Source: Cryoendolithus antarcticus (lineage: Eukaryota > Ascomycota > Dothideomycetes > Cladosporiales > Cladosporiaceae). Taken from it: 64,000 nucleotides of DNA. Location of the stretch: assembly GCA_002077065.1 (NCBI GenBank), contig NAJO01000018.1, positions 1 through 64,000 of the forward strand, in the 5' to 3' direction. Below the pieces are notes generated by a model. The model ran no database searches, was not told the DNA's origin, and worked only from the letters and a program-made list of their open reading frames with translations. Below, piece after piece: positions 1 to 64,000 of this stretch; within the stretch, counting starts at the first letter, position 1; every line of letters begins with the position of its first letter. The translations under genes were made by a program, and so were the position numbers.

Positions 1-155
1 GCGAGAGGAGGTTGAGAGGGAGGATCTGGCTGAGTGGTGTCCCGTAGCGCGGTGTCGGGATCTGAAGCGGTTGGTTGTTGAGGTGGTTGTGTGTCGTCTC
101 CCTCAGTCGTGGTGGTCGGCAATGCGCTCTCGGTGGAAGGGTCGGCAGCGTCCAT
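1..155 (-). CDS. N-terminal fragment of an unidentified protein, cut by the window edge
   Basis: On the minus strand an ATG at 155-153 opens a frame that stays open to base 1. The roughly 51 visible residues begin MDAADPSTES and are rich in Thr, Pro, Gln and Asp (for example TTTTEGDD and QPPQQP), so only a disordered N-terminal tail is visible and no domain can be named. The same region also gives overlapping short frames with no protein character. It is included because the frame is open, starts with ATG and has the look of a fungal low-complexity N-terminus; the gene body would lie to the left of the window. It could also be spurious. Confidence 0.4.
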   Translation of the reverse strand, partial: MDAADPSTESALPTTTTEGDDTQPPQQPTASDPDTALRDTTQPDPPSQPPL

Positions 156-813
156 GTTTGCTCCTTTGTTCGCAATGCGACTTCACTTGTCGGACCTTCA
201 CTTGCGCCTTCCCGCTCTTCACTTGCTCCTGCAGCTTCACTTCCTCCCGCTTCTGTTGAGTGAGTAACAGCCGGTAACGAGTCAAGCTCAACCTCGCGAC
301 ATGTGACGATCGACTTGGGCGAGGTCGTGAAGGCTTGGCAGTAGCAAGATGCTGAGTCAGTTCCGAAGGGGTCGAAAGGCTGGCGATGTGGTTTGAATTC
401 CTTCCACAAGTGCGACAAGACAAGATGCGTCGAGTATCGCATCTTCGCTACTGAGACGTCGGGGCGTACTTGATAGAGATCGCGCTATTTACTCGAGGCT
501 ACTGTAAAGCGTTCGCCGCAGCTACAGCGGAAAGGCAGGTTTATGTGCTGGCACACGGCATACACCACTTGAAGCTGCAGGCACCGTTACACCACGGCAG
601 AGAACCTGCTGCGAGTCTATATGATCGCTATTTTCAACGCTTCTGCCGTCGCAAGTACCTTTCTGCACTCCCACAGCAAGGCCTCTTCGAGAGGTACACG
701 CCCTCTCACCAGACTTGGCGGGTAGCACCAGAACTTCAGGCCGTATTTGCTCTTGCGAAACGAGGACCTGCACCTTGATGGCATGCTGATCCAGGCGTGA
801 GAAGGACATTCAA
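156..813. other. Intergenic, no gene seen
   Basis: Upstream side of the edge gene and downstream side of THR4. Short open frames on both strands have no recognisable protein sequence. No RNA gene or repeat seen. Confidence 0.5.
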
Positions 814-2601
814 TCAATCACTCAAGCCCAGCTCAATCTCCACTTCCTTGATAACAATCTCTCTGACCTCCTCCCACTCTTTTCCACATCCCACAACCCT
901 TCGTTCCAGCTTGTCCAAGCCTCTGAACTCCTCCGGAAGCACGGCATCGAATGCAAAGCCGTCCTCGTCCTTCAGCGCCAGCTCAACAGCGTTACTGAAC
1001 TTGGCCGGGTGTGCAGTAGCTAAGCTGATATGTTGTACCTCCGGCTTGCTCGAGATCGAACGTAGTGAGGCGGCAATGCCAATAGCTGTATGGGGATCGA
1101 GGATGTAGTGGCCAGAGATGTGTGTGCCTGCTGTGGCCTGCCGAGTCTTAACGACTGAGGAGGACTCGGCAAGAGGCGTTTGATACATCTCCTTAATGGC
1201 ATCTATCGTCTGCTTGTCGCTCACGCGCTCGGAGAGGAAGTTCGTCTTCGCTGCCTCGAGGATATCAGCCTTCACGCCAAAACCACCTGAGGATTTGAGC
1301 TCAGCTAGCCAGTTCTTCACTTGCTCGCCAGCTTGCATGCGCCGGTGATTTGTTTCTTCGCTGCTGCTTGTCTGATATGCGAGGAACCACAGTAAGCGCT
1401 CGAAATTTGAGGAGACAAGAATGTCCATTGCTGGCGCAAGGGTCTCTTTCACGCCCGCCTCATGTGCCTTGACACCATCGTCTTCGAACCCGCCCTCGGC
1501 TTCCCGACCGTGTACAGGCTGCTTCTCGTAGTGTCCAGTCTTCCAGAAGCGATGCAGAATGTCATTCTCGTTCGTCGCAATCACAAGCTTGTCCGCAGGC
1601 AACCCCATGCGTGTTGCGAAGTAGCCTGCGAGGATGTCTCCAAAGTTACCCGTGGGTACCACGAAGCGGATTGCAGGATTCGAGTCGCCTGTCTGTCGGA
1701 CGAGCGAGAAGTAGGCATGGAAGTAGTACGTGATCTGCGCCAATATGCGTGCCCAGTTGATGCTGTTCACCGCCGCCAGCTTGTGCGTCTTGTTGATCTC
1801 CGGGTCTGCGAACAGTGCTTTCACGATGTCCTGCGCGTTGTCAGCATCACATCCTCTGACGGCATTCCTCCAGCGTACGGCCTACCTGACAGTCATCAAA
1901 TGTCCCCTCAACAGCCAGATTGTGTACGTTGGCATCCAGCACGGTCGTCATCTGCGCCTCCTGCACCGGACTGACTTTCCCCTTCGGATGCATGATGAAC
2001 ACACTGACGTCCTTCTTGCCTCTCAAGCCATAGATCGCAGCCGACCCAGTGTCTCCACTCGTCGCGCCTATGACTGTGAGGTGCTCCCGCTGCTTTACGC
2101 CTTTCCTGCCTTCATTCCGTCGCACGAGGAAGTACTCGAACAGATTGCCTAAGAACTGCAGCGCGACATCCTTGAACGCGAAGGTGGGACCATGGAAGAG
2201 CTCGAGAAGGTGTAGGTTCTTCTTCTCGTCCAGCGTGACCAGCGGCGTGATGTTCTCGTCGCGGAATGTCGAGTAACTTTTTCGTACAATCTCCTTCAAG
2301 TCACGCGCTGGTATCTCCTCTGGCGAGATGTACAGACTGAAGATCTCGAAGGCGAGATCTTGGAACGAGTAGGAAGACCATTTAGACTTCCAGTCAGAAG
2401 GGAGGGAGGGGATCTCTTCGGGAATGAACAGTCCACCATCTGGGGCCAAGCCCTTGAGAACTACGGTTTCGAAGGAAAGCTGGGGAGCTGGGGTTTCAGC
2501 GTGAGCTTCTGGGGTTATTGAAGAGGTGGGAGAGAGGAACTCACGTCGTAGGAGCCGCCGCGGGTGCTGAGGTAGCGCTGCGAGGGCGAGTGGGAGGACA
2601 T
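814..2601 (-). CDS. THR4: Threonine synthase (PLP enzyme), three exons
   Basis: Converts O-phosphohomoserine to threonine with pyridoxal phosphate, the last step of threonine synthesis in the cytosol. Exons are 2545-2601, 1886-2479 and 814-1830, giving about 555 residues (yeast Thr4 is about 514). The start at 2601 is chosen because it gives the family N-terminus (QRYLSTRGG), which an unspliced frame would lose. Intron 1 (2480-2544) has a GTGAGT donor; intron 2 (1831-1885) starts GTAGGC, has a TGCTGAC branch site, and joins GTFDDCQ to DIVKALF. The PLP lysine lies in FHGPTFAFKDVALQFLG, followed by the phosphate-binding GATSGDTGSAA segment and the long AVNSINWARILAQ block. Family and splice sites agree throughout, so the call is firm. 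Nothing in the promoter was recognised as a Gcn4 site. Confidence 0.93.
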
Positions 2602-3830
2602 GCTTGCGATACACTCAGCAGAGCGCGCTGGTAGATCTGGTCTTCGTAGGTATCTTCGATTGGCATGTGAGTCTTGCCAGCTTCACTCCACAACTTTTCC
2701 CATTGACACATGCCGATCTCGGAAACGTTGATGCCTGACAGGCTGAGAGCACCAGCGCCTCGGCGGGTTTCTACGCAGCTTACCATCAAGCTCACTCCTC
2801 CGACCTTCTCTGACAAAACAGCTCTGCTAGTCTCCCCAGATCCCCCCATATCCTCCAGAAACAATCGCTAATACCTCTCACAGCTTTGCCTTTTGGCTTA
2901 GATCAAGTGTAGGCAAGTGGAACTCTCTCTGCCCGCCGCCATTCCCACACCATACTAACTCATCTCACAGTATCTGTTCTTTTCAGTTTAATCGCTGAAA
3001 CTCGACTACGGTCGATTTACGATTATAATTATTTTTCGCCCCCGCGAGGTGCTCCCTGAGCTTGCTCACAGTATCCTTGCACCGTGTCCTTGGCCTTGCA
3101 CTACCGCCTTGTGACGCAAACTACACTTTCTCATCAGTGCCGCCGAGCTTTAGCGCAGGGGCCTGGAGAAGAAGACGCGGTGGTGATGGTGATGGGAATG
3201 CGAGTGATAAGTGGCGATGGCACGGCGGCAAGGAGTCTCTACTTTCTACGCTTTCGTTAAGCATACCATCAAAGTCATTGGGCGAGACCACTCGCTTTGC
3301 CCTTGGACAACCACTACAAAGAAATCGGAAGTGCACTGGTGGCAATGGATGACGAACGGCCGCTCCGTCTCTCGCTGACGCCGCACCGCACAGCAAGTGT
3401 ACACTGCAGCGCGTGACGACGGGTTCACACATCGACGAGTACGTGCTTCCAGGATTGCTGGCAGCATCTATGACAGCTGAACGACCGCGGCTTCATCACC
3501 ATGATGTCAATGGAGATTAGGCAGAAGCTGCAGCGACCGGAGACAAGAAGCGTTGTAGGTCAGGAACATAGATCATGGCAGACCGAAGGCTACGCTGCGA
3601 GCGGTTGAGGGTACGAGACACAGAACGGCAGGGGATATGGCTGGCCGCGAATGGTGCAGCAATGCATTAGCGGCGCGGAAGACTTGCGGAACAACATCAT
3701 GTGTCAGCAAGTCTTTACATTCGAGTATCTATACAAAAGGCACCGTAGCGCCATGCTTCAGCCCATGCCGTGAACGCCAACAATGCTAGATCTCCAATCC
3801 TCTGCTTCACGCCTCACTCTTCACATTGCC
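2602..3830. other. Intergenic, 1.2 kb, THR4 promoter side and VMA16 3' side
   Basis: No supported gene. It contains an AT-rich patch near 3015-3040 within otherwise GC-balanced sequence and several short frames with no protein character. It probably holds the THR4 promoter and 5' leader and the VMA16 3' end. Confidence 0.5.
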
Positions 3831-4693
3831 TCATTTGAAGTCGTTCGCGCTTCCACTCAACAGTAGCCCGATGATCAGGCCAAACAGCCCCAGTACTGAC
3901 GAGAAAATCTCAATGACCAAGATCTTCACGAATCTGTCCTCACGTCAGCTCCACTGTCCCCAATGCACCCCTTCATCGCTCGTGCTCCCTGATAGACGAT
4001 GTACTCACAGACTAGGATCCGCGGCATCTGCTAGGGCGGCACTACTTCCGTTGATCCCCACGCTCACACCGCAAATCAGATTGCACATTCCCACCAACAC
4101 GCCACTCCAGAACAGCGCGTAGCCAGTGTAGTAATTGCTCCCCGAGTATCCCGCATCTCCCCCTACTTGGCTGAGCTTGGAGCTGAAGACGATGCTCATG
4201 ATGACGCCGTAGATTGCAACGACCTCGCAGAAGATGATGGAGATGAGGTTCTTGGTGCGGATTCGAGGGGCTTTGACGCCACCACCTATGATCGAGGAGC
4301 CGGTTATGAAGATGCCCCTGCATCTCATGGTAAGTGTCCATTCAACCAAGATGCGGTTCTGGGATTGAGGCATACCATGCTGCGCCGACGACGGAGAAGC
4401 CGATGCACATTGCTATGCCGGTGGAGGCCCAGGCGTAGGGGGATATGGATTCGATGAAGGCGCCGACCTGAGAAATCATCCGTCAGCAAAGCTCTTGCTT
4501 CATTTTCCTCGGCCTCAATATATCGCAGTGCCTTGCTTACGTTGAACGCCTCTCCTTCGCCATTGAACAGCATATCTATCCACGTCCATTAGCCCAGCCC
4601 ATCTCGTCCACGCTCTTTGCTTCTCGACGTACACAGTCCCACAATGAGAAGCGCAGTGCCGGCGCCATAGCTGCCGTATGCGAGACCGCCCAT
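3831..4693 (-). CDS. VMA16: V-type H+-ATPase proteolipid subunit c'' , five exons
   Basis: Membrane-embedded proteolipid of the V0 ring that carries protons across the vacuolar/endosomal membrane. Exons: 4633-4693, 4541-4575, 4376-4467, 4009-4317, 3831-3933; total 199 residues (yeast Vma16 is 213). Every junction was checked for frame: donors GTACGT, GTAAGC, GTATGC, GTGAGT, all with AG acceptors. Several hydrophobic helices are visible: the N-terminal [13 protein letters not shown], then [24 protein letters not shown], then the [13 protein letters not shown] helix holding the proton-binding glutamate, then [17 protein letters not shown], and a last helix [19 protein letters not shown]. The WGIFITGSS and [10 protein letters not shown] loops are family hallmarks. 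The first helix is shorter at the N-terminus than in yeast. Divergent from TOA2. Confidence 0.93.
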
Positions 4694-4967
4694 GGTTGCG
4701 TCGGCTGGTCGATCGAGGTATTCAGAGACGCTTTGTCGAGCTCCTAAGCGATGATGTACACGGTCGTGCTTGCTTGTGGCGCCTGTCCGTGGACACGAGT
4801 CAGGTCGCAATTGCACTTGACTCAGCCTTCAAGGTGAGCCACCACATGTCGCTCCGTTGACGAACATGACTTATATTCAATCGTTTTGTGCAACGGCAAG
4901 CAAAGTTCTCGCCTCACTGCTACTACCAAATCACTAGCACGGTTCAAACTACCATCTTGCGCCCGTC
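4694..4967. promoter_or_regulatory. Divergent VMA16/TOA2 promoter
   Basis: 274 bp separate the two ATG codons, so both promoters must share this interval. No TATA box or named site is evident. Confidence 0.5.
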
Positions 4968-5357
4968 ATGGCCGCCGCCAACCAGACCTACTACGAGCTG
5001 TACCGCGCAACATCGTATGTCCCGACTACCTCTTCCCCCATAGAAGCCGTACTAACAAGCCCACACAGCATAGGCAACGCCCTCGCCGACTCCCTCGACA
5101 CCCTCATCTCCCAACGCCGCATCGAGCCCCAACTCGCCATGCGCGTCCTCCAAAACTTCGACCAAGCCATGGCCTCGGTCATAGGCGACAAAGTCAAAGC
5201 CCGCCTGCAGTTCAAAGGCCACCTCGACACGTATAGGTTCTGCGACGAGGTGTGGACCTTTATCATCAAGGATGTGAATTTCAAGTGCGATCAGACGACG
5301 ACTGTGCTGGCTGAGAGGGTCAAGATTGTGGCGTGTCAGAGTAAGGAGAAGGCTTAG
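4968..5357 (+). CDS. TOA2: Transcription initiation factor IIA small (gamma) subunit, two exons
   Basis: Small subunit of TFIIA, which stabilises TBP on the TATA element for RNA polymerase II. Exons 4968-5014 and 5069-5357 give 111 residues (human gamma 109, yeast Toa2 122). The 54-bp intron (GTATGT donor, perfect TACTAAC branch site, CACAG acceptor) is a multiple of three with no stop, so the unspliced frame stays open and would wrongly add 18 residues after YRATS. Spliced, the protein reads [20 protein letters not shown], the family's N-terminal helical part, followed by the beta-barrel part ([20 protein letters not shown] and [12 protein letters not shown]). Very conserved; firm call. Confidence 0.95.
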
Positions 5358-5896
5358 GAGGCTGCGAATCCGGTGAGGGGAAGGAGGAAGGGGGGACGTA
5401 TAAAGGGTTTGTGGCAGGGGGCGTGGTGAGGGGGAATGAGAGGGGATGGGGGGCGATGGGGACGTGGGCGTCGGGCGGCCGCCCCGGGAAAATTGGGAAC
5501 AGATTTTGGGCTTAGCGACGGCGTTGGGATACAAGAACGGGAGGACAGAATGACTTACGATACCCAGAATGTGCAGCATGCAGGTTAGGATACACGGCAT
5601 CAATGGGGATGTTTTCAAAAAAGAACTCCGATGTGTCTGATACCTTGATTCAACTCACTCATACGCATCACACCAAGATCCGCAGTACCTTGGAGACGTC
5701 GGTTTCCAGTCTGACAGGAAATTTAACCAGAGTCTGTTGACGCGTAGTCTTCAATCTTGGCTGATCGTGTTGCTAGCGCAGACTTGAAGGTGGCTTCCCT
5801 GGAGCAGCGCCGCGGATCGATCACACAGTCGCCGCTACTACCTCGTTCCGACACCTCCCTTATCTGACTTCCTCCACCCAGAGCAGCAACGCGCGC
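5358..5896. other. Intergenic between convergent TOA2 and the NIS1-like gene
   Basis: 540 bp. The first 130 bp are purine/G-rich on the plus strand (5370-5460), which creates a long artefactual frame on the other strand. No gene supported. Confidence 0.5.
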
Positions 5897-6452
5897 TTAG
5901 TCGGTGCCCTCATACTCCGATCCGACGTAGACATCGGAATTGAAGGCTCCGATCTGCAAGCATCTTAGTCAGCTCACTGCATCCCATCAGGCCAGACATG
6001 GATGTGGACTCACAGTAACGTTGGCGTAGAGGTAGGTAGTGACCGGCGTCTTGCTAACCCCATACAAGCTCAGCAACGCCGCGGTGATGGTCACATCCCC
6101 CTCGTAGATCTGCGGCACGCTAACAGAGACGCTGATGTTGCCGACGACATTCGACTTCGCTGTAAAGAGTGTCAGCATACTTGACCATGCAGTTGCGAAT
6201 GAATAGAAAATCAAACTCACCCTCACCCAACTCCACAACATCAAACACACTCCCCAAGTACTTCTCCTTCAAGTAATCGTAGATGCCAAACGTCATCGTA
6301 ACATCCTCGACTTTCTGGATGTAGTCGACGCCCTCGAGGCAGAAGGTGACGGGCTTGTGGACGTGGATGTAGTCTGGGGCGTAGAAGCCGACGATGCGGG
6401 CGGTGGTAAGAGAGGTGCTTGCGAGGGCGGAGAGGAGGGTGGAGAAGCGCAT
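5897..6452 (-). CDS. Small secreted protein resembling the NIS1 effector family, three exons
   Basis: Exons 6221-6452, 6014-6159 and 5897-5953 give 144 residues. The introns have GTGAGT donors at both sites; the first has a GCTGAC branch site and TACAG acceptor. Residues 1-19 form a secretion signal (MRFSTLLSALASTSLTTA). The mature part is a small all-beta-like domain with YIQKVEDVTMTFGIYD, GSVFDVVELG, VVGNISVSVSVP and TAALLSLYGVSKTPV. This order matches what I remember of NIS1, a secreted protein found widely in plant-associated fungi that can affect host receptor-kinase signalling. The family assignment is from memory and rests on the tyrosine/valine-rich core and the SLYG motif. No start other than 6452 gives a signal peptide. 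A role in a host interaction is inference only. Confidence 0.6.
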
Positions 6453-7067
6453 GGTGGGTGGTGTGTTTTGGTGTTGGTGTGTTGGTGAGGGAGGCTGTGT
6501 GAGGTTGGAATGTGGAGTGGTAGAGGTGGTCTGAGAAGAGGGAGATTTTACTGTGCTGCCGCTGAGAGCGTGAAGGACGTGCATTGGCACGTGAGTCGAG
6601 GGTGCGTCATATTGAGAAGGAAGGAAGGCACGTGAAGGGGAGCAGTGAGTATTGTAGTGAAGCCTCGATCAGTCGCTCATGTGCAGCGAGGGAGAAGGAC
6701 TCGAACGTGAATGAGCAACTGCCGGCACCTCCATAGTGCCGAACAATCCCTACCGTGTGAGTCTACGTGAGGTCCATCACTGTTGAGGGTAAGCAGCTGA
6801 GGAAAGTACGACCTGCAATGCTCACCTTGACAGTATTGTGTACTACGAGATCGCAGCTCCGAGCCACCGAGTGCTCTCACTGATCTCGATCGCTGCAACT
6901 GAAGCAAGGCATGCCACATCAGTCATTGCCCTGACAAGAGTCAACGAACTGTGAGATGAATGAGACAGGAAATAAGGCTAGGGATTTGCATTCTCAGCTG
7001 CCAGTAGTAGGTTTACCACCACCAGCGAATGCCTTGCGTCAATGCCTCCTACTTCGTCCCCAAGCAA
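6453..7067. other. Intergenic, 0.6 kb
   Basis: Upstream of the NIS1-like gene and downstream of RAD18. It begins with a CA/GT-rich leader next to the start codon. No gene seen. Confidence 0.5.
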
Positions 7068-8525
7068 TCATCCAATCTCCATAGCTGTCTCTCCACAGTG
7101 TTGCATTTTCAGCTCCGCAGAGATCGCGAACATTGCTGGTTTATTCCCGCTCGGACTCGACTGAGACGAAAGCTGTGGTGCGCATGCAAGCTGATGTTCC
7201 GCCGAGACGTCACTCCGCGTAGTTTGCGCTGCATCGACGTCTTGACTTGGATCGTCTTGTGCTGATGGCGACCTCTCCTCGACTGCCCTTGGTGGCGACT
7301 GTACAAATACTGCGGTGTTGTTGCTCGTCTGCTCCAGCGATCGCTCGCTCTGCGGCTGATGTGGCGGATTCGTTGCATATGCCTGATTGCCATTGATATG
7401 CTCAGCAGGCTGACTGGAGGTCTGCGCCGAATCGACTGCGTTGGTCGAAGCTGGACCATCAATCGCCACCACTGAGGGTCCAGAAGAAGGTTCCGGGGTC
7501 GCAGCTCCACTCGCGGGACTCGCCCGTTTCTTCCTCGCATCGGCAATCAGTCGGCTGAAGTCGTCCTTGTTGCTGTTCGCCCAACCTGCTCCATCAAAGT
7601 CCTTCCTCATCACCGAGCTGCTCAGAGTAGGGGCATGTGCCTTGCCACCTTGCGTCCGCTCCCAAGTTTCAAGATCGCGCATGAGCTCTCTCCTCGATCT
7701 GGGATCGCTCGAATCGCAATTCGCGTTCCACAAGTTGACCCACTCCGTATACCGTCTGATCATGAGTTGCTTCACACCCGTGTTCGATAGTCCGGCGTCC
7801 TTGAGCTTCTTCCGCATAGCCAGATCGTTCAGCATCGAGTAATTCGGCTCCGATATTCGCTCTTGAGCCTTCGGCGCTGTTCGCGGAGCTGACCGAGTTG
7901 GTGGTCGTAGCTTCGCCTTCCGTTCTTCTTGCTGCTCATCCTCACATCTGTCTAAGTGAGGTTCCACAGCGTCGATCTTCATCCGCTTCCCACAACCTAG
8001 CGGACATTCGACAAGCCCGTCGTCAGGCGGCTCCTCAGGCGCAAACGTCTCGTCTTCGTCGCTGTCATCCACTGTGATCGCGTCTGGCTGCGAAGTTTGC
8101 GAGGCTGCTAGTCTTCTACTCTTCCTCCTCGTCGTCCTGCCTTCCTCTGCCGCTTCTGCAATATCGTTTGAGTCCAGCACAGCTCGCTTTCGCTTTCCCC
8201 GTCTTGTCCCAGACGCCAGTCCCCTCTCCTCCCTCGCCACCTTCAAAGCCGCAGGTCGCGCCGTGATGAACGTTGCCACAACTTCCTGAACCGCCCAATT
8301 GTTTCTCAACTTGCTCGCTTGATCCGAAGCTCGACAAGCTGGACATCTGCCGTCCGCTGAAAGTGAGGTCCGTATACATTTCGAACAGAAAGTGTGGTGG
8401 CATGAGGTGATCATGGGCGTGTCGTAGAATTCCTTGCAGATCTGGCAGTGGAGAGCATTCTCAACTTCTGCTACAGCGGACAAAGGGGTGTTCAGCCAGT
8501 CCGTGGAGTCAGGTATGGCGTCCAT
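7068..8525 (-). CDS. RAD18: RAD18 E3 ubiquitin ligase (post-replication repair)
   Basis: Ring-finger ligase that, with Rad6, mono-ubiquitinates PCNA at stalled replication forks and so starts translesion synthesis. Single exon, 485 residues. The RING finger spans residues 27-64 with the C3HC4 ligands visible (C27, C30, C42, H44, C47, C50, C61, C64). A UBZ4-type finger has C174, C178, H190, C194. A SAP-like DNA-binding segment lies at about 230-266 (NYSMLNDLAMRKKLKDAGLS, then the GVKQLMIRRYTEWVNLWNAN helix). Basic nuclear-localisation stretches (RRGKRKR, RRKSRR) lie between RING and UBZ. The C-terminal 150 residues are Ser/Gln/Pro-rich and look disordered. Domain order and length match fungal Rad18. 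Confidence 0.94.
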   Translation of the reverse strand: MDAIPDSTDWLNTPLSAVAEVENALHCQICKEFYDTPMITSCHHTFCSKCIRTSLSADGRCPACRASDQASKLRNNWAVQEVVATFITARPAALKVAREERGLASGTRRGKRKRAVLDSNDIAEAAEEGRTTRRKSRRLAASQTSQPDAITVDDSDEDETFAPEEPPDDGLVECPLGCGKRMKIDAVEPHLDRCEDEQQEERKAKLRPPTRSAPRTAPKAQERISEPNYSMLNDLAMRKKLKDAGLSNTGVKQLMIRRYTEWVNLWNANCDSSDPRSRRELMRDLETWERTQGGKAHAPTLSSSVMRKDFDGAGWANSNKDDFSRLIADARKKRASPASGAATPEPSSGPSVVAIDGPASTNAVDSAQTSSQPAEHINGNQAYATNPPHQPQSERSLEQTSNNTAVFVQSPPRAVEERSPSAQDDPSQDVDAAQTTRSDVSAEHQLACAPQLSSQSSPSGNKPAMFAISAELKMQHCGETAMEIG

Positions 8526-9165
8526 GATGGAGCAGAAAGATGATGTGAGGATACGGGTCGCAGGACGTGAGCTTGTAGCACTTTACGCGTCGGAGTCGCG
8601 ACTTCCCGGCCGGGGGAGTTCACTTCGCGCCTACTCCTTCCTACCACTTGATTCATGGCAATCTGGACCCGACGGCACATCGACATATCTGACGATGTAA
8701 CTGTAATACCATGAGACCATGACCGCTGCTCATCGCTATTCATGGGGCTTTCGTGCATGCTCAACTATGGCAGATGTGGGCGATGGTATCGCAAACCAGC
8801 AATAGGACATGGCGAGACAACCGTCTTTCAACTCAGCTAGGTCACACGAGGCCACGGAAACAAGCTCTATGGGAACAGTGACGGTGCTCGAGCGCGTTGA
8901 GCCGACTGTACAACACCTTGAGACCGATCCCCTTGCTGCTTGCCTTTGTTTGCCAGCTGGGTCGTCATAACCCTTGTAGCACGAATGCTCCTTCCCTGGC
9001 TACTCAGGCTCCCTGCATGATCACGTCAAACACGTAGGTAGGTACATCTTTACTTGACCCTAAGCTTCTGCGTATGTACTCACACAGAACTCCACTCTAT
9101 CGACGACATCACGTTTCATCATCCTCGACCCCGGTCCCAGAATCAGCATCTCGAACAATTCAGTC
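8526..9165. promoter_or_regulatory. Divergent promoter region, RAD18 / secreted DUF protein
   Basis: 640 bp between two divergent start codons. No gene supported. No motif can be assigned by eye. Confidence 0.4.
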
Positions 9166-9841
9166 ATGCATTTCAAAGTCGTCCTCCCCGTGCTAGCCGC
9201 TCTCCCAAGCATCTTCGCCCAGACGACTACTCCTCCAACATACAAGCTCAGAGCCGATCTCAAGCCCGGCCAGCCCGGCCGACCCGACAAGACAGCCTAC
9301 GATGGCCTCTACCTCTCCTCATACCACACGGGTGCCGGCCTGAACGACGCAGTTTTCTACTCGAAAGACCCGGCGGACGGCATCGTGGGCTCCCTGAACG
9401 GCACGGTCCAAGGTTTCAATCTGGGCACGACAGCCAGTCTGCCTACTTCTGAATCGATGTAGGATACCTTGGCTAACGACGTTTAATAGTTCCCATGGTC
9501 CATGCTCATGGCCCTCAATACAGCAACCTACGCAGCCTGGGAGCCCGTCCGCATCGATGCCGGTGAAGGCGGCATCTCTGCGAGAGGCTGGGGCAACGGC
9601 TTCTTCATCAACGACACCGGGTTGCAGTGGAGTAGCTCTACAAGTGAAGAGACCAACAGCTTTGCGGGGTGGATGGTGTGCGATTGGTGGCAAGTTTCTT
9701 GTTGGTCGAGGGAGACGAGACATGCGTGCTGACGATGCGTACAGGCACTCAGAGGTACAGCTGTTCTTTAGGCTGAAGTACTACAATCCCACCACACCGG
9801 CCAGCTGCGCGGACGTGTACCTCTGCCCGGAGTATCAGTAA
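9166..9841 (+). CDS. Small secreted protein, DUF7907-like, with GC-AG introns
   Basis: Proposed exons 9166-9432, 9490-9689, 9745-9841 give 187 residues. An 18-residue signal peptide (MHFKVVLPVLAALPSIFA) is followed by a beta-rich domain with LYLSSYHTGAGLNDAVF, GTVQGFNLGT, FPWSMLMALNTATYAAWEPV and CDWWHSEVQLFFR. This resembles the ascomycete extracellular family I know as DUF7907; its function is unknown. The second intron (9690-9744) begins GCAAGT, the classical GC donor, with a TGCTGAC branch site and ACAG end. The first intron (9433-9489) is less certain: only a GC donor (GCCAGT) keeps frame between NLGTT and FPWSM; a GT at 9459 would leave 31 bp and the wrong frame. Alternatively a base error or frameshift lies there. 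Confidence 0.65.
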
Positions 9842-9966
9842 GAGGAGCATTACGGCGGGGTCCGCTTGGCACTAGTGGACAACATTGCACCGTGAGATGA
9901 GCTCTAGTCAAGTACTGCAGAGATCGGAAGGCGTGGTGCTGTACAGTAGACGTAGAAAGTTATGCT

Positions 9967-11455
9967 TCAAGTGATTGGCTCCACTGCTTTCTCCTCTGTG
10001 TGCTCGGCAGGAGCATTGCCAACACCAATTTCATCAAGCTCAGCCAGCTTCTGCCTCGTACGCTCGGCCTCTTCCGCCTCTCCTCTCTCCCTCTCAACCC
10101 TCTCATCCCCCTCCTTCCTCTCTCGCTCGACCTTCTCAGCCGTCTGACTCTTCTCCCGCTCGACCTTCTCCATCTCCTCCAGCTCGCCATCGACTTCTCC
10201 CTCATCGATGCCTTCTGTCCCGACCTCCGCAACCATCCGACCGATCTCGTCAACATCCATCATGGCCTCCTTCAGCCCCTCCATGACATCCTGCACTCTC
10301 TCCACACCTCCAGTCTGCTTGTGCAACTCCCTCAATACCTGTCCAGAAGCCTCCATCACGCGTACCATCTCGACTTGATCCGAGGCCTGCTCGATCTTGT
10401 CATAGACTTCTTCGAATTGTGCGAGTGTGGCTACCCGCTGTTCGAGCTTTGAATTGGCGAGCTTCTTCGAGCGAAGAGCGGACTTGGCCATGATGGGTTG
10501 CTGTGAGGAGATTGCGTCCTTGGCGGTCTGGGTCAGGGTGGAGATCTGGGTCTGAAGATGGGGAATCTGTGTCTCGAGCGAGGCTATGAGCGTGCGCACG
10601 AGTGCTATGTTGGTGTCGGTATCTGTGATGGGAGTCGGGGTAACTGAGGTCGGGGCGAACTTGATCGTGCCGGATTGTGGGGAGTAGGAAAGTGCCGATC
10701 TATCGCGGGCGAGGTGGGTGAGTAGGGTGGATATGTCGTTCTCGCTGATTGAGGGCAGGCCAAGAGTAGGTGCAAAGGTCTGCTGAAAGAGATCGCGGGA
10801 GAAGATGCGGGAGCTGTTCGAGGCTGCGATCTTCGACGCTTCGTCTAGTACGGCTTTGGCGGCGGCCTGTCCGCATCAGTATGTGCATATTCTGCTCGAG
10901 TTTGCACAATCCTACCTCGACATTGGCCACCACAACAAAGTTGCCAGCTACAAGCTTGTCCTCAGTCAGGTCTCCACTACCTGCACCTAGCTGCCTCAGC
11001 CCCCACTGTATGACCTGCCATGGCGAAGGCACCCAGCTTTTTGCGTAGATGGTCGTCTTCGCGTCCAGAAAAGTCCGCAGTGGGATGAGTTCTTTCTTAG
11101 CTACAGCGTCCTCAATCACTGTACGGAGTGCAAGTGGTCGGCCATGCTCTGGCGTTGTCAAGGCTCTCGCCAGCTCCTCGCCCGTTCGTATCGAGAAGCG
11201 ATCGTGAGTAGAGTTTTGCGCAGGTATGAGTCCAGCTTTCGCAGCTGCCGAGAGTGCTCGGAGCCATGCGAAGGCGTTGGCAGCGTATCCGTCTGGATTA
11301 CTCTTCTTTTGGAAGCGGAAATCTGAGTAAAGAGACGCTAGCCTGGCGCGACTAGAGATGCGTTAGGGAATGGGGAGGGGAGATGAGAGGAGCAGTGATG
11401 TTCACCTACGAAAGGCTTCCTCGTGTGTACGAAGGAATTCGAGAAGCTCAGACAT
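9967..11455 (-). CDS. CHMP7-type Snf7-family ESCRT-III protein, three exons
   Basis: Exons 11406-11455, 10916-11351 and 9967-10866 give 461 residues, close to human CHMP7 (453). Introns: 11352-11405 (donor GTGAAC, acceptor CTCTAG) and 10867-10915 (GTAGGA, acceptor ACAG). The N-terminal half (residues 1-250) is the winged-helix-like part seen in CHMP7 (LLEFLRTHEEAFR, KSWVPSPWQVIQWGLRQLG). Residues from about 252 form the Snf7 helical core (RTLIASLETQIPHLQTQIS, KSALRSKKLANSKLEQRV, EGLKEAMMDVDEIGRMV). The last 65 residues are an extremely charged Glu/Arg/Lys coiled coil. In other organisms this protein recruits ESCRT-III to the nuclear envelope or endosomes; yeast Chm7 is the counterpart. Divergent from RDI1. 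Confidence 0.88.
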
Positions 11456-11786
11456 GCTCGAATCGCACGTAGTCGATCTGTATCGCGTCCAGCGAGGAAC
11501 CTATCCTTGGTTGTTGATCAGCACGTGTGATGAGGTCAGACTTCTGACTTGGATCAAGCGGCGGCAAGGCACGCGCCGACGAGGCTTATCTAAGGTTGCG
11601 GGATGGCGGTGAACCCTGGAAGTTAGACTTAGTGAAACACATACCGCGCGTTGGTAACCCGAGTTTGAATCAGCAATTCTCAGTTGTGCACCTCTAGTCA
11701 TTACGCTGCATACACTCGCTCAACCAGGACCTTTATAGACGGCCGATATACCCTGACAGAGGTTACCAGGACCACATATCCGCATC
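11456..11786. promoter_or_regulatory. Divergent CHMP7-like/RDI1 promoter
   Basis: 331 bp between start codons. No specific element is evident. Confidence 0.45.
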
Positions 11787-12618
11787 ATGGCAACACCACA
11801 GCCCGAAGAGCTCGAGCCCGAAGGAACCGAGGGGTTCAAGGTTGGCGAGAAGAAGACGATTCACGAGTACCAGAAGCTGGGTAAGTTACCTCGCTGACAT
11901 TTTGACGCAAGTCACGCACCGTCAGCCCCCATGACTTCTCTTTCAACGCGAACGAGTTGCCCAATGTTGCCACGCCTCCCCACCGAACTGAGAGACTAAC
12001 TCAGCATCCAGACGAAAACGATGCCTCCCTCCGCAAATGGAAGCAGTCCCTCGGTCTCGGCACCGGAACGCCCATCTCAGACCCTTCGGACCCGCGCAAA
12101 GTCATCCTCATTTCTCTGGGCCTAGAAGTCGACGGCCGCAGCGACATCATCATTGACCTCACGCAGAAAGGTGCTCTAGATAGTCTGGCAAAGAAGCCCT
12201 TCACGATCAAGGAAGGCGCGACGTTCCGGATGAAGGCAAAGTTCCGAGTGCAGCATGAGATCCTGAGTGGGATGAAGTATGTGCAGGTGGTGTCGAGGAT
12301 GGGCGTGAAGCAGAAGATGCAGGAGATGATCGCAAGTTATGACTCAAAATGATGGATCTGAGCGACTACTGACCTCATTACAGGGCTCGTATTCGCCGAA
12401 CACGACTGACAAGCCAGAATATGAGAAGAAATGTAGGTCGATCCGTTGCCCTCATCAAGAATTATCACTGATTCCTCTCAGTCGAGCCAGAAACAGCACC
12501 ATCCGGCATGCTCGGACGAGGCCACTACGAAGCCATCTCTCGGTTCGTGGACGATGACAAGCACGACTACCTCATGTTCAAGTGGTCATTCGACATCAAG
12601 AAGGACTGGAAGGAATGA
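11787..12618 (+). CDS. RDI1: Rho GDP-dissociation inhibitor, four exons with one GC-AG intron
   Basis: Cytosolic chaperone that extracts prenylated Rho GTPases (Rho1, Cdc42) from membranes and keeps them GDP-bound. Exons 11787-11880, 12012-12331, 12384-12432 and 12482-12618 give 199 residues (yeast Rdi1 202). Introns: a 131-bp first intron (GTAAGT), a second intron 12332-12383 with the GC donor GCAAGT and a CTACTGAC branch site, and a third (GTAGGT, CTCAG). The N-terminal regulatory arm (EKKTIHEYQKLDENDASLRKWK) precedes the immunoglobulin-like domain, with KPFTIKEGATFRMKAKFRVQ, GMKYVQ, GSYSPN and the C-terminal FKWSFDIKKDW strand. All junctions keep frame and restore the family sequence, so the GC donor is well supported. 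Confidence 0.95.
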
Positions 12619-12884
12619 ATGGAGCTCAATTGCATCATCTGAAGCGTTTGCATGTCCGGGCGTCTGATCCATTATAAGTATGAGGGTGCCCCCAAATATC
12701 GCGCGCCTGGCTTTGGCCACCCATGAGAAGCATGAAGTCCCGAATGAAACGCGTTCCGAAACCCGTCCAGTCGCTAGAACGCTCAACGCACAAAAGCAGC
12801 TCCTCAAAGTCATCTCATTCGTCAATGTCCTGTCCCTTCAGATGCTTGATGCCGTGTATATCACTGCAACACTAGTCAGCTCTC

Positions 12885-14225
12885 TCAATGTGATCCCTTT
12901 CGTTCTGCAGATGCAACACACTCGAACCTCCGGACCAGCGTCCCCTCCCCACCCTTCTCCAGATCAATCCCAAAGACATAGAACCCACCCTCGCTCGTAG
13001 CAACCATCACACTCGGCGCATGACTTCCCATAGCAACCACACATTTGACCGGCGCGCCACTGCCGCCCACCACGCGAGGTATCCGCACCCAAGCGAAGTC
13101 CCGTTGTGGTTCCCACATCTCCGTCACGCTGGAGGGGAGGTAGCCGGCGGCACGTGAGACGAAGCCGGTGCTGACGTTTTGGGATGTGCGACGGATCATG
13201 GACATGAAGTTCGGGGGACGGGTGGTCGAGGTTGCTAAGGGCTCGGGGTAGTCCGGGATGGGGGACTCGGACGTCGTCTCGGAGGCCGATGGACTCGTAC
13301 TGCGTTCGCGCGCGCGGGAGGAGGTGAGCGTAGGTGAGCCAGGAGGTGAGGCCGAGGAGCCGTTGTGATTTGTCTGGGAGGACGGAGCTGCGAGCTTGAA
13401 GATGTGGACTGTTTCTGTTGCGGAGGAGACGCAGAGGAGCGTGCTGGTGGAGTTGAAGCTCATGCTGTATATTCTGGCCGGCATGCTGCCTCGACGGAAT
13501 TGGAAGAGCTTCTTGCCTGTAGGGATTGCGAAGATGCGGATGATCGTACCTTTCTCGGACGAGGTAGCCATAAGCGTACCGTCGTTGTTTAGGGCTATGC
13601 AGGAGACTGGTGTTTGGTGGGCGGGTATTACTGTGACTTCCTCCATCTTGTTGAGGTTGTAGAGTAGAACATCGCCGCTAATGGTCTCCTTGACGACCGC
13701 GCTGGGGACATGGGCAGGTTGCGTTGGCCGGCCAGGTTGGGACTTTTGGTAGTGTGGGAGGGCGAGATAGTTGTTCTCTGAGTTTGGACTCACTGCGCAG
13801 ATTCCAGCGGGGTTCAGTGGCGTGAGTTGTGAGTGTAGCATCTTCATGTTGCTCAGATCGTAGATGAACACCGTCTCCTCCAGCACGATGACTAGCCTCT
13901 TCCGGTTCATCTTCAGTGACACCACCATGCCATGGAACGTGAGCTCGCATATTGTCGATTTCCGCTTGGTATTGACGATGCGAAGCAGACGAGGTGTGAG
14001 TATCAGGGCAACCAGCGAGGTCGAGAAGAGCTGCTCCACAAGCGAGATGTCCTCCTCATATGTCTGCTGTTGGAGCTCGAAAGGATCGGTCTGGTATACC
14101 CGTAGTCCTCGTGTTGTGGCTAGAAAGGATCAGTATGCGCCAGGATGAGCTAACGCTTCACTGACCTTACCGACTGCGAGCTGGCTGTGGTCCTGGTTGA
14201 AGGCCACATAGTTTAAGCCGGCCAT
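12885..14225 (-). CDS. ATG18: ATG18-type PROPPIN (autophagy WD-repeat protein)
   Basis: Beta-propeller that binds PI3P and PI(3,5)P2 through its FRRG motif, working in autophagosome formation and vacuole homeostasis. Exon 1 is 14171-14225 (MAGLNYVAFNQDHSQLAV), intron 14120-14170 (GTAAGG, TTCTAG), exon 2 from 14119. The lipid-binding motif is visible as LFQFRRGS, and propeller blades as SCIALNNDGTLMATSS and IYSMSFNSTSTLLCVSS. A Ser/Pro-rich loop lies between the two last blades. Read straight through, the frame ends at 12885 (429 residues). A branch site and acceptor (GCTGAC then TTGCAG) about 40-60 bp further suggest that the last codons may instead be spliced to a short exon ending near 12820; the donor is poor, so the C-terminus is uncertain. 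Confidence 0.9.
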
Positions 14226-14656
14226 GCCGCCGTCGCAGGTGTCGGAATTCGTTGGCGATTTAGTGCGCTTCCACGACTTTTAAGACAGGAATGTGCGTGC
14301 CCAGCAATTCTTCGTCTCTTCCAAGCATGAGATGCTTTGATGTTGTCGGGACATGGATCTCGAGAGCTACCGACTGAGCTTCATGATCGACAGGGTTCGC
14401 ATCGCACGGGACGGCTGACGGGTAGACCTTAATCGCAACTCAATTTAAGAATCAAGCATTTCCACTCCAGACACGCATTGGACCTGAAGTCTTTGCGAGC
14501 ATTCATTAGCCATAGTGCCGCGTAGCCATCTAGAGATGTACTCCTCGTCAATATTCCCGCGCTGAGAGTGGCATCGCGACGATGTTCGAAAATGACACGA
14601 TTCACGCCTTCCAGCGTGCCACTCCGAAGCGAACCCACGAGCCAAACATATCCAAT
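14226..14656. promoter_or_regulatory. Divergent ATG18/TYW4 promoter
   Basis: 431 bp. An in-frame upstream ATG for the TYW4 gene at 14582 lies inside it, so the 5' limit depends on which start is used. Confidence 0.4.
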
Positions 14657-17600
14657 ATGGCAGACAGTACCAAGGATGACTTTATCATGGACACGAACAA
14701 CTCCAGCATCGTCTCTAAGCGGTCAGTCGAGAAGCTGTACTATGCTGGCCAGCCCGAGTACTTTCGCTATTTCGTGAACAAGTTCAAGCGACGATCACCG
14801 CTGATCAATCGAGGATACTGGCTTCGGATGCGTGCTATCGAGCACACGGTGCAGCGGTTCCTCGAGGAGCCGACTACGAAACGAAAGGTGGTAGTCAATT
14901 TAGGCTGTGGGTAGTATGTATGTCAAGATGTTCTCGTGGGCAGCGCCAATGTCCTCTAGACTAACGATGACCTGCAGCGATCCTTTGCCATGGCTCTTCC
15001 TTGGCAAGCTACCCCATCTATGTGACAACACTACGTTCGTCGACGTCGATTACGCCCAGCTTATGCAGCGCAAGTGCGAGGTCATCAATCGCACCGAGCA
15101 GTTGAAAGTGCTTCTCCCTGAACTGAAGCTCACTGACAGAGACTATGGGCTCTTGGCTCACAGTACCAACTATGCCGCCGTTGGCTGCGATCTCCGGAGT
15201 CTCGATCTTCTGTCACTTGTTCTGCAAGACCATCTGCAGATCGAGGATTGCTCTGTCGCGATACTGTTCGTTGCTGAGGTGTCGGTCGCATACATGACAC
15301 AGGATGCCTCGCAAGCAGTATTGGAATGGGCTGCTCGGTATACCGATGTACGGTTCTGTCTGCTGGAGCAGCACCTGCCTGATGGCGCGGATCATCCGTT
15401 CGCGCAGACGATGCTACGGCACTTTGAGAAGCTGCGCACGCCTTTGCATGCTATCGGTACAATAGCCGACATGAGACAGAGGTTCATAGATGCAGGCTGG
15501 TCGGTCAAGAAGATAGACATTAAGCCCCTGTGGGATCTCTGGTCAGATCCCGACTTCTTGACCGCGAATCAAAGACGCGCGCTTGACAAGATCGAGCCAT
15601 TTGATGAGTGGGAGGAGTTCGCGCTCTTTGGCTCGCACTATTTCCTGCTGGTGGCTCGAAAGACCGATGAGGGTCCGCCCAACGTCCAGTCAGATTCCTT
15701 CACTCGACCGACAGCTGGTCCCACTCACGTCAAGACGCCAATGTCAGCAAGTCTCAACACAGATGATGAAGACGATTCAAGCACACCGTCGGAGGAGCAC
15801 GTCACTCTCGTCACTGCCATTCCACTGAGTGGTCCACACTTTCCGCGGCGTTTCGCCGCCGCATTTCCAACGGATACCCGTCAGTCAAAGAGCGTTGGAC
15901 TACTTGCGGGACTAGGCACAAAGGAGCGTCTCAGCACAGCAGATACATACACGACTGCCGAAGAGGTAGTTCCGCTCATCGGCCCCCCTCTTTCGCATGG
16001 CCTTATGTGTCACACTATCACCGCATTTGGAGATGGCACAGATTGCCTACTCGTTGGTGGTCGGATGTCGCCCAACGCTGCAAGTGCTGCATGCTGGCTC
16101 CGACGAGCCGGTCACTGGTCGCAGGTTGCTTCGCTCCCAGAAGGCAGATATCGCCATGCAGCAATACAGGTAGCCCGGTACACACGCAGTACCCCGGAGT
16201 GCGGGATTCTGATCATTGGTGGCAAGACGAGTGATAGCCGTGTCCTCGCTGATGCACTTCTTTGGACGGAGAGTCGAGGTTGGGTGACTCTGCAAGTCAA
16301 GGGCCAATTGCCACCTGCTCGATTTGGCGCGAACATCACGCCAGAGTCACCGTATACGCTTGGTCGCCTCTTCGGAGGGATGTCTGATGATGGTACTGTG
16401 CTCGAAGACTTGTGGACATGGTCGCTGCTGGATGATGGCCGGATACGTTTCGATGAAGATCGAGTATCATTTACGGGCCATCTACCACGTCATGGGCTAT
16501 CTCGCTTCGGAGCGCAGATCCTGTTCTCCGGCCCTAGGTATATCGATGGACTCGCCGTCCTCATAATCGGTGGCATCAATGGGCGAGGCATGCTCACGCG
16601 CGACACAGAGATTATGGATCTCGAAGCCTCCGCAGACTTCCGCATTGTTGGACACCGGCCATTGTTGATTGGTCATTCGCTTGCTGATAGGCTAGTCCTT
16701 GGTGGCGGTGCAACATGCTTCTCTTTCGGTACGCACTGGAGCCAATGCTGCTACTTGAGCTTTGATGACACGCCGGAGCAGCGTGCTACGACGCCGTGGC
16801 GTCTCGCGCATGCGGACATACCACATAGTAAGCTGAGCACTCAGCGCCAGCCTGTCAGCGCAGTGGCAGTTGCAGATGCAGAAGCGATGGGATCAGCAGC
16901 CACTCTCGAGATTGTACCACGCATAGAGCTCGCAGACGAAGCTGCCTTTCGAAGCATTCTTGACGCTGGCCAGCCTATTATACTCACAAGCTGTGATGTC
17001 GGCTCGTGCACCACCAAGTGGACCAGCGAGTACCTGAAGGACGGCATTGGTCACGACCGGGAAATCGTTGTACACGTCTCACCAGAAAGCAAGATGGACT
17101 TTCAAACTAAGAACTTCACTTACGAGACCCAGCGCTTTGGCCCCTTCCTCGACGCCGTCTCAGCAGGCTCGAAGCTTTATCTTCGTGCTCTGTCCACCAC
17201 ATCGCCCAGCGAAGCGCCTACCAATCTTGCAACTGATTTCGCTGGCATCGCGCCAGACTTCGTCCTCCCTGAAGCCCTGTCCTTCATCAAGGATCATCAT
17301 CACAGCTCTCCCCTCCGCATCTCGGGTCCAGTAACAATGTGGCTGCACTATGACGTAATGGCCAACATACTTTGCCAAATCCGTGGCAACAAACGCCTAG
17401 TCCTCTACCCACCCTTTGATGTCTCAGCCTTCGACATACCGCCCGGTGCCTCGAGCTCGTCCATAGATGTCTTCACAGCCACAACCGCCACAAATCCTCA
17501 GCTTACATCAACACACCCACACGAGGTGGTCCTCGCGCCAGGCGAGATACTGTACATACCACCACTTTGGCTGCATACTGCTGCGCCTACAGAAGGGATG

Positions 17601-17810
17601 AGCGTGGCTGTCAACGTGTTCTTCAAGAATCTGGCGAAGGGATACGCAGCTGGTAGAGATGTCTATGGGAATCGAGACTTGGCTGCATATGAGAAGGGAC
17701 GGAGAGATATCAAGGGTATCGTGAAGGGATTTGAGGGACTGCCATGCGACGTGAAGAAGTTCTACTTGAAGAGGCTGGTGCAGGAGATGAGAGAGCTGAG
17801 TGGGCTGTGA
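14657..17810 (+). CDS. PPM2: Wybutosine synthesis protein 4 (SAM methyltransferase + Kelch + JmjC), two exons
   Basis: TYW4-type enzyme that methylates and methoxycarbonylates the wybutosine side chain at position 37 of tRNA-Phe. Exons 14657-14910 and 14978-17810, intron 67 bp (GTAGTA donor, GACTAACG branch, CTGCAG), 1028 residues. Residues 1 to about 310 are an LCMT-like methyltransferase (SIVSKRSVEKLYY, SPLINRGYWLRMRAIE, NLGCGDPLPW). Residues about 350-670 are Kelch-like repeats (LLVGGRMS, ILIIGGKTS, RLFGGMSDD, VLIIGGING). The C-terminal part is a JmjC/cupin domain with the iron ligands visible as WLHYD near residue 873 and WLH near 949. Yeast Ppm2 is shorter and lacks this third part; filamentous fungi usually have it. 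An ATG at 14582 would add 25 residues; 14657 has the better context. Confidence 0.92.
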
Positions 17811-19289
17811 AATGCCGACGTACACTACACGACCATCACATCGAGCAGATACCACTGTTGTCGTGATGTTGCCTCGCTCAATGTCCAGGTCGCTCCAGTT
17901 GCTGCCGTAAAGTCGCGCTAGCGCATTTGCGGCCTTCGAGGCCTAGCCAATACGGTCGCAGACTAGTCTTCACGAACGACTGAGGTCTAGACAAACGCAA
18001 GCTTCAGACTACTGCATAGCACACTTCTCCGAACGAAGGTTTGCGTGCCGCGTGCGGCTCCAGGCCTTGGGCAAGCTGTGCTCGGGTGGTAGGGCTAGAC
18101 GCCGATGCATCGATGGCATTGTAAGTACGATAGGTTATGAGTGTCATGCTGATCTGAAACTCGATCGATGGTAGCATTGAGCGAGTCCAGGCTGCCGTCT
18201 CTGTGCTAGAATAGAGGGGCGAAATCGACCATTGGCATCTCGTTCACCCACGAACACTCGACCCAGTGGGAGCAAGAGCAGCACTGCTATTGACCAGGAA
18301 GGTCAGTTGCAGAAGCTCACTTCTGTAATCATCGCCGATATATGCAGTACAAAGATAGGTACAGGTACGCGGTATCACGGCACGCGTGAATTCTGCGATT
18401 GAGCCCTGCACAAGTGCCACCGGCCGGCGGTGATATCTTCAGTAGTGATCGGTCGAAGTCGAGGTGTATCCTATGCATGTCATGGTCCAGCGAGTGAGAC
18501 TCGCGCTGCCTATGCTGTCAATATCAGACACAGCATTGTTTCGTCGACGACTGCGGCTCGATTGATCAGCGTTTCTGGACCGCACAGCAGCGGGTAAGGC
18601 GCTGCGGCATGGGTTCGCTGCATGTATTGGCGCTGCACGCGCATGCGAACGCCGTCGAGTCGCCATTGACCATCGCCACATCAGTCAATGTCAAGAATCA
18701 CTCTCATGTCCTCGGGTCGGCGAGCCGTGTTCGAGGGCACCCATGTAGGCCTCCAGCGTCGATCCTTCGACGTTCATGTCCCTCAATTGGAGGATTGCGG
18801 TCCCTACAAGCATCTAGGGCCCGTTTCAGCCTTTGCGGCAAGATCTATGATTGGTTCTCGTCCGCTATCGCGCCCCACTCTGTGCCCCGCGATTGCCATT
18901 GCTAGCGTGCTTTCGATTGGGTGTGTCGCAACTGTTCCAGAAGGCTATGCGGTTCGAGTCCTTCCCTTCACTCTTCGATCAACCCACTGTCCTGCCTTCT
19001 GTGTCTGTAAGATTTGAAAAGTCGCTCCGACGGCAATTGCGTGAACAGTTCCGGTATCCATTGGGAGTTCTGTGACTTACTAAGACTGTACGATATCGCG
19101 GAGCTACATTCCGCTGTGCCAGATTGTGAACAAGCACGAAACATTCGCGGGGCTTATCGTAAGAAAGCCATAACACGATATAGAGGCATTGAGCGCAGAC
19201 AGCGAGAGTGTCGCGTGCCTCAGTAAACCCGACACGAGTGAAAACATCAACATCAAACTCACCGGTGATCACGACGTTCCACAAATGTA
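17811..19289. other. Intergenic, 1.5 kb, no gene supported
   Basis: The longest gene-free gap on the left half. A 109-codon plus-strand frame (18688-19017) has no recognisable protein features. A tRNA B-box-like string at 18951-18961 lacks pairing arms. Probably PPM2 3' end plus PPS1 promoter. Confidence 0.5.
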
Positions 19290-21603
19290 ATGGCCACTAT
19301 CTTAGCCCGGCCGACGACCCTACCAGGACGAAGCACGCCTCCACCAGGCCACTTGAGCCTCAACACTTCACAGCGAGGAGCGCCAGCTGCGATTCCAAAT
19401 AAGCACATACCTCATTGCTCGCCTGGACCACGACCAGCGAGTCGACTGATCAGCTCTCCAACGTCTCCGCCATCAGCGACACCGGGCACAGAGACAACCT
19501 CGCCGCTGTACCCTCCGACTGGCTACAAAAAGGCAAGTGTGTCAGATGTCCCAGTCTACGCTCTGTCTGGCACACAGCTAGCTCAGGCTTTCGACCATCT
19601 TGCATCTCAGCCGCTTCCCTCTGCGAAACATGTCTTCCCCTGGCTGCATGGCTTGCACGCCGACAACCAGCTCCAACTCGCCTTCTTCATCGCCCGGAAA
19701 AAGTCCCTTCGCCGGACACCGCGTGGATTGCGCGGCATCACGATTGTCAAAGCCGGGGGTGACCTGACGCACAGTAAGCTCAAGGGCGCGATTGCACCGG
19801 AAGAGATCCTACAAGGGCCGAGCACATTGAGAGATAGACCTGAGGAGTGCTTCCTTGAGTGTGATCCAAGAGAAGGTTTCAGTGTTCGGAATTTCCAGAT
19901 CCAGGCTTGTAAGATGGCAACCGTGAGCGACATCGTGGTGTATGGGGATGCAGGGACATCTGCAGGCGAGGTCGAGAGATTGGCAGGAAAGATCTCAAAA
20001 GCACAGAGAGCGTGGCAAAGGCGGCTTGAGGGTCCGAATAATACGGAGCGACCGTACAACACATTTGTCGTGACAGGTGAGTGATGTTGATTGCCCTCAT
20101 CGGGATCAGCAGCTGACATGAGCAGACTCGTACAGTTGCCTTGAGACCGATCATGCGGATCTGATCGCACTCGATTCCGAAGGCTGCATGACCAGTAAGG
20201 TGATGGACTTCTTCCACTGGGAGCGGCTTGAAATGTGCGCCATGTCGGCTCCAGCCGAGATCGCTTCGAACGTCTGGCTCGGACCAACGCCAGATCCAAG
20301 TTTAGCAGGACACGAGGTCTTGCGGAAAGACGACGTGCCTACCTTCGATATCATGATCGAGGCTAGTGACATCGCTCAGATTCCGGACTCGCGGACATAT
20401 GATGTGCTAGAAGATCTCCTCGAAGGTCGTACGCAGATCGAGATGGCCGAGGGTGCGGTGCCTCAACTCGAGTTTCCGGGATCCGGTGCGATTATGCCTC
20501 CAACGTGGTCGCAGAATGAGGTCGATGGGCTGGTCGAGGCCTGCAGCTGGATATATCGACAAGCGAATGGCGTTGTAGATGACCGCAAGCGACGAGACAG
20601 TAAAATGTCGTTGGCTGCAGAGGTCGACTCAGATGGTGACAGCGCGATGCACCTGGATGATAGTTCGGAAATTGACGGTCGGAAGATCCTGGTACACTGC
20701 ACAGATGGCTACACAGAGTCGTCGCTTCTCGCCCTGGCGTACTTCATGTACGCCGAATGTCTGCCTGTACATGATGCGTGGCTCAAACTGCACATGGACA
20801 AGAAGCGGAATTTCTTCGCTTACAGCTCCGATGTTGCGTTGCTGAAAGCCATACAACCGCGACTCCTGCAGGCATCGCCCAAGCATACCGGAGCGATTAC
20901 ACAGCTGTGTCCGCCAGCACCCGCGTGGCTCGAGAGAATGGATGGAAGTCTTCCAAGTCGGATCATGCCATACATGTACTTGGGTAATCTAGGGCACGCC
21001 AATAACCCAGGCCTTCTCAAGGAGCTTGGGATCGGCCAAGTGCTAAGCGTAGGCGAGCCACTCAGCTGGGAGGAGAATGCTACTGGCGAGTGGTTGCCGG
21101 AGAAGATGTTGTTCGTCGATAAGGTCCAGGACAACGGAGTCGATCCTCTGTGGAACGAGTTCTCTCGGTGTCTAGAATTCATCGGTCAGTGCGATGGCTT
21201 GAGACGGTGGTCCTTGACGATATGCTGACAGTCGCACAGATAAAGGTCGCCGCAACGGTACTGCGACGTTAGTGCATTGTCGCGTTGGCGTCTCGCGATC
21301 TGCAACGATATGTATCGCCGAGGTGATGAACGAGCTGGGCTTGTCATTTCCTCGAGCATACTGCTTCGTGCGGGCGAGACGACTGAACGTGATCATCCAG
21401 CCTCATTTGAGGTTCACGTAAGCTTCGGTACCTTTTCGGAGTGCTCTTCTAGTGTGCGCTAACATGGTCGCAGGTATGAGCTCCTAAAGTGGGAAGAACT
21501 TCAGTGCGAGAAGCGCGGCAAGCCCATGAAGCGCGAACTGGAGTGGGCGACCATTGCTCGTGAGATCGCGGCGATGAATAAGCCATACTCCCGGCAAGGG
21601 TAG
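19290..21603 (+). CDS. PPS1: PPS1-type dual-specificity protein phosphatase, four exons
   Basis: Tyrosine/serine-threonine phosphatase of the yeast Pps1 family (S-phase checkpoint in yeast). Exons 19290-20076, 20126-21184, 21240-21417, 21474-21603; 717 residues (yeast 807). Donors GTGAGT, GTCAGT, GTAAGC; all acceptors CAG. The active-site loop is HCRVGVSRSAT with H628, C629 and R635 (HCX5R), followed by ARRLNVIIQPHLRFTYELLKWEE. An earlier block (ILVHCTDGYTESS, around residue 453) looks like a second phosphatase loop in which the arginine is missing, so it should be inactive; as far as I recall this is a family trait. The first 100 residues are Pro/Ser/Thr-rich and probably disordered. The firmest evidence is the C-terminal catalytic domain. 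Confidence 0.92.
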
Positions 21604-22163
21604 GATGTCCCGCCTGCTAGGTCACAAGGTGACGGTTTAAGAGGCGGCATAGCAGTTCGAGCTGCTGCAATTGTTGATGTGTTACGGTCAATTTATGAGG
21701 TTACGATGTAATGTGCTAGGGAGCAGATCCGCGATTTCTTTGCGCCAGGTCCTGGGCTGTCTTGAGTATCGGAGATGGCAGGGTGCATTCGCATTCGTGG
21801 GTCTGGTCGTCGGCGGCCATCATGGGAGTTCAGAAAGGACTTTGTTTTGCAGGAGTGTAGACCGTTAGCTCTCGTTGGCGCCGCAGCATGTACTCGAAAG
21901 CGTGTCAGAGTCCATGTTACATCATGTCCACGCGGACGAAGATGCAACATAGATTTATATTCGCTTTACGAAAGTGGATTTCAGTGTGGCCGAAGATTTG
22001 GTGGCTCGAGCTTTCGGACGTTCAACTCCGATTAGACGAGCATCGAAGTGTAGACATAGAGATAAATATTAGTACGTCTGCGCCTGAACGATCTTGCTTC
22101 GGCGGTTCCAGATAGTTCCCATCTTCTATTCCCTCCGACGACCGCGCGGCTTCTACTGGCAAG
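21604..22163. other. Intergenic, 0.56 kb
   Basis: Between two plus-strand genes; becomes AT-rich near 22060-22075. No gene seen. Confidence 0.5.
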
Positions 22164-23066
22164 ATGGTAAAGTCCTCGCTTCGGATCGCAGTTCTTGAAT
22201 GCGACGAGCCCATCGGCCGCACGAAAGAGAAGTACGGTGGCTATGGGAACCTTTTCAAAGAGCTGCTAGAGAATGGCGCGAAGAGAGTCGCAGAGCAGGA
22301 TGACGATGTCGAGCTCGGCCTGGACGTGACGAAGTACGACGTGGTCAAGCACGAGGTGTACCCTGATCTGGACAATATAGATGCGGTGCTGTTGACTGGT
22401 AGTCGTGAGTCGACCCGTACGATACAGACTAGGGTCACGGCTGATCAATGATCGCTGATGGTAGGTCTTTCTGTGTGATGTAGGCTACAACTCGTATGAC
22501 AATGATCCGTGGATCTTGAAGCTTGTGGAATTCACGAAGAAGGTTCTAGCACAGCAGAGAGTACTGTTGATTGGGGTGTGCTTTGGACATCAGATCGTGG
22601 GCAGGGCAATGGGTGTTAAGGTCGCTTTGAGTGACCGCGGGTGGGAAGTCAGCGTTACGCCGGTGCAGTTGACTGCGAAAGGCAAGGACCTCTTCAAGGT
22701 AGAGGAGCTGGTCAGTCATGTTGAGGGTCAAGCCCCTAATCCTAGCTAACAAACTTGCGCAAGGCAATACATCAAATGCACCGCGACATCGTATACGAGT
22801 TTCCTGAAGGCGTAGAGTCACTCGGCCATTCGCCTCGTTGCGACGTGCAGGGCATGTACATCAAGCATCGATTGGTCACTGTTCAAGGTCATCCGGAATT
22901 CACAGGCGATATCGTGGCGGAGCTACTCGACTCCCGACATGAGAGGGGGATCTTTGACGACGCAATGTACGAAGACGGCATGAAGAGGGTGCGGAAGCCT
23001 CACGATGGAATCGCTGTTGGTGCGGCGTTCATTCGCTTCCTGCTCGAGCGATACAGGAGCGCCTGA
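22164..23066 (+). CDS. Class-I glutamine amidotransferase-like protein, three exons
   Basis: Stand-alone GATase of the GMP-synthase-like type, similar to uncharacterised yeast YLR126C. Exons 22164-22404, 22484-22710, 22764-23066; 256 residues. Donors GTGAGT and GTCAGT; branch site GCTAAC in the second intron. The nucleophile elbow is LLIGVCFGHQIVGRAMG (Cys near residue 113); the histidine of the triad is in TVQGHPEF, with the glutamate two positions later. The N-terminal strand RIAVLECDEP and the oxyanion-type LLTGSRYNSYDNDPWI are also typical. Such proteins hydrolyse glutamine or a gamma-glutamyl compound; the true substrate is not known, and no synthetase partner gene lies next to it. Confidence 0.88.
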
Positions 23067-23538
23067 GCTGGTGATGTTGGGGCATGAGCGAAACATGTAG
23101 ACAATAGTTGTAACGAGACCCCATACACCATTTCTAGTAGCCAGACCCGAGCCAGTCTTCGATCGAGCCAGTCTGCGATGACAATACCTACTTGTGGCCT
23201 ACGGCTCGTTCGGTCTTAGTTCCTCGCTCCGCTCATTGAACGCCTTTTCGCAAACATTCGAGCCTCGGCGACCTTGCACTGCTGTTCCATTGCCTGCAGG
23301 GTCTTGTACATGTACCTAGGTAACTCTAAATTTACATAAACATCTGTTGATTGCGTACCCCTGCCCGCTGACTTTCCTCTCAAACATATGTTCCGTGCGC
23401 TCCGGCCACGCGTGGTAGTGTTCTAATTCGACCGAACTTAACGCAGAAACCACTGGGCGACCTTACAACCCTCTCGAGGATGTGTGCGTGGTGCCGTGAT
23501 CAACACGACCAACCATCGACACTCCCGTGCGAGCTTCA
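23067..23538. other. Intergenic, 0.47 kb
   Basis: Promoter side of the apyrase gene. Short AT-rich patch at 23325-23345. No gene seen. Confidence 0.5.
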
Positions 23539-25674
23539 ATGGGCAAACACAGCTACGGCGTTGTCCTCGATGCCGGCTCGTCAGGAACGCGAGTATACGT
23601 CTACCGCTGGCTGAAAGCTGCTCACGCGCGTGCCGACGCATCGCAGGAGGCGCTCTCACATCTCCCGGAGATCAAGACGAAGAAGAAATGGAGAAAGAAG
23701 GTTCATCCGGGCGTGTCCACCTACGGCGAGAAGCCGGAGGATATAGGTGGCGAGCATCTCAAGCCATTGATCGAGTTCGCGCAGGATATCGTGCCGAAGG
23801 ATGAGGTTGTGAACACGCCCATCTTCTTGCTCGCAACGGCAGGGATGCGACTGCTTCCGGACCATCAAAGGGAGACAGTACTGGCGAATATCTGTGGCTA
23901 CTTCCAGAAGGAAACGAAGTTTCTACTGCCCGACTGCGGACTCCATGTGCAAGTCATACCGGGTGAGACAGAGGGTCTGTATGGCTGGATCGCGGCGAAC
24001 TATCTGCTGGGAGGATTCGACGCACCGAAGGCACATGATCATGGCAAGGGGCACAGCACGTACGGATTCCTGGACATGGGCGGCGCATCAGCGCAGATCG
24101 CGTTTGCGCCCAACGCGACAGAAACCGAGCGGCACGCGAATGATCTGAAGCTGCTGCGGTTGCGAAAAGTGAGTGGGGAGGCACTGGAGTACAAAGTGTT
24201 CGTGACCACCTGGCTTGGGTTTGGAGCGAATGAGGCACGCAGAAGATACGTTGAGGCATTGCAAGAGTCCTATCCGAAGATGGGAGAGCTCCCGGATCCG
24301 TGTCTACCTGTGGGACTGCGGGTGGACGCAACCGGAGCTGAGATAGCTAAGGGAGCCATGGCAGAGTCCTCTCTGATCGGCACGGGAAAGTTTACAGAGT
24401 GCCTGAAGCGTACAAATCCTTTACTGGAGAAGGACGCTCCATGTGATGATCAGCCATGCCTGCTGAACGGCGTCCACACACCAGCGATCGACTTCGACGT
24501 CAACCACTTCGTTGGAGTGTCCGAGTACTGGCATACCACGCATGAGCTGTTCGCCATGGCACATAAGGACAAAGCATATGACTTCACGACATATCAGAAG
24601 CAAGTGACTGATCTGTGCTCGCGGCAGTGGACGGACATCCAGAAAGACGTCGCGAGTGACAAATGGGGTAACAAAGTGGACGAGCGTACCGTCGAGGAAG
24701 TATGCTTCAAGGCTAGTTGGCTCATAAACATGTTACATGACGGTATCGGCGTTCCGCGCGTAGGCATTGAGACAGGCGGTGCCGGGAACGAGATGCATGC
24801 GAACAAGACGAAGGCTGTCGTAGACGGTGCCAAAGATCGCGGCTTTCTTGACCCATTTCAGGCTGTCGACAAGATCGATGGCACGGAAGTGAGCTGGACA
24901 CTGGGCAAGATGGTACTGTACGCCTCCTCACAGATGCCTGCTGCAGCTAGTGCTCTCGCAGTGGGGTTTGGGAGTAATGAACCTGGCGTCGCAATGCCTG
25001 AGGACTTCCAATTCCCATCTTCCAAACTGCCCATAATCAGCAACGGCACTGCTGGCACGGAAGTAGAAGGCCAGGACTGGCATGACCGACTGCTTAGCAG
25101 CAGCTATACCAGACGTGTGCCGGGCATAGTAATATTCCTCGTCATCTTAGCGCTGGCCGTGTACTTGCTCTTTGGCCGTGAACGCCGTTTCAGCTTCCTC
25201 GGCCGCTCGAGCCCCAACACCGGAGCAAACCGACGAAAGCAGCCAGGCACCTTGAGCAGCAAGCTCTTTGGCCAGCCCGGTCCTGCTTACGAACGCGTGA
25301 TGGAAGATGGCAATCCGGATGACGAGTTCGAGCTCGCCTCAGTGTCAAGTCTCGATGGCACGAGTGGTGAGCCCAATGCACCACGTAGTGGCAGAACTTC
25401 TGGATGGGCTACACCGGCGCATCGAGGGCTGTCGCCTGATCAGTCGCGATCAAGTCCCAAGAGCAAGTCATACGTTGACAACGCTTCTGCGATGGCGTCG
25501 CACACGAGCATTCCAAATGGACTTGGTGTCAGTGCGTTCGAGCGAAGCGGCTTGGGTGCGAGGACTGAAAGTAAGGAGCGCTTGACGCTTGCGCCAGCAC
25601 TGTCTAAGACCGCTCGAAGTCGAGCTGGCAGCCCAAGGAGAAGTCCCTTGCCGTACAAAGCCAATGTGGACTGA
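23539..25674 (+). CDS. YND1: GDA1/CD39 family apyrase (YND1-like), Golgi type
   Basis: Membrane apyrase that hydrolyses nucleoside di- and triphosphates in the Golgi lumen, removing GDP/UDP after glycosylation. Single exon, 711 residues; the first ATG is at 23539 (a longer frame from a GTG at 23527 is not used). Apyrase-conserved regions can be read in order: DAGSSGTRVYVYRW (residue 11 on), LLATAGMRLLP, PGETEGLYGWIAANYLLG, GFLDMGGASAQIAF, and TWLGFGANEARRRY. There is no N-terminal signal; one hydrophobic helix at about residues 525-545 (GIVIFLVILALAVYLLFG) anchors the protein, followed by a 165-residue Ser/Pro/Arg-rich cytosolic tail. This topology (catalytic N-terminus in the lumen, tail in the cytosol) matches yeast Ynd1. 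Confidence 0.92.
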   Translation: MGKHSYGVVLDAGSSGTRVYVYRWLKAAHARADASQEALSHLPEIKTKKKWRKKVHPGVSTYGEKPEDIGGEHLKPLIEFAQDIVPKDEVVNTPIFLLATAGMRLLPDHQRETVLANICGYFQKETKFLLPDCGLHVQVIPGETEGLYGWIAANYLLGGFDAPKAHDHGKGHSTYGFLDMGGASAQIAFAPNATETERHANDLKLLRLRKVSGEALEYKVFVTTWLGFGANEARRRYVEALQESYPKMGELPDPCLPVGLRVDATGAEIAKGAMAESSLIGTGKFTECLKRTNPLLEKDAPCDDQPCLLNGVHTPAIDFDVNHFVGVSEYWHTTHELFAMAHKDKAYDFTTYQKQVTDLCSRQWTDIQKDVASDKWGNKVDERTVEEVCFKASWLINMLHDGIGVPRVGIETGGAGNEMHANKTKAVVDGAKDRGFLDPFQAVDKIDGTEVSWTLGKMVLYASSQMPAAASALAVGFGSNEPGVAMPEDFQFPSSKLPIISNGTAGTEVEGQDWHDRLLSSSYTRRVPGIVIFLVILALAVYLLFGRERRFSFLGRSSPNTGANRRKQPGTLSSKLFGQPGPAYERVMEDGNPDDEFELASVSSLDGTSGEPNAPRSGRTSGWATPAHRGLSPDQSRSSPKSKSYVDNASAMASHTSIPNGLGVSAFERSGLGARTESKERLTLAPALSKTARSRAGSPRRSPLPYKANVD

Positions 25675-26476
25675 CGATGGTGTTTGTTTGAAGGTTAGCG
25701 AGGTGTTTGTGGAGTCTTCTCTTGTTTTACTACCTGTTTGGAGAGTGATTGTGCTGTTTCAAAGTTGTCTCTGTCGTGTTGGTAAACCAAATACCACTCA
25801 GCGCTTACAGCTACCCCGGTTCGTCGCAGAGCGCATCTTGTTCCCAGACCGGTCACACAGGCTGTCTGACCCCTCCGCTCGCTGTCACTGCGGCATATTC
25901 ATCGCTGTCACCCCGCACTGCTGACTTCACCCGTCACTTCGCGCTGCACAACTCGAGAGTAAGCACACAATCAGACATAAGTCGCCACTGAAGCAGGCAA
26001 GCACCCAAACCCTCGGGAATAGTGATGTTCTGGAGCTCTTTCCGCTCTCCAACTCCACAGCGGCGAAGCGAGAGTCCTGATCCCACCGGTCCGATGACCT
26101 GGCCCATCCACGCTGGCCATAAAGCTCTCGACTTACGGCGATAGGGTTCAAGGCGGGGTCGAGAGAGCGAGATGTTCCCCACGGGGATGTGACTGCGACT
26201 AGACCCGATGGTATTCCCAGAATGAAAGCGTTTGATTCGCTACCAGGCTCGCGTAGCCGTAGATCTCGACGGTGGCGTGTGTTGACAATCTCCGTCTGGC
26301 CGTCGCTCGGAGGCATTGTACCCCTCCATGTGGCCCACAGGGCGAGGGGCTATATGTCTCTGATGGTGTCCCTGTCGGAATGGTAAGAGCAATTTTGCGA
26401 CTCCATCTTCTGCAGATATCCATTTCGCAGTCTGCATCATCGAATAACGCATATAGCCAACGCTTAAGCCGCAACC
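25675..26476. other. Intergenic, 0.8 kb
   Basis: YND1 3' end and promoter of the monooxygenase gene. A 129-codon antisense frame (25927-26316) has no protein character. No repeat or RNA gene seen. Confidence 0.5.
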
Positions 26477-28330
26477 ATGGGTTCGATGGGAGAGCCAGAG
26501 GTTCCCTACACCGAGGTCATCTTGGTTGGAGCTGGGTTCGCATCTTTCACAATCCTCAACAGGTGCGCACTGGTCCTTCCGTGGGCGAGGACTACTCGCT
26601 GACTTATTCCAGATTGCGCAAGCAGAAGATCGACGTCAAGATCCTTGAGAAGGGCTCAAAGAGTGGCGGCATCTGGTATTGGAACTGCTACCCCGGCGCA
26701 CGCGTCGACAGCGATGCACCAATCTACCAGCTTTTCGACAAAGAGCTATACGTAAGCTACCACTGACGTCCCCCGACAGTACGAAACGCTGCTGATTGCA
26801 CTATAGGAGGACTTCACCTTCACCGAGCGATATGCTGGTGGCAAAGAGCTCCGCCGCTACTTCGATCACGTGGAGAAGAAGTGGAACTTGAAGGAGTACA
26901 TCGACTTCGACAAGCATGTTGATGGCGCTCACTTCAACGAGAAGACACACGAGTGGCACGTTGAGTGTTCTGATGGTTCACAGTACCGGTGCAGATGGTT
27001 CATGCCCTGCATTGGCTTCGCTGCTCGCCGATACACGCCACCAGTTCCCGGTCTCAGCAACTTCAAGGGTGACACTTACCACACCGCCGTCTGGCCTCAG
27101 CATGGGGTGAATCTCAAGAACAAGAGGATAGCGACGATAGGTACTGGCGCTTCGGGCGTCCAGGTCATCCAAGAGATTGGTGACAAAGCGAAGCATCTCA
27201 CAGTCTTCCAGCGTACGTTCAATCTGTCTTTTCGATGATGAATTGGCACTAACAGATCTACAGGGACGCCCAATTTCGCGCTACCCATGAACCAGCAAAA
27301 GCTCGACCCTGAGGAAGAAGATCGTAAGAAGAAGAATGGCGACTACGAGAAGGCATTTGAGGACACTCGCCACACATTCTCGGGCTTCCGATACGATTTC
27401 ATTGGGAAGAACACCTTCGACGACACCCCAGAGGAACGCGAGAAGTTCTACAACAATCTGTTCAACGAGCAAGGCGGTTTCCGATTCTGGCTCAACACTT
27501 ACGATGACATGTTGTTCGACCAGAAGGCCAACGACCAGGCGTATGACTTCTGGAAACGACAGGTCCGGAAGCGTGTGAAGAACCCAGAGAAGCAGGAGCT
27601 CCTAGCACCCGAGGTAGCACCTCATCCATGGGGAACTAAGCGCCCATCGCTAGAGCAACGCTTTTACGAGGTCGTCGACCAGGATCATGTGGACATCATT
27701 GACATCGGCAAGCACCCCATCATTGAAGTCACCGAGACGGGCGTCAGGACCGACAAGGGTTTCATCGAGCTTGACGTGCTCATTCTCGCTACTGGCTTTG
27801 ACTCCGTCACCGGCTCGCTCGCACAGCTCGACATCCAAAGCACACGCGGGGGCACTATCGCAGATCACTGGAAGGACCGCCTGCAGACTTCAATGGGTAT
27901 CGCCATTCCAGGCTTCCCAAATATGGTATGCTACACGATCTCGGCCCTTCGCTCACGGTCTGATGCTGACATGAATTCGCAGTTCTTCTTGTATGGCCCC
28001 CAAGCGCCGACTGCCTTCTCCAACGGCCCGTCTTGTACTCAATTCCAAGCCGAGTTCGTCGAGGAAGCTATGAGGCGCGTTGTCAAGGACGGTATCACGC
28101 GTTTCGAAGCCACTGATGAGGCTGAGAACGATTGGGTCAAGCGGATGAATGAGAAGTGGGACATCACTCTCTTCCCCAAGGCGAAGTCGTGGTACTCTGG
28201 TGCCAACATTCCGGGCAAGCGTGTTGAGCCTCTCAACTGGGCTGGCGGTATGGTGGAGTACACTGAGAGTCTGGCCAAGTCGCTGGAGAACAACTACCAG
28301 GGTTGGCACACGGCCAAGGTCGGGGCTTAA
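26477..28330 (+). CDS. Baeyer-Villiger-type flavin monooxygenase, five exons
   Basis: FAD- and NADPH-dependent monooxygenase of the cyclohexanone-monooxygenase-like group. Exons 26477-26562, 26613-26751, 26807-27212, 27264-27925, 27983-28330; 546 residues, normal for the family. The last intron is 57 bp, in frame and stop-free; the others break the frame. The N-terminal FAD motif reads VGAGFASFTILN, where the third glycine of GxGxxG is replaced by serine. GGIWYWNCYPGARVDSDAP follows, then the BVMO fingerprint FKGDTYHTAVWP, the NADPH motif IGTGASGVQVIQEIG, and the ATG motif LILATGFDSVTGS. The substrate cannot be told from the sequence. No biosynthetic cluster surrounds it, so a stand-alone catabolic or detoxifying role is more likely than secondary metabolism; that is inference. 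Confidence 0.88.
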
Positions 28331-28599
28331 GCGGGTTGAGGGGTATGAGGTCTAGCAGGCGATTGGGGCTGGAGTGTAGGTCGAGTTCGAAGTACATAGC
28401 TCAAACAGTTCACTCAGCACTCACAAGTTGGTTACTATCACTCGGATCCTCGATTGTGAAAGCGCGTAACTGAGGTGGCAAATCACTCGCGTCTTGGCGC
28501 GTTGCTTCACGCGACTTCACACTTTCTACGTCTCTTTCAAGGTCAACACCGCGTGGTACACCACCACTACTCTCGTATCGTACGGCAAGACTCCTAGCT

Positions 28600-29059
28600 A
28601 TGGCAACACTAAGTCAATTCGTCACACTCGTCTCCTCGGATGACTTCTCCTTCATCGTCCTCCGTTCGGCAGCCTGCCTTAGCGGAGTCATTAGGCGAAT
28701 GCTAGACCCTGCTTGTATCATCTTCTCCCATGCTTCACTGCTCTACAGTGTTCTGACCCTCACAGATGGATTCGTAGAGGCACGAACGAACACTTGCCAT
28801 TTCGAGAACATCAGGTTAGTATCTTCCGCTCCTCAGGAGGCTCAGCACTTTGGTGCTGACCAATGTTGAACAGTGGAATGGTGCTCGAAAAGGTCTGCGA
28901 GTACATGTACTACAATGAGAAGCATCGGGATGGTAAAGATGTGCCAGATATGGACATCCCGCCTGAGCTTTGTTTGGAGCTCTTGATGGCTTCGGACTAC
29001 CTTGATAGTGCGTGTCCTTCGTTGCTGCACATGGCTTTGCTGACTGCGGCGTAGTATGA
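28600..29059 (+). CDS. ELC1: Elongin C (Skp1-like fold), four exons with a 5-base last exon
   Basis: Adaptor of elongin-cullin ubiquitin ligases, acting in RNA polymerase II degradation and DNA repair. Exons 28600-28714, 28766-28814, 28874-29007 and 29055-29059 give exactly 100 residues (yeast Elc1 99). The protein reads FVTLVSSDDFSFIVLRSAA, then MLDPAYGFVEARTNTCHFENI, EKVCEYMYYNEKH, and MDIPPELCLELLMASDYLD. The last intron (29008-29054, GTGCGT donor, GCTGAC branch, GTAG end, 47 bp) leaves an exon of only five bases, TATGA, which completes an isoleucine codon and supplies the stop. The resulting DYLDI ending fits yeast (ADYLSI), while the unspliced ending would add 14 unrelated residues. First donor GTATCA, second GTTAGT. 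Confidence 0.9.
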
Positions 29060-29283
29060 GTGTGTGTATGGCGCGGCCAAAGATGTCAGGCGGGATTGAG
29101 ATTAGCAAGGCGTTCGGTACAATGGCTCACTGGAGACACGAGGGATTGCTGAACGACGGGTCGGCTGCTGATCGTACAACACCAACCGAAGATCGGGCAG
29201 ACCATAGTGCCGAGATCAAGGAGACATAGACTGCTATGCTGCGAACAACGGTAGGACGATAGCACGCGGATCTGAGTTCGACG

Positions 29284-30358
29284 TCATGTCTTCAATACGC
29301 TACTCAAGTGCTCTTGAAAGACCTCAGTCTTCATCACGGTCCCAAGTCCACAGCACTCGACAACCTTGGCCAACAATTCCTTCAAGCGCTCAAGCACCGG
29401 CTGCAGTGAAGTTCCACTCGGCAACGCCCGTCGAACCGCAGCATAAGCCTGCGCTGGAGTCAATATCTCGTCATCCAGCGCGAGCTTCTCGCTAAGCGCC
29501 ACAAGCCTAGCACGGTGTCAGCAGCCATACTATGCAGAGTACATGCTCGTCAACTCACTTCTCGACCTCAGCGTACGGGATTCGCCACCTCTCCTTCACA
29601 TCCGCTTTCAGCTCGCAATGATTCGGAAGGTCGTTGGCCTCCGTGCTTGACTGCGCACTCGCCAACACGGCACTGGTAGTCGTCAATGCATGACCTTGTA
29701 TACCTATGATCTCACACGCTTCATGCCGGTGGGCATCTGGCGCTATCCCTGGGTGTTGAATGTGACCGCGACAGGGATGTTCGAGCGCGAGAATGAAGTC
29801 AAGCGCAACCCATGAGTCCGGCTCGGGCGCTGAGACTGATGGCACAGTGCTCGATGACGACGCGGTTGAGTGTTGAGTGGCAGGGAAGGCGACGAAGGTC
29901 CTCTCGGCGTGCATGATGGGGTCGAAGTGGATGTCGACATCCGCCATATCGATATCATTCGATTGCGCCTCCCTCGGATCCACACTCACTTCCTGTGTCA
30001 GTGGTGGTCGTACATCAGTACTGCAAGACTCCAAGAGTGCGCGGAGTTCAGCATTTTCGCGCGCGAGCTTAGTCTTCTCTGCGGAGGTTTGAGCATCGTC
30101 GTGCTGTAGCCGAATTATCTCAGCCTCTAGTGTCTGCAGGTACTCTGCCTTGCGATTGCGATGGCGTCTGTGAGGTATTATTAATCTTCATTGCGTGCTA
30201 CGAGCGTTCCGAGATAAGCTTCGTGCTTACTTCTGAGCTTGGTAAACCTGTTCTCTGCGTCTTGCTTGGGCTTCTTCGCTGTCATCATCCTTAGGGCCAA
30301 TCGTGTGAGCGCTACGGGCATGCCGGATTCTATGCACTACATCGTGTAGCCTGTCCAT
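29284..30358 (-). CDS. bZIP transcription factor, three exons
   Basis: Exons 30231-30358, 29559-30167 and 29284-29506 give 319 residues. Introns: 63 bp (GTAAGC) and 52 bp (GTGAGT, CTGCTGAC branch). The basic region straddles the first junction (ARRREQVYQAQ, then KRHRNRKAEYLQ) and continues into a leucine-zipper-like heptad stretch (LEAEIIRLQHDD, TKLARENAELRALL), so it is a DNA-binding dimer. The basic region resembles the fungal group with the QxxRxxQxxHRxRK pattern (Yap/RsmA-like) rather than Gcn4, judged by eye. The rest is acidic and Ser/Ala/His-rich with no other domain; the last exon is helical and hydrophobic (LTPAQAYAAVRRALP). Target genes unknown. Convergent with ELC1. Confidence 0.8.
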
Positions 30359-30575
30359 GGTTAGAGGGCTGCGTTGGAGTGAACGGTTCAGCCGCTTTGA
30401 TTGTATTGATATACGTCTGCTTAGTCAGTCTGCTATCTGGAGGTCCGCATGTCCCACGACGCAGCTCGGCCGCGGGCACATCGGCCCCCGATTTGCCCTT
30501 GTGTACATAGATATGTTACGTCAACAAGATTATTGTCGTCGTTGGAGTCTGTTCAAAGACTTCCTCCGTAGCATG

Positions 30576-32345
30576 CTACCTGTCACCATCATTTGCTGCA
30601 TCAGCACCCTGACTCGACTCTCCAGCTGTCACGGCGTCTCCCTTTTCGGTGACATCCTCAACCTCCGCTCCTCCCTCTGACGTTGCCATTGACTTCTCAG
30701 ACTCTAGAGGATCTTTCTCATGCGATACAGTGTCTTTCCTCCTCAAAATCGCAACACCCTCCACATGCGACGTCTGCGGAAAGAAATCAAATCCCCTCAA
30801 ACTCTCAATCTCGTACGACCCGTCCCTATCCGCCAGCCCACCTACAAGCCAGCCAACGTCCCTAGCCTGCGTATGCACGTTGCAACTCACATAGCAAATT
30901 CTCTTCGGTCCGTAGTCCATCAACTGGCCGATGAAGCCCTCATCGCAGCCCTTCCTAGGTGGATCGATAATTACTGCCGTCTCATTCGACGGGAAGTCGG
31001 CAGGTGGAATAGTAGCGAAGAGTGAGTTCGCATCCCCTGCTATGAAGTTGACAAACAACGCAGGAAGCTCGTTCAGAGTGGCGTTCCGGCTTGCGGCCGT
31101 GATGGATGAGGGCGAGATGTCTATGCCTATGCTGCGGGTGAAGGTTTGAGAGAGCGTTATCGTGAAGAAGCCAGAGCCACAGTAGGCGTCTATGAGATTC
31201 CTGATCGGTCGGGAGGAGTCCGAGTCCGAGGGGCCGAGTATGTTGTCGCGGATGTATTGCGTTACCAGGGGAAGGATTGAGTTGTTGTTTTGAAAGAAAG
31301 CGCCAGCTGGGTTGTCGAAGCGGAAGCCGTCGATGTATTCAGAGGAGGTGCCATTGGGATCAGTGATGCACCTTTTGAGCAGGGTGGAGTCGTCCTGGTC
31401 TTCAAATACAGCATCATCTGGAGCCTCCTCTGACTTGCCTCCGCTTTCCACCTTCCTCGTGTGCTCTCGGAGCAGTAATGTTGCACCGCGCTGGTACTTT
31501 TCGATATCTGCCGCGACCCTGGCGCGCTCTTTCTTCATGCCCTTTCGCACAGCATCAGTCCCAATCGGGCAATCTTCGATGTCCATCGTCTTCCGTGTAC
31601 CCTTCAACATGAACCCGATGGGCGGCACTTCCGGCCATGTAACCTTCAGTCCCTTTCTCTTATCTCGGCGACCGCCCTGAGGTCCGTCGAAGTGTGGTGT
31701 AAGTTTTGTGCGGTATCCATACTGTAGCGGCGAGCCTATTGTATCACCGACAACTGGCACCGCAGAAGCTGGTAGTTTCGAGAAGTTTTGATACGCCCGC
31801 TCAACTATGCTGCGCTTATGCTGAAGCTGGTATGAATACGGCAGGTGCTGAAATTGGCAACCCGAACACTTGGTGAAGTACGGGCAGGGTGGTTTCTCAG
31901 CACGATGCTCTGAGGGCTTGACTACCTTTACAAAGTCCGCCAAAGCGTACGACTCGGCAGCGTCGTGTCTGTAGACTTTCGCAGTCACAGTATCGCCAGG
32001 CACGGCAAAGGGAACAACGTATACTTGACCATCTTTGTGTGCGAGTCCGTCGCCGGTCGAGGAGAGCTCTACGATGTCTACGTCCACCTCAGTCTGCTCC
32101 TCCGGTGCTTTTGTCTCTGCTGCCTCGGATAGACTGCACTGCTTCAGGAGATTTCGCACGTCGGCAAGTAGCACTTCTTCGTTCGTGCCCTCCTTGAGAG
32201 TCGAAGTCTTCTGCTTCTTGCTCTTCTTGAAGTGCCGCTTGCCTTCATTGAAGGCGCGCTTCTGCGCCATATTACCAATTGGGACAGTCGTGGGTCGAAT
32301 ACGCGATAAAGTCCAACGCAGTATCGTAGAGGAAGGAGCGAACAT
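30576..32345 (-). CDS. TRM2: tRNA (uracil-54-C5)-methyltransferase
   Basis: Makes ribothymidine (m5U54) in the T-loop of tRNAs with S-adenosylmethionine. Single exon, 589 residues (yeast Trm2 639). Order: basic N-terminus (GKRHFKKSKKQK), TRAM-like RNA-binding part (VDIVELSSTGDGLAHKDGQ, VPFAVPGDTVTAKVY), RumA-like cysteine cluster (PCPYFTKCSGCQFQHL), SAM motif DAYCGSGFFTITL, IIDPPRKGC, and the catalytic cysteine in ICYVSCNVHTQARD. The last 50 residues are an acidic Ser/Glu tail. Residues 1-25 are basic and hydroxylated without acids and could be a mitochondrial presequence; a second ATG at 32270 (MAQKRAF) would give the nuclear/cytosolic form. Divergent from the Lon gene with 236 bp between starts. 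Confidence 0.93.
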   Translation of the reverse strand: MFAPSSTILRWTLSRIRPTTVPIGNMAQKRAFNEGKRHFKKSKKQKTSTLKEGTNEEVLLADVRNLLKQCSLSEAAETKAPEEQTEVDVDIVELSSTGDGLAHKDGQVYVVPFAVPGDTVTAKVYRHDAAESYALADFVKVVKPSEHRAEKPPCPYFTKCSGCQFQHLPYSYQLQHKRSIVERAYQNFSKLPASAVPVVGDTIGSPLQYGYRTKLTPHFDGPQGGRRDKRKGLKVTWPEVPPIGFMLKGTRKTMDIEDCPIGTDAVRKGMKKERARVAADIEKYQRGATLLLREHTRKVESGGKSEEAPDDAVFEDQDDSTLLKRCITDPNGTSSEYIDGFRFDNPAGAFFQNNNSILPLVTQYIRDNILGPSDSDSSRPIRNLIDAYCGSGFFTITLSQTFTRSIGIDISPSSITAASRNATLNELPALFVNFIAGDANSLFATIPPADFPSNETAVIIDPPRKGCDEGFIGQLMDYGPKRICYVSCNVHTQARDVGWLVGGLADRDGSYEIESLRGFDFFPQTSHVEGVAILRRKDTVSHEKDPLESEKSMATSEGGAEVEDVTEKGDAVTAGESSQGADAANDGDR

Positions 32346-32581
32346 TGATGAAGCTTGGTGCTATGGAGCTAAGGAAAAGTCACATTCACATGTCAACGAT
32401 CGCACTTGCCGGCAATCAACGGCCAACAGTAGTGTGTCAGTCACGTGGTCATATCCCGCACGGTCATCGAACCTCGGCGATCGCGAACGAGCATCATCAC
32501 TTTCTAGTCGCGCCACGAGTAGAGGGTGATATCACGTTCGAGTCTAATCTCCTCTTCAACTTGTAGAGCAACATCACCATA
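32346..32581. promoter_or_regulatory. Divergent TRM2/Lon promoter
   Basis: Only 236 bp separate the two start codons, so both genes must be driven from this interval. No TATA-like box is obvious. Confidence 0.5.
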
Positions 32582-35398
32582 ATGGCTAAGTCACGTATCC
32601 TTCCCCTTGTTCCTCTCCCGCAATCGACGGTGCTCCTCCCTGGCATAGTCGCCCGGATCCCTCTCACCAATCGCGCCGATATCGCCGCACTACTAGCGAA
32701 CATTTACAGTAAGGCTTCCACGCCCACCGTCGAGGCGAACAGTGTCACCATTGGATGTGTACCACTCAATAGCCCGTTCCTGTCCGCGGATGGCAAGCAA
32801 TTGATCGATGATGGCAAGCCGAGTATCGGCCCAAAGTTACTGGTCGACCCGGCACAGGCCAAGAGGACAGACCTGTTCAGCTATGGCACTGTGGGCAAGG
32901 TCACTGGCGTGCAAGGAAGGCGGCAGGGCGATCTCACTCTGATCGTCGAGGGTGTCAGTCGATTTACGGTAGACAGGATACTAAAGGATCGACCTTTCTT
33001 CGAGGCACGGGTCATTACACACGAGGATCAGATCATCCGGCAAGACAATGTTGAAGTTGCGGATCTGTTCACTCAGCTTAAGCAGCTGTCTCGGGAACTC
33101 ATTGCACTGATCAGGTTGTCTCCTTTGCTCCCGCGAGGACCAAGCCTGTCACTCTCGCCTCTATTGGCACGTCGACTGGAATTGTACATCGCCAAGAAAG
33201 ACCTCTCTGATGCAGGAGTATTGGCAGACTTCATGACCAACATGATCGAGGGCACGCACGAGGAGAAGCTGCGGGTGCTTGCAGCACTACGTGTGAAGGA
33301 CCGTTTGGAGCGTGTGATCGAGATGCTACAGAGGCAGATCAAGGGCATACACGGAAGTAGTCGAATCATCTCGATCACGACTACTGTACCACATGATGGC
33401 ATGATCGACCCAGATATGCTCAACAAGCTGCGGCAGGACCCCAGAATGCGGAACATTGGCAATGGACAAATGCCAGGCGGGATGAGCTTGCCACCTGGCT
33501 TCGGCGGTGGCGGCGGCCAGCAAGCAGATGAGGAGGCGAATGAGACGGATGAGCTCAAGAAGCGACTTGAGGACGCCAAGCTGAGTCCTGAAGCGCAGAA
33601 GGTGGCGGACCGAGAGCTGAAGCGATTCGCAAAGATGAATCCAAATCAGGCCGAGCATCAGGTGATACGGAATTACCTCGAAAATCTTGCCGAGATACCG
33701 TGGACGAAGATGACTGAGGACCGACTGGACGCTGCAACGCTAGCCAATGCGCGGAAGCAGCTGGACGACGATCATTATGGGTTGGAGAAGATCAAGAAGA
33801 GGCTACTGGAGTATCTGGCGGTGCTCAAGCTCAAGCAGGCAGTCAACACGGATCTGGACAAGCAGATACAGGCAATTGCTACAGCAAGTGAGCCGCAAGC
33901 CGAGGCTGCCGAGCAGAGCGATGAGGATCAAGATGTCGCGCCGAAATCACAAGTTGCGAAGATCGAGCGATCAACAAGAATTCAGACACCTGATGAGCTC
34001 AAGCTGCTTCAACATAGGAAGATGGTCGACAAGTCCCCTATACTACTGCTGGTGGGTCCACCAGGCACAGGCAAGACATCACTAGCCAAGTCCGTGGCAA
34101 CCGCACTAGGTCGCCAATTCCACCGCATCTCCTTGGGTGGCGTCCGAGACGAAGCAGAGATCCGAGGCCACCGCCGAACATACGTCGCAGCCATGCCCGG
34201 TCTCATTGTGAGCGGTCTCAAGAAAGTCGGCGTAGCAAACCCAGTCATACTTCTCGACGAAATCGACAAGGTCGGCACCTCATCTCACCATGGCGACCCC
34301 TCAGCAGCAATGCTCGAAGTTCTCGACCCCGAGCAGAACCACAGCTTCGTCGACCACTACGTCAACATCCCCATAGACCTGAGCAAAGTGCTTTTCATCG
34401 CCACTGCGAACACGCTCGACACGATTCCTGCTCCGCTTCTGGACCGCATGGAGACGATACAGCTGTCTGGCTACACGACGCTAGAGAAACGCCACATAGC
34501 AACCCGCCACCTACTGCCGAAGCAGATCACCACCAATGGCTTGCAACAGCAAAACGTGAGCCTATCTGCTGATGTCCTCGACAAAGTCATCACCTCCTAC
34601 ACCCGCGAATCTGGGGTGCGAAACCTCGAGCGCGAGCTCGGTAGCGTCTGCCGTTCGAAAGCAGTGCAGTACGCTGAGTGCAGAGACACCAACACCCTGC
34701 CCGCGTACTCTCCGGCCGTAGCTTCAGAGGATCTAGAAGACATCCTCGGCCCTGAGCGCTTCGAGGAAGAGCTCACTGCACGATCATCGCAACCTGGTGT
34801 CGTAACGGGCTTGGTCGCTTACAGCAGCGGCATGCAGGGTAGCATCCTCTTCATCGAGGTGGCAGATATGCCTGGATCGGGACGCGTACAGCTGACGGGC
34901 AAGCTGGGAGATGTGCTGAAGGAGAGTGTAGAAGTGGCACTTACTTGGGTCAAGAGCCATGCGTACGAGCTGGCTCTCACCAATGACCCGAATGAGGACA
35001 TTATGAAAGCGCGCAGCATCCACGTGCACTGCCCGTCCGGTGCTGTACCTAAAGATGGTCCCTCTGCTGGTCTCGCCCACACCGTCGCGCTCATCTCTCT
35101 CTTCAGCAACAAGGCCATACCGACTACACTGGCCATGACTGGAGAGTTCTCTCTTCGCGGCAAGGTCATGCCAGTCGGTGGGATCAAGGAGAAGTTGATT
35201 GGTGCTTTGAGGGCTGGAGTCAAGAAGGTGCTGCTACCGAAGCAGAATGCCAAGGACGTTAAGGACCTGCCCGACGAGGTGAAGGAGGGTATGGAGATCG
35301 TGCTCGTGGGCCACATCTGGGAGGCACTGCCGCATGTCTGGCCTGGCATGGAGTGGCCGGGGCAGAGAGGGTGGAGCGGAGTGGAGAGTAGACTATAG
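32582..35398 (+). CDS. Peroxisomal Lon protease homolog 2
   Basis: ATP-dependent serine protease and chaperone of the peroxisome matrix. Single exon, 938 residues. The N-terminal LON substrate-binding domain begins [20 protein letters not shown] and has no mitochondrial presequence. The AAA+ module shows Walker [16 protein letters not shown] (near residue 491), [19 protein letters not shown], and Walker [12 protein letters not shown]. The protease domain has the Ser-Lys dyad: S828 in KDGPSAGLA and K869 in GGIKEKL. The C-terminus is SRL, a permitted variant of the SKL type 1 peroxisomal signal, which together with the missing presequence separates it from mitochondrial Pim1. A Gly-rich stretch (FGGGGGQQ) sits in the linker. 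Divergent from TRM2. Confidence 0.94.
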
Positions 35399-35805
35399 TT
35401 GCAATTGATATACTGTGATCTAGACTATCTCATGTATCAACATTTCACCTCGGACCGTTATTCGCTGTCTGCAGCACCGCAGGATCCGGGAGGCGTACCT
35501 GAACGCGCCGGCAGATGGAATAAGCTTCCCGTGCCGACCCTTGTTCTAGATGAAGTGAAGCACGTCACTTTGGCTTTCCGGTTCTCGAAAGTCCGAAACA
35601 TTTTCGACATCGATCGGGTCCATCGCAGACGCCATTTGAAATAAGTGACGCCTAATGACACGGACGCTAGAGACTCTCGCACGTCAGAGGATCGACGCTG
35701 ATGCGGTCGGATAAATATTGCTTGCTCTTCTCATGGTCTGCTCCTAATCTTAGTTTCCATCTATCATTCCCATTTCTATACTGCAACGCTGTCCAACTGC
35801 CCAGA
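35399..35805. other. Intergenic with possible TATA-like element
   Basis: 400 bp upstream of the isochorismatase-like gene. An ATAAATATT string at 35711-35719, about 90 bp before the ATG, is a candidate TATA-like element. No gene seen. Confidence 0.4.
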
Positions 35806-36620
35806 ATGCGTGCCTCAACTCTCCTCCTCGCAAGCCTAACCAGCACAGCTCTCGCGCAAAACGCCTCCACGACCCCGGGCTACGACAACTACCCGACTCC
35901 CATCACCTCAACCCTCCCAGCCAACTCGAACTTTACCTTCGGCCGGCACTACGCTCTCCTCAACCTAGACCTGATCAATGCCCTCGTCGGCTCCGTCGCC
36001 CCCTCTCCAGCGGGCCAAGCCTTTATCAACAACACCGCAACTTTCATCAACGCTGCGCACGCTCTCAACCCGCCACCACTGCAGATCTTCACACGCATTT
36101 ACTTCGCGAATGCGCGCAAGCCGGAGGTGAACCCCAATGGCGGATTCGCGACAGTGGCCGGAAGCACTGGGAATGCGCTCGTCGGCGCCAACTCCACGGG
36201 CTCGATGGTCTACCCAGCGTTCACCGTAGATGCAGCGGCTGGTGATTTGACGCTGCAGAAAACCAGGTACTACGCCGGTGCTGGGAATGCCCTTGAGCAG
36301 ATCCTGGAGAGTCAGGGGATTGATACAGTGGTGCTCAGTGGGATTAGGACGTCGGGGGTGATTTTGAGCACGGCGTATAGGCTGTTTGATCTGGATTACA
36401 AAGTGTAAATTTCTCTCCGTCATGAACAGCATAAAAAGGGCTATGATACTGACCTCCTGGCAGGTATGTCATTGCGAACAACACCATCGAGACGCCACCA
36501 GATACGCCTGGTATCAACGCTGCAATCTTGGAGGGCATCTTGCCGAAGCTGCCGGCGAATGTAATCACCATCGAACAGGCACTGGGTGCGTTGAAGCGCT
36601 CGGGACCAGCGGTGTACTAG
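35806..36620 (+). CDS. Secreted isochorismatase-like hydrolase lacking the catalytic cysteine, two exons
   Basis: Exons 35806-36404 and 36464-36620 (intron 59 bp, donor GTAAAT, ACTGAC branch, GGCAG) give 251 residues. Residues 1-18 form a signal peptide (MRASTLLLASLTSTALAQ). The core fits the cysteine-hydrolase fold: ALLNLDLINALVG with the first aspartate, LTLQKTRYYAGAGNALEQIL with the lysine, and GIDTVVLSGIRTSGVILSTAYRLFDLDYKVYVI. At the position where active members have cysteine (usually xCV) the sequence reads TSGV, so hydrolysis by a thiol mechanism is unlikely. I recall the TSG version in other fungal paralogs. A longer frame starting at 35701 would hide the signal peptide, so 35806 is preferred. 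Role unknown. Convergent with the METTL4-like gene, 63 bp apart. Confidence 0.8.
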
Positions 36621-36683
36621 ATCTGGCACTGTCGATTACTATAGACATTTACAAATCTTGATCTCGTAACAACATGAGGGCGC

Positions 36684-38003
36684 TTAGTCCGTCACTCGAT
36701 CATTCAGCGTAGATCTCCAATAGCCTTTCCGGTTGTACTTGATGCATTGGTCTCCGACACTCCACCAGCCAGCTACCAGGTGCCGAGGAAACACCTCGAG
36801 TGCTCTGTACTTGGCTGCATTGGGCATCAATGGCTCGATGAGCTCCTTCAAGCACGGCTTTCGCGAGTGTAGATCCGGCACGCCCAAGATCACACGACTG
36901 ACGACCTTATCTTTGGCCTGTATCGGTGTAGCCACGGCATAGCTGACGCGCCTGCGCCCAAGCAATAGCACCTCGTACGGCTTCCGCCAGACTGCATCAA
37001 TAGGCGTTACTGGCTCTCCTCCAGCGGTGGTCTTGAGCCAGATCCACTCCTCAACAAGCTCCACGCCCCAAGCAGCAAAGATGCCAGCCTCGTCAAGTAC
37101 CAGCTCACGGACTTGCGCCTTGTTCGTGATCCAGAAACCCACCAGGCAGTCAGCCTCCATCAGAATGTCGAGGTCCATGCCCATGACGAGATCGTATACA
37201 TCATGCAGCGAGCTAGCGATAGCGTAAGTGGATTCGGCGGTCTTGTGGGTGCGTTTGACAGATCTGTTCGGCCATGGTGGATCTAGCAGAATGAAGTCGA
37301 ATTTACGTCGCGTATCGAGATGCTCAGCTTGAGCTCGGACGGTGGCGTGGAAGTCTGTCAGGTTAGCACAGTCGCCCAGGTGGAACGAGGAGTTCGATGG
37401 TATGCGAAAGCTGGCGTTGGGTACGCCTGTCGGATCGCAGACTGTGAGCAGGCTGCAGGACTTCGTTTCCATTAGACTGCTATAGGCGTGCTGCTCCCTG
37501 GTTTCGATGGGCATGCTATCGAATACGGTAAGAATTGTCTTGGCCATCGAAGACAGAAACTCATCCGGGGAGCTGAGTGGACCTTCGCTCTCTGCGAGGG
37601 CGCAAGTGGGAGGATCAGACAATGGGTAGGCAGGCTCTCCTACGGCGCTCAGCTTACGCTTCTTCGCTGTATGCTGTGGCTTCTCCGAGATGTAGCGCGG
37701 TAAATGCCATGGTCCAGAGTGGTGGCATCGGACTTGGTTCAGCGCTTGCACAAGAAGCGCCGAATACTCAAGATGGAGCTCGATATCGGCTGCTTGTGCA
37801 GCAAGAGCTTGCTTCGCCTTTCCGGACTTCGGTTCGTTGCTCGCGTATGGTGTGATAATGGCTTCCGTTGATGCGATCTGGTCATGGCACGGATGCTCTG
37901 AAGTTCCCTGAGCGGCTGCAATGGACCGGGGAATGTCGATCACTGCGACAGTATGGTCTTCACTTTCCCACAGAATAGATGATGGAACCTGCTCCACCAT
38001 CAT
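36684..38003 (-). CDS. METTL4-type MT-A70 N6-adenine methyltransferase
   Basis: Single exon, 439 residues. The catalytic motif is FDFILLDPPWPNRSVKR, the DPPW signature of MT-A70 enzymes, followed by VGFWITNKAQVREL, WGVELVEEWIWLKTTAGGEP, and the C-terminal RKPCLKELIEPLMPNAAKYRALEVFPR, which includes the RHLVAGWWSVGD ending typical of the METTL4 branch (METTL4 proteins differ from IME4/METTL3 in lacking CCCH fingers). The N-terminal 190 residues have no catalytic motif. In animals METTL4 adds N6-methyl to 2'-O-methyladenosine in U2 snRNA and possibly to DNA adenine; which applies here is not known. Start at the first of two ATG codons (38003). Divergent from LEU5. Confidence 0.87.
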   Translation of the reverse strand: MMVEQVPSSILWESEDHTVAVIDIPRSIAAAQGTSEHPCHDQIASTEAIITPYASNEPKSGKAKQALAAQAADIELHLEYSALLVQALNQVRCHHSGPWHLPRYISEKPQHTAKKRKLSAVGEPAYPLSDPPTCALAESEGPLSSPDEFLSSMAKTILTVFDSMPIETREQHAYSSLMETKSCSLLTVCDPTGVPNASFRIPSNSSFHLGDCANLTDFHATVRAQAEHLDTRRKFDFILLDPPWPNRSVKRTHKTAESTYAIASSLHDVYDLVMGMDLDILMEADCLVGFWITNKAQVRELVLDEAGIFAAWGVELVEEWIWLKTTAGGEPVTPIDAVWRKPYEVLLLGRRRVSYAVATPIQAKDKVVSRVILGVPDLHSRKPCLKELIEPLMPNAAKYRALEVFPRHLVAGWWSVGDQCIKYNRKGYWRSTLNDRVTD

Positions 38004-38507
38004 TGATAGCTGAGACTATGACAGAAGAGCAAGGATATGTGCGTCTTTGAAAGGAAGCAAGAAGCTCAAAAGAGAGATGCATTACCTTGCCTTACCTTCA
38101 TCTCGCGTCAAGTTTTGCGAGTCACCTCCAGCATATGAGACGCGCAATGTCGTTGGAAATTGACGCGACTTCGGAGCTTCGCATTAACTTTTTCACCACT
38201 TGCTAAGCTAGGATACATAATGGTGTGACAGTATTGTTATCAACGATGGAGAGATGTCGGATCGAAGTCCGTTCGGCTGGAATCGGCTTCCGGCAGCCAA
38301 AGCCTCGGGACCGGCAATGACGAAAGTGTAAACATGTGCAGACGAGATTCTATCCTGTCCACGATGCAGTCGGGAGCTGGACTAGATCTGGAGGTGGTTG
38401 CAGGAAAAGGAGAGGAAGATCTGGTTTGATCATTTGGTGCGCCAGAACTCTCCGATGTCAGCCACAGCACGCGAGCATCGACACGCCTACATCACCAGCA
38501 ACCTTCG
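38004..38507. promoter_or_regulatory. Divergent METTL4-like/LEU5 promoter region
   Basis: 504 bp between divergent starts. No gene or named element evident. Confidence 0.4.
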
Positions 38508-39722
38508 ATGACCAGCCTGGCTGAAGGGCAACCCAGCCATGGCAGCACACATGCCGACGAATCACGAGAGATGAAGTCTGGTGCTCAGACAATTGGCGCT
38601 GTCGGCCCTACAACGTATGCCTCGGACACAGACACGAACATACCGAGCCGGCGGCCAGAGGAACGCGCGATCCCCAAGCAGAGCTGGCAGTATGTTGCCC
38701 GCAGCGGCATAGCAGGAGGCATAGCATCGTGCGCGGCGAAGACGATAGTTGCCCCATTGGACAGGGTTAAGATTCTCTTTCAAGCCAGCAATCCGCAGTT
38801 CGCAAAGTATACGGGCTCATGGAGCGGCGCGATGCAGGCTATGAGCCATGTCTACTCGGGCGAAGGAGTGCGAGGTCTCTTCCGCGGTCACTCAGCGACG
38901 CTACTGCGAATCTTCCCCTACGGCGGCATCAAGTTTCTGGCATACGAGCAAGTCCGAGCAGTCGTAATACCCACACGGTCCAAGGAGACACCTGGGCGGC
39001 GGTTCCTGGCTGGCTCCGCAGCCGGCTGTCTCTCAGTCTTCGCAACATACCCACTGGAAGTGATCCGCGTCCGGCTGGCTTTCGAGACGAAGACCCGCCG
39101 CCGCATATCCTTCCGCGAGATCTGCACAACGATATACAACGAGCGACCACCAGCCGCAACGCTCCCAGCCTCAGCTCTCGAGCCTCACATGCCCCGTCAG
39201 GCAGCAGCAGCACTCGCAGCATCCTCAGCAGCCGTCAGCGCCGCAACACCCAGAAGCGGCTACGCCAACTTCTTCCGCGGCTTCACCCCGACACTATTAG
39301 GCATGATCCCGTACGCCGGTGCCTCATTCCTCACCCACGACCTAGCAGGCGATGTCATGCGCCTCCCGGCACTCGCACCCTACGCTATCCTGCCACTCTC
39401 CGAGCGATCCGCAAAACAACTCGCGCCCAACAAACCACCACCACTACGAGCATGGGCTGAGCTTACTACGGGCGCACTGGCAGGGCTTGTCAGTCAGACG
39501 ATCTCATACCCACTGGAAGTGATCCGACGGCGAATGCAGGTTGGCGGAGTCGTGGGCGATGGACATCGATTGACTATACCTGAGGTTGCGAGTACGATAT
39601 ACAGGGACAAGGGGTTCAGGGGTTTCTATGTGGGACTTAGCATTGGATATGTGAAAGTCGTGCCCATGGTCGCGACTAGCTTCTTTGTTTATGAGCGGAC
39701 GAAAATATGGTTCGGGATATAG
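38508..39722 (+). CDS. LEU5: Mitochondrial carrier, LEU5/coenzyme A type
   Basis: Inner-membrane carrier needed for coenzyme A accumulation in the matrix. Single exon, 404 residues. Three carrier repeats, each with the PX[DE]XX[KR] signature: APLDRVK, YPLEVIR and YPLEVIR. Diagnostic segments include ARSGIAGGIASCAAKTIVA, FRGHSATLLRIFPYGGIKF, NFFRGFTPTLLGMIPYAG and GFYVGLSIGYVKVVPMVA. An Ala-rich insertion (about 40 residues, PASALEPHM to SSAAVS) sits on the matrix side of repeat 2. The first 60 residues are hydrophilic. The choice of Leu5 over other carriers rests on the repeat sequences as remembered (SLC25A42/SLC25A16 group). Confidence 0.88.
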   Translation: MTSLAEGQPSHGSTHADESREMKSGAQTIGAVGPTTYASDTDTNIPSRRPEERAIPKQSWQYVARSGIAGGIASCAAKTIVAPLDRVKILFQASNPQFAKYTGSWSGAMQAMSHVYSGEGVRGLFRGHSATLLRIFPYGGIKFLAYEQVRAVVIPTRSKETPGRRFLAGSAAGCLSVFATYPLEVIRVRLAFETKTRRRISFREICTTIYNERPPAATLPASALEPHMPRQAAAALAASSAAVSAATPRSGYANFFRGFTPTLLGMIPYAGASFLTHDLAGDVMRLPALAPYAILPLSERSAKQLAPNKPPPLRAWAELTTGALAGLVSQTISYPLEVIRRRMQVGGVVGDGHRLTIPEVASTIYRDKGFRGFYVGLSIGYVKVVPMVATSFFVYERTKIWFGI

Positions 39723-40691
39723 GCTGCGCCATGGCGTAGGGGAGAGTGCATATAGGAGAAGGTCGAGTACGCTTGACTACAGGAAAGCAATTGTCAAATG
39801 TTCAGCACGCCACACTCATCAGACGATGGCAGCGATGCCAGCTACTACTCTCTAACCCATCATATGCCCAGCGCAGTGTACGCAGTCCAGCATGGTGATA
39901 ACTACGCACATCGTGCGCGCAAAGCAAAAAGCCATACACATAGCCAAAGAACGACAAAAAGCGTCATACACCTCATCAACCACCCCCATCCGTTCCCGCC
40001 AAAGACGTGAGTAATCCAACGCCGCCACTCCATGGCCTGCAACTCTCTGCCCGATTGCTCGGCTGAAGTTTATTGCAGCAGCTCAAGGCCGTGCGCAACA
40101 ATCGCTCGTTACCGAAGCGAGTGGACGGCCACCACAGAGTTCGAACTGGACACACGCCCTTGGGATTGTGAAGGGAAGGTGGGGGCGAGAGGAAATTCCG
40201 CCCGTTGAGCCATTACAGCTTGGCTCCTGGCGGGAATACTGTACTTTATGTTCTAAGACCAAAGTGTTTCACCATGCTCCGACTGCTTCCGAGGTCGTGA
40301 TACTAGACCGCCATCTTTCTCAACATCTACATTCATTGCCGGACGGCACAAACATCTGCCACGTGATTTGAACAGTAGGTCTGGGGCTGTTGGTCTACCC
40401 GTGTGCTAATGCGAGGAGTTCGCGCCGTAGGTTGGTGTGTGGTAGTTCAATCTCCTTTGTTCACTCTCAACCATATCAAGCATAAACTTGTCACTTCTAC
40501 CATGTCTGAATCCCCTTTGTCTTCCCATCACCACGTCCACACAATGGTGCTGCTTCCGTCGACCTCCGTCGCCACGAACAAAGAAATCACAGAGAAATGG
40601 CAGCATCAAATCATCTACGCCTTCGCTGGCAGGCATGTACACATCTGTGCCAATTCAAAGGCATCATACGCGCACAGAACTGTCAGCGAAG
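39723..40691. other. Intergenic with a possible upstream ORF
   Basis: 0.97 kb. No independent gene supported. An ATG at 40502 opens an 85-codon frame ending at 40759 that overlaps the start of the next gene in another frame; it may act as an upstream ORF if transcription starts that far upstream. Confidence 0.4.
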
Positions 40692-42578
40692 ATGGCCATC
40701 CCTTTCGGCGAGCCTGGCTCGGCGACCACGGACTCCACGATCGACAACATCTACGATAGCTATGATGTGCCCAGAACGCCCGGCCTACAGCGGGAGCATG
40801 AGCCGGAAAATCGCCGTGAGCTGCAAGACTTCGCCTCATGGGAAGCCGAAAGACTGGCATCCGCGACGCGCAGGGAGCAGTTGATGGCTGGTTTTGATTA
40901 CGAAGCAGAGATAAAGAAGGCAGCGCAAGGTCGAGCACGCGCGATAGCCAGAGGCATGGCCGTCCGGGACATTGGAACGCCGCCGATATCTGATGATGAT
41001 AAGAGTGGCTCAGAAGCTGACAGTAGCACGCCGCGCGCACGTGCGGAGACTGGTTCTCGACATGGACGAGTTGACAGCGACGTGGAGGCAGTGACGTTCC
41101 TGAACCCACCTGGCACGCCGAGAACGATCATGATGAACATCGAAGTCAAGCTTCGGCTACTGCCTGCCGTGCACCTCTTGACGAAGGCTAGTCAGACTAG
41201 ACATGATCGGAACGAGGCGATACGCATCGCAGCAGAGACTCGGGCATTTGTTACTAGATGCAAAGGCACCACGGCACTGGAGGCACGCTGTCAATACTAT
41301 ATCGCGATCGCTCACAACGATGATCCGAAGATCCCGAACAATGACAGAGCAAGACGACACTATGAGCTTGCACGTGAAGCCACACTTGGTGGATACCCAG
41401 AGGGCCGATGGGCTGGTCAGTGGCTAAACCACTGGGAATGCCTGAATGACCAGCGGTCTCCTACTGCCAAGATTGCCAGCTGGGCTTACAGTACCGCGGC
41501 TAGTGTTATTGAATACGTACGGGGCAGTCCCACGACGCCGAGTAAGCCGAATCGTGGCGACTCAGAAGACGACCCATTTGGTCGTGACCGCCGGTCGCTT
41601 ACGGACATGAGCCCGATCGAAGGTCGCGGCGAGCGCATCCCAAGCTTCAGCACCTGGCGATCTTCCGATGCAGGTTCGCCACAAGCTGCTTCCCCCGAAG
41701 CAGGCATCTTTCCCTCCCGCCATCCCACAAGAGACTCTTGGTCCCTCAAAGGCGGCAAACGTGTTGCCGTACAAGGCGCCTTCCAACCCTCCTTCAACAG
41801 CGGCAACGAAGCCCTCTCTCCGACGCAAAATCGCTTAGACAACGGCAACCCACTTTCAGCAAGTAGCACAAAATCTCACTTCGGTCTTGCCTGGTCCAAG
41901 CACGACCCCTACGGTAAAGGCGAGATCATCCCCGGCAAGACCTTCGACTCAATCTCCAGCCCCGAGAACATCTTCTCAGAATCCGAACGAGACATCCCGC
42001 ATAACGTCCTTGGCGGGCTCGTAGATGTCACTCGACTGAGCGCCAAGAAGACAGAGATGAGAGGCTGCGAATGGGAGGCCCGACGCCGCTCCTACGTTCC
42101 CAAGGGCGTCTCGTCACCGCGGAAAGTCTACGTCATGCAGAATATGCTGACCGGCCACTACTCCCCATTATCTGATCTCAGCCATGGCTCCGACTCGAGC
42201 ATACCTGTCAGTCCTGCATCTCCCAGACGCCCCGCATGCTTCGGCCAACGCGCATCTTATACCGGCGCCGAACCTTCTGCCCCAATCACTGTCAGTGACT
42301 CCTCTTCTCTGTACCCCTACAAAGCCAGTGTCGTCAGCCACGAGAAGTCCGCTGTTACTGGTCGATCTGGTAGTGACAGCCCCAGGAAGCGCAGAATGGG
42401 GAGTCTGAGCGTTATCGCTACGGGGCTGGACTTGGCTGGCGTGCTACCGCATAGGCGGAGGAGTGAAATGGCTGCGCCGGAGCAGAAGCTGGAGGAGGGG
42501 GAGAGTCCATTCAGTCCGAAGAAGGGCGAGGGAGGGTTCTACGTGACGGAGGAGGGCATCATCGAGGAGGAGGTGTGA
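40692..42578 (+). CDS. Conserved-looking hypothetical protein, unknown function
   Basis: Single exon of 628 residues from the ATG at 40692 (context GCGAAGATGG); the frame is open upstream to 40488 but with no better start. I do not recognise the family. Visible: N-terminal DSYDVPRTPGLQREHEPENRRE region; a helical part at about residues 145-265 (KLRLLPAVHLLTKASQTRHD, RNEAIRIAAETRAFVTRCKG, ARRHYELAREATLGGYPEGR, WAGQWLNHWECLND), which may be a small TPR-like bundle; then 350 Ser/Pro-rich residues with many SP/TP sites (possible kinase targets) and basic clusters (PRKRRMG, PHRRRSE). No transmembrane segment or signal peptide. Codon use looks like its neighbours. The helical part and long uninterrupted frame support a real gene. 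Confidence 0.75.
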   Translation: MAIPFGEPGSATTDSTIDNIYDSYDVPRTPGLQREHEPENRRELQDFASWEAERLASATRREQLMAGFDYEAEIKKAAQGRARAIARGMAVRDIGTPPISDDDKSGSEADSSTPRARAETGSRHGRVDSDVEAVTFLNPPGTPRTIMMNIEVKLRLLPAVHLLTKASQTRHDRNEAIRIAAETRAFVTRCKGTTALEARCQYYIAIAHNDDPKIPNNDRARRHYELAREATLGGYPEGRWAGQWLNHWECLNDQRSPTAKIASWAYSTAASVIEYVRGSPTTPSKPNRGDSEDDPFGRDRRSLTDMSPIEGRGERIPSFSTWRSSDAGSPQAASPEAGIFPSRHPTRDSWSLKGGKRVAVQGAFQPSFNSGNEALSPTQNRLDNGNPLSASSTKSHFGLAWSKHDPYGKGEIIPGKTFDSISSPENIFSESERDIPHNVLGGLVDVTRLSAKKTEMRGCEWEARRRSYVPKGVSSPRKVYVMQNMLTGHYSPLSDLSHGSDSSIPVSPASPRRPACFGQRASYTGAEPSAPITVSDSSSLYPYKASVVSHEKSAVTGRSGSDSPRKRRMGSLSVIATGLDLAGVLPHRRRSEMAAPEQKLEEGESPFSPKKGEGGFYVTEEGIIEEEV

Positions 42579-42828
42579 GCCAGCTTCAAGCGATGTGAGA
42601 TCGAAGGTGATGGTTGAGATAGGAAAGAATATGTGTATCTGTGTAGCAACTTCAATACCATCTGTCTGCTTTACAGCCACCAGTCTATCTATACCGTGCT
42701 TTTGTCCGCCGTTCCGCCAGTATCCACACTCTGCCACGTTCCCGATCCGATTAGTCGACTCGATTGAAACGCCGTTCCTATGCATTCTTGCCCTGACCTT
42801 TGCTCACTTTCGTGCGTGGAACACCCTC

Positions 42829-45800
42829 CTAAGGCGCCATGACGAGAGCAAGCAGCGCCATGCGCACGAACATGCCATACCTCATCTGTCGCCAAGTCAG
42901 TACATCATCCAAAACACTCCATGCGTCACTCATCACGCCGCTACTCACCTGTCTGAAGTACGCCGCTCTCGGATCATCATCAACCTCCTCGCTCAGCTCC
43001 AAATTCCTCGGCAGCGGGTGCATAACGATCATGTTCGCTTTCGCATCCTTCAGCGTCTTGCCATCAACAACAAAGGTGTCCTTCACCTCCTCGTACAAGC
43101 TCGGGTCTTCGAAGCGCTCTTTTTGCAGGCGTGTGACATAGAGGACATCAGTCTTGGCAATCATCTCGGGCGTCAGGCGGTCGGACTCGATGGCAAGCTG
43201 ACCGCGGCTTTGCATTGAAGCGCGGACTTTCGACGGGATGGAAAGAGCGGCTGGAGATGCGAGCTGGATTTGCACGTTATAGTGACGGAGGAGCTCAACG
43301 AGGGAGTGCACTGTGCGGCCATACTTGAGGTCACCGACGAAGGTGATCGTCAACCCGTTGACTGTTCCGAGCTCCTCGCGCATGGTGAAGAGATCCAGAA
43401 GACCTTGCGTTGGGTGCTCGCGGGAGCCGTTGCCAGCATTGATGATGGGTCCATGCGCAGCCTTCGCAGCACGCCCAGCACTGTCGTTGTCCGGATGACG
43501 AAGTACGATAGCATCGCCATACTGATCGAGCGTGCGAATCGTGTCGGCCAAACTCTCACCCTTCTGCGTACTAGAGTGAGCCTCATTGATCATCAGAGTC
43601 TGCCCGCCAAGTCTCTTTATTGCCGCATCGAAGGACGAAGACGTGCGAGTGGAGGGCTCGAAGAACATCAAGCACAGCACTCGTCCTTTGAGTGTGTCTA
43701 AACAACCGTCCCGCTCAACACCAAGGCGCATCTCTGCCGCAACCGTGAAGAGAAGATGCAGCTCTTCCTTAGAGAACTGCTTCACGGAAATGACGTCTTT
43801 GCCCTTGAATGGTGAGCTTTTCAGCAACTCGGTGAGCGTAGGAAGCACTTCGGGCTTCGGTGGTGACAGTGGAATAGTTGGTACTTCGGCGAAAGTCTGA
43901 CAGTCGATCCGCCCGATACTGAGGTCGTAGTGCTGGGCAATGGCTTCGATGAGGATTTTGGCATTCTTGACGTTGGTGACGAGTGGCGTCTGGTAGTCGA
44001 CCGCCATGCGACGGGTACGGTACCCTTTGCTCATGTAGTTTGCGGGACGACGGAAGCGGTTGGATGAGGGGAGGTTGATGTATAAGTCGATGAGGTTGTT
44101 GGCGAGGGCGTGGGTCAGCGAGTATTCGTTGCGCTGCTGATCATCCTGAAGCGCCTCGAGGAACTGCACTTCGATCTCGTGCTCAGCTAGAAAGTCAGCT
44201 GTGCCTGCCGTGGCGAAGAGCTTGTAGCCTAGCTTGTAAAGCTTCTTGATGGACTCCAGCATCTCCAGCTTGTCCTTATAAGCTCCGATCGAGAAAAGAA
44301 TGTTCTTCTTCGGCAGCTTGAACCCTGTTGCTATCAGACCCTTGAGGTACGCTTCGTACTTGTTCCGCCCGAAACAAGCCACCTCGCCAGTGGAAGCCAT
44401 CTCGACACCCATGACTGGATCTGCGCCAGAGAGTCGCGAGAAGGAGAATTGGGGGACCTTGACACCAACGTAGTCAGGCGGAATGTTCAGAGGCGGGTAC
44501 TCTTGTAGCGGTAAGCCGGCCATCGCCTTCGTCGCAAGCGCAATCATGTCCACGCCCATGACTTTCGAGACGAATGGGAAGGACCGAGATGCTCGAACAT
44601 TGCACTCGATAACCTTAATCTCGTTGTCCTTTGCGATGAACTGAATGTTGTAGGGTCCGGTAACGTTAAGCGCGTCCCCAATTTTCCGGGTTGCATCCTC
44701 GATTCTGCGAACAGTCTCTGGGTCTAGATCCTGGGGTGGTAGGATCAGTGTAGCATCTCCCGAGTGAACGCCGGCATTCTCGACGTGCTCGGAGATGAAG
44801 TGTCCGATCATGATACCGTTGCGAGCCACAGCATCCATCTCGATCTCCTTGGCCCCCTCGATGTACTTCGTGATCACCACTGGGTGGTCCTTCGACACAT
44901 CGGCAGCCTGGTTGAGATACATGCGTAGATCGTGCTCGGAGTATACAGTATTCATCGCCGCTCCTGAGAGCACATAAGATGGCCTGACCAACACAGGGTA
45001 CTTGACCTTGTTGCAGAAGATCTTCGCCTCTTCAATGCTAGTCAGCTCCTTCCACTGCGGTTGATCGACACCCAGTCGGTCCAGCATGCGAGAGAACTTG
45101 TACCGGTTCTCTGCAGTGTCGATCATCTCTGGTGAGGTGCCAAGAATCTTGACATTGGAGCGGTGAAGAGGGAGGGAAATGTTGTTCGGTGTCTGACCAC
45201 CCATTGAGAGGATCACACCGCTGGAGCGTTCGAGGTGATAGATGTCAAGTACTGTCTCGAGGGTGATATTTTCGAAGTACAGTCGATCGGCCTCATCGTA
45301 ATCTGTGGATACTGTCTCGGGCCGTAAGTGTGTCAGCAAAGCATTGATGATTAGCTGGTAAGTGACCCGGTCAATATGCAGTGGTGGTATGTTAGTAGGG
45401 GCTTCAAGCGCTGGCGATGCTGGCTGCCAGAGCAGCGACGGCTTTCGGATGGCGTTCATTCTTGAGGTGGCGGTTCCAGTTACTCTTGGTCGAGTAGCTG
45501 AGCTTGCATGCTGCACAGTAGCGTTTAGGGTTCTTTTGCGTAGCCTTTCGCCTGTGCTTTGGTGAGGCGAGATGGTCATCGAGTACATTCTGGCGGGGGT
45601 AGGAGATGTCGCAGACAGCACAGTAGTATAGCATATCATCGCGAGCTTTGTCTTCACGAAGCTTCTGGAGGACCATGTCGTGTCCAGGCTTGGCTGCACG
45701 ACGCTGCTTAACGCCTTCGTGGCGCTTCTCCTTGTGCTTGCGCTCCTTTTCCTCCAGCTCGTCGAATGTGAGGCCGAAGTCACCGAGAATTGGGTCCCAG

Positions 45801-48800
45801 AAGGCAGGATGGGAGCAGAGACTATTATACTCCAGAGACTGCCTTCCCCAGGGACAAATATGACCCATTTCATAGTCAGACGCCATCGTACGCATGGTCC
45901 AGAACACGTAGCTGAAGGTGCCCTCCAACGCATACATGAGGAGACGGCGTATGGTTGGTTGCCAGCTGATGGTAGAGGGATCCAACAGAGCATACGCTTG
46001 GTTGTGAGGACATAGCCGTTGTTGATGGCCTCTGCGACCAGAGAAGAGTAGTCGGCGCCGTCATCATCACGCCCGAAGCGTTGGTGCACGCCTTTGTGCT
46101 TGTCGGTCGCGACACCAGTGTATACCTTTGGACGACGTCAAGGCTTCTCCAATAGCAGCTTATACACAGCAAACTTGTACGAGTCCCTGTTGCGTAGTTT
46201 TGGGAGACATTTGACCCGATCAATTCCTGGAGGATCTTCGCCCTCGAGAATCTCTAAAACTCCTGGTGCAAACTCGAGTCCAGCAGCCTCAGCAATGTCT
46301 CCCAAGACAGTTCTACTTGTAATGAATTGGTCGAAGAGGTCGTTCTTTGCGTATGTTGGTGTCTCGACAAGACACTGCCAGACGATGTCCAGTGCCTTCG
46401 ACACCACAGGCGGAATCATGGCTGAGATGTGACCAGACAAATCTCAGACAACTCCACCCTGATCGTGACCTAAGAGAACGCAGGACACATTGTGTCCTTA
46501 GGTGTTCGCCACACCATGGTCCCTAAATAGGCAGCATCCGCCAAGCATTCGTCGCGTCCACCATGTCCTGTAGTCCAGAGGAAGTCGCGCCTCGGAAGCC
46601 CCACACCGACACACCACACACCACACCTTGGGGGATGGAAGCACTTACATTGTAGTTGACCATCACAGTCTTGTACCCACTGTCCCTCAGAGTGCGCACA
46701 GCTCTCACCGAGCACCAGTCGAACTCGACGGAGCTTCCAATGCGGTAGACACCGCTTCCGAGCACCATGACACCTCTGTCGTCGAAGCTGATGTCATGCT
46801 CCGTCCCGTTGTAAGTCAAGTACAAGTAGTTAGTATACGCAGGGAACTCCGCGGCCACAGTATCGATCTGCTTCACAAATGGCGTAATACCAGCGTCCAG
46901 TCGTGCACGTCGGACGTGCTTCTCATTGCTGCTCCAAAAGTTCGCCAGCTGCTTATCGGAGAAGCCCTTCTCCTTCGCAGTGCGGAACAAGCTAGACGTG
47001 ATGTTGTCGATTTTGTAGGTGGACATGTGCTTGCTGAAGTCGCTGAGACCCTTGAGACGACTCAAGAACCACTTGTCGATCTTCGTCATCTGCCAGATCT
47101 TCTCCACGGAGTAGCCGTTACTCATGGCGTTTGCGAGAGCGAACATGCGCTGGTCGGAGGGAGTCTGCAGCTCGGTGTCGATGTCGATTGACATGAGCGC
47201 CTCAGTCTCATTGAACCCCAAGTTGCTGGGATCGACAGCTCGAATGGCTTTCTGAATCGCTTCCTCGAAAGTCCTGCCGATGCTCATCACTTCGCCTACG
47301 CTCTTCATGGAAGAGCCGAGAAGCGTGGAAACTCGAGTGAACTTCTTCAGATCCCAGCGAGGGATCTTGACGACCACGTAGTCGAGCGAGGGTTCGAAGC
47401 AGGCGCATGTCACTTTGGTGACTGTGTTCTTGATCTCATTCAGCGGGATGTTGAGGCCGAGCTTGGCTGCGATGAACGCCAGTGGATAACCCGTAGCCTT
47501 TGACGCGAGTGCAGACGAACGCGAAAGACGAGCGTTGACTTCGATGATGCAGTACTCCCGGCTATCAGGATTGAGTGCATACTGGATGTTGCACTCTCCG
47601 ACGACGCCGAGATGTCTGATCACCCGTGTCGCCGTGGTGCGTAGCATGTTGTAGTCCTCATCAGACAGCGTCTGCGACGGCGCAACCACGATCGAGTCTC
47701 CGGTATGAATGCCAAGCGGATCGAAGTTCTCCATGTTGCATACAGTGATGCAATTATCCTGAGCATCACGAACGACCTCGTACTCGACCTCCTTCCAGCC
47801 CTTCATACTACGCTCAATCAATATCTGCGGACTGGCTGCGAATGCCTTATTGCACAGATCGACGAGCTGCTCCTTGTTGTCTGCGAAGCCGCTTCCAAGA
47901 CCACCAAGAGCGTATGCTGCGCGAATGATGACAGGGTAGCCGATGGTCTCCACGGCCTCGAGCGCTTCCTCAAGGTTGTTGGCTGACTTCGACTTTGCGC
48001 AAGGCGCACCAATCGACTCCATGCTCCTGGCGAATAGCTCACGATCCTCGGTAGTGATGATGGTGTCAATCGGAGTACCGAGCACCTTCACACCCAATTC
48101 CTCGAACTCATCTTTGAGCTTGATGCCGACTGACAGTGCCGTCTGACCACCAAACGTGCAGTAGATGGCATCCGGCCGCTCAAGCTTGATGACCTTGCGT
48201 ACAAAGTCTGCGTTGACCGGGAGGAAATAGACCTTGTCTGCTAAGCCTTTCGATGTCTGAATCGTCGCGATGTTCGGATTGATCAAGATGGTGTAGATGC
48301 CTTCTTCCTTGAGAGCCTTGATTGCCTGGCTACCGGAGTAATCGAACTCGCCGGCTTGACCGATGCTGAGGCCACCGCTACCGAGGACCAAGACTTTCTT
48401 GACATTGACTCTGGGCTTCGCAGCTGCATTTGCGGCAGCGTCGCCTCCAGGGAACTTGACGGGCGTCTGCATCTTGCTTGAGTCTTTGATGACGTCTGTG
48501 ATGGTGCTGATGAAGACATCGAACAAGAACTCGGTGTCCCGTGGACCAGGCGCACTCTCTGGATGGAACTGCACACTGAAGTATGGACGATCCTTGTGCC
48601 TGATACCTTCATTGCTGTGATCGTTTGCGTTGACGAAGAGCTCGCTCCAGTCATTTGGCAGAGTATCCGCGTCCACAGCGAACCCGTGGTTTTGAGAGGT
48701 GATGTAGCACTTGCCAGAGAGCAGATTTGTGCAAGGAATGTTATGACCTCTGTTACCGAACTTCATCTTGAGTGTGTCTGCGCCAGCAGCTCGTGCAAGT

Positions 48801-49868
48801 AACTGATGCCCAAGACAGATGCCGAAGATAGGTATCCGAGCCTCGTCCATCGCAGTGCGGATGTGCTCGACAGTGTCCTTCATCAAGGCAGGGTCGCCTG
48901 GTCCATTGGAGATGAAGAGACCATCGTACTCCTTCCCAGCCAGCTTCGGAAAATCGTAGTCCCAGGGCACGACTTCGACCTCGACGCCGCGCTTCACGAG
49001 GCAGCGAAGCTGGTTGTACTTGAGACCGACATCAACACACACAACACGCACGGGTCTACCTGACGGATGATGCAACGCAGTGGACGCATCGGGGGAGTAA
49101 ACCTTTGGTTTCGATGTAGAGACTATTGACCATGATCAGACGTGATCTGCTATGTGGTACGGCTGTAGCGTGCTCACCATCAGCCACCAAGTTTCTGATA
49201 TTCGGATTGTACCAGTCGATCTCCTCAAACACTGGCACATCCTTTGTCTTGTTGCCAAAGTAGCCATTTGACCCGTTGGGTGCCACTAGGCCATTGGCGT
49301 GACCGTTCTGTACAGCAGGTGTCGCGGAGCCTGTAGGCGTTGCTGCGCCACTTGGTGTTACAGCACCATTGAGTGCTAGCATCTTCCTCGTGCCGGTCTG
49401 CTTGAGCAAGCGCCCTAGCATACTTCCCTGCTCTCGGATCCTCTTGGTCAGTGCCCGAGTGTCGACGCCGTATACTGCGGGCACATTCTGCTCTTTCAGC
49501 CATGTCCCTAGTGATGAGGTAGCGAGATGATGTGAGTACTCCTCGCCAGAGTATGACGCTACAATGAGACCAGCAATGTGGATTTCTGCTGCCTCAAAGT
49601 GAGCTGGAAGATCCTTAAGGATCGCGTCTCTGTCCTCCCTTGAGGGAACGCCATAGTTGCCGATGAGAGGGAATGTGATAACCAAGATTTGGCCACGATA
49701 TGAAGGGTCAGTGATGGACTCTGGGTAGCCGACCATGCCAGTCTGAAAGACCAGCTCGCCAGCGACGCTGCGGTCAGCACCGAAGCTCGTTCCCTCGCAG
49801 AAGCGGACAGCTCGATCGCCGTCTTGCACCTCGAGAGCCATGAGGCTCGATTGCTGTGCTGTGGCCAT
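42829..49868 (-). CDS. URA2: URA2: GATase-CPSase-ATCase, interrupted by a 1.33-kb ORF-bearing intron
   Basis: Makes carbamoyl phosphate from glutamine and bicarbonate, then carbamoyl aspartate: the first two steps of pyrimidine synthesis. Exons 49178-49868, 46649-49122, about 45321-42949, 42829-42885; roughly 1864 residues. Intron 1 is 49123-49177 (GTGAGC, AATAG); intron 3 is 42886-42948 (GTGAGT, GACAG, in frame). The GATase shows [15 protein letters not shown]. CPSase half 1 shows [20 protein letters not shown] and [10 protein letters not shown]. Half 2 is split after VMVNYN (residue 1055) by the insertion 45322-46648 and resumes [21 protein letters not shown]. The ATCase shows [14 protein letters not shown] and [16 protein letters not shown]. 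The inactive dihydroorotase-like domain usual in fungal URA2 (about 340 residues plus linker) is absent: the CPSase end runs through some 48 residues straight into ATCase. The exact acceptor of intron 2 is unresolved. Confidence 0.92.
45404..46419 (-). pseudogene. Decayed GIY-YIG-like/C2H2 zinc-finger protein gene inside the URA2 intron
   Basis: Reading begins at ATG 46419 ([17 protein letters not shown]) and runs 93 codons to an in-frame TGA at 46138-46140; the same frame then continues ([43 protein letters not shown]). Around 45950-45962 the sense shifts by one base into the frame that reads [37 protein letters not shown], then two zinc fingers (CAVC and CAAC, each C-x2-C-x12-H-x5-H), ending at the stop 45404-45406. 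The AVYKLL...VYTG pair with a following arginine is reminiscent of GIY-YIG nucleases. From memory, intact proteins with this order of segments occur in other Dothideomycetes. One nonsense codon and one frameshift make it a pseudogene here, unless the sequence has errors. Confidence 0.65.
46468..46503. repeat. Imperfect palindrome in the URA2 intron
   Basis: ACCTAAG and GGACACA on the left mirror TGTGTCC and TTAGGT on the right, with one central T. The left arm has an 8-base insertion (46475-46482), so the 36 bp fold into a 7-bp inner stem and an outer stem. It lies just upstream of the element's ORF start. Confidence 0.6.
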
Positions 49869-50560
49869 TATGTGCTGCGTTCTGCTATGGCCAGCATTGA
49901 GTGTTCAAATTAGTTCATGGTGAATATATGGAGTCAAAGATCAACCGACGAGCTCGAGAAATTTATTAGCAAAGCCGATCGTGCATGATCGCCCGCTAGT
50001 CCCCGCAGACACAGGGGTCCGCAGTGCCCCCCTGTACGCGTCTTTTGCACTACATTGCGCGGTGGTGAATATGCTGTACATAGTGGGAAAACCCGGTGAA
50101 CATATACGGTGAAGACACATCGTGGAAATGGAGAGCTTCTCGATCGCAGGCACTAGTTGACGTAGTACACAGAGGGTACGGTCCAGCCATCATATTTGCA
50201 GAGTCTCGGTTGCAGCCTCGCCGAGGCGCTGTAGCCGCTCGCCAGGGTTCGCACAATGCCCAACAAGCCCATGGTCAAGATGCGGTCCCAGAATCGCGCT
50301 TCTCGCAGTTTCTCCTATCTGAGTACGCTCTCGGGCTCAACATGCACTGTACTTTCGAGTCTACCGTAGACGTTGACTTACCCAGCTAAGCAATCAGCAG
50401 GTTCGGATATGGCTTCACTACTTGTCCAGACTGTGCTACATGCATCTACATGGCTCCAGATCATAAGTGTCGCTCATTCACTTTACCTCATAGTACAAGC
50501 CATGCAGGCTCTTCTTCAGTCTGCATCCTCTTTGCACTCCTATCCATATCGCTTTTCGCA
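49869..50560. other. Intergenic, URA2 promoter side
   Basis: 0.69 kb upstream of URA2. No gene supported; no recognisable Ppr1-type or other binding site. Confidence 0.45.
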
Positions 50561-51660
50561 ATGTCTAATGCAAACCCATCGAACGACACACTTCGTTTAG
50601 CTCTACAATCTTCGCCGGAAAAGTATAACACTGATGTCCATCGTGACTTCACTGAGGCGGCAGCTTTGGGTGTCATCAGTCCAGTCATAGCTCTGCAGCA
50701 GCAAATTGGTAACAGGGCTGACGCCATGGCCAATTTCTCGTGAATGGGTCGCCAAGATCATGCTCACGTTCAACGCTCGCATGCCCTCGCCAGCGATGCC
50801 GAAGGATTGGGCAATCAAGCTTCAGCCTGAATGGAACCAGTGGTAGACTACTCACGCCGAGAGGATCGGAGCCATGTTGTCTCATCATCAACAACCAGAT
50901 CTTTTACAAGCCAGAGCTACGATCCTGTTCCATGATATGATTGAAACCCACGGCGTTACGGCTGACGTTCGCGCAGGTGTACACCGTAGTGGCGTGCGGT
51001 TTCCCCTGATCTGTCACTCAGTTGCGTCGGCCGACTTCAGGAGATCATCCAGGCAATGGAGACCCTTGCACATGTCAGACATGATGTGATTATGGGTAAG
51101 GCTATACCGGAGCTGATCGCAGATCCGCGTCGTTACCTAGCTACGAAGATCTCCCAGAGGTAGGTAGTCGGTAAGAACGTGTTCCGGAGTTATTGCAAGG
51201 CGCGTCTTGGAGCTGATCCGAGCTCAGGTGGGACATCGAGGTGGCCAAAGAGAAGCACTCTCACTTACGGAAGAAACGATCGCCTCCACGCGTCAGAGGC
51301 CGAAAGGCGAATGCTGGCCAAACTTGGGATGCACGTGGTAAGAGTGCCGGTGACCAGCCTGAATCCAACCAGCAGCCGCAGAGCGCAGTTGGGCCACTGC
51401 CTTCTGTTTCCTTGTTCAGCTCGGGCACATCGACCCCTGGCGGACGGCATGCCATATTACGTCAAAAAGCCACGACCTCAGGGTTAGGCGTCGCGCAAGG
51501 CCAGCATGAACTTCCCAGTTCGGCGTCCGAGACCACGCTACCCGCTTCAGACGGTCAAGGAGACTCGGACGATAGCGGGGTCGGGGCTGATTTGCGCACG
51601 TTCAAGCAAATGTGTGATCGCGGTGGGTCTCCCCAGGAGGACGGTGAAGGGCGAGATTGA
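50561..51660 (+). pseudogene. Decayed ORF of an unidentified protein
   Basis: Protein-like sequence is spread over all three plus frames in register, as expected for a gene broken by several small indels. Frame 2 reads from ATG 50561 (MSNANPSNDTLRLALQSSPE ... DFTEAAALGVISPVIALQQQ) to TGA at 50741-50743. Frame 3 takes over at 50739 (REWVAKIMLTFNARMPSPAM ... LQPEWNQW), hits TAG at 50844, and goes on with ILFHDMIETHGVTADVRAG. Frame 2 returns at about 51020 (GRLQEIIQAMETLAHVRHDV, KAIPELIADPRRYLATKI), hits TAG at 51161 and continues (GKNVFRSYCKARLGADP). Frame 1 carries a basic, Gln/Ser-rich end (51241-51660). I do not recognise the protein. Unannotated introns could explain one or two of the switches, but not all of them. 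Confidence 0.45.
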
Positions 51661-52333
51661 CGAAGGCAAGGAAAATGAGAATGGAGAAAAGATGTGTCGG
51701 AGAGCGATGATGAGACGCGCGAGTAAGACTGAACAGACCTGAACAGGGTACTTGGGAGACACTGTACTGAGGTGGTAGACAAGCATAATGGCGAAAGGAC
51801 AGCATGGTTGTAAAAGAATGTTTCATATCTGTGAATCAAGATACGTGACGCCGCCTGTGATCTTCGTGAAGCGAATTTGTAGACTGGGCGTATTATGTGA
51901 GATCCGCTTGTCAACAGCGCATGCAGTGAGGAGATGTGGAATCAGAGATGAGGTTCAACCCAAACTGTCGGGTGGTGGGCTGCTCTCGCACGTCATCGGC
52001 TTTGTCTCAATCGGAGTGCACCTTACGAAGCACAGTGGCGAGGACACTCAACACCACACAAGTATTCCGTATCATATCTAGCATCGCAAGCAATCAAGGT
52101 GAATACCCTGTTTCGTGTCATACCCAGCACAGCCTTCGTCGCAGCAACACTACCCAAAGTGGCCCCATTCCGCCCTAGCCGAGGGTCCCCCGAGGCGTCG
52201 GGCCTTAGAAATCAACCATCATTGGCATATCTTATGCAATCAAGCAACGAAGCATCCAGTCCATCGGCGCAGCATCATTCTTCTTGCCTTCCGAACCTCA
52301 TTTCTACATATACCCCTCTTCGCCTCTACTTGA
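51661..52333. other. Intergenic, 0.67 kb
   Basis: Promoter side of the thioredoxin gene. Only short frames without protein character. Confidence 0.45.
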
Positions 52334-52939
52334 ATGTCCGCACGCACAATCGTCACAAGAGCAGCACTCACCAGTATTCGCATTAGACCGACCACCGCAT
52401 CAGCCAGCTTCATCAACACTACATATTCGAGTCGCATCGCGCAACCAGCTATCACACAGAACATCTCAAGCAACCGCTTCTTCTCCGCCACAATGGGTAA
52501 AGAGGGTGTCCACAACCTTGGCTCGTAAGTCTCTTGCTTGTACTCGTCCATGAGACGGTGGACTAACAACATCTTCAGTAAAGCCGACTTTGACTCCGCC
52601 CTCAGCGAGCCAGGTCTGATGGTCCTAGATTGCTTCGCAACCTGGTGTGGTCCTTGCAAGGTCATCGCGCCTCAAGTCGTCAAGTCATTATCGCCCCCAT
52701 CGATCCTTCCGCTCACCATGCGTTCATACTGACACATTCTACATAGGTTCTCAAACACCTACACCGACACCCGCTTCTATAAGCTCGACGTCGACGAGAT
52801 CCCCGACGTCGCGCAGGAGCTCTCCGTCCGCGCCATGCCCACCTTCATCATCTTCAAAGACGGCCAGAAAGTCGGCGAAGTCGTTGGTGCCAACCCGACA
52901 GCCCTCGAGGCTGCGATCAAGCAAAACGTCGCTGCGTAG
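52334..52939 (+). CDS. Thioredoxin with mitochondrial-type leader, three exons
   Basis: Protein disulfide reductase. Exons 52334-52524, 52579-52683, 52747-52939; 162 residues. Introns: GTAAGT and GTCATT donors, CTAAC and CTGAC branch sites, CAG and TAG acceptors. The redox site is [15 protein letters not shown], with the cis-proline in [15 protein letters not shown]. The first 53 residues ([19 protein letters not shown] ... NRFFSAT) are rich in Arg/Ser/Thr with no acids, a mitochondrial presequence. An internal ATG at 52493 ([11 protein letters not shown]) would give a 109-residue protein of the standard cytosolic length, so two products from one gene are plausible. Firm family call; localisation inferred. 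Confidence 0.92.
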
Positions 52940-53499
52940 AGTGGGGCGAAGTATATCAATACTGCTCTGAATCTTAAGCACGTCGCTGTGGGGAAGTACT
53001 GTATGAGAAGGGTGCCAGCGCTGAAGAAAGCTGAGTCTAGAACATCAGAGGCGAGGGAAGCGAAGGTGTGTGAAGAGCATGCTATATGTAGAGCGGTGGG
53101 ACATAGTGGTAGACAGAAGTGAATACACAACATGTGATCTTTAGACGCGATGATACCAACAGCCGTTCCTATTCTGCTACTCGTGCGCCACGTGGATCCT
53201 AACGTGGCACTACGGCAACACTGGCTGGGCTAGTAAGCCATTGGCGGATGTTTACATGCAGTGATTTCCGGGACGTCACAGCTGCGCTACAACTTGACCC
53301 GCACTCACTTGACTCTACTCCTGAAGCAGTATCCAAATCGTTCTTTCCAGCCCCATGCGACGCCAGCTCAAAACCACCCTTTGCCGCGAGAGGACCAAGT
53401 TAAAGCAGTAAAGTGGTATCTTGTGAAAGGCAAGCACTGCAGTATTACACTCGGGCCATTCATATTTCTCAACCCATCGCCCTCACCTGCGCCTCCCGA
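52940..53499. other. Intergenic between convergent genes, 0.56 kb
   Basis: Thioredoxin 3' side and 3' side of the Bqt4-like gene. No gene seen. Confidence 0.5.
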
Positions 53500-54972
53500 C
53501 TACGACCAAGGAAACGCCGTCATCAGGCTGGGAATCAGTGTTCTGTAATACCATTAGTAAGTGTTCTCGTGATGCAGTTGCGCGGTCAACGTACCCGAAT
53601 GCAAGTCCAGCAATTATACCAGTCAACGCTCTTCGCCTGATCTTCTCCTTCCTCAACTCAACATGCACAGCCTTGGCACGCTTCGGCGCCTCCTCAACAT
53701 CCTCATCGTCATCCTCCTCCATCTCCTCAGCCTTTCTCTTGCCCTTCCCGCTTGAGACTTCACCAGCCTTATCAACCATGTCACGCGCCATAACAAGCAT
53801 CTCCTGCGGGTCGCTGGGGAGCTTCATTTCCGGGTATCCGACCGGCAACTCGACGTTAACGCGAGTGCTTTCGAGTTCTTCGTCTGGATCGTCGGGCGAA
53901 GTTTGCGTCGTCTTCTCGACCTCCACCTTGACCGTGTCGCGCGAAGAAGTCGGGCGGGATGGAATATCTCCGTTCACGCTGTGGGCTTCAGAGTCCGCTA
54001 CCGACGCGCCGTCCTCGTCCACTTTGCTCAATCCGCCGCGACCCTTGCGTGCTTTTCTGGGTGTGGCGATTTTGCGTGCTGGTGTTTTTGAAGGCGATGC
54101 AGAGCGGATACTGCGCGAGCCGCGCGTTGAGCGCCTTCCTGTATCCAGTTTGTCTGGCGAGCGGCCTAAGCCGTTGACAGTATCGCCTTTGAAGCGGAAG
54201 GCGGGTGGGGATTTGATGGCTTTCTTGGGGTCCGAGGTGCCGTGGGTGATGGGTTCGGGGTCTAGGAGTGCGGCGACCCAGAGCTTGATGCCGTATTCTT
54301 CGCCGAGGGAGAGTGCTGTAATACGTGTGTTAGCACGAGCTAGCAGTTGTTGAGGGAAAGAAGGGAAGGCAGGAGCGACTGACCTTGATTCGGGTGGATC
54401 CACACGTTCCCCGCTACCTCCTCGCTGCTTGACTCCGGCAGTCCCTTGACGAAGTCCTTCTCTGCGAGCTCCTCGTCCGTTGAAGCGTAGGGGAATGCAG
54501 CCTTAAACATGCCCGTGGCGCTAACATAGCCATCTGAAGACCGCCTCTGTCGTATCACCTGTCAGTCCTCGATCCATTTCCCCTGCGCTGATTTCCAACG
54601 TACCATCAAGAAATACGCATCCGGGTACTTTCTATTACTCCCCTTCGCAAATATGCCACTCGAGCTCAGATCGCTCGGCAGTGGCACGCGGAGATGCGCA
54701 TAGTCCAGCACGCCGAGATTGTCGGGTTTGGTCGCATTGCTAGTGTTCACCTGACCGGGCTTGACTTTGAGCTCCGTTTGCCCAAGGCAGCGGCGCTCGA
54801 CGAGGATCTCATCTGTATTGCGATGTCTGTATTAGTGAGCTGTATGTAGGTTTGCGCGAAGCTGCAGTGCGCCGCGGCGCGCAGAGATGGGGGACGTACG
54901 GTTTGGCGCGCGCTCTTCGATGAGCATAGGATTCTTGTCCTCCGGCAGAGGGACGCGACGAGTATCTGCCAT
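53500..54972 (-). CDS. APSES/KilA-N domain protein, Bqt4-like inner nuclear membrane protein, five exons
   Basis: Exons 54900-54972, 54604-54812, 54384-54546, 53595-54315, 53500-53542; 402 residues. Donors GTACGT (three times), GTCAGT; all frames join exactly. The APSES-type DNA-binding fold lies at about residues 45-150: [65 protein letters not shown] charged middle with [18 protein letters not shown] follows, then an acidic stretch ([13 protein letters not shown]). The last exons form a C-terminal membrane helix ([15 protein letters not shown], then [10 protein letters not shown]), so the protein is tail-anchored. This arrangement matches S. pombe Bqt4, which ties telomeres to the nuclear envelope, rather than soluble APSES regulators such as StuA. 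The membrane helix appears only after splicing the last 52-bp intron. Confidence 0.82.
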
Positions 54973-55529
54973 TGCGCTGTAGATATATGCGCGACCGTAT
55001 AGTAGTGCTCTAGTCGAATGCGCGAAGTGTCGCGACGGCTTCCTCGGCGCAAGCTGTGGCTGATTCAGACTCGACGCGATACGACGCGATTCACCACTCT
55101 CTCTTCCTCAAGTATATGAACGACGCAAGAAGTGAATTACTACTGCATGTGATACGATATGATAGTGAAGAAACGTGTGAAGTCAGATAGAGACAAGGAT
55201 GCGATGCGATCGAAGAAGCTTGGGGACGGGAATCTCCCAGGGCGCTCTGAAGTGTGGAGGCGGGCAGGGGAAGATGCGTGGCTGGAGAGGATCGATGCGC
55301 TAGAAAGTCGTCACGTCAATGGCAATTTCTCGTTTCGTCACGCGCAGAGTGCGTGCTGATGATCGCGATTCATGGAGATGAGATGAGATGATGGGACGTG
55401 TCCTTGGGACCATTTTGGCGTTAGGGTAAATCTATCATCTATTCGTGTGCGTGCGACGACTCATAAGAGTGCGCATCATGTCCTGTCCTCGTGGGCGAGG
55501 CGGGTAGAACCCTCCAATGGTAGAGGCAT
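54973..55529. other. Intergenic, 0.56 kb
   Basis: Between two minus-strand genes. A 66-codon plus frame (55159-55359) is not protein-like. No gene seen. Confidence 0.5.
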
Positions 55530-56805
55530 TTACTCTTTGCCTCCTATGAATCTGTACACCACCGAGAAGTCTTTACCCTTGCAGCTCTCATCCTTCTCGA
55601 CCGCGGCGTAGATGTCTCTCGCATACGCACCAAGCTGCGGCTCGATCCCGGCTTCCTGACCAGCCTTGAGCGCGAGCTTCAAGTCCTTCAGCATCAACGA
55701 AGTGCCGAAGCCGCCCTCGTAGCCCTTGCTCGCAGGTGAACCCTCGATAACGCCAGGTACTGGATTGTTGACCTCACTAGGCCAACACTTCCCCGTAGCA
55801 GTATTAATCATATCCGCCAACTTATGCGGATCCAACCCCCACTTCACACCCATATTCATCGCCTCGCATGTTGCAACGTTGTTAAGAGCGAGCAGGTAGT
55901 TGTTCGCCAGCTTTCCTTTCAACCCGCTGCCTTGAGGCCCTAAATGTATCACCCGCTTCCCCATCATCATCAGCACCTCCGTCGCACGCTCTAGCACACT
56001 CTCCGAGGCGCCAATCATGAACGTCAATTTGCCGGCTGCTGCGCCCACGACACCGCCAGACATGGGCGCGTCTATGAAGCGGCCTTGGCCTGAGGCGTGC
56101 GCGGCTTCGGCGACTTCGGACGAGGTTTTGGGATCTATGGTGCTGCAGTCTATGAAGAGGCGTTTGTGGTGGTTTGGGGCTTCGGTGAGGAGGGTCGGAG
56201 GTTGAAGGACTTGGCCGAAGACGGATTGGACGTGAGAGGGTTCGGGGAGGACGGTTATGATCGTTGTCTAAGTGAACTTCGAGTCAATGATGGGCTCTGT
56301 TGAAGCGTTTGGCTTGCGAGTATCGGGAAAGGTTTCGTATCAGAGGATTGGCTTTGTATTGAGTAATCAAATAGACAGCTTGCGCTGCAACTTAGATCAT
56401 AGTTATAAAGGAAAATTATACAGATCATCATGGAATGGTCTTGCGACTCGGGGCGATCGTAGGAGTGTACGTACCGACTTCTCAGCGACTTCCCGCACGT
56501 TCTTCGCTATCGTCACATTGCCGACCTCTTTCGCGAATAGAGCTGTGCTGGCTTCGTTGACATCGTGTATGATCATGGTGTCCGACTCTGGAATCTTCGT
56601 TCGGAGGTTCTTAGCCATTGGGTAGCCTGCGATCGTTAGCAGAAGGTCAAGTCACCAATTGAGGAAGCTCTGTACCCATCCGCCCCAGTCCAATGAAGCC
56701 ATAGCTGGCCTGCAGCCGGTTCGCAGTCGCGAAGCCTCTTCGAGAAGCCGCGGGTACTGCCAGAGCACCGCTCGCGTGCCTACGAAACACACCTGCCGCC
56801 CTCAT
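55530..56805 (-). CDS. 3-hydroxyisobutyrate dehydrogenase, mitochondrial, three exons
   Basis: Oxidises 3-hydroxyisobutyrate to methylmalonate semialdehyde with NAD in valine breakdown. Exons 56676-56805, 56475-56626, 55530-56267; 339 residues, the family's usual size. Intron 1 is 49 bp (GTACAG, GCTAACG branch); intron 2 is 207 bp (GTACGT, ACTTAG), unusually long for this window. The N-terminus (MRAAGVFRRHASGALAVPAA, then SRRGFATAN) is a mitochondrial presequence. The dinucleotide fold starts YGFIGLGRMGYPMAKNLR; FIDCSTIDPKTSSEVAEAA and DAPMSGGVVGAAAGKLTFM are the substrate-binding segments; the catalytic lysine is in GSGLKGKLANNYLLAL. All motifs present, so probably active. Confidence 0.93.
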
Positions 56806-57208
56806 CTTGGTGAGCTGTGTCGTGTGCCCAGCCGCTGCTTATCAAGTCCAGACTGCGATTGGAGAAAGAGATGGAAATTGGGATTCAGAAGCCCGCCGGT
56901 GATCGAGTCAGAGTAATACAAACGCGAATGAAGCTGCCCATCACCTTGAAACGTAGCTACCCGCCCCGAGCTCCTACGTAGGGCGGCATACCTGGCGGAT
57001 TGCCGGACATAGCACAGCCGAGGGTGTTGGTATCCTGCGAGCTCTGCAGTGCGGAGCTTTTGCTTCAGCCGCCCGCAATCTCCTCCGCGTGTGGAGTCAG
57101 ATAACGGATGGTGCACATTACTCGTGTGGTATGTAGCACGTGATATAAGACAACGGGGATGTAAGTGGAAGTGTTTGCCTTGAGTTCTGAGTATGTGCGT
57201 TGTATGGT
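56806..57208. other. Intergenic, 0.4 kb
   Basis: HIBADH promoter side and 3' side of the ABC gene. No gene seen. Confidence 0.5.
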
Positions 57209-59122
57209 CTATGAGCGTCCCCAAATCTTGTCCCATCCCTTCGGATTCAGCTGAAGTGGTCCAGCCAGCGTGCCAGTCCTTGGCTCCCTTCCCTCGCCCG
57301 CTTCTGGCAGACAGATCCACTCTCGTACACAGCCTGGCACGTCCTCCTTCGCGTGACTGATGACCAGCAACGCCTGCCGATCGGTCAAGCCCGTCATTGT
57401 GAACTTTCCAAGCTTGCTAAGCATGCTCTCGTGTGCAGTGCCATTTGTGACTTCGCTTACTTTCTCTCCTTGAGATAGGAAGAGCAGCGCTTTGTCGCGT
57501 ACGGTCTCGTCCATGCCGCTGAAGGCTTCGTCTAGAATGACTAGCTCTGGGCTTGCGACAATGGCGCGCAGGAAGAGGAGCAAGCGTTGGCTGGAGAACG
57601 GAAGCTCGCCAAAACGTGTCTCTTTGGCCCATGCAAGGTCACTCTCGTTTACTTGTGCAGATACGAGCAGTGTCTCCGCTTCGGCGACCGACGAGCGCTT
57701 TAGCTTTTCAATTAAAGGTGCATCGTCTGCCTTCGGACTAAGCTCCCTCGTGAACCACCTCAGCGTGGCTGCTACCCTATTCTTCGCGTCCTCGCTGAGC
57801 TTTGGCTTTGCAAGTGGCGCATCGGCCCACGCAGACTCCAGCGCTCGTTTGACTGTGATTTGTCGTGGAAAGAAAGCATGTACCTCTGGGCTGCTATGTC
57901 CCATCCTCTGCTGTAGATCAAAGACACTAATGCCCTTCTCGCCCTTCTCGGGCAGCCTCGAGCGTCCGAAAAGCTTAATCGGCAAGCTATAAGCTTGTGG
58001 ATGATCTGAGGTAATAAGACTGAGCATGGTGGTCTTGCCGCTGCCGTTGGGGCCAAAGATGCCGGCGCGTTGGCCACGATGGAGGGACCAGTGGAGACCT
58101 GAACCAGGCGACTCAGGCCTGTGCCAGTCCCCCAAGACAGTCTTCGGACCGTAGGAGACCCGGACGCCTGTCATCTCGATCACAGCTTCTTCGAGCGGAG
58201 GCGAGGGAAGCTGCGTGGAAAAGCCATCGCGGCTGAGCTGCTGTACTGGCTGGAGGGCGCTGGTACCAGGTTTTAGTACGCTTTTAGTCTCGCCCTGCTT
58301 GACGACCCGTAATCCATTGTCGACCATCACCGTATAGTTGATCCAATGCGGTACACTATCCTCAGGACGAAAACTGATGACTACCTTAGGCTGCCCACTT
58401 TCAGCAAGTTCTCTCAGCACTTCCGACAGCCTCGCGAGTGTATTCGGGTCAAGCCCCATGAAAGGTCCATCCAGAAGCAGGACCTGGGGCCGATCGATCA
58501 ATGCTTTCGCAATGCGTGCGCGTCTCGTCTGTCCGTTGCTCAGATTTGCAACCGGCATGCTTAGCAACCGCCCAAGGTCGAGCTGATCAGTCACCCTAGC
58601 CAGTGCAGCCTGATCCACAGGATCCTCAACTCGTTCCAGCGCATTCAGCTCAGTATGTCCAGTCAAGTAGTCTTTTACAGTGAAGTCCGTCTCCTCCCTG
58701 CGACTCTCATAGCGAGCACTGAGGTACGCACCTCGGACACTCGTGCCTCCGACATTGTTCCCTCTCTCGGCATCAAAGCCAACGTACTTCACAGCATGCT
58801 GAGGCGAGGTACCAATATCTGACAAATGTGGGTAGCGTCGAGCTGTGGGCGGGTGGCAGATGTGCTGGCCGGCGAGGATCTGGAGGAATGTCGTTCGGGC
58901 CACTGAAGACGGCGATATGACCGACCAGTGTTGTTGCGCAGAGCCACTAGATAGGATGAAGTTCAGGCCGGCGAACAGGGCGTGATTGTGGAGGTCAGTG
59001 GAGGACGGGTAGTTCCTGTGGAAGGTCCCATTGTCGATTTGGATCAGTGGCTTTGTCGATGAGTGTCTATGCTGTGTGAGGGTCCTCCATGCTGGTCGCC
59101 AGGCTCGATAGCCACTCCACAT
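57209..59122 (-). CDS. Twin-ATPase ABC protein without membrane domain (YDR061W-like)
   Basis: Single exon, 637 residues: two ABC nucleotide-binding domains and no transmembrane helix. Similar in layout to yeast YDR061W and bacterial ModF-type proteins; function unknown. NBD1 (about 25-290) is degenerate: the Walker A reads SPSSVARTT with arginine for lysine, the signature ANLSNGQTRR is intact, and Walker B is LLLDGPFMGLD with glycine in place of the catalytic glutamate. NBD2 (about 310-637) has a perfect GPNGSGKTT and VILDEAFSGMD, but its signature is LPFSSQR. So one composite site is expected to hydrolyse ATP and the other only to bind. The first 24 residues (MWSGYRAWRPAWRTLTQHRH) could be a mitochondrial presequence. 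Confidence 0.85.
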   Translation of the reverse strand: MWSGYRAWRPAWRTLTQHRHSSTKPLIQIDNGTFHRNYPSSTDLHNHALFAGLNFILSSGSAQQHWSVISPSSVARTTFLQILAGQHICHPPTARRYPHLSDIGTSPQHAVKYVGFDAERGNNVGGTSVRGAYLSARYESRREETDFTVKDYLTGHTELNALERVEDPVDQAALARVTDQLDLGRLLSMPVANLSNGQTRRARIAKALIDRPQVLLLDGPFMGLDPNTLARLSEVLRELAESGQPKVVISFRPEDSVPHWINYTVMVDNGLRVVKQGETKSVLKPGTSALQPVQQLSRDGFSTQLPSPPLEEAVIEMTGVRVSYGPKTVLGDWHRPESPGSGLHWSLHRGQRAGIFGPNGSGKTTMLSLITSDHPQAYSLPIKLFGRSRLPEKGEKGISVFDLQQRMGHSSPEVHAFFPRQITVKRALESAWADAPLAKPKLSEDAKNRVAATLRWFTRELSPKADDAPLIEKLKRSSVAEAETLLVSAQVNESDLAWAKETRFGELPFSSQRLLLFLRAIVASPELVILDEAFSGMDETVRDKALLFLSQGEKVSEVTNGTAHESMLSKLGKFTMTGLTDRQALLVISHAKEDVPGCVREWICLPEAGEGREPRTGTLAGPLQLNPKGWDKIWGRS

Positions 59123-59394
59123 TGCTCCTCACACGCTTCAGATCGATCAAAGGAGACATCGCGAATGTTGAGTATATTCTTTATGTCGAGAGCCATGACT
59201 CGAACCCAAGCTTCATGCCACAGCCGCGGTCTGACGTTGGGTGCGGAGACACTAAGGACTATGGGTAAGGTACATGTACACTGCATCAGAGTCTCAACGA
59301 AGGCTACTTTACTCTGCATTCCTCACAGTTCGGAGACGCAGTGACAATACTGACCGACGATGCTCCCGTCGCTACAGCCAAAGCGTCCCGAAGT

Positions 59395-59760
59395 ATGAGC
59401 GGCAACGACTCCAAATCGGCACTATCGTATTTAACGCATAGTCAGGCACAAACTCATCCGGCAAGACAATATTCATCGTACCAGCAGACCAGACCGACGA
59501 CGACAAGCACTCCTCCGAATATCTCAGGCTCACGGCCACGAACACAGCTCGAAGCTATGCCACCCAATGAAGTTCCGACCAGATCTGCTCCAGGCCACCA
59601 CAATCTGGCCTACAACCCCGCCGTCACGCATCCAGTGTTTTTCACCGATGCCTGGCGGAAGCCACCGTTCTCTATGCCAGGCTCTGCAGCCTTCAATCCA
59701 GTGGCAACGGGCTACGTCTTCGGCAACGCGAACACACGGTCAACGGCAACGAAGTTATGA
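59395..59760 (+). CDS. Small hypothetical protein, uncertain
   Basis: 121 codons from ATG 59395 (MSGNDSKSALSYLTHSQ) to TGA 59758-59760; the frame is open from 59341. No domain is recognised. The first 70 residues are polar (Gln/Thr/Ser/Pro), and the last part reads NLAYNPAVTHPVFFTDAWRK, PPFSMPGSAAFNPVATGYVF, which looks more protein-like than random translation. It lies in the 1-kb gap between the ABC gene and the beta-lactamase-like gene. It might be an exon of a larger gene or noise; included because the gap is otherwise empty. Confidence 0.35.
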   Translation: MSGNDSKSALSYLTHSQAQTHPARQYSSYQQTRPTTTSTPPNISGSRPRTQLEAMPPNEVPTRSAPGHHNLAYNPAVTHPVFFTDAWRKPPFSMPGSAAFNPVATGYVFGNANTRSTATKL

Positions 59761-60100
59761 GGCGTGTGACGATGCGTGGTGTGGATCTTATCCATTGAAC
59801 GATCGCCTCTAAGATCGGGTCACTGCTCCGGGCCGACTGACGTGCAGGTGCCGTTGACGTGTACAATGTGAATCACGTCCGCCTTTTTGAAGACGGACAC
59901 CTTGTCCTGAGTTCGCATGCAGCGCACTATGAAATTCACCGAAATGCGCCACGCTGGTAGACGAAGTACTCTCACGGTAACGGTGTTGAACCAGCTGGAT
60001 TACAAGGGCATCTAACAACACGGCTACACTGAAGTTTACTGGCCTGGTCTCCGAGGCATACCACAGTCTTGCATGCTGCAGCGGCTTAACTTGCATGCCC

Positions 60101-61954
60101 TTACACCTCCTTGACCAAGCTAGCTCTAATCCCATCATTCGAGATCTGAGTAGCAACGCCCTGCTCATCCACATGCACTCTCCAAGTCCTCAGACTGCCC
60201 CCAAGAAACCTATCTCCATCAAAGGTCGCCCAGTCGAAGGTTGAGTAATAGATCCCACTGAAAGGCCCGAACCCGGCAGCCTGGTACGTCGGAAACTGCT
60301 CTTGCTGGGCAATCTGGAACACGATCTCGCCACAACCAGCTTCGAATTTGGGCACGGTCACTAGCAGTCTTGGCTTTTCGGACTCATAATACAAGGCGAG
60401 CATGTCGATACCGTTCGAGATCCAGCTGTTGATGTTGAGGCTCGGGCTGGCGTTGGGGATCGTGGTCTCGTTGAAGGCAATCCCCACAGTGGAGTTGACG
60501 GTACTGGAGGTGTATTGACCAACGACCTTCTTCACGGCTTCAGCAGCTGCTTGCGCCTCGAGTGCGGGTATGATGGCAGCAGCGACGTGATCGATGAGCT
60601 TTAGCGCTGACTTGCCGCGCGTCTGGGGACCTGTCAATGGCTCGTATTGTCCGTTTAAGAAGCTGAAGCCGGCGTTGTAGTCTGGGATCAGCGCTAGCAT
60701 CCCGCCATATGATCCAGAGTCGCCAAGCTTGGTGTAGATGTCGGTCACTTTGCCAGTGTCGTTGTGGACATATCGGATGATTTCCCAGGGCGCACCAATA
60801 TTGTAGCTCAAGCTGGCGAGAGAAGCGACGGGCTTCATCCAACCGCGTGTCTGGTCTCTTGGCAGCAGAGTCGAGTTCATGAGTCCAACACCAAGCTTGT
60901 TCAAGTCGTTGATGGTAGACAGCAGACCACCGGAAGGAATGGTGTAGGCATCCACTGGGTACGCCCACGAAGCTGTTAACGGTCCTACGATCACAGACCT
61001 ATCGAGGTATGGGCTAGCCAACGGCGCGTTGACGAAGGAGCCATTCATCCCGAGAGGCGTGAACACCAAGTCATTGTAAACCTCCTCTAGACCCTTTCCA
61101 CTGATTCGCTGCACGATCAAGCCTAGAAGCATGAAGCCCAGGTTTGAATATGCCGGCGTCGTCTTCGACAGGAACACAGGCGGCGCAGATCCACATGCAA
61201 CAGCGATCTCTTCTGGAGTCGCACTGAGGTTCAGGCCAAGAGTAACCTGCGCAAGCGCCACTGGGTTATAATTGGGATCCAGCCCAGCCTCGGCGGCGAC
61301 GTTGTAGACACTGGTATTCTTTGTCTGCAAGTCAGTGAAGACTGACACCAAGAGATCCTCAATCGGACCCGTGGCTTCGATCCCGCTCAAGTGGCTCGCC
61401 AGGTCGTGCGGCGTGATGGTCGACCAGTCCGGTGCAATGGCGCTGCGGTTCGCGTTGACGGCCGCAAACTCTGGTAGGATCTCGGTGATGGGCTGATACC
61501 ATACCGTGGTGTTGAGGGCGATCTGGCCGGCAAAGGTGGTGATGAGCTTCGAGACACTGGCGATACGGTAGATGCTGTCGCCATCTACGCTTATGGTGCC
61601 ATTGAGTGCGGCAACAGTCTGCGGGCCAGCACGGTGGTATTGCAACTCGGATGCCGCGAGTTGATCCTCGAGCGAGAAGAGACCGAAGGAGAAAGTCACG
61701 TTCTCGGTGCCAAGGATGCCGACTGTCGCGGTGGTATTTACGCCATCCTTGAAGTAATGTTCGAAGGTGTCGGTGGCGTTGTCCCAAGCGGCGCGAACGA
61801 GAGAGGTATGGCTGGTGAGGTCTGAAGGATAGGGATAGGTGGGTGTGAGAAAGTCTGCCACGGCGTATGGAAGGACGAAGAGGGCGAGAGCGCCCAGCGT
61901 CGGGGTGCTGAAGGGCATACTAGTTATTCTCGTGGGCAGGATTTGAGAGGTCAA
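60101..61954 (-). CDS. Secreted beta-lactamase-related serine hydrolase
   Basis: Class-C-type serine hydrolase (Pfam beta-lactamase family; many fungal members act as esterases or peptidases, not as resistance enzymes). Single exon, 617 residues. The nucleophile motif SxxK is S133-V-S-K136 in IYRIASVSKLITTFAG, and the second motif YxN is in TPAYSNLGFMLLG. Further typical segments: ITPHDLASHLSGI, PLGMNGSFVNAPLA, AYTIPSGGLLSTINDLNKLG. A signal peptide follows the second ATG (61918; MPFSTPTLGALALFVLPYAV), which is the likelier start. About 12 NxS/T sites suggest an N-glycosylated extracellular protein. The C-terminal 150 residues form a lipocalin-like addition often seen in this family. Substrate unknown. 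Confidence 0.87.
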   Translation of the reverse strand: MTSQILPTRITSMPFSTPTLGALALFVLPYAVADFLTPTYPYPSDLTSHTSLVRAAWDNATDTFEHYFKDGVNTTATVGILGTENVTFSFGLFSLEDQLAASELQYHRAGPQTVAALNGTISVDGDSIYRIASVSKLITTFAGQIALNTTVWYQPITEILPEFAAVNANRSAIAPDWSTITPHDLASHLSGIEATGPIEDLLVSVFTDLQTKNTSVYNVAAEAGLDPNYNPVALAQVTLGLNLSATPEEIAVACGSAPPVFLSKTTPAYSNLGFMLLGLIVQRISGKGLEEVYNDLVFTPLGMNGSFVNAPLASPYLDRSVIVGPLTASWAYPVDAYTIPSGGLLSTINDLNKLGVGLMNSTLLPRDQTRGWMKPVASLASLSYNIGAPWEIIRYVHNDTGKVTDIYTKLGDSGSYGGMLALIPDYNAGFSFLNGQYEPLTGPQTRGKSALKLIDHVAAAIIPALEAQAAAEAVKKVVGQYTSSTVNSTVGIAFNETTIPNASPSLNINSWISNGIDMLALYYESEKPRLLVTVPKFEAGCGEIVFQIAQQEQFPTYQAAGFGPFSGIYYSTFDWATFDGDRFLGGSLRTWRVHVDEQGVATQISNDGIRASLVKEV

Positions 61955-62593
61955 AGCTGAGATGGTGATGTCTAGAAGACCAGAGGAAGATTTGTGGATC
62001 CATGGAGAAGCATATGTATTCTCGCAACCATTGCTTCAATTTGAGCGATCCTCAGCCCCTGGAACATTTCTCCTGCTATGACTTCACTTCCACACAATCC
62101 AGCAAGGCACCTGCTTCACCTCGCGTTGCTCAATGCTTGATCGCGCCGACAAACCTACTACAATGCGAGAGGCGTGCACAGCTACGGTGCTACAGCTCGA
62201 ATACGAGGCATATCGCGCTACGCCCAATTGAGAGCAATGGGCCGCCGACGTTGCGAGAAGGATGGAGGCTTGAGACATACCGCTTGGCGAAGCACGAGGT
62301 GATGCAAATGCTGAGCATCATAGGGCACGAAGATGGGTGGCACGAGAATTAGCATTGCCTTGTAATCTCGGTTGTACGTTTTGTCTATCTGCAGCAAGCC
62401 AGCTTGCTATTCTGGGTTTATCTTATACAAGCTCATCGCAGCGCCTACATCAAGCAGGGCGAAGTGCTATGTGCACAGCATTGCTGCTTGACGATTTCTT
62501 GCCAGCGTGCAGGCAGCAAATACACGGATCGTAATCTTGTCGTCAGAATCGTAAGTCTCCCTTCGAGCCCGGGCCCTTTTTCCCCTCGTACGT
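61955..62593. other. Intergenic, 0.64 kb
   Basis: Upstream of the beta-lactamase-like gene and downstream of the edge gene. A 116-codon plus frame (62002-62352) is not protein-like. Confidence 0.45.
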
Positions 62594-64000
62594 CTATGCC
62601 TCCCTCTCCCGCCCCGCGGGACTCAGACTCGCCCTCCTCGACGGCACAACATCCAACAGCTTCGCACTACCCGCACTCACATGCCTCGCATGCCCGCCCT
62701 TCCCACCTCCGTACTGCACACTCCTCGCGCTCTGTAGCTCCGCCAAATCGCCTACAGGGCTATCTGGCTCGATTTCATCTTCGCCGACTTCGCTCTTCGT
62801 GTCGGTGAACTCCGTCAACAGACCCTCGCGCGACCGATTGACGTTGTCGCGGTGTACGAGGGTGGGAGTGCGGTGGACAGTATCGCCGATCTTGGGAGCG
62901 TCGATGACTTCGGCACCGGGAGCTGTACGAGCGGATGGTCCGCGAGCATCTAGGCCGGAGCGCGAGGCGGACGGACTGGGCGTCTTGCCGCGACGAACGT
63001 ACTCTGCGTCTTTGTCTATGCCGAGTTCCTCATAGCTGGCTGTGAAGTCCGCGCGGCGTTTGCTCAGCGACCCCATGTCCCTGCTCAAGCGGGACTGATC
63101 AGAGGATCGCTTCAGCGACCCGCCGCTGGCGAGCCAAGACCCTTCTGAGTCGACTGAGGCGAGTGAGGCGGACATAGGGATTCGTGATGGACCGACAGGA
63201 GTGTCGTAGCGGATTGCGGCTGAAGGGTCGTGGTCGGACTCTGTGCGGATGGAATCACTCATGTTTGAGGGCTTGCCGCCTTCGAGTCGCTTGCGGGCGG
63301 CTGCTATGGCTGCAGCGCCAGCAGGCATATCTGGGACTTCAGGTGACTGCACGCGTGAGTCTGGCGGCGACATCGGCATCTCGGGCAGGTCTTCCCTGAA
63401 TCTGCTTTGAGTGCGCGTCGGCATGCCAGATTTGCGACGTTGGAAGGGCGATGGCTCGTTGCCGAGCAAGTGGGCTGGGATTGGACCTCGAGACGCGGAG
63501 TCACGTGAGGTATTCTTGAATGAGCTTCCGGAAGTCGAGGATCTGGCATCCTCTGTTTTCTTGAGGTTTGTACCTCCGCGACGGAAGAAGGTAGCCCAGG
63601 CACCTGCTCTTCGCTGGCTTTGATCGGATGTTCGTCGTTCTTGTAAGCTGGCAGGAATTGGTGGTGGTTCTGGGAGTGAAGCTGTCCTCTCATTCCTCCT
63701 CTCAACGCCCAACGGGGACATGGCAAGGACCATATCTCGACTCCTGATGGGCGACATTGGAGGTGTGCTGGTGAAGGACATGCGCATCTCTCGCGCGGTC
63801 TCGACAATCGGGTCCTCCATGGGTGTCCGCACTGGTGAAAACGCCTCTGGCATCGCAAGATGTATGGCTTTGGGTTCTGCGTCTTCCGGTATCGAATGCA
63901 CAGGATCTGCAAATGGGTTCTCCACTGCTGGGTTCGCAACACTGTAGTCGAGTAGCGTTCCTGTATTCTCTGTGCCGAGCTCTTCTGTCGTGGGCAGAGC
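62594..64000 (-). CDS. C-terminal part of a Ser/Pro-rich protein, cut by the window edge
   Basis: The minus-strand frame is open from base 64000 to a stop at 62594-62596, 469 residues, with no ATG needed near the edge (the sequence LLDYSVANPAVENPFADP continues beyond any local start). I do not recognise a family. It is low-complexity and polar: many SP/TP and RRxS sites (ERRNERTASLPEPPP, QRRKSGMPTRTQS, PSRRASLSPAGRE), NPFADP near the edge, no cysteine cluster and no membrane helix. Such regions are typical of the cytosolic tail of a fungal membrane or signalling protein; the N-terminal domain that would identify it lies to the right of the window. Confidence 0.7.
   Translation of the reverse strand, partial: ALPTTEELGTENTGTLLDYSVANPAVENPFADPVHSIPEDAEPKAIHLAMPEAFSPVRTPMEDPIVETAREMRMSFTSTPPMSPIRSRDMVLAMSPLGVERRNERTASLPEPPPIPASLQERRTSDQSQRRAGAWATFFRRGGTNLKKTEDARSSTSGSSFKNTSRDSASRGPIPAHLLGNEPSPFQRRKSGMPTRTQSRFREDLPEMPMSPPDSRVQSPEVPDMPAGAAAIAAARKRLEGGKPSNMSDSIRTESDHDPSAAIRYDTPVGPSRIPMSASLASVDSEGSWLASGGSLKRSSDQSRLSRDMGSLSKRRADFTASYEELGIDKDAEYVRRGKTPSPSASRSGLDARGPSARTAPGAEVIDAPKIGDTVHRTPTLVHRDNVNRSREGLLTEFTDTKSEVGEDEIEPDSPVGDLAELQSARSVQYGGGKGGHARHVSAGSAKLLDVVPSRRASLSPAGREREA

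Follow-up and report, generated by a model that had tools for sequence, protein, structure and literature searches.

The URA2 gene of Cryoendolithus antarcticus is interrupted by an insert that is very probably the relic of a nuclear mobile intron, namely a spliceosomal intron carrying the gene for a site-specific endonuclease of GIY-YIG type that has a zinc-finger tail. This reading is based computationally on the position of the intron, the family to which its ORF belongs, the fold predicted for relatives, element-free homeologs, host-gene-specific relatives and a diverged patch in the 3′ exon. The window analysed is a stretch of 64,000 nucleotides (contig NAJO01000018.1, positions 1 to 64,000), in which URA2 lies on the minus strand. 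Exon 1 ends in ...VMVNYN, its final base being 46649, and is followed by a GTAAGT donor from 46648; exon 2 starts with PETVSTD from 45321, leaving an intron of 1327 nt. Human CPS1 and E. coli CarB have no interruption at this site, and the NPETVSTD segment is identical in both. The features of the locus are:

42829..45321, minus strand: URA2 ORF downstream of the insertion (remaining CPSase, ATCase), starting with PETVSTD
45322..46648, minus strand: HEG-bearing intron of URA2 between NYN and PETVSTD, with its GTAAGT donor at 46643-46648
45322..45324, minus strand: CGG where the 3′ splice site is expected; TEF1 and the URA2 homeolog have AG there
45355..45357, minus strand: alternative CAG acceptor with TACTAAC upstream, from a reading of the sequence
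45362..45374, minus strand: palindrome TTGACCNGGTCAA in its 3′ copy (1 mismatch), 40 nt short of the intron's 3′ end
45404..46419, minus strand: decayed GIY-YIG/C2H2 family ORF, with ATG at 46417-46419, an in-frame TGA at 46138-46140 and a frameshift near 45925-45979
45452..45622, minus strand: two zinc fingers of the C2H2 (zf-met) type, at about 45551-45622 and 45452-45517
45923..46164, minus strand: GIY-YIG-like core, assigned from matching columns invariant in relatives and from models of relatives
46211..46223, minus strand: second near-copy of the palindrome, within the ORF, 1 mismatch
46649..49135, minus strand: URA2 ORF upstream of the insertion (GATase, first half of CPSase and start of its second half), ending in ...VMVNYN

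These coordinates agree with the break after NYN, the donor and the restart 1327 nt further on that a preliminary description had given. The same-strand remnant ORF and the two C2H2 fingers described there are also borne out: the ORF runs from the ATG to about 45404, broken by the TGA and the frameshift, and Pfam recognises both fingers as zf-met (E 2.9e-12). The GIY-YIG-like core of this copy keeps all four expected residues, the Tyr of (A)VY (46162-46164), the Tyr of YTG (46120-46122), an Arg (46078-46080) and a Glu (45923-45925). An AG as the 3′ end of the intron was rejected, since CGG directly precedes CCC; the upstream CAG, if used as acceptor, would give URA2 11 extra in-frame residues. 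With one stop, one frameshift and a 3′ AG changed to GG, the URA2 copy is, judged from its sequence, a relic. A homolog search using the broken protein alone gave 4370 candidates, none at E 0.01.

Nine members of the family were detected in the genome, with pairwise identities of 23-46%. Seven of them are intronic, all in host sense and interrupting conserved coding motifs of URA2, PYC, CHC1, TEF1, HSP70, PCK1 and ATP2. The remaining two are free-standing; eight of the ten flanking ORFs scanned have no Pfam match, the other two are a RabGAP and an alcohol dehydrogenase, and none was seen to be interrupted. A PDB query for ATP2 gave no match at the strict cut-off. The CHC1, HSP70, PCK1 and ATP2 introns have canonical GT-AG sites. 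The TEF1 insert also has canonical sites when taken as a [D1,2] stwintron, with a 59-nt internal intron and the donor rebuilt as GTAAGC; on that reading a broken TEF1 donor (AG|GT, with an in-frame stop left behind) was rejected. The URA2 and PYC introns are without a 3′ AG. Rfam detects no group I or group II intron family in positions 40000-55000 of the window at gathering thresholds, a result that concerns the URA2 intron only, and the sole match there is Fungi_SRP. The URA2 host intron thus looks spliceosomal.

The catalytic residues of GIY-YIG enzymes are Tyr, Tyr, Arg and Glu. Y92, Y106, R120 and E172 are invariant across 21 relative proteins; in the nine Cryoendolithus copies the Arg and Glu columns are invariant and the Tyr columns are not. 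In AlphaFold models of two relatives, the best match is the catalytic domain of I-TevI, a GIY-YIG homing endonuclease, at a moderate Z, which provides a predicted structural match to a nuclease fold. The first model has strands at 88-97 and 104-110, helices at 116-126 and 129-140, a strand at 144-154 and a helix at 158-180, and the second has the same order. Both thus contain a β-β-α-α-β-α core, which we take to be the GIY-YIG order from general knowledge and from the I-TevI alignment. When the first model was compared with BFVD, eight of the best 12 of 50 rows were named as homing, GIY-YIG or intron endonucleases, three were nameless and one was a replication protein, and 0/255 matches reached E <=0.001. 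For the second model, the top three rows were of the same endonuclease type with mixed rows below, and 0/56 matches reached that threshold. A Foldseek comparison of the whole first model with the PDB had no GIY-YIG chain among 40 rows, and the best 60 of 253 matches of a PDB profile search are zinc-finger and related proteins with no GIY-YIG entry among them. The GIY-YIG-like segment of the preliminary description therefore stands on the predicted structures of the two relatives, but not on Pfam: PF01541 matches none of the nine family copies, and its two matches in the genome both lie outside them. The I-TevI-like fold and the invariant Tyr, Tyr, Arg and Glu of the relatives support the prediction that the family encodes a homing-type endonuclease.

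The 13-bp palindrome occurs in all seven introns, with 14 copies at 0-1 mismatch against a chance expectation of about 0.025 under an equal-base model. From its last copy to the 3′ splice site there are 46 nt in CHC1, 42 nt in TEF1 and 210-1232 nt in the other four introns. Genome-wide there are 15 exact matches and one for the reversed control; six of the 15 sites are in family introns, one is in an aconitase intron and eight have no discernible family tie. A 15-mer with one mismatch allowed has 19 matches in the genome versus one in the control. Three further palindrome places (L051-L053) revealed no family link on reading.

The genome contains diverged gene pairs, and the homeologs of all seven intron-borne hosts are without the endonuclease ORF. 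Empty sites, which the preliminary description had proposed to look for in sister species, therefore exist for every intron-borne copy as homeologs within one genome, not as population alleles. In the homeologs of TEF1, HSP70, PCK1 and CHC1 the site is intronless. The PYC homeolog has a plain 79-nt intron at the same position, the URA2 homeolog (C2) a plain 56-nt intron offset by 1 nt, and the ATP2 homeolog a plain 53-nt intron 4 nt away; the ATP2 copy with the HEG is without a neighbouring ordinary intron. Directly downstream of the insertion, the exons taken together differ unusually strongly from the homeologs, mostly at synonymous positions; the binned counts cover all bases, not coding bases alone. 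A codon test of this patch with CHC1 left out gave 20/39 versus 49/201 (P 0.0016); PYC, in which six of the first eight downstream codons differ from the homeolog, is reduced there to two downstream codons by the rule on amino-acid mismatches, and PCK1 contributes only five because an ordinary intron follows. Such a 3′ patch is as would be left by co-conversion and suggests conversion of the whole intron. Comparing the junctions of TEF1, HSP70 and CHC1 with the homeologs by eye showed no target-site duplication, and PCK1 has an ambiguous GGT.

Relatives expected in other Dothideomycetes were found, and in the same host genes: within TEF1 in Septoria linicola and one further source, and within PCK1 in Rachicladosporium. 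In the trees, which exclude P0004 (the same as Ca_TEF1) and, as fragments or partial, P0024-P0028 and in the second tree also P0034, relatives group by host gene, and the closest kin come from other genera but share the host gene. All three rows with a known host in the TEF1 clade are in TEF1, and both members of the PCK1 pair are in PCK1. On the rows with a known host, the family appears to be specific for its target gene.

The predicted endonuclease would cut, at a conserved motif of the coding sequence, an allele that has no intron, and repair off the intron-bearing allele would copy the intron, the endonuclease gene and a short piece of exon into the cut allele. The spliceosome would then excise the insert, and the essential host gene would still work. 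The stop, the frameshift and the 3′ change from AG to GG in URA2 would reflect later decay. The proposal of a mobile intron, or its relic, with a GIY-YIG/zinc-finger homing-type endonuclease is thus supported by the predicted fold, the empty sites, the insertion at conserved motifs and the same-host relatives, the URA2 copy being the relic. We lean slightly towards a wider view, in which a selfish nuclear lineage in Dothideomycetes uses homing to create whole new spliceosomal introns within essential genes: an intronless motif would be cut, repair would install the intron, the nuclease gene and a synonymously different 3′ patch that may block re-cutting, and the element would spread between fungal orders.

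The endonuclease gene might instead have entered pre-existing spliceosomal introns, the intron itself lying outside the mobile unit. This sub-variant, which overlaps with homing, would account for the short introns of the PYC, URA2 and ATP2 homeologs, but it seems rather unlikely, given the intronless TEF1, HSP70, PCK1 and CHC1 homeologs (though these may have lost an intron), the ATP2 copy without an ordinary neighbour and the diverged 3′ exon patches. Transposition of an intron-forming element that had captured the ORF is improbable. Introner-like elements are reported from fungi (PMC4457414), and the palindrome shared by all seven introns could be the end of a transposable element; however, the copies are only 23-46% identical and therefore give no sign of a recent burst among those found, the nearest relatives share the host gene across genera, and target-site duplications were not seen at three junctions.

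That these are ordinary zinc-finger genes which came to lie in introns by chance is very improbable and disfavoured: nested genes do occur and two copies are free-standing, yet seven of nine lie within introns in host sense, their host genes are deeply conserved, relatives from other genera share the host, and the predicted fold is GIY-YIG-like. An assembly artefact joining unrelated loci is scarcely credible. Duplicated genomes can mislead assemblers, and nothing specific was found in favour of such an error; the insertions occupy seven separate places, the homeolog flanks are continuous on both sides, and records from Septoria linicola and Rachicladosporium independently show the same kind of fusion. 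This evidence goes against the assembly error that the preliminary description had held out as an alternative to a mobile intron.

The origin of new spliceosomal introns is a long-standing open question. Since the sister gene copy is empty where the nuclease-bearing introns occur here, intron gain by homing becomes directly testable. Such a family, in housekeeping genes that include TEF1, URA2, ATP synthase and HSP70, would extend spliceosomal homing introns to cellular genomes and, if the reading is true, would represent a naturally occurring gene drive that depends on the spliceosome, and a direct way of gaining introns there. The family also matters for the use of TEF1 as a barcode in fungi and would explain odd gene models, for example an 'elongation factor 1-alpha' that begins with an endonuclease.

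Several known systems share features with this family. Like the GIY-YIG HEGs of I-TevI-type group I introns and fungal mitochondria, it has the predicted catalytic fold, Tyr-Tyr-Arg-Glu in relatives, intron residence and conserved sites; unlike those of group I introns, it has nuclear protein-coding hosts and a C2H2 tail, and the URA2 intron looks spliceosomal. The proposed homing elements of Cryoendolithus share their location, conserved motifs of essential nuclear genes, with fungal nuclear inteins and with the HEG-bearing group I introns of nuclear rDNA, but inteins are removed by protein splicing and rDNA group I introns by a ribozyme rather than by the spliceosome. New spliceosomal introns in fungi also arise from introner-like elements and as [D1,2] stwintrons, and the TEF1 insert reads as one of the latter. 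To our knowledge neither carries a nuclease gene, and the spread of the Cryoendolithus family, unlike theirs, appears tied to target genes. In Ustilago maydis, a GIY-YIG gene in a nuclear gene is described as a single accidental mitochondrial transfer that truncated that gene (PMC7593156), whereas the Cryoendolithus elements form a family in introns.

The preliminary description held that such elements are hardly described in nuclear protein genes. For fungi, among the matches listed from the open-access literature without preprints, no report of homing endonucleases in fungal spliceosomal introns was found, and 'shintron' retrieved only PMC12768974 and one unrelated paper. The general phenomenon is described from mirusviruses, whose 'shintrons' (spliceosomal homing introns) were described in 2025 as GT-AG introns with genes for GIY-YIG, HNH and other endonucleases, tied to particular conserved targets; the authors state that such an association had been unobserved until then (PMC12768974). 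Viral contigs scanned with one family protein, P0010, gave no match. The fungal introns resemble shintrons in carrying GIY-YIG-type genes and in being tied to particular conserved hosts, and differ in their fungal cellular housekeeping hosts, C2H2 fingers, recurrent palindrome, element-free homeologs and diverged 3′ exon patch. We read the fungal family, from its sequences, as a family of spliceosomal homing introns.

The URA2 reading frame is interrupted as the preliminary description had claimed, with a stop after NYN at a GTAAGT donor, a restart at PETVSTD and a remnant ORF on the same strand between the two halves. The zinc fingers claimed for this ORF are recognizable and score as zf-met. 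The features concerned, and one other in the window, are as follows.

46649, minus strand: end of the URA2 coding part before the insertion (...VMVNYN), by sequence reading
46648, minus strand: GTAAGT donor of the insert, by sequence reading
46417-46419, minus strand (host sense): ATG of the family ORF inside the insert; the frame is disrupted by a single internal TGA and a single frameshift
45321, minus strand: restart of URA2 coding (PETVSTD), by sequence reading
40000-40221, minus strand: gene for a fungal SRP RNA, scoring 88.5 bits against Rfam RF01502 and truncated at its 3′ end by the limit of the stretch searched

NPETVSTD is common to URA2, human CPS1 and E. coli CarB, and both comparison proteins are unbroken at the insertion site. 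Just ahead of CCC the insert ends in CGG, not AG; use of an alternative CAG at 45355-45357 would append 11 in-frame residues.

A six-frame search of the 47 Mb genome (149 contigs) finds nine members of the endonuclease family including the URA2 copy, a lower bound. When the other copies are mapped, as had been proposed, seven of the nine prove to interrupt protein-coding genes, all in host-sense orientation: URA2, pyruvate carboxylase (PYC), clathrin heavy chain (CHC1), EF-1alpha (TEF1), HSP70, PEP carboxykinase (PCK1) and ATP synthase beta (ATP2). Hosts were identified by family match (PYC, EF-1alpha, DnaK/HSP70, PCK, AtpD), separately for clathrin and by domains for URA2; some family scores are under the curated cut-off because a single exon was scanned. 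Around the two free-standing copies, on contigs C84 and C24, no interrupted gene is seen among ten flanking ORFs scanned, eight without a Pfam match, one a RabGAP and one an alcohol dehydrogenase. Both free-standing copies have an in-frame stop (Ser-stop-Met) in the same alignment column (L028 near 4435, L030 near 5218); a stop codon also falls in this region of the ATP2 copy. The ORF in the HSP70 intron is preceded by another, partial relic of the family (L034, about 4037-4207, E 2e-10), which suggests repeated insertion or duplication.

The CHC1, HSP70, PCK1 and ATP2 introns have GT-AG ends and their removal restores the reading frame, while the 3′ AG is absent at the expected end in URA2 (GG) and PYC (CG). 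The TEF1 insert is nested: within it, a GT-AG intron of 59 nt separates the first G of the outer donor from the rest, and its removal rebuilds a GTAAGC donor, after which the outer intron joins TAC TA|T GTC. By sequence, this arrangement corresponds to the [D1,2] stwintron layout described in PMC12403724. NCBI protein B0A48_11363 of C. antarcticus contains the TEF1 copy. Public gene models P0004, P0031 and P0002 join host exons (elongation factor 1-alpha, PEP carboxykinase) to the endonuclease, so unusual annotations may conceal introns of this kind.

Each of the seven host genes checked occurs as two diverged copies (e.g. contig pairs C13/C46 and C60/C2), as expected of a genome that is hybrid or duplicated, with the endonuclease-bearing introns confined to one copy of each pair. 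Empty sites, which the preliminary description had proposed to look for in URA2 of sister species, are present within the same genome, the endonuclease gene being absent from 7/7 homeologs. Coding sequence is uninterrupted across the insertion point in the TEF1, HSP70, PCK1 and CHC1 homeologs. Plain introns are found one base upstream of that point in the URA2 homeolog (56 nt), at the same place in the PYC homeolog (79 nt) and four bases downstream in the ATP2 homeolog (53 nt), an intron that the endonuclease-bearing ATP2 copy is without. Whether the older state was intron-bearing or intronless is a matter of inference.

Pooled identity to the homeologs is 90-93% up to the insertion point, drops to 76.0% over the 25 bases that follow (175 sites), and then climbs to 82.6% over 25 more bases, 87.4% over a further 50 and 89-91% from there on, in bins that take in non-coding bases too, including bases of an ordinary PCK1 intron in bins 1-50. 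Among the first eight downstream codons, a window size picked after the bins were seen, 26/47 differ versus 14/56 upstream and 67/265 farther along the exons (P 9e-5). The 47 codons, from which PYC's divergent residues had been cut, include a single counted amino-acid change. The differences are uneven (TEF1 2/8, HSP70 4/8, CHC1 6/8, ATP2 6/8); in URA2, 4/8 differ right after the insertion versus 25/64 further on. After ordinary introns, 0/8 (TEF1) and 1/8 (PCK1) differ. Raised exonic variation beside mobile introns has been discussed for yeast mitochondria, where co-conversion from outside the population is weighed against error-prone repair (PMC5378118).

Copies within one genome are 23-46% identical. 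The Cryoendolithus and Rachicladosporium PCK1 copies form a pair with 100/100 support and share 94% identity. In a tree of 36 rows, the Cryoendolithus TEF1 copy falls within a 22-row clade (100/99) whose known hosts are TEF1 in 3/3 rows (the Cryoendolithus copy, P0031 from Septoria linicola, and P0029; the last two assigned from public gene models, not DNA), near the DAPGHRDF motif. Wherever the host gene is known, grouping tracks it, a pattern that homing predicts and transposition to new sites does not.

The palindrome TTGACCNGGTCAA has 15 exact matches in the genome versus one for the reversed pattern. The seven family introns hold 14 copies at 0-1 mismatch, with about 0.025 expected by chance (equal-base model). 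A copy precedes an ATG by 1 nt in both TEF1 and PCK1, and by 3 nt in PYC; further copies follow the ORF or, in some cases, lie within it. The surroundings of the free-standing copies hold none at up to two mismatches, save one 2-mismatch match about 3.5 kb off (L028). The enzyme's own zinc fingers might, as a guess, bind the palindrome. Eight exact matches lie outside the family introns and an aconitase intron, two of them in a long open frame common to related loci L044 and L050. The aconitase match, a lone TTGACCGGGTCAA, is in a 54-nt intron at TTDHIS|MAG (L043 about 1494-1547; C74 near 223782), perhaps what is left of a homing intron after loss of its gene.

No earlier fungal report of such introns was found in a search of open-access papers other than preprints. 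The closest known kind is the spliceosomal homing introns, or shintrons, of mirusviruses, as portrayed in PMC12768974. Because the shintron features checked are present here, except the 3′ splice sites of the URA2 and PYC copies, the family is classed as putative spliceosomal homing introns residing in the housekeeping genes of a cellular organism, with predicted homing activity.
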